Translations under genes and position numbers: made by a program
Shown here: piece after piece, positions 1 through 33,830 of the stretch
How the letters are laid out: each line of letters opens with the position of its first letter
How positions within the stretch are numbered: position 1 is the first letter of the stretch
DNA from: a virus
Reading direction: 5' to 3' (one strand)
Virus record (IMG/VR): IMGVR_UViG_3300050821_024071
Location: 1-33,830 of that record
Length of the DNA: 33,830 bases
Notes under the pieces: model-generated
What the model was told of the DNA's origin: nothing
What the model saw: only the letters and a program-made list of their open reading frames with translations
Databases searched by the model: none

Positions 1-267
1 ATGCTGGCCGAGGCAAAATCCAGTGACTCGCTCTCACAATCACCGTATAATCCGCGGATGCGACAGCACCACCACAGACTCGTAAGGCGCGGCCCGGTTA
101 TTGACGTTTACGTGGACGGCAAGCTGACCAGCCTCCAACTCGAAGTAGTCAAGATCGACGAGGTTCGGGGATTCATGCAGGGTGTCCCGGAAGCCGAGAT
201 CGACAGGAAAATGCAACAGCTTCTCGGACCCAACGGCGAGACCGAATTTGTTACCACGGAGACCTAA
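1..267 (+). CDS. Hypothetical protein, 88 aa, at the window edge
   Basis: A small open frame whose ATG is the first base of the window, so an upstream extension or another start cannot be excluded. I do not recognise the family. The N-terminal third is polar and His/Arg-rich (QHHHRLVRRG). It is followed by a short hydrophobic-alternating stretch (VIDVYVDGKL) that could form a beta hairpin, and an acidic C-terminus. There is no membrane segment or signal peptide. It converges with the leftward dioxygenase gene, leaving about 220 bases in which I see no gene. Coding status rests on frame length and position only. Confidence 0.45.
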   Translation: MLAEAKSSDSLSQSPYNPRMRQHHHRLVRRGPVIDVYVDGKLTSLQLEVVKIDEVRGFMQGVPEAEIDRKMQQLLGPNGETEFVTTET

Positions 268-485
268 CGGGAGTTAAGGAAACTTTAGGCCCTTTGAACA
301 AGCGGCGTTGGCGTATATTCCGCATGACGCCTGCTTACTGTTCAAGTTGCTGAAAACAGGAATGTTGCCGATTTTAGGAATAGAGGGCGTTTTAAGAGGC
401 TTTCCCGAACCGGGGAGGGTAAGGGTGAATAGAGGCCGGGTCGTTCCCTAGAGTCCGCCCTCTTGGCAGAGCTACCCCTTCTCTA

Positions 486-1553
486 TCACCGTCCGTGCCT
501 ATTTCCTTTCAGCTTGGACAGCCCACGGCTGAGTAGCTCCGCCTTCTCCTTCTGAGACCTCGCCATATACTCATTCAAAAACCGCATCCCAGGAGTCTCC
601 TTCGGAGCAGTCGGGCCATCCTTAATATAGAGAGATGCGAGCGGCGGCTTGTAGTAAGTAACGATGCTATATTTGAGGCCATCAACTGCACCGATGTTGG
701 TGTGCCACTCCCTTGTGCTCTGACAGATGAGGATGTCCCCCGGCGTCACAGGAATCTTGAGGCCGTATTCCAACAGACAGAAAGTCCCGCCCTCGAAGCC
801 TTTCCCAATGGACGTGAGGCAAGAGAAATTAGGCTTCCTTTGTCCTCCATTCTGGTCCCGATGTAATGCGCTGGGGCAGGATTTGAGCAGCGTGATATTG
901 GAGAAGGCCGTCAGGAATATCCTGAACCTCCACGGTATGCCTCCCCAATTAGGATTCTTCTTATCTCGCTCCAGTTCGCGCTCCCGTTCAGACTTTGGCG
1001 TGTTCTGCGCGGCAAATTCTTGTGGGAGAGCATACTTGAAGATTCTGTTCATCGTCACCAATAGCTCTTCCAGTTGGAGGAATGCTGGGGTCGGCGTCCT
1101 TAGAAGCTGGGAGCGGGTTCGTTCGGCGATATGAAAGTTCCCGATGGTGATTTCCTTAGCCGCGACCTCTCGTCCCCGCTGTCGCTTTATCCCCGCGAAG
1201 GTTTCAGGACGCCCCCCCTTCTTCTTCGGCGGACGCCACTCTAATCCTTCTAGAGCGGCGAAGGCGCGATCGCGGACAGGCGCGGGGATAACATTCTTCA
1301 GGTATAGGCCAGCGACCTCGCTGCGCAGGCCGTGTCTGCCCGGCTCGTACCAAAACATCGTGTCGCGCTCGATCTTGGTGAGACCACCACCGTCGTAATA
1401 CTTATGCTTCAGCTTCTTGAGTTCCGTTTCCGACAGGAAGCTCTCGGCCTTGAGAGTGACGTGGTCCACGTGGAGGGTACGGGGGAAATGTTTGAGCACG
1501 ACCGCAGGATAAGGGAAGGTGACATTGTTGAGGAAGTGACAGGATAGACACAA
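486..1553 (-). CDS. 2-oxoglutarate/Fe(II)-dependent dioxygenase, JBP/TET-like
   Basis: A 355-aa protein with the double-stranded beta-helix signature of 2OG-Fe(II) oxygenases in its C-terminal half. The iron-binding HxD is His231-Arg-Asp233 (ALHRDQNGG), a glycine turn lies near residues 254-256 (FEGGTF), then PGD at 271-273, and the distal iron ligand is His284 (EWHTN). The following strand (GLKYSIVTYY) carries Lys294 where the 2OG-anchoring Arg is often found. Motif spacing resembles JBP/TET nucleic-acid oxygenases more than AlkB, so oxidation of a modified or plain pyrimidine in DNA is a plausible role. Residues 1-220 are not recognised and include a basic stretch (RPPKKKGGRP). The longest frame begins at TTG with an in-frame TAG two codons upstream; no clear ribosome-binding site is seen, so the true start may be a downstream GTG. 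The leader region upstream is highly structured. The fold is fairly sure; the substrate is inferred. Confidence 0.72.
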   Translation of the reverse strand: MCLSCHFLNNVTFPYPAVVLKHFPRTLHVDHVTLKAESFLSETELKKLKHKYYDGGGLTKIERDTMFWYEPGRHGLRSEVAGLYLKNVIPAPVRDRAFAALEGLEWRPPKKKGGRPETFAGIKRQRGREVAAKEITIGNFHIAERTRSQLLRTPTPAFLQLEELLVTMNRIFKYALPQEFAAQNTPKSERERELERDKKNPNWGGIPWRFRIFLTAFSNITLLKSCPSALHRDQNGGQRKPNFSCLTSIGKGFEGGTFCLLEYGLKIPVTPGDILICQSTREWHTNIGAVDGLKYSIVTYYKPPLASLYIKDGPTAPKETPGMRFLNEYMARSQKEKAELLSRGLSKLKGNRHGR

Positions 1554-1587
1554 AAGCTAATCGTGCAGGAACGCAGAATATAAACAA

Positions 1588-1664
1588 AATCGCCCAACGG
1601 ATGAGGTGCAGAGTGTCCGTAGTCCCTTGGAGGGACTGGTAGGAAATTGCGCCGCTGGGCGATT
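1588..1664 (-). ncRNA. Candidate structured leader RNA upstream of the dioxygenase
   Basis: Bases 1588-1600 (AATCGCCCAACGG) pair with 1652-1664 (CCGCTGGGCGATT): nine perfect pairs, one mismatch, then three more. The enclosed loop contains a second perfect 6-bp hairpin (1621-1626 with 1632-1637). On the minus strand the closing stem ends 34 bases before the dioxygenase TTG and runs into a T-rich tract (TTTTGTTTATATT), as in an attenuator. This is seen directly; that it is transcribed and regulatory is inference. No known riboswitch class was recognised. Confidence 0.4.
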
Positions 1665-1772
1665 GCTATGCGGAATCCGGGTCTTGAAAGCAGACCACCG
1701 GACGGCTGATTGGGTTTAACCCCACTTTCGAGTCTGTCAGAACCCGCTGCTTTAAGCCGCCGCAAACTTTGC

Positions 1773-1795
1773 CGGGCCACTCTTAGATTGGCCCG
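1773..1795. other. Perfect 7-bp hairpin between RNA-like elements
   Basis: CGGGCCA at 1773-1779 is the exact reverse complement of TGGCCCG at 1789-1795, with a 9-base loop. It sits between the leader-like element at 1588-1664 and the closed multi-hairpin element at 1804-1868. No T-tract follows on either strand, so it is not an obvious terminator. Apart from this and the weak hairpin near 1680-1696, I see no gene between 1665 and 1803. Confidence 0.35.
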
Positions 1796-1803
1796 AGACT
1801 TTA

Positions 1804-1868
1804 GGGAACTCACCATTGGCACGCTGTTCTAGCAGCGGAGGGATTCAAACCCTCTCTAATGAGTTCCC
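1804..1868. other. 65-nt element closed by a perfect 9-bp stem with two internal hairpins
   Basis: GGGAACTCA (1804-1812) pairs perfectly with TGAGTTCCC (1860-1868). Inside are two further hairpins: a 5-bp stem with a 6-nt loop (CGCTG..CAGCG) and a 5-bp stem with a 7-nt loop (GAGGG..CCCTC). On the minus strand the second looks like a tRNA T-arm (loop TTTGAAT). The arms do not fall in tRNA order on the minus strand, and on the plus strand the loop sizes and 3' end are wrong, so this is not called as a tRNA. It directly abuts the tRNA-like sequence at 1871-1960. A three-way-junction RNA is the simplest reading. Confidence 0.4.
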
Positions 1869-1870
1869 GA

Positions 1871-1960
1871 TGGTTGCAGGGGATGGAATCGGACCATCGG
1901 TGGGGCAACAGTAACCCCAGCGGTTTATGAGACCGCCTCGCCTTCCAAGGCTCCACTGCA
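1871..1960 (-). tRNA. Degenerate tRNA-like gene, anticodon CAT, long variable arm
   Basis: Read on the minus strand, TGCAGTG pairs with CCCTGCA (six of seven acceptor pairs; a T bulge would also do), followed by A and an encoded CCA end. The anticodon arm is GCGGT-CTCATAA-ACCGC, a perfect 5-bp stem with a 7-nt loop, T33 and A37, giving anticodon CAT (Met or, with lysidine, Ile). The T-arm is GATGG-TCCGATT-CCATC. A 5-bp variable arm (TGGGG..CCCCA) is present, as in Leu/Ser/Tyr tRNAs and unexpected for CAT. The D-arm is short and there are extra bases before the anticodon stem. Function is uncertain; it may be a decayed or atypical phage tRNA. Confidence 0.5.
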
Positions 1961-2025
1961 TAGTGAACGAGTTGTTGAAGCGGTTCGTTCAGGCCGCAAT
2001 GGTGTGAAGCACTACAATGAGGTCT

Positions 2026-2226
2026 CTAGTCCTCTTCCTCAAGCACCATCGTTTCCAGCAAAATCATTTGGCCGAGCGGTCCGGCCTCCAGTGCCTCGCT
2101 GAGAGCCTGCGCAGCGAGTAGCTTATGAAGAGTTCCATCTACCCGCTTGACCGTGGGCTTCGGATTCGTTCCCTCGGGCTGAGCCAGATTCAAATTAGAG
2201 ATCAACAGCTTAGAGTTCCACCTCAT
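2026..2226 (-). CDS. Small acidic hypothetical protein, 66 aa
   Basis: Last gene of a leftward run of five small genes. The ATG at 2226 is chosen over an in-frame upstream start because AAAGGA lies six bases before it. The product begins MRWNSKLLISNLN and ends in a strongly acidic tail (METMV-like segment, then LEEED). The middle (VKRVDGTLHKLLAAQALSEALEAG) is probably helical. There is no transmembrane segment and I recognise no domain. The position next to other small early genes suggests a host-takeover or regulatory accessory, but no function can be assigned. Confidence 0.5.
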   Translation of the reverse strand: MRWNSKLLISNLNLAQPEGTNPKPTVKRVDGTLHKLLAAQALSEALEAGPLGQMILLETMVLEEED

Positions 2227-2260
2227 GTGAGTCCTTTCCCGCACAGCGGGACGGCTCATG

Positions 2261-2605
2261 CTATCCAACCAACGCATTCAATCGGCGCAACTCAATCACC
2301 CAGCCATACGGCGGCTTCCTCCCATTCAAAGCCTCAAACCGACGCTCCAGGTGGTAGAGCTTCAACTTGTTGGACATCTGCTCCCGTGCGGCCTTAGACC
2401 GCTTCTTCCAAACTCCCTTGATGATCTTGGATTGTTTCGCTCGGAATTCGGGCGTCCATCTCCCATCCACCCATTCATTCTTGTTCTTGTCAAAATATGG
2501 TTCAATTTCTGACCAAGAATGGGCAATCGTAATCGTCTCACTATGTTTCTTACGCCGCACCGGGGTCCAGTATTCCTTGGTGTTGGGATTCGGTTTCTTA
2601 GGCAT
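2261..2605 (-). CDS. Basic hypothetical protein, 114 aa, possible DNA-binding
   Basis: Its ATG lies inside the end of the preceding gene (8-bp overlap), which argues for translational coupling and for a real gene. The protein is Lys/Arg/Trp-rich. Residues about 49-75 (RWTPEFRAKQSKIIKGVWKK region) have the spacing of a basic amphipathic helix reminiscent of NUMOD3-type DNA-binding motifs found near homing endonucleases. No nuclease catalytic motif is visible. A nucleic-acid-binding role is a weak inference from charge and this motif. Confidence 0.55.
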   Translation of the reverse strand: MPKKPNPNTKEYWTPVRRKKHSETITIAHSWSEIEPYFDKNKNEWVDGRWTPEFRAKQSKIIKGVWKKRSKAAREQMSNKLKLYHLERRFEALNGRKPPYGWVIELRRLNALVG

Positions 2606-2984
2606 CGCGCATCACCGACTTGAATGCCACCCAACCGAGTTCGTAATCCGCCGGAGCCGATGTCACTCGCATAAAGTTGTAGAGGTCAGGCTCCTGCATC
2701 ATGATCAGGCGGCTGTAGTACGCGCCGAATGCGTTCGCGATCTTGAACTCGCTGCTCGTGTCTACCTTGAAGCGGCGTTCCCAGCGAGCGATCTCAATCG
2801 CGCCTTGAACGCTCCATTGATGGAAGTCCTTCTCGTATTTTCCTTTGTGAAGAATGTCCACGAGGATGTCGTAGACGTGGGGATTGTCCCGGTGATACTT
2901 GTGCCACTCGCGGAATGCCTTCGTGCGGCGATCCCGATAGCCTGCCGACTGTCTCGCGGCGGCTTCTAGTGCTTGGTCCAACAT
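2598..2984 (-). CDS. Conserved phage-type hypothetical protein, 128 aa
   Basis: A soluble, mostly helical protein rich in Arg, Tyr and Trp. The segment FKIANAFGAYYSRLIMMQEP resembles a motif (K-x-x-N-x-x-x-A-Y-Y-A/S-R) that I recall from small early proteins of many temperate phages; no biochemical role is known to me. It overlaps the next gene by 8 bp and belongs to the leftward early-type operon. A weak TAGG ribosome-binding site precedes the ATG by six bases. Confidence 0.6.
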   Translation of the reverse strand: MLDQALEAAARQSAGYRDRRTKAFREWHKYHRDNPHVYDILVDILHKGKYEKDFHQWSVQGAIEIARWERRFKVDTSSEFKIANAFGAYYSRLIMMQEPDLYNFMRVTSAPADYELGWVAFKSVMRDA

Positions 2985-3042
2985 GTGAGCCTACATGACG
3001 GTAGATGTGTTATTGACCGTCGGCTCCGGCAAACAGGTGATG

Positions 3043-3243
3043 CTACTGCGACTTCTTGTTAGCCGCGCTTACCGCCTCATTGATCTCTGTGCGCTTCGCG
3101 GCGGTACTGAACCCCCGCGCACACTTACGAGAACAAAACTCTCCATTGGAGTGAGGACCCGCAGCAAACAGGGATGTAAAAATACAGCCACACCGCTTAC
3201 AGACGGCCTGCGCTCCGACGGGAATCTTGCGAAAGTTGCTCAT
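3043..3243 (-). CDS. Small zinc-finger protein, 66 aa
   Basis: A four-cysteine treble-clef-like zinc site is visible: CKRCG near residues 15-19 and CSRKC near 37-41, followed by a basic helix (FSTAAKRTEINEA). This resembles the zinc-binding front part of phage HNH proteins and the FCS-type fingers of small phage proteins, but no HNH catalytic histidines follow, so it is probably a DNA- or protein-binding finger only. Its ATG overlaps the stop of the upstream membrane-protein gene (ATGA), showing translational coupling within the leftward operon. Confidence 0.6.
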   Translation of the reverse strand: MSNFRKIPVGAQAVCKRCGCIFTSLFAAGPHSNGEFCSRKCARGFSTAAKRTEINEAVSAANKKSQ

Positions 3244-3464
3244 GGCTTATCTCCATGATCGTCTTCGCTTCGCGCACGCCAGATGTGAAATCCCGCCAAG
3301 GCCGTAGCAAGAGCAGCATAGTTCGCGTCTAGCTTTCCGTGTAGCTCCAGGTAGAAGCCCGTCACGGAGAAGAACACGACCACCAAGAAGCTCCTACCGC
3401 CAAAACTGCCCATTAGGCGGCGCGGCGAGAAGAACGTCTTAATCTTGTCCCAAGGAATGCTCAT
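3240..3464 (-). CDS. Small inner-membrane protein, 74 aa (holin-like size)
   Basis: First gene of the leftward operon, reading away from the 3.5-kb control region. A basic N-terminus is followed by one clear membrane segment (residues about 26-42, FLVVVFFSVTGFYLEL) and a second weaker hydrophobic stretch (NYAALATALAGFHIW, about 48-62), then a charged hydrophilic tail. Two short helices with a charged C-terminus fit a small holin or superinfection-exclusion protein, but the sequence does not decide. No good ribosome-binding site is seen before the ATG, as expected if the leader is short. Confidence 0.55.
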   Translation of the reverse strand: MSIPWDKIKTFFSPRRLMGSFGGRSFLVVVFFSVTGFYLELHGKLDANYAALATALAGFHIWRARSEDDHGDKP

Positions 3465-3492
3465 GTAAACGGCGGGGAGAAAAGGTTTCCGC

Positions 3493-3538
3493 GTTCATTA
3501 GCGATTGGCCTTTCTGGTAATTCCTTTCGCTAATGAAC
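3493..3538. promoter_or_regulatory. Perfect 12-bp inverted repeat in the divergent control region
   Basis: GTTCATTAGCGA at 3493-3504 is repeated as its exact reverse complement TCGCTAATGAAC at 3527-3538, with 22 bases between. It lies in the only intergenic gap between the leftward early operon (start 3464) and the rightward HTH/winged-helix genes (from 3581/3608). An 8-bp palindrome CCAATTGG follows at 3541-3548. The position and symmetry are those of operator half-sites or of a stem-loop in the rightward leader. That this is the phage's regulatory switch region is inference. Confidence 0.5.
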
Positions 3539-3607
3539 AACCAATTGGAACTAAGGGATTCGGGGTGGAGGGTCAAAATCATGAGACCAAAAGAGTTCAG
3601 GGTTTAA

Positions 3608-3760
3608 TTGCACAACGAGATCGCAACCGCGCTCATCAGCACGACTAAGAGCTACAACCAACTGGCAGCGGAGTTCGGTGTATCTAACGCGACGGTGTGG
3701 CAGATCGCTAAGAGCCGGGGCATCAAGCGCAAGGTCGGTCGTCCCAAGAAGGCGGCCTAA
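3608..3760 (+). CDS. Very small helix-turn-helix protein, 50 aa, with an in-frame stop just upstream
   Basis: The frame encodes a clear HTH: SYNQLAAEFGVSNATVWQIA, then a basic tail SRGIKRKVGRPKKAA, of the resolvase/homeodomain-like type. The start shown is TTG directly after a TAA. Twenty-seven bases upstream, in the same frame, lies an ATG (3581) with a strong GGAGG ribosome site (3567-3571) and eight codons (MRPKEFRV) ending in that TAA. The original gene may therefore have been a 59-aa protein now broken by a nonsense change, or the eight codons act as a leader peptide with reinitiation at TTG. Likely role is a transcription regulator next to the divergent control region. It is two bases upstream of the winged-helix gene. 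Confidence 0.5.
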   Translation: MHNEIATALISTTKSYNQLAAEFGVSNATVWQIAKSRGIKRKVGRPKKAA

Positions 3761-3761
3761 C

Positions 3762-4529
3762 ATGGCTTGGGAAGAACAACTCGCAGTTAGAGACTCAAAC
3801 CTCTACGAAAACAAGGGCCTCGCCAAGCCGCTCCTAACACTCATCGGCCAGCTTGTTATCGGACCAGATGAGAAAGACCCTCATCCCGATGAAGGATTCT
3901 GTATCGCGACGCAAGATTATCTCGCGGCGGCTCTGGGCTGTTCCACCTCAGAAGTCATGGTTTGGGTCAAGATCTTTGAAGAGGACGGCGTCATCACGAA
4001 GGTTCAGTACCGGACCAAGCAAGGGTGGAAGCGGAACAAGTATGCGGTGAATATGGAAGTCGTCGTCGCGAACCGAATGGAGAAGGACGAACGCGGGGAC
4101 TTCATCAGGAACAAGAACCCACAGATGAAGAGAGCCACCTCGCAATTTGCCAGTAGGACCACATCGCAGATTGCGAGTGAGCCTGATGGCAAATTGCGAG
4201 TAGGCCTGGTCGCAGATTGCGAGGTATCCTACTCGCAGATTGCCTGCAGAGAAGTTGACTTAGCAAGTAGTGGAGCAGGTGCTGGAGCGAGTGGCTGCCC
4301 CGCCAACACAAAAGATAAAGACTCGGGGAGACCCCGAACCCCCAAAACCGAACACGACCACAGCAAAGCTGTGAAACCACATCTCAATGGAAATCATCAA
4401 CCCCGCTCGGCTTCTTATGAGACCCCCACAGTTCCGTCCGGCTCCCCTAAGAAGATTGCGAGGGCGGTCGTGGCCGCTGGAGTTGGAGACGGCGTTCTTA
4501 TAAAGAATATTTCGGTGGACGAACTATGA
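3762..4529 (+). CDS. Winged-helix protein, possible replication initiator or organizer
   Basis: 255 aa from the ATG at 3762; an earlier in-frame start would overlap the HTH gene and give an improbable Arg-rich extension. Residues about 14-105 fit a helix-turn-helix domain: IATQDYLAAALGCSTSEVM (recognition region), then an extended wing (DGVITKVQYRTKQGW). This arrangement is typical of phage replisome-organizer and plasmid-initiator N-terminal domains. The remainder is low-complexity, rich in Ser, Ala, Pro and Gly, with several Q-I/F-A-S repeats, and looks disordered. The stop overlaps the next ATG (ATGA). A replication role is inferred from domain type and early-region position; a plain transcription factor is equally possible. 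Confidence 0.6.
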   Translation: MAWEEQLAVRDSNLYENKGLAKPLLTLIGQLVIGPDEKDPHPDEGFCIATQDYLAAALGCSTSEVMVWVKIFEEDGVITKVQYRTKQGWKRNKYAVNMEVVVANRMEKDERGDFIRNKNPQMKRATSQFASRTTSQIASEPDGKLRVGLVADCEVSYSQIACREVDLASSGAGAGASGCPANTKDKDSGRPRTPKTEHDHSKAVKPHLNGNHQPRSASYETPTVPSGSPKKIARAVVAAGVGDGVLIKNISVDEL

Positions 4530-4705
4530 AGACCCTGATTCCGCGCAAGTGTGAGTTCATTCTTAACGATCCCGCTGACGGCTACGTTCAACAATGCGAA
4601 CGTCTGGCGCTCACCGATGCGGAGTCAGTGTTTAACGTTCTCTTGACCAATCGCAGTCACTACCAGAAAAACCCCGCTATCCCACGGAGCAGGTTGACAC
4701 ATTAA
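4526..4705 (+). CDS. Small hypothetical protein, 59 aa, overlapping an opposing gene
   Basis: The ATG overlaps the preceding stop (ATGA), the strongest argument that it is translated. The product begins MKTLIPRKCEF and contains two cysteines (KCEF and QQCER) without a complete zinc site. Its 3' end runs about 80 bases into the C-terminal codons of the leftward exported-protein gene. Family not recognised. The coupling supports it; the antisense overlap and small size weaken it. Confidence 0.4.
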   Translation: MKTLIPRKCEFILNDPADGYVQQCERLALTDAESVFNVLLTNRSHYQKNPAIPRSRLTH

Positions 4706-5359
4706 GCCCGTATACTCCACGGCGGAAAATGCGCCAGGTACAGCGATCATTGTGTTTCTCGCCTCTGTCATATATCCCGTAGCGTGCCAATTAAATTTGA
4801 CACTTTGCGATGAGGCGTTCTGCCATTGAATCCACCAACGACCAACTCTCAACGGAGATACATAGCCGATACAAGCAACTCTGGCAAGGAGGTCAACGTT
4901 TGAAATCTGTTTGAGATCGGACCAATCGGCTTTGTACGGGAAACTGTTATCGGAGCGGTTAATCGTCAGATCTTCGGCACGCACGTTGAAACTGAATGTC
5001 ATCAAGCCGTTCGCATAGTAGTTGGGCAAGTTCACATTCACAGGTTCTCCTGGAAACGGCAAATGCGTGGTTCCCTGAAAGTGTGCCCCCGAGTCGTATG
5101 AAATAGTCCAATCAATGTCAGCCGGATGCACGTAATAGCTCAAAATAATAACCGTAAGCGATCCAACGTGGTTAGGCGGTTTACATGCGCAGAGCGTTTG
5201 AATTTGGATTCCTGGAAACGCTGGGCTTGCGGGACTCCACGGAGAGTAGCCCGGCACGGCTTTTACATCAATCAACCCATTCGCCTTCGAAGTCTTGGCA
5301 GCATAAAGCAAAATGAGACACACCAACACGCATCGCAATGTTTGGACTAAGCGCGGCAT
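4625..5359 (-). CDS. Exported hypothetical protein, 244 aa
   Basis: The ATG at 5359 is preceded by GAGGG with a 6-base spacer; a longer frame to 5398 has no such site. The N-terminus is a signal peptide: basic residues, a hydrophobic core (CVLVCLILLYAA), then KTSKANG with likely cleavage near residue 27. The mature part is rich in aromatic residues and beta-prone segments and holds several cysteines (CACK, CIG, MCQ), suggesting a disulfide-bonded extracytoplasmic beta protein. There is no enzyme motif. It is transcribed against the phage early genes and is a candidate lysogenic-conversion (moron) gene. Confidence 0.65.
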   Translation of the reverse strand: MPRLVQTLRCVLVCLILLYAAKTSKANGLIDVKAVPGYSPWSPASPAFPGIQIQTLCACKPPNHVGSLTVIILSYYVHPADIDWTISYDSGAHFQGTTHLPFPGEPVNVNLPNYYANGLMTFSFNVRAEDLTINRSDNSFPYKADWSDLKQISNVDLLARVACIGYVSPLRVGRWWIQWQNASSQSVKFNWHATGYMTEARNTMIAVPGAFSAVEYTGLMCQPAPWDSGVFLVVTAIGQENVKH

Positions 5360-5599
5360 CGCATTCCCTCTGCGCCGTACACTAGCACGTCTCGCCAACT
5401 AAGTTCCAACGTTGTCACCCTTTTAGCCTGCATGCTGGCCTTAGCGGTTCAGGGTAGATTTCGGCATGAACAATCCCGGCGGATGTTTCAACAGTTTGTT
5501 CCCCATTCTTATGCCGTACTCTGGCTGAGAATTACCCGGCTGCCCGAAAAACCTAATTTCACCTTGCGCTCGCCAAATCATCGGCGTATTCTCGGTCCT

Positions 5600-6073
5600 A
5601 TGAGTTGGGTTACTGACAGGGTGGCATACGACGAACGCATGGAGCGGATTGACAAAACCCTCCAATCACTGCCGTACACCCCTGCGCCTCCGGCCTGGTT
5701 GTCAGTTTGGGAAGAGATCAACGTTTCCGCTCAAGCGGCTGTCCGCGAATTTAACCATAAAAAAGGCTCGGAACAATTCCGTGTGAGCGCGTGGCCGAAT
5801 AAGTCCGTGATCATGGAAGTCATTTCTCTACCCGCTGCGCACCGCGTTGCGACACTGGTATTGCAGGTAACGGATGAGCAGACTGGCGATTTAGGTCTCA
5901 CGTGTCCGCCCGTGGGCGAAGGGATAGGGCGGCGCGGCAAGTTCCGCATGCGCGACGGCAAAATCAAAGCCCTTGAGAATTTCGTAGGCGTTCCTCAACC
6001 TCCGACAACACCGATGACGGCAGCTGAGTTCGTCCGTTTTATTTTGGAACCTCTGTTGTTCCGCACAAAGTAA
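5600..6073 (+). CDS. Hypothetical cytoplasmic protein, 157 aa
   Basis: The start at 5600 gives a protein beginning MSWVTDRVAYDERMERIDK; a longer frame to 5432 exists but adds an unconvincing sequence. The N-terminal part is a helical pair (to about residue 60) and the rest is beta-rich (VSAWPNKSVIMEVISL, ATLVLQVTDEQ). It ends with a helix that includes TAAEFVRFILEPLLF. I recall similar MSWV-type proteins from Acidobacteriota genomes, which is a hint at the host and not proof. No ribosome-binding site is seen. It converges with the small membrane gene at 6078. Confidence 0.55.
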   Translation: MSWVTDRVAYDERMERIDKTLQSLPYTPAPPAWLSVWEEINVSAQAAVREFNHKKGSEQFRVSAWPNKSVIMEVISLPAAHRVATLVLQVTDEQTGDLGLTCPPVGEGIGRRGKFRMRDGKIKALENFVGVPQPPTTPMTAAEFVRFILEPLLFRTK

Positions 6074-6077
6074 GCAT

Positions 6078-6347
6078 CTACCCTTCGCGCTCCCTCCACC
6101 ATTCCCTCAACCAGTAAAGCGGAGCGACCGCAAGAGCAATAATGTAGAATTTCGACGAAGCGTGGAACCACGCCGCCAGCAACAGCACAAGAAGCACGTA
6201 CGTCGCGCTCACGATCGGAACGCGAACAACCCAGGATAGTCCTCGCCAGATTGTGGACAGCCGAACATTGAGCAACCTAGTCGGAGCCGACTTTACGCTG
6301 TCAATCACGTCGCGCACTGTCGGGTCGTCGTTCATAGGTTTATCCAT
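6078..6347 (-). CDS. Small membrane protein, 89 aa
   Basis: Second gene of a two-gene leftward unit; its ATG lies nine bases after the stop of the 51-aa gene. Residues about 44-60 (IVSATYVLLVLLLAAW) and 66-80 (FYIIALAVAPLYWL) form two membrane helices, followed by a short charged tail (REWWREREG). The first 40 residues are hydrophilic. The topology fits a hairpin inner-membrane protein. It may act in lysis or exclusion with its neighbour, but nothing in the sequence decides this. Confidence 0.6.
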   Translation of the reverse strand: MDKPMNDDPTVRDVIDSVKSAPTRLLNVRLSTIWRGLSWVVRVPIVSATYVLLVLLLAAWFHASSKFYIIALAVAPLYWLREWWREREG

Positions 6348-6356
6348 GTTCTTGCG

Positions 6357-6512
6357 TCACTTCCCGTCAACCGCAAACTGCATCCAGAGTCCCGCGTAGA
6401 TAAAACCTACACCCATTGCGATGAACCCGCCAACCCACCACCAACTGATATGATAAGCGCCGGGATCGGCTTTTTGATAAATCGCGTCCATTAATTCAAC
6501 CACATTTGGCAT
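6357..6512 (-). CDS. 51-aa single-span membrane protein
   Basis: A short gene with one of the strongest ribosome-binding sites in the window: GAGGAGG seven bases before the ATG. The product has a hydrophilic N-terminal helix (MPNVVELMDAIYQKADPG), then SWWWVGGFIAMGVGFIYAGLW as a membrane span, and a short tail VDGK. It is the first gene of a leftward pair and is divergent from the coiled-coil membrane protein at 6561, with about 48 bases between starts that must hold both promoters. Small-holin or spanin-like roles are possible but unproven. Confidence 0.65.
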   Translation of the reverse strand: MPNVVELMDAIYQKADPGAYHISWWWVGGFIAMGVGFIYAGLWMQFAVDGK

Positions 6513-6560
6513 TTCGTGCCTCCTCGGGCAAAAGCGGACTATAGCACACCCTAGTAGGAG

Positions 6561-6884
6561 ATGTTATACGCGATGGACCCCAGCAAACTCGTTCCAGCTA
6601 TTCTTGCCTACCTGCAACCAGCAACACTGCTTAGTGCGCTTGTCGGACTCGTGTGGTGGATTATGAAGAAAGCACTCAAGGCCGCAGCTGACCAACTCAA
6701 GGGAGTAAAGGAACAACTCTCGGAAATCCAGCAGATCACCAAGATACAAGCGGAGAACCACCTCAGCACCATCGAACGGGAATCACTCAAGCAGACGAGC
6801 CTCCTAGAAACGATGATCAAGGAACAGGCCGAAACAAATGGTTCGATTAAGACGCTCTGCGACGTCATCAGCAAGAAAATCTAG
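6561..6884 (+). CDS. Membrane-anchored coiled-coil protein, about 107 aa
   Basis: One N-terminal membrane helix (residues about 10-34, AILAYLQPATLLSALVGLVWWI) is followed by a long heptad-patterned helix (AADQLKGVKEQLSEIQQITK through IERESLKQTSLLETM), so it probably oligomerises at the membrane. Two starts are possible: ATG 6561, which directly abuts TAGGAG, or ATG 6573 (MDPSKLV), with that site 12 bases away. The layout resembles small phage membrane proteins of the holin/XhlA type. It sits opposite two other small membrane genes, so this may be a lysis or exclusion cluster. Confidence 0.55.
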   Translation: MLYAMDPSKLVPAILAYLQPATLLSALVGLVWWIMKKALKAAADQLKGVKEQLSEIQQITKIQAENHLSTIERESLKQTSLLETMIKEQAETNGSIKTLCDVISKKI

Positions 6885-6929
6885 CCCACCCAATATTCAA
6901 ACACACCGCAGAGAGATCAGTCCGAACAG

Positions 6930-6965
6930 AAAACAAAGAAAGCGAGGCAACCCTAGCTGCCTCGC
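6930..6965 (-). terminator. Intrinsic terminator for the leftward exported-protein gene
   Basis: GCGAGGCA (6942-6949) and TGCCTCGC (6958-6965) form a perfect 8-bp stem with an 8-base loop. On the minus strand it is followed by TTTCTTTGTTTTC. It lies 25 bases past the stop codon at 6990, where a terminator for that gene is expected. Confidence 0.75.
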
Positions 6966-6989
6966 CTCCGTAAACAAATTAGTAGAAGA

Positions 6990-7526
6990 CTACGCGACGT
7001 TGCCGTGGCTCGGATGATCACCACCTGCCCAACCACCTTGATGACCGCCACCGCCGCCCTGATTGCCCTGACCGCGATCACCGCCGTGATCAGGTGTAAC
7101 GACTGTACGGCCAACATCGGCAGGCAGCGAGGGTGTCACGGAGCGTTCAACGACACCCGAACGACCATCGGGTCCGTGCGCTGGTACGGCGTTCTCATTC
7201 GCCGGACTAGCTGGAACCACGGGCTTATCGGTAACATCCTGCCTACTAGGTAGCTGCAAAGGTGTTCCAGGCTCACCCTGCTTCGTGCTGATCTCTGATG
7301 GCTCAAATCCCGCACGAAAGGCGGCTCGCCCTAAATGACCATCGACGACATCGCCCCAAATATCACGCGCAACGCGATGGTCGCCACCTGGAATGAAACG
7401 GTCTATGGCCTTGTTGCCAGCCTCCTTGACCGCTTCTTTCGCCGCTTTGAAACCCAACGATTCGGCGTTTAATGCATACAAGCCAACCGAAGCTGCAAGA
7501 CCGCAAATCAGAGCTTGCTTGATCAT
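6990..7526 (-). CDS. Exported or membrane-anchored Gly/Pro-rich protein, 178 aa
   Basis: The ATG at 7526 has GGGGGAA five bases upstream and is preferred to an earlier in-frame start. Residues 2-24 (IKQALICGLAASVGLYALNA) are a signal peptide or signal anchor. A helical region follows (KAAKEAVKEAGNKAIDRFIPGG), then a Pro/Val/Ala linker, and the C-terminus is Gly/His/Gln-rich low complexity (GGGGGHQGGWAGG). No domain is recognised. With its own terminator and opposite orientation to the structural genes, it looks like independently expressed cargo. Confidence 0.6.
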   Translation of the reverse strand: MIKQALICGLAASVGLYALNAESLGFKAAKEAVKEAGNKAIDRFIPGGDHRVARDIWGDVVDGHLGRAAFRAGFEPSEISTKQGEPGTPLQLPSRQDVTDKPVVPASPANENAVPAHGPDGRSGVVERSVTPSLPADVGRTVVTPDHGGDRGQGNQGGGGGHQGGWAGGDHPSHGNVA

Positions 7527-7814
7527 ACGTTCCCCCAGTCGAAGATTTTGGCCCTTTGTTCGTTCGAAGCCGCACACACTCCTCCCTCGACCTTTACAGG
7601 TCGTCTTACTGTTTGGTTGGAGGTTGTGTTGGCTTCACATGGTTAGACGTATTTGGCTTCCGTGTTCGCTGCAGTGGCGGCAACCCATTGAACATGCTGC
7701 CGTTACTGTGAATTTGGCTCCTGAAGGGATGGCGGTAAGGTGCGTGGAATCTTGCGGTTGGCCTCACTAGCCAAGGTTGCCTGGGTTAGCAAGAATTTTT
7801 GATGGGTCCCAGTA
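7527..7814. other. Non-coding gap of about 290 bases
   Basis: No convincing gene is seen. A short hairpin CGACCT-ttac-AGGTCG lies near 7587-7602, within the upstream region of the leftward gene starting at 7526. Frames crossing this stretch have no ribosome site and unnatural composition. Confidence 0.4.
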
Positions 7815-8027
7815 CTAGGCAGAGCCGAAGAGTATTCGCATCGTCTCTTTGTACTGCGCGGCAACCTGAGGAGATTTCTTGGCGAAGTCCTCAAAAACCT
7901 GCTTCTCAATGATCTGCGTGGTGACGTCGCTCTTTCCCAACACGGCGTAAGACTCTTGCTCGGTGCGCGTCAGCATTCCTTGGATGAAGCCTGCTTCAAA
8001 AACCTGTTTCAGAGTCAGATTTATCAT
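7815..8027 (-). CDS. Small hypothetical protein, 70 aa
   Basis: The start is placed at the ATG at 8027, preceded by GAGGAC about nine bases upstream; the longer frame would require a TTG at 8084. The product (MINLTLKQVFEAGFIQGML...) is soluble and helical, with charged amphipathic stretches and no cysteines. No family is recognised. It is divergent from the HNH gene, with about 70 bases between starts. Confidence 0.45.
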   Translation of the reverse strand: MINLTLKQVFEAGFIQGMLTRTEQESYAVLGKSDVTTQIIEKQVFEDFAKKSPQVAAQYKETMRILFGSA

Positions 8028-8100
8028 CGGATAAGTCCTCGCAAATAGATTCCCTGCTTGCGCTACTGAGGATAGCAAAAACAATATGTCCGCCTAAGTA

Positions 8101-8523
8101 ATGCCTTCTTCTCCCACATCCCTCTGCCTAGACTGCTCATCACGAGCGATCAACAGTACGAAGTATTGCGCCAAGCACCAGACTTCCAACAATGCATCGG
8201 ACCACCGTCGTCTATATGACCGCTATCGCGCAGACGACCCGATTCGCGCACTCTACAAATCACGCAAATGGATAAAGGGAACAAGACTGATTGTCTTGCG
8301 GCGCGACATCTTATGCCGAGCAGAGGAAGGCTGTCCCGCAGTAGCCACCGTGGCCGATCACTATCCGCTATCAGCAAGGGAGATCGTAGCGACGCTCGGT
8401 GTGAAGGAGTTCTACAACAAGGAACGCTGTCGTGGACTATGCAAGTTCCACCACGACCAGTCCACCGCATTGAGGGAAGGGTTCGCTAAGAAAAATATAG
8501 CTCCAGCGATTGAGCATTCTTAG
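8101..8523 (+). CDS. HNH endonuclease
   Basis: 140 aa. An N-terminal zinc finger (C9-x2-C12, then YC23AKH26) precedes an HNH core: Cys72 and Cys78, the catalytic Asp86-His87 pair (VADHYPL), Asn106 in the middle strand, and C114-KFHH at the end. This is the small HNH type commonly found beside the small terminase gene of cos-type and HK97-like phages, where it assists the terminase in making specific DNA ends. Here it is separated from the terminase by one leftward exported-protein gene. No ribosome site is seen. Its stop overlaps the end of the opposing gene by four bases. Confidence 0.8.
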   Translation: MPSSPTSLCLDCSSRAINSTKYCAKHQTSNNASDHRRLYDRYRADDPIRALYKSRKWIKGTRLIVLRRDILCRAEEGCPAVATVADHYPLSAREIVATLGVKEFYNKERCRGLCKFHHDQSTALREGFAKKNIAPAIEHS

Positions 8524-9095
8524 TTTTGTAGACACCACACGCGATGTGGCGCGGCGCATGAAGGTAGGCCATTTTTAGGAGAGGGAGGACCCAGTTCTAC
8601 TCTCCAGATCGGCGCTACCTGCAATCGTGCTGGGTCACTAGTTACGATCCAACCGTCATTGAGTCCAACCGCTGAGCCTGTGTCTTCTAGAGATCCGGAA
8701 GACCACGCCGTACAATTTGCCGAACCGAAATTTAGATTCTGCGTATTGCTCAGTTCTCCAGTGCGAATCCAACCGTAACCGTATGTGTCTGGCAAGCTTG
8801 TCGGAGGCCCTGACCCCGAATCGGGAGCAGTCACACCGTTGCTTGTATCGTATTGCAGTCCCGACACGTTCGCGATTTCGTACAATGAGGCCATGTGGTA
8901 GTCAGTGGCACAGGCCCTCGTTGCACCATCTCCGGTAACTTTGTTTTTTGTTAGATAAAACTTCCGTATGCCGCATGCTTGTTGAGCAGCAGCGAAAGTA
9001 CGCGAGCCTCCCCTTATCTCAAAATGCCCGAGGAGGAATCCAGCGAGAGCGGCAACGAGACCTATTGGCACAAGGAGCGCGACTGTCTTTGTCAT
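8520..9095 (-). CDS. Exported cysteine-containing protein, possible lectin/endostatin-like fold
   Basis: 191 aa, start supported by GGAGG five bases upstream. A membrane anchor or signal (VALLVPIGLVAALAGFLLG) is followed by a domain with a recognisable rhythm: ACATDYHMASLYEI, GYGWIRTG, ANCTAWSS, GLNDGW and a terminal VWCLQN. Paired cysteines and Trp residues at these places recall C-type-lectin or endostatin-like extracellular domains such as DUF1554 proteins, but I cannot confirm the assignment. It sits between the HNH and terminase genes in the opposite orientation, so it is probably an inserted conversion gene acting at the cell surface. Confidence 0.6.
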   Translation of the reverse strand: MTKTVALLVPIGLVAALAGFLLGHFEIRGGSRTFAAAQQACGIRKFYLTKNKVTGDGATRACATDYHMASLYEIANVSGLQYDTSNGVTAPDSGSGPPTSLPDTYGYGWIRTGELSNTQNLNFGSANCTAWSSGSLEDTGSAVGLNDGWIVTSDPARLQVAPIWRVELGPPSPKNGLPSCAAPHRVWCLQN

Positions 9096-9291
9096 AAGAC
9101 CTCCGCATTTGGAAGGCAGAGACTACCACAATTAGCTACCCGTGTGTAGGCGGTGGTCGTGTGGCGGGATGCACCACCACCCGCATGGGCCTTCGTTCTT
9201 TAAGCCCATTGTTTCGGAGGCCCGCCGTGGATCATTTTTTACCATAACAACCCTATTTTAGTTTCAAAACTTTCCGGTTCTAGGTAGAGCT
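9096..9291. other. Intergenic region before the packaging module
   Basis: It probably carries the promoter of the rightward packaging genes and that of the leftward gene starting at 9095. A 6-bp hairpin (ATGGGC..GCCCAT) is visible around 9184-9207. The stretch from about 9232 is AT-rich (TTTTTTACC, CCCTATTTTAG). No confident -35/-10 pair could be chosen. Confidence 0.35.
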
Positions 9292-9456
9292 ATGCCAATC
9301 CGAACATACATCTGCCAGAACGATCACCAGTTTGAGCGCATCAATGCGCCTCGCACTATGAAGTGCCCGAGGTGTGGCACCAAAGCGAAGGCCAAAGAGT
9401 GGGAAGCTCCCGCTCGCCGCAACCCCGCGCACGGAATACAGACGGATATGGAATAG
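9292..9456 (+). CDS. Zinc-ribbon protein, 54 aa, FmdB-like
   Basis: A short gene starting MPIRTYIC with Cys8, GHxF-like DHQF and a second CPRCG knuckle, the pattern of FmdB/rubredoxin-like zinc ribbons that begin MPxYxYxC. The tail is basic (KAKAKEWEAPARR). AGGTAG lies a few bases before the ATG. It is three bases upstream of the small-terminase GTG, so it is the first gene of the packaging operon. Its role is unknown; DNA or protein contact during packaging is a guess. Confidence 0.6.
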   Translation: MPIRTYICQNDHQFERINAPRTMKCPRCGTKAKAKEWEAPARRNPAHGIQTDME

Positions 9457-9459
9457 CCC

Positions 9460-9882
9460 GTGGGCCGCAATAAAACACCTACTGCCATTCTTGATGCTAA
9501 GGGAGCGTTCATCGTCAATCCCCAGCGGTCACGCCCAAGTGAACCGAAGTCAGACCGTCCGCTCGGTTCCCCGCCTAAGTATTTGAGCAAGGAAGAGAAG
9601 CTCGTTTGGAAAGAGGTAGCAAAGCGTCTGCTACCCGGCGTCGCGCTTGAGTCCGACCGCGATGCTTTTGAAATGATGGTGCGCATGACGAGCGCAATGC
9701 GCAGCGGCCACCCACTGACGGCTGCCGAGCGCACAACGCTCATCTCGCTTTGGAGTCGCTTCGCCATGACTCCAGCAGATCGCAGCAGAGTAGCAGTTGA
9801 GAAGCCAGCGGAGTCGGCTTTGCAGAAGTTCATGAGTCGTCGTCAGGCCATTCAGCCTCCGACGGCAGAAACAATTCAATAA
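9460..9882 (+). CDS. Terminase small subunit, P27 type
   Basis: 140 aa from a GTG start placed three bases after the zinc-ribbon stop. The opening GRNKTPTAILDAKGAF, the linker SEPKSDRP and the block YLSKEEKLVWKEVAKRLLPG match the P27-family small terminase pattern (basic start, Pro-rich linker, then a helical core with E-x-x-x-W). It binds phage DNA and recruits the large subunit for packaging. Unusually, the next gene is the major capsid protein and not the large terminase. Confidence 0.75.
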   Translation: MGRNKTPTAILDAKGAFIVNPQRSRPSEPKSDRPLGSPPKYLSKEEKLVWKEVAKRLLPGVALESDRDAFEMMVRMTSAMRSGHPLTAAERTTLISLWSRFAMTPADRSRVAVEKPAESALQKFMSRRQAIQPPTAETIQ

Positions 9883-10020
9883 CTAATCTCAAATTTTTGA
9901 ACTACCTGCCTCTGGGTTAGAAGCGGAGTTACATCTCCATCGAGCTTGTGACCCGCCGCGTGCCCATCAGCGTTCCGATGAACCTTCTTGGGGCAACACC
10001 AACAACAAGGAACTCAAATC

Positions 10021-11214
10021 ATGGATTCAAAGATTCTTAACGCCCGCAAGAAGGAACTGCTCGACCAGCAAGAGAAGATGCTCAACGCTGCGTCCGAAGC
10101 AAAGATTGCCCTCACGACTTCTCAGGAAGATTCGTTTCAGGCGATGTCTGTCGAGATCGAGGGGATTAACACAAACATCTCCCGCATCGAAGCGATTGCC
10201 AAGGGCAAGCGTGAAGTCGGCGCTCCTGCAACAGAAGTAGTTGTCCCCGAGTTCGGTAAGAGCAAGGCCAAGTATTCCAACTGCTCCACCGACTATGCGG
10301 AAGCCTTCTGGAACATGCTGAAGTCCCCGAAGAATTTCTCCAACGCCGCATTGGGCGAAGGCGGCACCGCCGCTGACGGTTCGTACCTCGTCCCGTCCCA
10401 GACCGATCCGTCCATTCCGAACTTGGCGGTGATCGAGGCCAGCGCACGTAAGCTGAGCCGCGTCATCCAAACCGAAATGGACCTCAAGATTCCTTACCAG
10501 TCTGCAAAGACTACCGCTTCTGCGAAGGCCGAGTCCAACAACTCCGGCACGAACGCATTTGCTACGAGCGTTCCTCAGTTCGCAACGACCACGTTGTCGG
10601 CCTATATGGCTGGCGATCAGGTTGCAGTGTCGTGGGAACTCTTGCAGGACGTGAAGGCTCTCTCGGCATTCGTAACCGCCGACCTCAATCGTGCGGTGTT
10701 CAACTACGAAGAAAACAAGTTCATCAACGGCTCTGGCACGAGCGAACCGCTCGGCTATCTTAACGGCGCAACTGCCGCTGCGACTGCCAGCTTGACGATC
10801 AACAACGTTCTCGACCTCACGGGTGACTTGCGTCAGGCTTACTACGCAAACGCGTCGTTCCTCATCAACCGTCAAGAACTCATCCGTCTGTACAAGGCGC
10901 AAATTGCTGCGTCTCAGTTCCAGACCTACATCACCTATGACCCGAACGGTCAGACTCGCTTGCTGGGCTTCCCGGTAGCGTTCTCTTCGGACATGCCAGT
11001 CTACTCGGCTTCTCCTTCTACCACTGGCGCGGTTCTCTTCGGAGACTTCGCTTCTGGCTTTGTCATCGGCGACCGTGGCGACAGCAACATCCGCGTCAAG
11101 GTTCTCGACCAGGTTGCTGCCCAAAACGGACAGACAATCATCCTCGGCTACCGCCGTACCGACCAGCGTTGCGTGCTCCAAGAAGCCGTGCAGCTGCTCA
11201 CAACCAACGGATAA
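10021..11214 (+). CDS. Major capsid protein, HK97 fold
   Basis: 397 aa; the start at 10021 has AAGGAA about eight bases upstream. The N-terminal 80 residues are a charged coiled coil (ARKKELLDQQEKMLNAASEA), the delta/scaffold domain removed by the prohead protease. The mature part begins near the segment FGKSKAKYS and shows typical HK97 features: GGTAADGSYLVP (N-arm into E-loop), WELLQDVKALSAFV (spine helix), NGSGTSEPLGYL, and a C-terminal P-domain ending in VLDQVAAQNGQTIILGYRR. A strong terminator follows. The position between the small and large terminase is not the canonical order. Confidence 0.93.
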   Translation: MDSKILNARKKELLDQQEKMLNAASEAKIALTTSQEDSFQAMSVEIEGINTNISRIEAIAKGKREVGAPATEVVVPEFGKSKAKYSNCSTDYAEAFWNMLKSPKNFSNAALGEGGTAADGSYLVPSQTDPSIPNLAVIEASARKLSRVIQTEMDLKIPYQSAKTTASAKAESNNSGTNAFATSVPQFATTTLSAYMAGDQVAVSWELLQDVKALSAFVTADLNRAVFNYEENKFINGSGTSEPLGYLNGATAAATASLTINNVLDLTGDLRQAYYANASFLINRQELIRLYKAQIAASQFQTYITYDPNGQTRLLGFPVAFSSDMPVYSASPSTTGAVLFGDFASGFVIGDRGDSNIRVKVLDQVAAQNGQTIILGYRRTDQRCVLQEAVQLLTTNG

Positions 11215-11236
11215 GTTGGTTCAAACACAAATCGAG

Positions 11237-11270
11237 GCCCGGAGATTACTGATCTCCGGGTCTTTTTCTT
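11237..11270 (+). terminator. Intrinsic terminator after the major capsid gene
   Basis: CCCGGAGAT (11238-11246) pairs perfectly with ATCTCCGGG (11252-11260) around a 5-base loop, followed directly by TCTTTTTCTT. It lies 23 bases after the capsid stop and before the large terminase, so it can limit read-through from the abundant capsid message. Confidence 0.85.
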
Positions 11271-11298
11271 TAGCGAAACAACTATCCAAACACATTAC

Positions 11299-13029
11299 AT
11301 GAGCAGAGTTGCGGAGCAATATATAGATGATGTGTTGGAGCAGCGCATTGCTGCCGGCCCGTGGATCGTCAAAGCCTTCCAAAGACACAGAAAAGACCTC
11401 GAAGCGGCCAAAAGCCGAGGTTTGTATTTCGACCGCGCCGCTGGCGACTTCGTAATCGAATTTTGCGAGAGGTTCTGTAACCCGCCGAACCAAGACAGCC
11501 CAATGGTTTTGATGCCCTGGCAGCACGCCCTGCTTTACGTCACCTACGGTTGGAAGCGGAGCGATGGCACCCGCCGATTCCGTCGCACCTACCTAGAAAT
11601 TGCCAAGAAGAATGGAAAAACCGCGCTGGCTGCGGCTCTTTCCCTCTACCACTTGATTGCCGATGGCGAGTTGTCCGCTCGTGTTTTCATTAGCGCGACG
11701 ACGCACAAGCAAGCTGGGATTTGCTTCAAGGAAGCCGCCGCTATGCGTGGGCGAAATGCCGATCTCAAAACCGCGATTCACCAGTCAGGCAAAGAACCAA
11801 TCATAGCTCTCTACACAAATGACCTTGGTCGCCTCAGCATGATGAGCCGGGACGCGGCCACGGAAGACGGCGCGGTCGTATCTTGCGCGATTTTGGACGA
11901 ACTTCACCGCTGGAAAAACGGCTCCAACATCTATTCCGTGCTCCGCTACGGCGGTCGCACTCGAAAACAGCCCTTGATGATCGAAACCACCACCGCTGGA
12001 GCCTCAGCGGACGGAACTTCCCTGTGTTATGCCGAACGGGAGTATGGAACAAAGATTTTGGACGGTCACATTGAGGACGACGAGTTCGCACCGTGGATTT
12101 TTTGCATGGAGGCGAAGGATGACTGGAAGAACCCCGCTAACTGGGTGAAATCCAATCCGAGCTTGGGCTACATCATCAGCGAGGACGATTTACTCAAGGA
12201 ATTTGCCGAGGCCCAAGGCAAGCCCACCACTGTTGGCGAGTTCAAGCGGTTCGCGCTCAACATTTGGTCGTCAGAAGCTGAGAACCCGGCCATCGAAATC
12301 GAGAAGTGGGGTGCCTGCTGTCGCGAACCCCTTGAAAACCACCCTGACCCACGCCGTCTCCGCAAGGAATCGGTCGCAGAACTGGCTGGGCGAACGTCAT
12401 TCTGGGCGCTTGACTTGGCTCCGAAACTTGACACTTCTGCTCTAGTCGGGGTGTTTCCACCACAGAAACCGGATGAAAAGTGGCGGATTCTTGAATATTT
12501 CTGGTGCCCGAAAGACAACGTTGCGGGCCGTGTAAAGCGCGACCGTGTTCCCTATGACCTGTGGTCCGAAATGGGGTTCATCACACTCACGCCCGGCAAT
12601 CTTACAGACGTTCGCTTCATCGCGGAGCAGATTGTAGAAATTTGTAAGCAGTTCGAAGTGAAAGAAGTCGCATACGACGATGCGTGGTCGTCGGAACTTA
12701 TTCGTATGCTGGGCGAGTCCGGCTTCGACATGAACAAGTTCGTTCCCTTCCCTCAGACCCATATCCGCATGAACGCTCCCTGCCAGGAGATGATGCGCAA
12801 GATTCTTCGCCAGGAATTTTCACATGACAACAATCCCGTGATGCGCTGGCAGATGGCGAACCTGCGGTGGAACACACAGAAGGGAACGGGGTTCGTTAAA
12901 CCCGCACGCGATAGCAAGCGCGAAAAGATTGACGGCTGTGCTTCGCTCATCATGGCATTAGCTCGAGCTACCGATCCTGAGAATCAGGTCAAGCCCAAGC
13001 GTCCGTTCTTCGTTGTGACGAGTCAATAA
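11299..13029 (+). CDS. Terminase large subunit
   Basis: 576 aa, the usual size of a Terminase_1/HK97-type motor. The ATPase has a Walker A variant AKKNGKT (residues 102-108), Walker B VVSCAILDE (193-201, Asp200-Glu201) and a coupling TTT motif (230-232). The C-terminal RNase-H-like nuclease shows its acidic residues in ALDLAPKLD, VAYDDAW and KIDGCASLIMA. It powers DNA translocation through the portal and cuts the concatemer. It lacks an obvious ribosome-binding site and lies behind the capsid terminator, so it probably depends on partial read-through or a weak promoter. Confidence 0.95.
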   Translation: MSRVAEQYIDDVLEQRIAAGPWIVKAFQRHRKDLEAAKSRGLYFDRAAGDFVIEFCERFCNPPNQDSPMVLMPWQHALLYVTYGWKRSDGTRRFRRTYLEIAKKNGKTALAAALSLYHLIADGELSARVFISATTHKQAGICFKEAAAMRGRNADLKTAIHQSGKEPIIALYTNDLGRLSMMSRDAATEDGAVVSCAILDELHRWKNGSNIYSVLRYGGRTRKQPLMIETTTAGASADGTSLCYAEREYGTKILDGHIEDDEFAPWIFCMEAKDDWKNPANWVKSNPSLGYIISEDDLLKEFAEAQGKPTTVGEFKRFALNIWSSEAENPAIEIEKWGACCREPLENHPDPRRLRKESVAELAGRTSFWALDLAPKLDTSALVGVFPPQKPDEKWRILEYFWCPKDNVAGRVKRDRVPYDLWSEMGFITLTPGNLTDVRFIAEQIVEICKQFEVKEVAYDDAWSSELIRMLGESGFDMNKFVPFPQTHIRMNAPCQEMMRKILRQEFSHDNNPVMRWQMANLRWNTQKGTGFVKPARDSKREKIDGCASLIMALARATDPENQVKPKRPFFVVTSQ

Positions 13030-13054
13030 TCCAGACTTCCAACCCCCTTAGTAG
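13023..13054 (+). repeat. 32-bp imperfect direct repeat, copy 1
   Basis: This sequence spans the large-terminase stop codon and matches the one at 20631-20662 at 26 of 32 positions, mostly transitions. Both copies include the last Gln codon and TAA of a gene and begin an unusually long gap before the next structural gene. Shared ancestry as a module-boundary sequence is possible. Confidence 0.45.
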
Positions 13055-13080
13055 ATGCCCAATGGCATCCGTGTCTTTTT
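13054..13080 (+). terminator. Possible weak terminator after the large terminase
   Basis: GATGCC (13054-13059) and GGCATC (13064-13069) form a 6-bp stem with a 4-base loop, followed after six bases by TTTTT. The stem is short and the T-run is offset, so efficiency would be low. Confidence 0.4.
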
Positions 13081-13122
13081 GCGGCCCACACGTTACAGAG
13101 TCCATCGACTCCTGAAGGCAAC

Positions 13123-14739
13123 ATGGAATTTATTCGTCTTAACATACCCCGTCCTCTCAAGATGGACGGCGGCTCAAGTACTCTCGCCACGCCGTCTGCC
13201 GACCTAGTACAAGCCTTACTTGGATTTCCTGCCGCCGCTGGCAAGCCAGTTACAAAGACTACCGCCATGCGAGTCGCAGCATTCTTGTCTGGCGTCAAGA
13301 TGCTGGCAAGCGACATCGCCAAGATGCCGCTAATTCTGCGTGAGACCAAGATAGTTAGTGGCCGTCAGAGCACTCAACCCGCCATCGAAGATCCTCTGTA
13401 TCCAATTTTGAAGGACTGCCCTAACGAGTGGCAGACCAGCTATCAGCTTCGTTGGTTCCTCGCTTCGCAACTCATCATGCAGGGCAATTGCTTCTGCCAG
13501 AAGATTACGGACCAAGCAGGCGACATCACCGCGTTGAATCCTCTGGATGCTTGGAATATGGCTCCGCATTGGGATCGCTCCGTTAATCCGCCTCGTTTGC
13601 TGTGGCGTCACTCGGACGGCCTGGGAAATGTGCGGGAGTTCAAACAGTCCGAGTTGTGGCACGTCACCAACGTCAACATCGAAGGCAACGGAGTTGCTGG
13701 CACGGCAATCATCGCACTCGCTAAGGAAGCCCTGAGCGTCCTGATGGCAGCGGAAGAAACAGCCGGACGCAACTTTGCGAACGGACTAGGCATGGGCGGA
13801 TTCATTTCATTCCCGCCTGAAACAGAACTGACCGAGCCGGAAGCTCAGAACGTTGTTGACACGTTGAAGAAGAATTTTTCGGGATCACAGAACGCTGGAA
13901 AGTTCTCAGTCATTCCCGGTGGCGGCAAATGGGAAAAGATGACCTTCAATGCGCAGGAATCCCAGTTGCTTGAGTCGCGCAAATGGAATGAACAGGAAGT
14001 TGTTCGCCTACTTGGCGGAGCGCCGCTGCTTGTGAAGCTCGGACTAGGAGAGCAGAACAGCACCTACGCGTCTAGCTCCGCATTCTTAGACGAGTACTTC
14101 AACACATCGTTGCTGCCGCACACCACAGCCATTGAGCAGTCCATCACACGTGACCTGATTCCTCAGCAGAAGCGCGGAAAGCTATACGCCAAGCACAGCG
14201 CCGACATCATTCTCAGAGGTTCGCCTAAAGAGCGTGCCGAGACGAACCAACTTCTTATCAACTCATGGCAGATGACGCCCAATGAAGCGCGGGCAATTGA
14301 AGATCGAGATTGGATTGAAGGCGGTGACTTTCTGAGCGGCCCTGCGAACAGTGCTGTCTTTGACCCTGAGCAACAGGAATTTTTCATCCCCGGCCAGAAA
14401 CCGCCTGAGCCTGACGGCGATGAGGGCGGCGATACAGAAACTAAGCCAGGGGAACAAGAACCTGACACGGCAGGAGATGGCGACGGTAACACCGCGCCTC
14501 CGATTAAGCCCACAAAGAAGCCGCAGCCCGATAAGGCAAAGGCTCGCCTACTCGCAATTGCCAACTCTCTGGCGGAGCGCGTCATGCGCAAGGAAGCCAA
14601 GGGCGGAATAGACGCGAAGTTCGTCGCCGAAGTGATGAGCGTGAGCATGGAACACGCACAAGAGTATGTCGCAATGCGCAGCAAGCTGAGCGACGAGGAA
14701 GCTCGTACAGCACTGATCGTGCTGGCACAGGGGGAATAA
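13123..14739 (+). CDS. Portal protein, HK97 family
   Basis: 538 aa. Residues about 45-400 match phage portals of the HK97 type: AAFLSGVKMLASDIAKMPL near the start, LMQGNCFCQ-like stem region (ASQLIMQGNCFCQ), LNPLDAW, a wing region with GLGMGGFISFP, and LLGGAPLLVKLGLGEQNSTYASS near the tunnel and clip. The last 130 residues are an acidic Pro/Gly linker (residues about 425-460) followed by a helical tail rich in Ala, Met and Glu. It forms the dodecameric DNA gate of the capsid vertex. GAAGGC precedes the ATG. The stop is two bases from the protease gene. Confidence 0.93.
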   Translation: MEFIRLNIPRPLKMDGGSSTLATPSADLVQALLGFPAAAGKPVTKTTAMRVAAFLSGVKMLASDIAKMPLILRETKIVSGRQSTQPAIEDPLYPILKDCPNEWQTSYQLRWFLASQLIMQGNCFCQKITDQAGDITALNPLDAWNMAPHWDRSVNPPRLLWRHSDGLGNVREFKQSELWHVTNVNIEGNGVAGTAIIALAKEALSVLMAAEETAGRNFANGLGMGGFISFPPETELTEPEAQNVVDTLKKNFSGSQNAGKFSVIPGGGKWEKMTFNAQESQLLESRKWNEQEVVRLLGGAPLLVKLGLGEQNSTYASSSAFLDEYFNTSLLPHTTAIEQSITRDLIPQQKRGKLYAKHSADIILRGSPKERAETNQLLINSWQMTPNEARAIEDRDWIEGGDFLSGPANSAVFDPEQQEFFIPGQKPPEPDGDEGGDTETKPGEQEPDTAGDGDGNTAPPIKPTKKPQPDKAKARLLAIANSLAERVMRKEAKGGIDAKFVAEVMSVSMEHAQEYVAMRSKLSDEEARTALIVLAQGE

Positions 14740-14741
14740 CG

Positions 14742-15476
14742 ATGATCGCACTACTACGCAAAGAAAAATTGCCAACAGCATTCAAATCGGAAGCCACAGC
14801 GGGTTCGCTGTCGGTCGAAATCTACGACGTGATTGGAGCCGATATTTTTGGCGAAGGCGTCACCGCCAGCGCCGTGAGCGCTGCCATCAACGGCGAAACT
14901 CCATACGACAGCATCACCGTCAGGCTCAACTCGCCGGGTGGCGATTTGTTCGAGGGCGTTGCCATCTACAACGTACTGAAGAACTCCGGTAAGCCCGTCA
15001 ATGTCGTGGTGGACGGACTCGCGGCTTCCGCTGCGTCCTTGATCGCTATGGCCGGGGACACGATCACGATGGGCGAAGGCAGCATGATGATGATTCACAA
15101 CGCAATGGCAATGGCCTTCGGTAACGCGGACGACTTCCGCAGGATGAGCGACACGCTGGATACCGTGAGCGCGTCAGCAGCGGACTTGTATGTTGGCCGC
15201 ACCAAGATGAAGAAGTCCGACGTGCTGGAGATGATGAGCGCAGAGACGTGGATGAGCGCGAAAGATGCTGTGAAGTACGGCTTCGCTACCGCCGTTCAGG
15301 GCAAAGGCAAGGTCAGCAACGCATTCGACCTCAGCAGCTTCAAGAACACTCCTGAAGAGTTGAAAGAGCAGGCCGAACCAGTCATTGAGGTCGAACCAGT
15401 TGTCGAACCCATCGTGGAAGACGACTACAAGATCGAACTGTTGCGCAAGCGTTTGGAAATTTCAAAGAGGAAGTAA
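14742..15476 (+). CDS. ClpP-like prohead protease
   Basis: 244 aa with a ClpP/crotonase fold: NSPGGDLFEG (oxyanion-loop region, residues 63-72), catalytic Ser96 in GLAASAAS, and His119 in MMMIHN. The third position is held by Glu168 in AETWMSA, as commonly seen in phage ClpP-type head proteases. It cleaves the capsid delta domain and probably the portal during head maturation. The C-terminal tail (EPVIEVEPVVEPIVEDD) is an acidic, repetitive linker. It lies next to the portal as usual, although its capsid substrate gene is upstream by two genes. Confidence 0.92.
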   Translation: MIALLRKEKLPTAFKSEATAGSLSVEIYDVIGADIFGEGVTASAVSAAINGETPYDSITVRLNSPGGDLFEGVAIYNVLKNSGKPVNVVVDGLAASAASLIAMAGDTITMGEGSMMMIHNAMAMAFGNADDFRRMSDTLDTVSASAADLYVGRTKMKKSDVLEMMSAETWMSAKDAVKYGFATAVQGKGKVSNAFDLSSFKNTPEELKEQAEPVIEVEPVVEPIVEDDYKIELLRKRLEISKRK

Positions 15477-15479
15477 CAA

Positions 15480-16199
15480 ATGTACGAAAAGATAGTGACC
15501 CCGAGAACCGTACCAGTCGTCACGCCGGAGCAGCTTGCTGCTTTCGGACGCTTTGACGTGCCTCAAAAGTATGCCACGGGGTCGTCTCCTCAAACTCTGA
15601 CCGCCGATTATGCTCTGCTTGAACTGTTCTTAGAGGCCGCAACGGACGAAGTGGAGACCTGTGCGGCTCAAGCCTGCCTTAACGAACAGATTTTGCTGAC
15701 CTTTGACTTCTTCCCCAACCAGCAAGACCCGCGCAACTTCCTCAACTACCAGTTGAGCTATGCGTACAACATCACGCCTTGGTGGTGGTTCGGATTTCCT
15801 CAAATGGACAGCATTGAGCTTGTCCGTCGCCCGGTTATCGTGCCTAGTGGCTCTCCCGTGACGAATACGGTCACGATTCAATACAACGACCAGAACGGAG
15901 CGTTGCAGACATTCGATTCGTCCGACTATTCCGTCCAGATGGACAAGATTTGCCTAAACGTGGGCAGCACGTGGCCACTCACGGACCGTCGCCAGGATTG
16001 CATCCAGATTACCTATTGGGCAGGCTTCAGCGCCGCCGACCCCACTCAAGTTCCTGCTCGTTTGCAGATGGCGATTCTGTTTCTAGCTAATCATTTCTGG
16101 GAAAACCGCAGCATCGTTGCCGTAGAACCCACGAGCGAAGTTCACATGACGCTCTGCAAGATGCTGAGTTCATTCCGCAGCATGAGGATACCCCGCTAA
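15480..16199 (+). CDS. Head-tail connector protein, gp6-like
   Basis: 239 aa, larger than the minimal gp6 family. Helical segments at the N-terminus (ADYALLELFLEAATDEVE) and C-terminus (ARLQMAILFLANHFWENRS) bracket a beta-rich middle with FDFFPNQQDPRN and IELVRRPV. The W(E/N)NR and helix pattern is typical of the HK97 gp6/SPP1 gp15 connector that stacks beneath the portal. It begins three bases after the protease gene and abuts the adaptor gene. Confidence 0.8.
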   Translation: MYEKIVTPRTVPVVTPEQLAAFGRFDVPQKYATGSSPQTLTADYALLELFLEAATDEVETCAAQACLNEQILLTFDFFPNQQDPRNFLNYQLSYAYNITPWWWFGFPQMDSIELVRRPVIVPSGSPVTNTVTIQYNDQNGALQTFDSSDYSVQMDKICLNVGSTWPLTDRRQDCIQITYWAGFSAADPTQVPARLQMAILFLANHFWENRSIVAVEPTSEVHMTLCKMLSSFRSMRIPR

Positions 16200-16577
16200 A
16201 TGCTGCCGAAGAAGCTCAGCACGGGAGTTCGCTACTTGAGTGCCTCGGCATTCAACTGCTACATCACGTTCGTTGACCCCGATGCTGGTCAGGCGAGCGA
16301 TGGCACGCCCAACGCCCCGGTTGTTGTCGCAAGCAACATCCATGCGAACGTGGCGCAATGGCGCGGCAAGGAAGTAGATAAGCCGCAGGAGCGCGTCGGA
16401 CAGTCGAGCTACAAGATGATTATTCGTTATCCCAAAACCTATGCGGTCAACGCGGGAATGCAGATTCAGTTTCGCAGCCAGCTGCATGAAATTGAAAGTA
16501 TCTCCGATCCCGATGGACAACAGGTTGAGCTTCATCTTTGGACTTGGGTCAACAACGATGCGGCAGGTACCAGCTAA
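16200..16577 (+). CDS. Head-tail adaptor (head closure) protein
   Basis: 125 aa, starting on the base after the connector stop. The sequence is beta-barrel-like with WRGKEVDKPQERVGQSSYKMIIRYPKTYAVNAGMQI compressed around the centre and HEIESISDPDGQQVEL near the end, the typical pattern of the Phage_H_T_join/SPP1 gp16 family. It seals the DNA channel and makes the platform for the tail. The stop overlaps the next ATG by one base (TAATG). Confidence 0.78.
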   Translation: MLPKKLSTGVRYLSASAFNCYITFVDPDAGQASDGTPNAPVVVASNIHANVAQWRGKEVDKPQERVGQSSYKMIIRYPKTYAVNAGMQIQFRSQLHEIESISDPDGQQVELHLWTWVNNDAAGTS

Positions 16578-17101
16578 TGAGTATCGAACAGGGATTGTTT
16601 CAACTCATTCAAACGGATGCGACGGTCAGTTCCCTGGTCAACATGGCTCAGGGCAAAGGATTGTACTGGATATTGGCACCGAAGGGTTCCGTGTATCCGC
16701 AAATCGTGCTCAGCCGCGTGGCGACAAGTGATGTCTACACGTTCAAGGGCGCAACGGGTTTCAGAAACGCATTGTTCCAAGTTGATTGCTACGCCTCGCT
16801 GTACTACCCGAGCCGTGCGATAGCAGATGCCGTTCGCGGACTTTTGCAATCTTATGTAGGGACCCTTGCGGATACGGATTTAACTTCCGTAGCGGCTGTG
16901 CTCACAACGAAGGACTGGGACATGCCCTACGAAGAGGGGGCAACAGGTTTCGTGTTCCGCTCAATGTTGGAGTTCAGAGTTTGGTACAGCGAAGTTGGAG
17001 TGATTGACGGGGGGACGTTCGGTTCTATGGACACCCTGCTAATAGACGGCGGTTCGTTTTCGTCAAGCGACGCCGGAAGAATAGACGGCGGGAGCTTTTA
17101 A
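16577..17101 (+). CDS. Tail terminator/completion protein, DUF3168 type, with IDGG repeats
   Basis: 174 aa from the TAATG overlap. Residues 1-137 match the DUF3168 (gp17-like) tail terminator: EQGLFQLIQTDATVSSLV, a beta core, ALFQVDCYASLYYPSRAIADAVRGLL, and FVFRSMLEFRVWYSE at the end. It caps the tail tube and joins it to the head. The C-terminus carries an unusual extension: IDGG(T/S)F at three positions (17003, 17042, 17081), exactly 39 bases apart, a 13-residue repeat. The stop overlaps the fibre gene start. Confidence 0.72.
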   Translation: MSIEQGLFQLIQTDATVSSLVNMAQGKGLYWILAPKGSVYPQIVLSRVATSDVYTFKGATGFRNALFQVDCYASLYYPSRAIADAVRGLLQSYVGTLADTDLTSVAAVLTTKDWDMPYEEGATGFVFRSMLEFRVWYSEVGVIDGGTFGSMDTLLIDGGSFSSSDAGRIDGGSF

Positions 17102-20100
17102 TGTCTCAGACATACACAATTGAACTAAAGCGGGGCTTGTTCGCAAATCTTCCCGCATCGGGCAGCCTCGGTGAGCCTTACTTCTGTACGGACACGGGTC
17201 AACTGTTCATCTGGAACGGCTCCGCGATGGCGCAGATTTCCGTCAACATTCCCGTCACGTCCGTATTCAGTCGCACTGGAACGATCACGGCTCAATCTGG
17301 TGATTACGGTGCCTTCTACGATGTACTCGGCGCGGCGGCCACGGCTCAATCCAACGCCGAAACCTTTGCTACGTCACAGGGCTACGTTACTGCTTCTACC
17401 GCTCCAGTGAGGTCCGTGTTTGGTCGCACAGGAATCATCACGGCACAAAGCGGCGACTATTCATATTCGCAGATCAGCGGCACACCAACTCTGCCGCAAA
17501 ATGAACCAGCAGTCGCTCACAACTTTCTGACAGCCTACAACTCCACAACCGGAGCATTCACACAGGCTCAGCCTTCGTACTCGGATATTTCAGGCACGCC
17601 ACAATTGGCACAATCTTTCTCCCCGGTAGCGGGTGAGTTTCTCACAGGCTACACGGCAAGCACGGGCGTCTTCACCGCTGCTACACCTTCGTATCCCGTG
17701 ATTTCGGTTTTCGGTCGCACGGGTACGGTCACGGCTGCAACTAACGATTACAGCTTCAGCCAGATCAGCGGCTCCGTGGCCGCAAGCCAGCTTCCGAATC
17801 CCTCGGCTTCCACCCTTGGCGGCGTGGAATCCATCGCCGCAGTCGCTCACAACTTCTTGACTGGTATCTCGACCTCAGGCGTTCCTAGTCAGGCTCAGCC
17901 TGCATTCACCGACATCTCTGGTACGGCGACATCCGCTCAACTTCCTGCGGCTACAAACTCCGCACAGGGCGCAATCGAACTCAACACCGATCTTGGCGGC
18001 ACAGCAACGGCTCCCCAAGTCGTGAGCACACATTTGGGTTCCCCGCTCCCCGTCAACCAAGGCGGAACGGGAACCACATCTCCGGCAATCGTCGCGGGTA
18101 CTGGTGTGACCGTTAGCGGTAGCTGGCCGAATCAAACCGTCAACGCAACATTGAACCAAGTCGTTCAGTCTGGCCTCATGGCCGAGTACCGCATCCTCGC
18201 TTCCGAGACTGTTGCCTCACTAGTGGATTACAGCGGTAACGGAAACGGCGCGACCGGAACCGTAGGTACGGCTCCGACGATTATCAGCGGCTCAGGCGGC
18301 ATTCAGTGCAATGCCAACGGCGCTGTAAGCCTGCCGTCCGCTTTGAACTCCGCGCTGACCATCATGGTCGTGGCGGGTTTCCAGCCGAGCGCAACCACGC
18401 AGTACACCAGTGGAACGCCTGCGGCATCAATCGCTCAAGCGTTGGTTCAGGGAACTAACTCCTCACACGCTATCGTGATGGAGTTGCTCGCACTTCAAGC
18501 CAATAACGGCGTCACGACCACAGCCAGCTTGCAGACTCTATTCGGCGGCTACCGTCCCGCAACACTCAACCAAACCGCAACTAACAACGGCTTCAACACG
18601 ATGACTGAGGGCTGTTTCGCTGGACTCGGAAGCCTTGCCCTGACTCTTGGTGCCTCCGACCAGTGGTACATCAACGGCGTCGCCATCCCGCAGACTCTAT
18701 CTTCCGCATCCGCTGGTCAACAGACTACGGGTAACTTCCAGCTTGGCGGTTGCGCTGCAAACACTGGACAGACTCTCGTCAGCTATTTCCAAGGGCAAAT
18801 CTATTACGTGCTGTTTTATAACCGTGCGCTCTCGGCATCGGAAGTCGTCGCCAACCATAACGTCATGCTCAATGCTTTGGCAGCACGCGGCGTGAACTTC
18901 TCACCTGCGATTGCCACCAGCGACACCCGTCCTCAGATCGTTACGATGGGCGACTCAATTACGGCGGGTGTAGGGGCTGGTGGAAATGCGCCATTCCCCG
19001 TGTATCTTGGTATTCCGCTCACCGGACTCCCCTACACACCCGCGATTGAAAACCAAGGCATCGGTGGTTCGACGGCAGCAGCGAGATATGCATACGGAAA
19101 CATTGACGTTGACTCGCTGTATCGTCCGGGTGCGATTGCGAACGTCTTCACGTATTGGCTGGGAACCAACGACAACAACCAAGCGGTCACCGATTGGGGA
19201 CTGACCCGAGACTACTTGCTCCAGCGCAAGGCGAAGGGCTTCAAAGCCATCCCTATTTCAATGATTTCCCGCACTACCGAGGACGCCTATAAGGACGCAC
19301 TGAATCCACTGATCCGCACCACTTGGAAAGAGTATGCAGATGGTTTCTGCGATATGGCTGCGAACCCAAACTTGGGTGCTGATGGAGCGTATGCGAACAC
19401 AACCTATTTCAGCGGAGACCAAGTTCACCCCACACAACTTAGCTACACAAGTGTTATCGCTCCGCTCGTGAACGCTGCGATTGCCCGTGTCTACGGCAAA
19501 CGCGACTTCTCGTCCGCACGCACTGTCGTGGCTCCATCCGGCATCGCAAACACTGGCGGTGCCACATTCGGCGTCAGCGGATTCAACTACGCAAGTCTGT
19601 CCATCGGAACCGTCGCCGAAAGCGAAGTGATTTACTTCGTGGCGCAGGGCAACGCTACCCCGACTTGGGTCAACGACAGTTTGGGGAACCAATACTTCAA
19701 CATCGCAAACACGTCAAACGGCGGCTCGGTTTGGGGCACGCGAACTATTCGTCCGGGCACCTGCTTTATCAACGTGTTCTATGCTGGGGGAATCCCGAAC
19801 TCAATTTTCCGTGGTTCATGGGCGAAATATTCAGGCGTTGGAAACTTCGGAGCGGAATCAGTTGCAAGCAACAACGCCGGATCGGGCACGACGATGACAG
19901 GCGGAGCGGTAACTCCGGCTGAAAACAACTGCTTGGTTCTCGGTATCGGCTCGACGGGATTTTCAGCGGCTTCGGTTGCGGCATCCGGCAGCTACACACT
20001 ACGAGCGTCTACTGCTAACTCGTGGATTGTTGAGTTTGTTCAAAGCTCAGCCGGAGCTACGACCCCGACAGCTACGAACTCCAACTCTTTGACCGCCTAT

Positions 20101-20637
20101 GGCATGACTTCAGTAGTGCTAGAGCCAGCGCCAAGCGGACTAGTGTATTTGACCGACACCGATGTATGCGTCAACGCCAATCCCGCTTCCGCAAGTGTGA
20201 CGCTCCAGCTTCCGACCGCAGTAGGCATGACGGGTCAGACAGTCAGCATCAAGAACGTCCAGACGAGTGGTGCCAACACCGTGACCGTTGTTCCCAAGGC
20301 TTGGCAGATTAAGTCTGTCACTGGAAATGGAACTACCGTCACTTATACGGTGGACAACACCTACAGCCTAGCTGCGGGTCAGAGCGTGACGACCACGGGA
20401 TGCACCACGGGCGGATTCAACGGCACGTTTACGGTGGCAACGGTTCCGAGCACCACGACCTTCACGGTTACGAACTCCACCAACGCAGCGGAAACCGAAC
20501 CGTACACGGCTCAGTACATCAACGAGTTGATCGACGGTGGGCCAAGCGACACCGTTGCCAACAAGGCCGCTGCGGTCTATCAGAGCGTTTTTGTCGGCAA
20601 CAGCACTGGCGGCGCGAACTGGGTGAGGATTCAATAA
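17101..20637 (+). CDS. Tail fibre/adhesin with lectin-like and SGNH-esterase domains
   Basis: 1178 aa. The N-terminal 240 residues hold three copies of the fibre motif V-F-(G/S)-R-T-G-x-(I/V)-T-A ending in (G/N)DY (coding from about 17269, 17413 and 17701), with SQISG/DISGT linkers. Residues about 365-600 look like a concanavalin-type lectin (LVDYSGNGNGATG, YYVLFYNRALSASEV). An SGNH hydrolase follows: GDSITAG with Ser619, GIGGSTAA, GTND with Asn690, and DQVHP with Asp773 and His776. All catalytic residues are present, so it may deacetylate surface polysaccharide. Residues about 800-1050 are a further beta domain, and the end is beta-repeat (TVTYTVDNTYSLAAGQ). It is placed in the head-tail joining region, where fibres are not usually found. 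Confidence 0.85.
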   Translation: MSQTYTIELKRGLFANLPASGSLGEPYFCTDTGQLFIWNGSAMAQISVNIPVTSVFSRTGTITAQSGDYGAFYDVLGAAATAQSNAETFATSQGYVTASTAPVRSVFGRTGIITAQSGDYSYSQISGTPTLPQNEPAVAHNFLTAYNSTTGAFTQAQPSYSDISGTPQLAQSFSPVAGEFLTGYTASTGVFTAATPSYPVISVFGRTGTVTAATNDYSFSQISGSVAASQLPNPSASTLGGVESIAAVAHNFLTGISTSGVPSQAQPAFTDISGTATSAQLPAATNSAQGAIELNTDLGGTATAPQVVSTHLGSPLPVNQGGTGTTSPAIVAGTGVTVSGSWPNQTVNATLNQVVQSGLMAEYRILASETVASLVDYSGNGNGATGTVGTAPTIISGSGGIQCNANGAVSLPSALNSALTIMVVAGFQPSATTQYTSGTPAASIAQALVQGTNSSHAIVMELLALQANNGVTTTASLQTLFGGYRPATLNQTATNNGFNTMTEGCFAGLGSLALTLGASDQWYINGVAIPQTLSSASAGQQTTGNFQLGGCAANTGQTLVSYFQGQIYYVLFYNRALSASEVVANHNVMLNALAARGVNFSPAIATSDTRPQIVTMGDSITAGVGAGGNAPFPVYLGIPLTGLPYTPAIENQGIGGSTAAARYAYGNIDVDSLYRPGAIANVFTYWLGTNDNNQAVTDWGLTRDYLLQRKAKGFKAIPISMISRTTEDAYKDALNPLIRTTWKEYADGFCDMAANPNLGADGAYANTTYFSGDQVHPTQLSYTSVIAPLVNAAIARVYGKRDFSSARTVVAPSGIANTGGATFGVSGFNYASLSIGTVAESEVIYFVAQGNATPTWVNDSLGNQYFNIANTSNGGSVWGTRTIRPGTCFINVFYAGGIPNSIFRGSWAKYSGVGNFGAESVASNNAGSGTTMTGGAVTPAENNCLVLGIGSTGFSAASVAASGSYTLRASTANSWIVEFVQSSAGATTPTATNSNSLTAYGMTSVVLEPAPSGLVYLTDTDVCVNANPASASVTLQLPTAVGMTGQTVSIKNVQTSGANTVTVVPKAWQIKSVTGNGTTVTYTVDNTYSLAAGQSVTTTGCTTGGFNGTFTVATVPSTTTFTVTNSTNAAETEPYTAQYINELIDGGPSDTVANKAAAVYQSVFVGNSTGGANWVRIQ

Positions 20638-20662
20638 TTCGGACTTTCAAACCTCTAAGTAG
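20631..20662 (+). repeat. 32-bp imperfect direct repeat, copy 2
   Basis: Second copy of the sequence at 13023-13054 (26 of 32 identical), overlapping the stop codon of the fibre gene. It starts a 173-base gap that separates the fibre from the gp10-like gene. Confidence 0.45.
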
Positions 20663-20810
20663 CAAGTGAATATCGCAAGTCGAACACAGGGCAGAAGCAA
20701 TTCCGCCTAAGACGAAGACCAGCTAATTTATGACCATTGCGGTCATGGCGCACTTGTGCGTCAAGCTCTTCCCTCCCTGCGTTCCTTGTCCATTCACTTC
20801 TAAAGGATTT

Positions 20811-21206
20811 ATGCCCATCGAAATCGAAGGTCTGGCCGATCTATCCAAGATGCTGACGGAGCTTACTCCGCAAGCAGCCAAGCGTTACCTGTCTCGCTGC
20901 GCAGAACCAGCCGCTCAAGTAGTTCTCGATGCGATGGCTCAGACAGTTCCCGTGGGAGTTGGCATTCTCGAAGAGGAGTTGGGCTGGCAGAAGAAGTGGG
21001 CAAACAGCGGAGACGAAACCACGATGGAAATCAACATCGGCCCGTTGAAACCCGCATTCTGGGGATCGTTTCAAGAATTTGGGACAGCTACACAACCCGC
21101 ACAGCACTGGATGGGACGTGCGTGGGAAGGCTGCCGTGATCAGTGCCTGGACGTATTCGCAACTGAGGCGATTGGTCTATTGCAGGATTTGGAGAACAGA
21201 AAGTAA
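20811..21206 (+). CDS. HK97 gp10-like tail-joining protein
   Basis: 131 aa from the ATG at 20811, which has AAAGGA just upstream; an upstream in-frame ATG at 20730 would add an unrelated, Cys-rich extension. The sequence MPIEIEGLADLSKMLTEL, then AAEPAAQVVLDAMAQTVPVG-like and FQEFGTATQPAQHWMGRAWEG, is the classical gp10/HK97 tail-component pattern (I-x-G-x-x-E/D-L; E-F-G-T-x-x-x-P-A-x-x-x-x-R). It works at the head-tail junction. Its stop overlaps the glycosyltransferase start (TAATG). Confidence 0.82.
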   Translation: MPIEIEGLADLSKMLTELTPQAAKRYLSRCAEPAAQVVLDAMAQTVPVGVGILEEELGWQKKWANSGDETTMEINIGPLKPAFWGSFQEFGTATQPAQHWMGRAWEGCRDQCLDVFATEAIGLLQDLENRK

Positions 21207-21904
21207 TGCTCCCAAGCGTAAGCGTGGTCATGCCAGTCGGCTATGGCGACAAGTATTTCGCGGTAGCTCTGAATTGTTTTTTGAATCAGACGTATGACCT
21301 GTTGTACGACGGGCAGCTTGAAATCGTGGTGGTGGATAACAGCGACAAGCCGATCAGACATCTGCTACCGGACGATGAACGAATCAAGTACCACCGCCGC
21401 GAGCGGATGTCAGTGGGCGCACTTAGAAACGTGGGCACGAAGTTGGCAACGGGAGAAATTTGTTTCTCTGGCGATGAGGATGACTGGTCAAGCGCAGACC
21501 GCATTGCGGAGCAAGTTGACAGGCTCGTCGGTTCGGGGAAAAGCGTCACTGGGTTTCACAACTTGCTCTATTGGGACACAGCGATAGAGAAGGCTCACAA
21601 GTATTTTTACGAGGTGTCCGGCAGAAATCATCCGCCGTATGCGATGGGAACGAGTCAGTGTTACCTCAAGTCTTGGTGGGCGAAGTATCCGTTTCCCGAA
21701 GGCCAGAGGGCAGAAGATTTTGGATTTCAGCAAGAGGCGTTGCATCGCAGTCAGCTTGATAGCACCGACTGCGGGCAACTATGCGTAGCACGAGCGCACA
21801 GGGATTCACAGTGTCCACCGCAATTCGGACACAAACAGTTTCCGGCGGTCAGCAACAATGATCTGCCCAAAGAGTTCTTCGATGCCATCGGCGTCGAGAA
21901 GTAG
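21206..21904 (+). CDS. GT2-family glycosyltransferase
   Basis: 232 aa. The GT-A fold is recognisable: VSVVMPVGYGD at the N-terminus, ALNCFLNQTYD, VVVDNSD (Asp44, nucleotide contact), MSVGALRNVGTKLATGE, and the metal-binding GDEDDWSS (Asp90-Asp93). The acceptor side has SQCYLKSWWAK and QRAEDFGFQQEAL, the ED motif usual in GT2. There is no membrane segment. It would transfer a sugar from a nucleotide donor to an unknown acceptor: a virion protein, host surface glycan, or modified DNA base. Start-stop overlap with the gp10-like gene places it firmly in the tail operon, an unusual position. Confidence 0.82.
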   Translation: MLPSVSVVMPVGYGDKYFAVALNCFLNQTYDLLYDGQLEIVVVDNSDKPIRHLLPDDERIKYHRRERMSVGALRNVGTKLATGEICFSGDEDDWSSADRIAEQVDRLVGSGKSVTGFHNLLYWDTAIEKAHKYFYEVSGRNHPPYAMGTSQCYLKSWWAKYPFPEGQRAEDFGFQQEALHRSQLDSTDCGQLCVARAHRDSQCPPQFGHKQFPAVSNNDLPKEFFDAIGVEK

Positions 21905-21937
21905 TAAAGCCCTAACCGGGCAAAAGGAAATAAATAT

Positions 21938-22354
21938 ATGCCAGTACCAATTGTTGGAATCGGAGCAGCTTTTGAGTTTGCCACCGTCGCATCACCAACG
22001 GTTTTCACGACCTTAGCAGGCGTGGATGCCATCACCTTCTCGGGCGATAAAGTCGCAACTGAGAAGACAACCACTATGGCAACCGCAAACGGCGTGGACA
22101 CCTACATCGGCAGTACCCAGGAACCGGGTAGCTGCGACGTCAAGGCGTTCTTCTTGCCGGGTGATGCTACTCAGACCGCGTTGGAAGCGATCCGCCTTGC
22201 AGGTGTAGCCGTACAAATGAAGGCAGTTTATGGCTCGTCCAATAGCCGCACTTTCAGCGGAATTGTGGAGAGCATGACCGCCAGCCATCCGCTAGACAAG
22301 CCTTCGCGTCTCGACGTGAAGATCAAGCTCAGCGGTCCTTGGACTCTCGCCTAA
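21938..22354 (+). CDS. Major tail tube protein
   Basis: 138 aa with an AAAGGA ribosome site nine bases upstream. The small beta-sandwich has a Gly/Thr/Ala-rich composition, GSTQEPGSCDVKAFFLPGD in the centre, and FSGIVESMTASHPLDKPSRLDVKIKLSG at the end compressed as the final strands. This is the usual signature of lambda gpV-like/phage tail tube subunits (F-x-G-x-V-x-x-x; V-x-x-K-x-S-G). It polymerises into the flexible tube around the tape measure. Position directly before the chaperone and tape measure supports this. A strong GC hairpin follows. Confidence 0.8.
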   Translation: MPVPIVGIGAAFEFATVASPTVFTTLAGVDAITFSGDKVATEKTTTMATANGVDTYIGSTQEPGSCDVKAFFLPGDATQTALEAIRLAGVAVQMKAVYGSSNSRTFSGIVESMTASHPLDKPSRLDVKIKLSGPWTLA

Positions 22355-22362
22355 AACATTCC

Positions 22363-22380
22363 GGGGGCGGAAACGCCCCC
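22363..22380 (+). terminator. GC-rich hairpin after the tail tube gene
   Basis: GGGGGCG (22363-22369) and CGCCCCC (22374-22380) form a perfect 7-bp stem with a stable GAAA loop. Only TGCATTT follows, so it is a weak terminator or a 3'-end stabiliser of the tail tube message. Confidence 0.5.
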
Positions 22381-22417
22381 TGCATTTCACTGAAGCCCTA
22401 AGTGTATTCGGAGACTC

Positions 22418-22831
22418 ATGGCAAACGAACAGATCATCAAGACACGAACAACAGACCACTTCGCTCTCCATATTGACGGTGAGGATGGCAAGCCCGTCAA
22501 AGTGTGGAAGCTCTGCTACGACTACCGCGCCATCGCCAAAATTGAAGATGCCATCGGCAAGGACATCAAGAAAATTGCGGACTGGGTGAAGTTATCCAGT
22601 GGCAAGGACTTCCCCACGATCGTTTGGGGCGGACTAAACCGTTACAACCCCGAAGTCACGCTGGACGAAGTCATAGACATTCTTAATCCCGAGGCGCAAC
22701 GCCTGTTGAGCGATCAGATTTTCGATTTGATGTTCCCTCAGGTCAAAGAAGCCGTGGAGAAGTTGCAGAAGGAAAAGGAATCGGGTGCAACTGCCAGCCC
22801 AAACGGGCAGGCGGGGACGACGAGCACTTAG
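22418..22831 (+). CDS. Tail assembly chaperone, zero-frame product
   Basis: 137 aa. The sequence has the tail-chaperone G-like pattern: a beta start with VWKLCYDYRAIAKIEDAIGKD, a central WGGLNRYNPEVTLDEVIDIL, and a helical end (FPQVKEAVEKLQKEKE), followed by a short SGATASPNGQ tail. It lies between the tail tube and tape measure genes, as G does in lambda. Most ribosomes should stop at 22829-22831; a fraction should shift at CCCAAAC (22798-22804) to make the longer form. The product coats the tape measure and recruits tube subunits, and is absent from the finished virion in studied phages. Confidence 0.82.
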   Translation: MANEQIIKTRTTDHFALHIDGEDGKPVKVWKLCYDYRAIAKIEDAIGKDIKKIADWVKLSSGKDFPTIVWGGLNRYNPEVTLDEVIDILNPEAQRLLSDQIFDLMFPQVKEAVEKLQKEKESGATASPNGQAGTTST

Positions 22832-22841
22832 AGTCGCCTCC
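22798..22841 (+). promoter_or_regulatory. Programmed -1 frameshift site: slippery heptamer and hairpin
   Basis: In the chaperone zero frame the heptamer reads C-CCA-AAC, an exact X-XXY-YYZ site. After an 8-base spacer comes a stem: GGGG-A-CGAC (22813-22821) against GTCG-C-CTCC (22833-22841), with one mismatch, one G-T pair and an 11-base loop that contains most of the zero-frame stop. The -1 frame is open through the site and continues to 23277. Spacing and geometry fit known tail-chaperone frameshifts. Confidence 0.8.
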
Positions 22842-23277
22842 CGACACGTGGGCCGAGCTTTGGGCGTGGGCACGATACGACTTTGACCTTAGCTGGGAAG
22901 AGTTCGAGGAAATGACTCCCCGCATGTTTTTAGAACTGTGTAGACGGCGCAATGTGCGAATCAGATACGAACGCTTCGCCAACGCACAGACAGCGGCGGC
23001 GGTTTACAACGTGAATCGCAGAAGCACAGACGACCCTGTGGTGACCGCGATGGATTTTGTAAGGGACGAGGCAGCGACCGAAAAGCGGGAGAAGGTACGC
23101 ACGGCGAAGAAGTTTGTGAAGGAAGTCATCGGCGGACTGCCCATGACAACCGCTCGTGGCAAGTTCTTGGAGACAAGATTGAAAGTCATCAATGACTTGC
23201 GAGCGAGCGGCTATGAAGAGGCTGAACAGATTTTTGACGAATGCTGGCCGAATTTGAAGCCGAAGGAAAATGAATGA
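22804..23277 (+). CDS. Tail assembly chaperone, -1 frame extension (T-like part)
   Basis: The downstream half of a fused chaperone of about 286 aa (129 residues from the zero frame plus 157). It begins RAGGDDEHLESPPDTWAEL and contains WAWARYDFDLSWEEF and MTPRMFLELCRR, the W-x(n)-E-E-F-x-x-M/L-T-P pattern of GT-type second frames. There is a hydrophilic helical rest. An internal ATG at 22912 exists but has no ribosome site and would cut through this conserved pattern, so expression by frameshifting is preferred. The stop overlaps the tape measure ATG (ATGA). Confidence 0.75.
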   Translation, partial: RAGGDDEHLESPPDTWAELWAWARYDFDLSWEEFEEMTPRMFLELCRRRNVRIRYERFANAQTAAAVYNVNRRSTDDPVVTAMDFVRDEAATEKREKVRTAKKFVKEVIGGLPMTTARGKFLETRLKVINDLRASGYEEAEQIFDECWPNLKPKENE

Positions 23278-25529
23278 GCGAAGTAGGAGCACTAATCATC
23301 AAGTTGCAGGCCGAGACCGCTCAATTCCGCGAGGACATGGGCAAGGTCAAGCAAGACCTCGCCGACCTGAAGCCAGCGTCACAGGAAGCTGGCGAAGCCA
23401 TGGGCACAAGCATGCACGAAGCCCGTGGCGGATTGATGCTTACGGAAGAGATCGTTGGCGTCCACATCCCCCGCCACTTGAACGCCCTTATCGCACAAAT
23501 CCCTGGTGTCGGCGCTGTGTTCGCCAACATGCTGCCCATCATCGGCGTTGTGGCGGCAATTGCCATTGTCACCGAACTTATCCGCAAACATGAGGAAATG
23601 AAAGACAAAGCAGCCGCTACCCGTGCGGCTTATGTTGCGTTTGCTGGTGGCGCGGCTGAATCGCTTCGTAAACTTCAAGACGAACTGCTTCAAGCCGGGA
23701 TGAAGATGGACGAGTTGACTGGCGACCACGCCGCCAAGCTCCAAAAAGAACTCCAGCTAATTGACTCGCAAACGCTCAGCAAGCTCGTTAGCGAGTTCGA
23801 CAAACTTGCCGACCATGTGGACAAGGTCTTCGCCGACATGCGTGCGCAGGAATCGTTCTTCCAAATCGGCAGCGCAGCCAAAGAGGTTCAAAGCGACCTC
23901 AAAGAGTTCAAGGACTCCTACGATTTAGCAATGCAGACGGGTAATACGCAGGCCGCCGCTGCTGCTACGGCGAAATTTAAGAATCAAATCAACGATATGG
24001 CAGTCGCCGCAGCAAAGGCAAAAGAGGAACTTCACCAAGCCAACCAAGAAGCATCCAGCATGGGTGATGGGATTAAACTCAGCGAAGACGATTCCGACGC
24101 CACAAAGGAACAGTCCAAAGCACTAGAGATCGCCACTCAGTTTCTCAAAGATTACACGCAGGAAAAGAAGGTCATCGCTCAGATTAACAGCGCCGATAAG
24201 GGCATTGCTGTAGCAAAGGAAAATAAAGAGGCGCTAGCCGAAGAAGCCGCCATCCAGAAGATTCTTACGCAGGGCACCCTCGCGCACGATGCCGCATTGC
24301 ACAAGCTCGCACAGACCCAGGCCGAAATCGCGGTCGCTGGCGACAAGGGCAATCAGGAAGAGTCCATTGACGCCAAGCTAGACAAATCTCTCCAAGCCAT
24401 TCAGCAGGAACACGAGGCAGCAGTAGAAGCTGCCAACCAGATTTTGGAAAGTAAGAAAACTCTGTACGCGGCTGACCTAAAAGCTGCTGGTCAGAACGTC
24501 ACGAAGAAAAAGGAACTCGACGCCCAGTACGCGAACGATGTGCGTGCTCACGACGACGAAATTGCTCAAGCCGATGCCGATGCCCAAAAGAAATCCGTAG
24601 CCGCTACTGCGACTGCGGCTGCCGAAAAGCAGCGCATGGCGATAGCAGCGGCGCAAGCTACAGCTGACGGCACGTTAGCCATAGACATTAAGAGTTCACA
24701 AGATAAAGAAAAAGCCGCCTTGCAAGAAGCCAAGAACCAAGAAGCATTGCACAAAGCCACTTGGCGGCAGACGTTGGGCGCAGAAGTCCAAGCGATCAAC
24801 GAACAAACGGCAGCGGAGGTCAACGCTTACAACCAACGCATCGCCAACCTGAATAAGTTCTCCGCCGACTACCAGAAGAAGGTACAGGAACTTCAGAACA
24901 AGATTATCGAAACCGAAAAGAAGGGCACGGCTCAGGTCACACAGATTGAGCAGGCGGCTCAGCAGAAGCAGCTTATCAACACGCAGCAGGCTTACGACCG
25001 AATGTACCAGTCCATCGCCAATGACGTCGCCAAGAGCATCGTTGAAAACAAGAGCTTGGCTCAGTCGTTCCGCCAGACGGGCGAACAGCTAATTGAGGGC
25101 ATGATCCGCAACCTAATCATGATGGAGCTTACCCATGACAGGGAGAAGCTCATCAACGCCGAAGGTGCGTTCGATAAATCTTTCAACTGGGCATCGGCAT
25201 GGGGCGGCCCTATTGCTGGTGCAGTCGCTGGTGCGGCTGCGTTTGCTGCCGTCATGAGTTTCGAGGTAGGTGGAAAAATCCCCGGCAGCGGCCCGGTTTC
25301 AATCGTCGGTCACGGCGGCGAGACCGTTGTCACTCGTGCGTTGACTGACCGGGTGGAGCAAGCGGAAGGAAAAAACAGTAACAGCCGTGGCGACATTCAC
25401 ATGCACAACAGCTTTGCCCCTCATATTCAAGCCTTGGACTCCGAAAGCATGGACAGGGTTTTGGCTAAGCATGGCTCTACGTTCCAGCGGCATATCACGT
25501 CGGCGGTCAGAAGGATGAACAGGGGCTAA
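23274..25529 (+). CDS. Tape measure protein
   Basis: 751 aa, mostly Ala/Gln/Lys-rich coiled coil (residues about 130-600). Near the N-terminus is a hydrophobic stretch (residues about 70-102, IAQIPGVGAVFANMLPIIGVVAAIAI), and near the C-terminus another (GGPIAGAVAGAAAFAAVMSF), followed by GGKIPGSGPVSIVGHGGETVVTR with short Gly motifs, which is common at tape measure ends. It sets tail length; with the roughly 0.15 nm per residue known for such proteins, a tail of about 110 nm is expected. The short hydrophobic parts may help DNA cross the inner membrane. Confidence 0.9.
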   Translation: MSEVGALIIKLQAETAQFREDMGKVKQDLADLKPASQEAGEAMGTSMHEARGGLMLTEEIVGVHIPRHLNALIAQIPGVGAVFANMLPIIGVVAAIAIVTELIRKHEEMKDKAAATRAAYVAFAGGAAESLRKLQDELLQAGMKMDELTGDHAAKLQKELQLIDSQTLSKLVSEFDKLADHVDKVFADMRAQESFFQIGSAAKEVQSDLKEFKDSYDLAMQTGNTQAAAAATAKFKNQINDMAVAAAKAKEELHQANQEASSMGDGIKLSEDDSDATKEQSKALEIATQFLKDYTQEKKVIAQINSADKGIAVAKENKEALAEEAAIQKILTQGTLAHDAALHKLAQTQAEIAVAGDKGNQEESIDAKLDKSLQAIQQEHEAAVEAANQILESKKTLYAADLKAAGQNVTKKKELDAQYANDVRAHDDEIAQADADAQKKSVAATATAAAEKQRMAIAAAQATADGTLAIDIKSSQDKEKAALQEAKNQEALHKATWRQTLGAEVQAINEQTAAEVNAYNQRIANLNKFSADYQKKVQELQNKIIETEKKGTAQVTQIEQAAQQKQLINTQQAYDRMYQSIANDVAKSIVENKSLAQSFRQTGEQLIEGMIRNLIMMELTHDREKLINAEGAFDKSFNWASAWGGPIAGAVAGAAAFAAVMSFEVGGKIPGSGPVSIVGHGGETVVTRALTDRVEQAEGKNSNSRGDIHMHNSFAPHIQALDSESMDRVLAKHGSTFQRHITSAVRRMNRG

Positions 25530-25531
25530 CT

Positions 25532-26215
25532 ATGAGCTACACAATTATGCCGACCATGCCCTTGAGCATGGCAAAGGGTCTAAAGAAGACGCCGAACTTC
25601 AACACGGTGAAGCAGAAGGTCGCTGCTAGCAGAGGCAATGCCGCAGTTTCGCTGAAGCCTTACCCGACTTGGGACTTCGAGTTCGACCTTGACCACATTA
25701 CTGGGAATGAAGCCGCCGCGTCATCCGTATTGGCCGAGTTCTTTGGCACCTTCATGGCAACTGCGGGGGGCGCTGCGCTTTTCCTGTTCACCGATCCGCA
25801 AGACAACACCGTAGCCACAAGCAGCAGCGGAATGCTGAACGTCACTCCGGGCGCTGCATCGCCAATGGGTCTGACGGGGGATGGAACCTCCACGCAGTTT
25901 CAACTTGCTCGCCAGATCGGCGGGGTCGCATGGGACATCATCCAAAACCTGAACGGCGGCATAACCGTGAAGGTCAACGGTTCCGTCGTCACGAACTACT
26001 CCGTCTCGAACACGGGCGTCATTACCTTTACGCCCGTAGGCTCGCCGCCTGTGGCTGCACCTCCAAATGGCGCGACGCTGACGTGGACGGGATCATTCTA
26101 TTTTCTATGCCGCTTCGATGAAGACATTGTGGATGCTACTCGCTCGTTCACGACCAATTCCGGCACTGACCAGTGGCTTGTCGCAGCCGTGAAATTCAGT
26201 TCGGAGTTCGTATAG
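25532..26215 (+). CDS. Distal tail protein, DUF2460 type
   Basis: 227 aa. YPTWDFEFDLDHITG, AEFFGTFMATAGGAALFLFTDPQDN and the block GDGTSTQFQLARQIGG followed by VKVNGSVV match DUF2460, the distal tail protein of gene-transfer-agent-like and related siphophages (gp12 of Rhodobacter GTA). The end CRFDEDIVDATRSF is typical for the family (R-F-D-x-D). It makes the ring linking the tail tube with the hub. It starts two bases after the tape measure stop and abuts DUF2163. Confidence 0.85.
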   Translation: MSYTIMPTMPLSMAKGLKKTPNFNTVKQKVAASRGNAAVSLKPYPTWDFEFDLDHITGNEAAASSVLAEFFGTFMATAGGAALFLFTDPQDNTVATSSSGMLNVTPGAASPMGLTGDGTSTQFQLARQIGGVAWDIIQNLNGGITVKVNGSVVTNYSVSNTGVITFTPVGSPPVAAPPNGATLTWTGSFYFLCRFDEDIVDATRSFTTNSGTDQWLVAAVKFSSEFV

Positions 26216-27157
26216 ATGAAGCGACTCATGCCATCTACGTTGATCACCTTCTTGCAGCAGAACCCTAACTGCCTCAAGGCCGATCTATTCGTCATCACTT
26301 TGCCGACAGGCACGGTGATATATGTAACCGAAGGTCAATTCGATATTACGGTTCCCAGTGGCACGCCCGGATGGGCCGGAGCTACTCATACGTTCTTGTC
26401 CACGACCTACGGCAAATGGACACGTGGGCCGATCACTAGCGAGGCTGGTTTCAGCCTCAGCGCGAACAGTATGCAATTGACGTGCGTGCCCCAACAGAAC
26501 ACGGCGTTTCCATCTGCGAGTATCGGAATACTTGCCGCTGCGTTCAACGGTCTGTTCGACGCTTCCACAGTTAGCATTTTCACTTGCTACATGCCCATCG
26601 GAAATTACGGCAATGTCAGCGCGGGCATTGAGACAAAGTTCGTCGGCTTCATCGAGAAGATCAACAAGATCAATCGCACGGTGGTGGAGTTCGAGGTTCA
26701 AGACCCGCTGTACTTGCTCAACGAAAAGGTTCCCAAGCGACTAGTTCAGAGTAGCTGCCCGTGGAGCTTCGGAGATAGCAACTGTAATGTGGCCGGGGGA
26801 TTGGCAGCGTTTACCCAGGCTTTCACCGCCACAACTGGAAGCAACCAAACCACGCTCGTTCCTGTGACGGCATTCTCGCAGGCCGCTGGGTATTTCACCC
26901 AAGGCGTAGTGACGTGTACAGCAGGTGCGAACGCGGGATTGAGCCAGACGGTAAAACTCCACGCAAGCGGCAACTTGCAAGTCATGTTCCCGTGGATATT
27001 GCCAGTAACCGTGGGTAACACCTTCACCGTGGTAGCGGGTTGCGACAAGTCTGTAACGGCGTGCAAGACGAGAAAAACAGCAGCGGGTGGAGCGGTGGAT
27101 AACTCGATTCATTTCGGCGGAGCGATAGACGTTCCAGTGCCGATCACGGGGTTGTAA
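26216..27157 (+). CDS. Tail hub protein, DUF2163 type
   Basis: 313 aa. KADLFVITLPTG near the start, VEFEVQDPLYLLNEKVPKR and a Cys motif C181-P-W-S-F-G-D-S-N-C190 are diagnostic for DUF2163/GTA gp13 hub proteins. In the Rhodobacter GTA and lambda gpL relatives such cysteines bind an iron-sulfur cluster, so Cys181, Cys190 and other C-terminal cysteines (VTCT, GCDKSVTACK) may do so here. It forms the hub under the distal tail ring. The gene begins on the base after the DUF2460 stop. Confidence 0.85.
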   Translation: MKRLMPSTLITFLQQNPNCLKADLFVITLPTGTVIYVTEGQFDITVPSGTPGWAGATHTFLSTTYGKWTRGPITSEAGFSLSANSMQLTCVPQQNTAFPSASIGILAAAFNGLFDASTVSIFTCYMPIGNYGNVSAGIETKFVGFIEKINKINRTVVEFEVQDPLYLLNEKVPKRLVQSSCPWSFGDSNCNVAGGLAAFTQAFTATTGSNQTTLVPVTAFSQAAGYFTQGVVTCTAGANAGLSQTVKLHASGNLQVMFPWILPVTVGNTFTVVAGCDKSVTACKTRKTAAGGAVDNSIHFGGAIDVPVPITGL

Positions 27158-27165
27158 AGGAACCT

Positions 27166-27639
27166 ATGTCTCTAACGGACAAAGCAAGACAGAACATCGT
27201 GCGGGTTGCGGAGTCGTGGTATGGCACGCCGTATCGAGGTCACTCCTGCCTGAAGGGAGCGGGCACGGACTGCGGACAACTTCTAAAGGGTGTGTTCATA
27301 GAAGCTGGTCACAAATTCGACGATGGCATTCCACTGCCGAAGGACTATTCGCTTCAGGTCGCGCAACACCGTAAGGACACCGCTTACATCGAGACTGTTG
27401 AGAAGTACATGCGTGAAGTCACCGAGGCTGACGCACTGCCAGGCGATGTCGTGATCTACAAGCTAGGCCTCGCATTCGCTCACGCGGCAATCATCAAGGC
27501 GTGGCCGGAGCATGTGATTCATGCGCTTGAGCGCGAAGGCGTGACGGCTGGGCACGGAATGAATTTCAAGTTCGGAAGGCTGGAGAAGAAATTCTACACG
27601 CTCAAGGATGAGTTTTGCGGTAGCGAGGAAACAAAGTAA
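27166..27639 (+). CDS. NlpC/P60 tail-tip peptidase
   Basis: 157 aa. Catalytic Cys36 in GTDCGQLL, His106 in FAHAAII and His119 in VIHAL fit the NlpC/P60 triad; the order WYGTPYRGHS, then GTDC, is typical. Related proteins (GTA gp14, lambda gpK) cleave peptidoglycan peptide or help tip assembly. It lies eight bases after the hub gene with AAAGGAACC ahead of ATG. Its stop overlaps the J-like gene start (TAATG). It is the only clear peptidoglycan hydrolase candidate in the window. Confidence 0.87.
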   Translation: MSLTDKARQNIVRVAESWYGTPYRGHSCLKGAGTDCGQLLKGVFIEAGHKFDDGIPLPKDYSLQVAQHRKDTAYIETVEKYMREVTEADALPGDVVIYKLGLAFAHAAIIKAWPEHVIHALEREGVTAGHGMNFKFGRLEKKFYTLKDEFCGSEETK

Positions 27640-30600
27640 TGGCAATCTTCGGTGGTGGCAAAAGTAATTCGCCAACAAAGGAGTTCGGCGCACGGGTCAA
27701 CCAATCCGTGTTGGGATACCCGTACCCCGTCGTCATGGGCACTGCTCAGGTCCAGCAGACCCTCTTGTGGATCGACGGCTTCGACGCCACAAAGCAATCA
27801 AGCAAAGGCGGAGGCGGCAAGGGCGGTGGCGGCAAAGGTGGTGGTGGGTTCTACACCTACACGGCGGACTGTGTTGCCGCGCTTTGTAACGGCCCGGTCA
27901 GCGGCATCGGCGATGTGTGGAGCGGTCAGTCATGGCTCGGAAGTCCCACGGCAGCCGAGGCCTATACGATTACTGGAAGTGGCACATATACGCCGACGAA
28001 TGCTAGCGCCCTTTACAACGACTTGGGCGTCAGTGTGGAGACTTCGTACAGCGGAACTTACAATGACTATGGTTCGCCGGGTTCCGTCTCTCTAAGCGGC
28101 GTAGATCGCTCTCCGCTTCTCCGTGTCGCCTATGGCACGACGCTGAGTACGGGGCAGTACTCCATCAATCCTTCGACTGGTGCGTACAACTTCAACAACA
28201 CTGCGGATGCTGGAAGGGTAGTTCACCTGTCCTATTCGTTCCTGTACACCACCATTAACCAGCAGGAAACCGACGTCGTTCCCGCTGGGAAGACTATCAG
28301 CGTCGGAGGAAGCCAGAAGTTCGGTTCTGACTTCGGAGTCCGTTATGCCGCTGGACCAAACGTGGGAGTGGCGCTCACGCGAGTATCTGGAACTCCGAGC
28401 GCAACGGGCACCTACCAAGTCACGGGCAGCGCACCCGCCACATATCATTTCGCCACGGGCGACATCGCCGCTGAAGTCACAATTACATTTTCGATCAACG
28501 ATCCCAACGCCGTAGGTCAGGGCCAGTCTAGTACGCTGAACTTCACCCTGAATGGCGGAACTCCGGGTCAATCACCGTTTTCCTTCTTGACGGCAAGCTA
28601 CCCCGGCGCTGCGTTTGGATACACCAGCCTTGCCACTGTCCTGTATCAGCCTATGGGTTTAGGTTCGTCCGGTGAAATTCAGCAAAACAAGTTCGAGGTC
28701 ATAACTCCTGACGTTTACGGCGGTGGGGTCGAAGACTGTAACCCTGTCACCTGCGTAACGAAGGTGCTCACCAACGGACAATGGGGACTGGGAGTAGGGC
28801 CGATTCCCTTCCCCACTTCCGTGTTAGACAACGGAGCGAGCGGCACTTGGGGAGGCTCCGCCTCAACACCCGGCGCACGTCAATCGAACGGCACCGCATG
28901 GAACTGGTTCGCGGCCAATAATTTCTTTATATCTCCAGTGATCGACACTCAGGACACTGCGGCATCCGTCATGAGCAAGTGGCTGGAAGCTGGAATGTGC
29001 GCTGCGTTCATGAGTGAAGGTTTGCTCAAACTCGTTCCCTATGGCGACACCACAACAGTAGCCAACGGCGTCACCTGGACTGCGCCATCTACATATGTTG
29101 TCGCGCTGGACGATAGTTGCTTCGTTGGCAAAGAGGGCGAAGACCCGGTCAAGATCAGCCGCATTGCTCCGCACGATGCCTGGAACGTCGTACAGATTCA
29201 GTGGGACAACCGCCTAAACCAATATTCACCAGAAATCACGCAGGAGTCCGACCAAAGTCTCATCAATCGTTGGGGTGAACGCCGCGAAGATCCGCAAAAC
29301 TGGGATTTCATTCACACCCTTCCAGCAGCGACCTTTGCCGCAGACATGCGGCTGAAGCACGGCTCTTACATCCGCAACAGCTATGAGTTCACGCTTCCTT
29401 ACTCCTACTCGTACTTGGAGCCAATGGACATCGCGACCATTAGCACGACGAGTGTATGGGCGACGGGATTGAACAACACCAACCTCAGCGTGACTAACCT
29501 TCCTGTGCGCATCACTAAGGTCGTTGACGACCCCGTAGCTGGATTGCACATTACGTGTGAAGACTATCCGTTCGGCGCTCATCAACCGACGTTGTACAAC
29601 AAACAGATTAGCAATGGCGATGTCGCAGTGGATACGTTCGCCGATCCCGGCTCAGCCGAGATTGTCATGTTCGAGGCGACCAACCAACTGACCGGATACA
29701 ATGGCGACCAGATTTGGATTGGTGCTCTCGGAACCTCAGACAACTACGGCTTCACGAACGTCTGGGTCTCTCAGGACGGCACCACCTACAAGCAGGTGGG
29801 AACCATCCGTGCTCCCGCTCGCCTCGGTGAAGTGCACTCCACATTTGCAAGCGGCAGCGACCCGGACACGACGAACACCCTCATCGTGGACTTAGCGGAC
29901 AACTGTCAGGCTCTCGAAGCTGGTACGACCACAGATGCGGACAACGGCACCACGATGTGCTTTGTGGATGGAGAAATCCTCTCCTACTCTGCTCTGTCGT
30001 ACACGGGGCAGAACCAGATCACGATGGGCACCTACATTCGCCGTGGGCAGAAAGGCAGCACGATTTCTTCTCATGCTGCGTCTGGATTGTTCCTACGTCT
30101 CGATGATTCTGTGTACAAATACACCTACGACCCGGTGTGGCGTGGGCAGACACTCCACTTCAAGTTCCAGGCAGTGAACTCGTTCGGCAACAACGCACAG
30201 GCATTAAGCAGCCTTACGCCTGTCAGTTTTACGCTTCCGGGCACCAGCAAGGGCACGATAGATGCCAGCACGGGCATCATTCTTGGTCCCGCACTGCCGA
30301 ACTCTACTCCATTGAATGGGCAAGGCAGCATCGCTGGAGCAGGCGTCAACACATTCGCTTATACGTCCACGACATCCAGCATCAAAGTCACATGGACATC
30401 GTTCCCTGTCTACAACCCTGACGGCTCATCCTTCACTGTGCCTGCGAACTCGACTGGCACAACCTTTAGCGGACTGACCAGCGGAACGACCTATTACTTC
30501 GGCACATACGTGGTTGTATCCACAGGCATCTGCCACGCTGTCCTCAGCGACGTTAGCAGCGGCAAGGCTCTGTTCTCCGCTCAATATATTACGCAGACGC

Positions 30601-31055
30601 TCAACGGCGACGGCAACATCGGAGTCAATTGGAACATCGCAGCGGCTACGACTTCGTCTGGAACTGGTGGTGGTTCAGGTGGTGGGGGTGGCACGGGTGG
30701 GTGCTTCACGCCGAACAGCAGACTCCTAGACTTGACGCCTATTAGCGAGGTGGTAGTCGGAGATTTGATTTGGGTGGAACTTGAGGACAGCACGTTCGTT
30801 CAACGTCCTGTCGGGGCGGTGCTCACTTACGAGTACGACGGCATCCTCCATAACGTGGACCTCGGAACTTGGGTAACTCCAAACCACCGCTTCAAGCAGC
30901 CCGATGGCTCGTGGAAGCGTGCAGACGAACTGTTCTCCAAGACCATGCACTACACGGGGACCGTCCACAACCTGCACATCGAAACGCAGGACGACAATGA
31001 ACGCAACTACATTCTGTGGAACAAGATGGTCGCTCACAACTACAAGATTGCTTAG
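27639..31055 (+). CDS. J-like tail tip/host-specificity protein with C-terminal Hint domain
   Basis: 1138 aa, GTA gp15/lambda J-like. The N-terminus MAIFGGGKS..VLGYPYPVVMGTA and TADCVAALCNGPVSGIGDVW are typical. A K-GGGG linker repeat is at residues about 54-70. The central hub and fibronectin-like parts (SFTVPANSTGTTFSGLTSGT) follow. After a GGGSGGGGGTGG linker comes a Hint domain (residues 1022-1138): Cys1022-Phe start, VVVGD, block B TPNH (1080-1083), and a terminal His1133-Asn1134 with only YKIA after it. These are the residues needed for thioester formation and Asn cyclisation, so the domain could cut itself off or attach the tip to another molecule. That activity is inferred. No endonuclease is inserted. 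Confidence 0.88.
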   Translation: MAIFGGGKSNSPTKEFGARVNQSVLGYPYPVVMGTAQVQQTLLWIDGFDATKQSSKGGGGKGGGGKGGGGFYTYTADCVAALCNGPVSGIGDVWSGQSWLGSPTAAEAYTITGSGTYTPTNASALYNDLGVSVETSYSGTYNDYGSPGSVSLSGVDRSPLLRVAYGTTLSTGQYSINPSTGAYNFNNTADAGRVVHLSYSFLYTTINQQETDVVPAGKTISVGGSQKFGSDFGVRYAAGPNVGVALTRVSGTPSATGTYQVTGSAPATYHFATGDIAAEVTITFSINDPNAVGQGQSSTLNFTLNGGTPGQSPFSFLTASYPGAAFGYTSLATVLYQPMGLGSSGEIQQNKFEVITPDVYGGGVEDCNPVTCVTKVLTNGQWGLGVGPIPFPTSVLDNGASGTWGGSASTPGARQSNGTAWNWFAANNFFISPVIDTQDTAASVMSKWLEAGMCAAFMSEGLLKLVPYGDTTTVANGVTWTAPSTYVVALDDSCFVGKEGEDPVKISRIAPHDAWNVVQIQWDNRLNQYSPEITQESDQSLINRWGERREDPQNWDFIHTLPAATFAADMRLKHGSYIRNSYEFTLPYSYSYLEPMDIATISTTSVWATGLNNTNLSVTNLPVRITKVVDDPVAGLHITCEDYPFGAHQPTLYNKQISNGDVAVDTFADPGSAEIVMFEATNQLTGYNGDQIWIGALGTSDNYGFTNVWVSQDGTTYKQVGTIRAPARLGEVHSTFASGSDPDTTNTLIVDLADNCQALEAGTTTDADNGTTMCFVDGEILSYSALSYTGQNQITMGTYIRRGQKGSTISSHAASGLFLRLDDSVYKYTYDPVWRGQTLHFKFQAVNSFGNNAQALSSLTPVSFTLPGTSKGTIDASTGIILGPALPNSTPLNGQGSIAGAGVNTFAYTSTTSSIKVTWTSFPVYNPDGSSFTVPANSTGTTFSGLTSGTTYYFGTYVVVSTGICHAVLSDVSSGKALFSAQYITQTLNGDGNIGVNWNIAAATTSSGTGGGSGGGGGTGGCFTPNSRLLDLTPISEVVVGDLIWVELEDSTFVQRPVGAVLTYEYDGILHNVDLGTWVTPNHRFKQPDGSWKRADELFSKTMHYTGTVHNLHIETQDDNERNYILWNKMVAHNYKIA

Positions 31056-31065
31056 AGAGGGCACG

Positions 31066-31410
31066 ATGATTCAAATCTACTTCATTTCTCCCAACGGAGC
31101 CTCGGTCGTACAGAAGGCGCTACTCGGTCTTGGTGGGCAGCGCACGCACGGCTGGCGACCGGATGGGGACGACAAACAAGTGATTGGCGTGGTTGAAGTT
31201 CTGATGGGCGATACCGAACAGGTGTGTGACGCTCTAGAAGCCGCTGGCATTCTTATTCTGCCCGACCACAAAGGCACGGAAACGATAGCGGCGGAGCATC
31301 ACGAAAAGCTCAAGCTGCATGGCGTTTTACCGACGGATACCACGAAGATCGCCATGACCAAGGTTCACGGGATCGCCGGGTTCCCGCCGTTGAAACCCAA
31401 GAGGTTTTAA
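31066..31410 (+). CDS. Small hypothetical protein after the tail tip, 114 aa
   Basis: Start at the ATG 31066 with AGAGAGGG about five bases upstream, ten bases after the J-like stop. MIQIYFISPNGASVVQKAL is followed by GWRPDGDDKQVIGVVEVLMGD and a helical end with HHEKLKLHG. It is soluble and alpha/beta with no known motif. As the last gene of the structural operon it may be a tip accessory or a chaperone for the fibre or Hint domain, which is inference from position only. Its stop overlaps the opposing gene by four bases. Confidence 0.65.
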   Translation: MIQIYFISPNGASVVQKALLGLGGQRTHGWRPDGDDKQVIGVVEVLMGDTEQVCDALEAAGILILPDHKGTETIAAEHHEKLKLHGVLPTDTTKIAMTKVHGIAGFPPLKPKRF

Positions 31411-31679
31411 TACTCCTCGGGGAGCAGCAGACACGTGCTGGCACGATCTGCCTCGGTGATAATCCAAATCCTGACGCCGCTCTTCAAGGTGTAAACGGAC
31501 ATGATGCGCAAATGAATGATGATCGCGACCTCGTTCTCGCGTCGGTCGTGGTTGTCCACAATTCCCCAATCGCCGGATAGGTGTCTCTGCAAGTAATCCA
31601 AAAGCGACTCGCCCGATGCCTCCAAAGCTCCGAGGGCACCGGGCGTCGCCACCACCTGACCGGGTTTGAAGCGGTTCAC
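31407..31679 (-). CDS. Conserved small protein ending LPEEY, 90 aa
   Basis: The GTG start at 31679 overlaps the stop of the upstream gene (GTGA), so the two are coupled. NRFKPGQVVATPGALGAL, then DYLQRHLSGDWG, DRRENEVA and RIWIITEADRASTCLLLPEEY in sequence are characteristic of a small family I recall from plasmids and prophages of many proteobacteria and acidobacteria, sometimes misnamed as a restriction subunit. No activity is known to me. The conserved W, E and terminal EEY suggest a compact soluble fold. The TAA overlaps the structural operon end. Confidence 0.7.
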   Translation of the reverse strand: MNRFKPGQVVATPGALGALEASGESLLDYLQRHLSGDWGIVDNHDRRENEVAIIIHLRIMSVYTLKSGVRIWIITEADRASTCLLLPEEY

Positions 31680-32041
31680 TTGGCCGAGGCCGCGCTCGCG
31701 GCCTTCGGCTGCTTCTTGGTTTCTTCGTAGGAGGTCCACAGCTGCTTCACCTTCACCGGGTCGTTCTTGAAAAGTTCGCAAAGCGACTCAGGTGTCATGC
31801 CGAGGCGTTCCGCACGACCGACCCAACTTAACGCATAGCCCGTTTTCCCAAAAGCACGAACCACTGAGGGCTTGCTAGGACGACCCGCGAGAACCGCCAG
31901 CTGAGCACCGACAGCGGTTTTGGAACCCGACACCGGAACAGCGGCGCGAACTGCTTTGGTCGCCACTGTGCTCTCCGGTTTGTCGTTGGCCTGAGCGAGC
32001 TTCACATCTTTTGCCCGAACCTTCTTGGATTTCTTAGCCAT
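31676..32041 (-). CDS. Basic small protein, 121 aa
   Basis: A textbook ribosome site (AAAGGAGG seven bases before ATG) marks the start. The first 40 residues are lysine-rich (MAKKSKKVRAKDVKLAQ) and probably disordered; residues about 60-105 (FGKTGYALSWVGRAERLGMTPESLCELF) form a compact helical unit; the end is Ala/Lys-rich. DNA binding is a reasonable guess from charge. It is the first gene of a two-gene leftward unit with a promoter candidate at 32071-32099. In a prophage such a unit facing away from the integrase may be expressed in the lysogen. Confidence 0.65.
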   Translation of the reverse strand: MAKKSKKVRAKDVKLAQANDKPESTVATKAVRAAVPVSGSKTAVGAQLAVLAGRPSKPSVVRAFGKTGYALSWVGRAERLGMTPESLCELFKNDPVKVKQLWTSYEETKKQPKAASAASAK

Positions 32042-32070
32042 TTGCGTTCCTCCTTTGTGGAACGTTGGCT

Positions 32071-32099
32071 ACCATACGTTGACTGTATCGTAAAGTAAA
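32071..32099 (-). promoter_or_regulatory. Candidate promoter of the leftward two-gene unit
   Basis: On the minus strand TTTACT (-35) and TATGGT (-10) are separated by exactly 17 bases, about 30 bases before the start codon at 32041. Each box matches four of six consensus positions. ACGTTG occurs twice nearby and might be an operator element. Confidence 0.4.
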
Positions 32100-32353
32100 T
32101 AGCACTGAGGTTGGGGCAGGCTGGGTACTGAAGTTCAAAACCCAGCTGCTGCTCTATGTGTTGTGGAAATCTGTGCAAGAGTGTTGAAAACTGTGGAAAC
32201 CATTAACGGCGAATCACCAAATACCCAATGTTTATGCGGCTTGGGATACGCACCACAAGATATAGGCACTTAGCAAGAAAACTCATCCACATTTTGCGTT
32301 TTGCTCTTGACGAGCTTCGGTGGAGCGTCCGATACTGCCCCTGAAAACAGAAA
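32100..32353. other. Non-coding region with DnaA-box-like sites and a hairpin
   Basis: No gene is seen. TGTGGAAAT (32162-32170), TGTGGAAAC (32192-32200) and TCATCCACA (32283-32291) each resemble the DnaA box at seven or eight of nine positions. A 7-bp hairpin (GCTGGGT..ACCCAGC, 32120-32146) is also present. This could be a replication or integration control region; the match is suggestive only. Confidence 0.3.
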
Positions 32354-32389
32354 CGGACCTGAGCGGCTCTTGCCAGCCAATCAGGTCCG
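32354..32389 (-). terminator. Hairpin, likely terminator for integrase transcripts
   Basis: CGGACCTGA and TCAGGTCCG form a perfect 9-bp stem whose loop holds a second GGCT/AGCC stem. On the minus strand it is followed by TTTCTGTTTTC, so it can stop leftward transcription coming from the integrase. On the plus strand it lies just before the 45-aa gene and may fold in its leader. Confidence 0.5.
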
Positions 32390-32408
32390 GGAAAGTGAGG
32401 CTAAACAG

Positions 32409-32546
32409 ATGAAGCACACCATTGTGCACATCATCCGCGATTCTAGGACTGGCCGGATCATTTCGCAAAACACCGCGAATCGGAAAAACCCGGCTACTTG
32501 GGAACGCGAGACGGTTTACAGACCGTCACCGAAACGTGAAAAGTAG
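32409..32546 (+). CDS. 45-aa basic protein
   Basis: ATG at 32409 with GAGG nine bases upstream. MKHTIVHIIRDSRTGRIIS then a basic end (NPATWERETVYRPSPKREK). Small proteins with the pattern R-D-x-x-T-G-R-(F/I)-(V/I)-S and a TV-E-T tail are frequent near phage integrases and replication genes; their function is unknown. It is oriented against the integrase, within a region rich in hairpins. Confidence 0.5.
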   Translation: MKHTIVHIIRDSRTGRIISQNTANRKNPATWERETVYRPSPKREK

Positions 32547-32566
32547 TTGATGTGAAACCCGGTCAA

Positions 32567-32623
32567 GGACGTCAGGCTTTTGCTGGCGTCCCGCACCGGA
32601 GCGCATCGTACAAAAAGATGCGC
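32567..32623. repeat. Two tandem hairpins between the 45-aa gene and integrase
   Basis: GGACGTCAG (32567-32575) pairs with CTGGCGTCC (32583-32591) with one G-T pair. GCGCATC (32601-32607) pairs perfectly with GATGCGC (32617-32623). Neither has a T-tract. They lie just past the integrase stop, where integrase arm sites, an attachment site or mRNA 3' structures may occur. Confidence 0.4.
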
Positions 32624-32675
32624 GGCGGTGACAAGAAGTTTCTTCATATTTTCGTTTGGCCTGTGGATTATCAGT

Positions 32676-33830
32676 TCACACTTCCACAGTCTCCGCAAGG
32701 TTGTTCGCCATCGTCCGCGCTCGCTTGGATTTCACATTCAAGGTGGCGAGGTAGCGACGGAGGGTGAGAAGGTCTGCGTGTCCGATCCATTCCTGCACAT
32801 CCTGAATCGGCGTCCCGGCTTCAAGGTGCATAGTCGCGAACGTCCGACGGAACTTATGTAGGTTCCAGCGGCCTGGCAGTCCCGCATTCTTGACGATGTC
32901 CTTCAACTTGCCGAGGAAATGTCCCTCGGGCTTCCCAACTGAGGAAACGAAGACCGTCGGGCGGGTCGGGTAGAGCACCTTGTAAGTGCGGAAGGCTTCC
33001 ACCAGAACATCGGGGATGGGGATAACGCGGGAGCGGCGGTTCTTGGTGGTGAACCCCGGCTTCGCCTGTACTGTCACCGTACCGCCGTCCAAATCCACGT
33101 CAGCCCACGTGAGGAACATCACTTCCCTCTCCCGCATCCCGGTGTAGAGAAATGTCTGGTAGCGGATGCGCTGCTCCGAGTCGCAGGCCGCGAAGAACTG
33201 CTTCAACTCTTCCCTGCTGTAATAGTCCACGACAGGTTCATCGTATTTCGGCATCTCGCTCGGCTTGATGAGACCGACGACTCCCTGGTTGCGGAGGAAC
33301 GTCAGAAGGGATTGAACCCGGTTAAAGCAGGTGCGGGGAGCCGAGCCTTCGTTCTGATAATGCTTCCAGTAGGCGAAGATGTCGGAGCGGCTGACTTCGT
33401 GGAGATAGGTCTTACCCGAGACTCGCTGGAATAGCTCCAGTTCCCACCGCCATCTGGCGACGCCGCGCTCGTCGGTCTGGGTAGAACGCTCTAATAGGAA
33501 CGATTCGATGGCCGAGGCCAGCTTCACACCAGCCGGAGCCGTTCGTTCCTCTACGGGAGGCCTCTTCCCTGCTAGGACATCCTCTTGCCTCATCTGAGCC
33601 TTTACAGCCTCAATCGGGTCGGGACCGACTTTCTTCCACCGCTGGCTGGTGCCATCATACCAACGCAGGTAGTAGTCAAACTCGCAGTGCGAGATTTCCT
33701 TTTTGTCCTTCCCCTTCACGCCGACTCCCGGCTTGAGCCGAGACTTTCCTGCATAGGCAGCCGCCATTGCGGGCAGCTGCTTTCCGTCCTGCTTGAAGCG
33801 GATAAAGATGCTTACGGTTTGATTCGCCAT
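32676..33830 (-). CDS. int: Tyrosine recombinase (phage integrase)
   Basis: 384 aa, reaching the last base of the window with its ATG. The catalytic set is intact: Arg233 (TGMRERE), Lys in the beta hairpin (KPGFTTKNRR, residues 257-266), His325-x-x-Arg328 (HKFRRT), His351 (IGHAD) and Tyr360 (LRRYLA). The SAM-like core-binding domain covers about residues 103-190, and the first 70 residues are an arm-type domain with a basic patch (KGKDKKE). It inserts and excises the phage genome. The promoter and probably the attachment site lie beyond the window. Confidence 0.95.
   Translation of the reverse strand: MANQTVSIFIRFKQDGKQLPAMAAAYAGKSRLKPGVGVKGKDKKEISHCEFDYYLRWYDGTSQRWKKVGPDPIEAVKAQMRQEDVLAGKRPPVEERTAPAGVKLASAIESFLLERSTQTDERGVARWRWELELFQRVSGKTYLHEVSRSDIFAYWKHYQNEGSAPRTCFNRVQSLLTFLRNQGVVGLIKPSEMPKYDEPVVDYYSREELKQFFAACDSEQRIRYQTFLYTGMREREVMFLTWADVDLDGGTVTVQAKPGFTTKNRRSRVIPIPDVLVEAFRTYKVLYPTRPTVFVSSVGKPEGHFLGKLKDIVKNAGLPGRWNLHKFRRTFATMHLEAGTPIQDVQEWIGHADLLTLRRYLATLNVKSKRARTMANNLAETVEV

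Follow-up and report, generated by a model that had tools for sequence, protein, structure and literature searches.

In an uncultivated soil phage, the tail-tip protein was found to end in a Hint domain of the A-type bacterial intein-like (BIL) kind, which makes up its last 117 residues (1022-1138) and represents a familiar domain type in a new and recurrent position. The same ending, with intact reactive residues, recurs as an exchangeable unit on several tail proteins that are unrelated, a pattern suggesting that phages with the Hint cassette trim their own tail tips or finish them chemically. The window, meaning the whole 33.8 kb stretch of DNA analysed, is IMG/VR record IMGVR_UViG_3300050821_024071. 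It carries terminase, portal, head protease, major head protein, tail module and integrase genes, so it most likely represents a temperate tailed phage, and because a J-family relative was found in an Acidobacteriaceae MAG contig, the host is probably an Acidobacteriaceae bacterium. The tail genes run in the order tape measure, DUF2460, hub, NlpC/P60 and the 1138-aa tip protein, the last four in the order of the GTA orf12-15 block. Between the head and tail genes lies a 1178-aa ORF (17101-20637) with no PHROG match. The features concerned, all on the + strand, are as follows.

25532..26215 (+), DUF2460 tail protein (PF09343, E 1.4e-21)
26216..27157 (+), baseplate hub / tail assembly protein (PF09931 and PF09356)
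27166..27639 (+), NlpC/P60-type tail peptidase in a GTA orf14-like context (TIGR02219, E 4e-15, with a score of 56.5 bits, under the cut-off of 81.9)
27639..31055 (+), J-like / GTA-megatron-like tail-tip protein, 1138 aa, intact ORF (PF13550, phrog_1101)
30306..30653 (+), tip domain before the linker, about residues 890-1005, common to other Hint-bearing tail proteins
30654..30701 (+), Gly-rich linker SSGTGGGSGGGGGTGG, residues 1006-1021, ending directly before Cys1022
30702..31040 (+), Hint domain, residues 1022-1134 (AlphaFold2 model, structural matches, profile comparison, 41-member family)
30702..30704 (+), Cys1022, block A nucleophile (Cys1), invariant in 41/41 members
30876..30887 (+), block B T-P-N-H; outside the v subtype, every member has TxxH or SGTH here
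31035..31040 (+), block G His1133-Asn1134; Asn in 41/41 members, His in 39/41
31041..31055 (+), C-terminal tail Tyr-Lys-Ile-Ala (YKIA) and stop, without a +1 nucleophile
31066..31410 (+), small downstream gene, 114 aa; in L002 and L093, homologues immediately follow the gene with the Hint

Membership of the tip protein among J-like tail-tip proteins is indicated by PF13550 (Phage-tail_3), matched over residues 436-603 with E 1.6e-15 and 57.8 bits against a cut-off of 23, and the phrog_1101 tail protein matches it as well (E 9.6e-41). The protein resembles phage lambda J and the GTA megatron (orf15) in PF13550 and in the DUF2460-hub-NlpC-tip gene order, and differs from them in its C-terminal Hint and in a match to the GTA megatron model NF048004 of 76 bits, below the cut-off of 800; phage lambda J and GTA megatron members are not known to carry a C-terminal Hint. 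A profile built from the 150 aa that precede Cys1 retrieved both Hint carriers and Hint-free homologues. The Gly1021-Cys1022 bond is the predicted N-terminal scissile bond. Near the N-terminus of the tip protein, a Gly-Lys repeat, KGGGGKGGGGKGGGG, was also observed (27795-27851), and several of its Gly and Lys positions do not vary among 15 relatives of the J core.

An earlier note had read a Hint signature in this ending, and each of its elements is present: Cys1022 directly after SSGTGGGSGGGGGTGG, VVVGD, TPNH, His1133-Asn1134 and the YKIA tail. When compared by hhalign with a profile made independently from remote relatives, the Hint of the window subgroup matched it at a probability of 99.7 and E 1.9e-26, which is far above chance. 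The fold that the earlier note had suspected was found by both profile comparison and structure prediction, the AlphaFold2 model (built with 17 relatives) having a pLDDT of 89.2 and a pTM of 0.81. The top PDB matches of this model in Foldseek were Hint domains (E 1.8e-7), and VIA-align gave a Z of 14.9 to Tetrahymena BIL2 (6y75); the other best structural matches were the C. thermocellum BIL, Vint 8r2c and the inteins of DnaE and DnaB. In many VIA-align rows, model residue 11 (Cys1) aligns to intein residue 1 and model residue 123 (Asn) to the intein C-terminus. The sequence-only match to Tetrahymena BIL2 is weak (E 0.024), and Pfam alone gave Vint (PF14623) 18.8 bits, short of its gathering cut-off of 27. 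Among the window, L002 and L047, the Hint shows dN of 0.12-0.15 against dS of 0.9-2.3 (dN/dS about 0.07-0.14), so it is under purifying selection, as the J core is.

Known settings of the Hint domain are inteins, Hedgehog, secreted proteins of bacteria and toxin systems. The window Hint is most like the A-type BILs, represented by C. thermocellum 2lwy and BUBL1 BIL2 (6y75/6tmm): the modelled fold agrees with theirs (Z of 14.9 to BIL2 and 14.0 to 2lwy), Cys stands at the first position, block B is TxxH, and a terminal His-Asn is followed by Tyr and not by a +1 nucleophile. A-type BILs sit in hypervariable regions of non-conserved proteins (PMC7765530), and the Hint module likewise occupies a variable part of an exposed protein, with gains, losses and exchanges on a J core that is itself conserved. 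Unlike A-type BILs, the phage Hints form the very C-terminus of tail proteins, where they follow a Gly-rich linker and have only 3-8 residues after the Asn; they include a TxxE block-B subtype, and their activity is putative. The best Pfam profiles, Vint (PF14623) and Hint_2 (PF13403), match 10/18 and 8/18 members, respectively, and the solved Vint 8r2c resembles the window Hint (Z 13.7), although it comes from a von Willebrand-A protein and not from a tail protein. The Hedgehog Hog domain (1at0, Z 12.1) is likewise a C-terminal Hint able to cleave from its N-terminal part; the phage Hint differs in having a terminal Asn and no sterol-recognition region, with only YKIA following it in the window. 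An intein would be inserted within a host protein and followed by a C-extein that starts with Cys, Ser or Thr at +1; here Tyr occupies +1 and four residues lead to the stop.

To survey the family, J-core and Hint profiles were run against viral contigs and Acidobacteriaceae genomes, and a total of 41 C-terminal Hint domains were collected, the sources being contigs of soil viruses and prophages of Acidobacteriaceae. All 41 have Cys1 and the terminal Asn, and His precedes the Asn in 39, with Thr in its place in L059 and L092. The invariance of Cys1 and Asn holds in a set whose subtypes share only about 23-40% identity with the window Hint. Relatives with a visible end have 3-8 residues after the Asn, compared with four in the window, and the residue at +1 is never Cys or Ser, with Thr in three of the 40 members whose tail is visible. 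A tip domain and a Gly-rich linker precede nearly all of the Hints; the linker is lacking for the two tandem Hints in L123 (a 463-kb contig classed as viral), which are joined by KAAV at one C-terminus (7650-8372, within ORF 5406-8372), and this region exceeds the Hint_2 cut-off at the second Hint. In the family to which the L113 genome belongs (Acidobacteriaceae), at least nine of 300 genomes bear tail-type Hint endings. A further Hint subtype was noticed in L169 and L174 (two contigs from Acidobacteriaceae-family genomes), with VxREKTRGVI near the start, a TCGH or TPGH block B and an SHN or QHN ending, also behind a Gly-rich linker.

Block B is T/SxxH in all of the collected Hints except 18, here called the v subtype, which have S/TxxE, mostly SPCE (L021, L078, L095, L077, L079, L082, L142-L144, L146, L147, L150, L155, L162, L163, L165, L166 and L173). 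For the earlier note, a lack of Cys1, the block-B His and the terminal His-Asn in relatives would have spoken against its reading, and this is partly the case: the v subtype lacks the block-B His but retains Cys1, His-Asn and, as judged from its model (pLDDT 86.4, Z 14.8 to BIL2), the Hint fold, with an hhalign probability of 95% against the classical Hint group. With His replaced by Glu, the N-terminal chemistry of the v subtype may differ or be lost. The last protein residue is Cys (8) or Ser (10) in all 18 v Hints, while the intervening tail varies; in classical members, Lys or Thr is the usual last residue. The terminal Cys or Ser is possibly a displaced nucleophile.

The distribution of the module was then considered on the J tree. 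Among the 56 J-family rows uncut at a contig end, the Hint is fused to J in 19 and lies on the next ORF in four (L061, its near-copy L062, L059 and L092), together about 40%. It was also found on L142-L147, L150 and L138/L116, which represent other J types, and, in different phages, on the fibre-like proteins L118/L120 and L155. The fusion to a J-like protein described in the earlier note thus holds for the window but is not specific to J, as the domain occurs also on downstream fibre ORFs, other J types and a non-J fibre. Within one tight clade of the tree (L093, L095, L094 and L098), the Hint is classical in L093, of the v subtype in L095 and absent from L094; for about 1,470 residues L093 and L095 are 73% identical, beyond which each continues into a different tip and a different Hint subtype. 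Between tail proteins, the tip, linker, Hint and small downstream gene are exchanged as one unit. Across the J tree, the C-terminal module is often gained and lost, so the Hint is not essential, a point that counts against self-trimming of the tip.

Small genes of about 75-120 aa directly follow tip genes, including those of L002, L093, L077, L061 and L074; no Pfam match above noise was obtained for them, nor, for the one in the window, a PHROG match above noise. All 13 of the v-type loci examined share one common family of downstream gene; a second family comprises the window, L002 and L093, a third L003/L061/L064/L073 with Hint-free L065, a fourth L074/L075/L118 with Hint-free L069 and L085, and a fifth L063 with Hint-free L051. 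The family thus tracks the tip-domain type whether the Hint is present or absent, and since it also stands beside Hint-free homologues, the small gene more likely encodes a tip chaperone than a partner of the Hint. A role as a Hint-specific ligation partner was rejected on account of its presence beside Hint-free L065, L069, L085 and L051.

Splicing was considered unlikely in the earlier note, and the relatives agree: 37 of the 40 members with a visible tail, among them the window with its Tyr, have no Cys, Ser or Thr at +1. Cleavage is what A-type BILs mostly do when they carry His-Asn but lack a nucleophile at +1 (PMC7765530, PMC7664689), so it is to be expected here. Among the roles proposed earlier, self-trimming of the tip best fits the relatives, mainly because Hint-free homologues end where cleaved carriers would. 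Hint-free homologues of four tip types (L069/L070, L094, L051, L065 and, with a domain inserted, L085/L084) end just past the Gly-rich linker. For instance, Hint-free L069 ends '...KITTSSGGGGQGGGGGQGGGGGYGHNQN'; Hint-free L094 ends '...TPGSGGGTGGGGRQVY', where the Hint carrier L064 reads '...NGSGGGTGGGGRGG|CWSGN', and the end of Hint-free L051 was compared with the carrier L063; after cleavage, a carrier would end nearly where its Hint-free homologues end. The chances are about even that this A-type BIL-like domain cleaves itself off at Gly1021-Cys1022 and so trims the tail tip. Cys1022 would attack the Gly1021 carbonyl (N-to-S acyl shift), the thioester would undergo hydrolysis or pass to a small nucleophile, and the Hint (13 kDa) would depart, so that the mature tip ends in a Gly-rich tail. 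Cyclisation of Asn1134 could free the four-residue tail or speed the first step. In block F, however, the window clade has Arg in place of the His of many relatives (ERNYIL versus EHSYTL), so that C-terminal Asn cyclisation may be weak and the N-terminal step is the likelier to matter. Until assembly or release, the Hint cap might help the tip to fold or to stay inactive. Other tail fibres have chaperone domains of the S74 type that are cut off; the likeness lies only in this proposed role of a self-removed C-terminal domain, the fold and chemistry being unrelated.

The same Gly-rich ends would equally fit a plain add-on domain, and a Hint that is tethered but catalytically unused, serving a structural or binding purpose such as capping, stabilising or receptor contact, has to be weighed against trimming. 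The flexible linker, the frequent gain and loss of the Hint and the persistence of the fold in a whole subtype without the block-B His all agree with such a domain; mere binding, however, needs neither the Cys1 placed at the linker junction nor the terminal Asn, both invariant in 41/41, and we regard it as somewhat unlikely. Hedgehog is joined to cholesterol through its Hint chemistry, and the thioester might similarly be resolved by a nucleophile on another molecule (a host glycan, lipid or amine, or a virion protein), leaving the tip covalently joined to it. Hint domains are capable of such chemistry; the solved fold nearest to this one is Tetrahymena BUBL1 BIL2, the domain is at the distal end of the tail-tip protein, and v Hints invariably end in Cys or Ser. 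Nevertheless, covalent attachment to a fibre or host molecule, also raised in the earlier note, gained no support: no conserved acceptor gene accompanies the Hint, the neighbouring small gene, the obvious candidate, being found equally beside Hint-free homologues; no substrate-recognition region like that of Hedgehog follows the Hint; and some relatives share the tip but lack the Hint and presumably work without it. Such attachment is possible, though quite improbable.

HINT domains serve toxin release in polymorphic toxin systems, and on this ground the domain could be a pre-toxin HINT release domain, or else a decayed intein. Both are highly improbable and already disfavoured by the architecture of all 41 members. 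No toxin domain follows in the few residues after the Asn, the first L123 Hint precedes only a second Hint, there is neither an endonuclease nor a match to defence-system models (PADLOC), and the Hint is under purifying selection instead of decaying. A wider version of the trimming reading is unlikely as a whole: a widespread class of soil phages would make its tips as self-processing precursors with an exchangeable cassette of tip domain, Gly linker, Hint and downstream gene, and the Hint would leave an activated C-terminus that is either trimmed or joined to an acceptor, with the terminal Cys or Ser of the v subtype, which has Glu for His in block B, perhaps acting as a displaced nucleophile. 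Should self-trimming be true, the conserved cassette would represent a new use of Hint domains, namely a host-independent maturation of the receptor-binding part; it would explain the Gly-rich tails at tip ends, and the Hint would be a modular C-terminal cap available to tail-tip proteins.

No match in a tail context was obtained when the Hint types were searched by tblastn against 50,697 isolate phage records, where, apart from one unannotated record, the matches were inteins or Hint-like stretches lying in genes for helicases and terminases and in one for a head/capsid protein; the tip regions had no match in the isolate phage collection either. Four of the five Tunturi isolates infecting Acidobacteriota gave no match, and the paper on these isolates mentions neither Hint nor intein. 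The v profile found no match in 396 Acidobacteriota genomes; a later mixed-profile scan at the family level did find v-type tips, so the empty result is a matter of sampling. No paper describing a Hint on phage tail tips was found in the searched library, whose coverage leaves out subscription journals and preprints. The viral structure library holds phage proteins already named Hint, so automatic annotation has met such domains. In L042 (5001-7905), a J-like gene is broken into several frames, reflecting either a pseudogene or sequencing errors.
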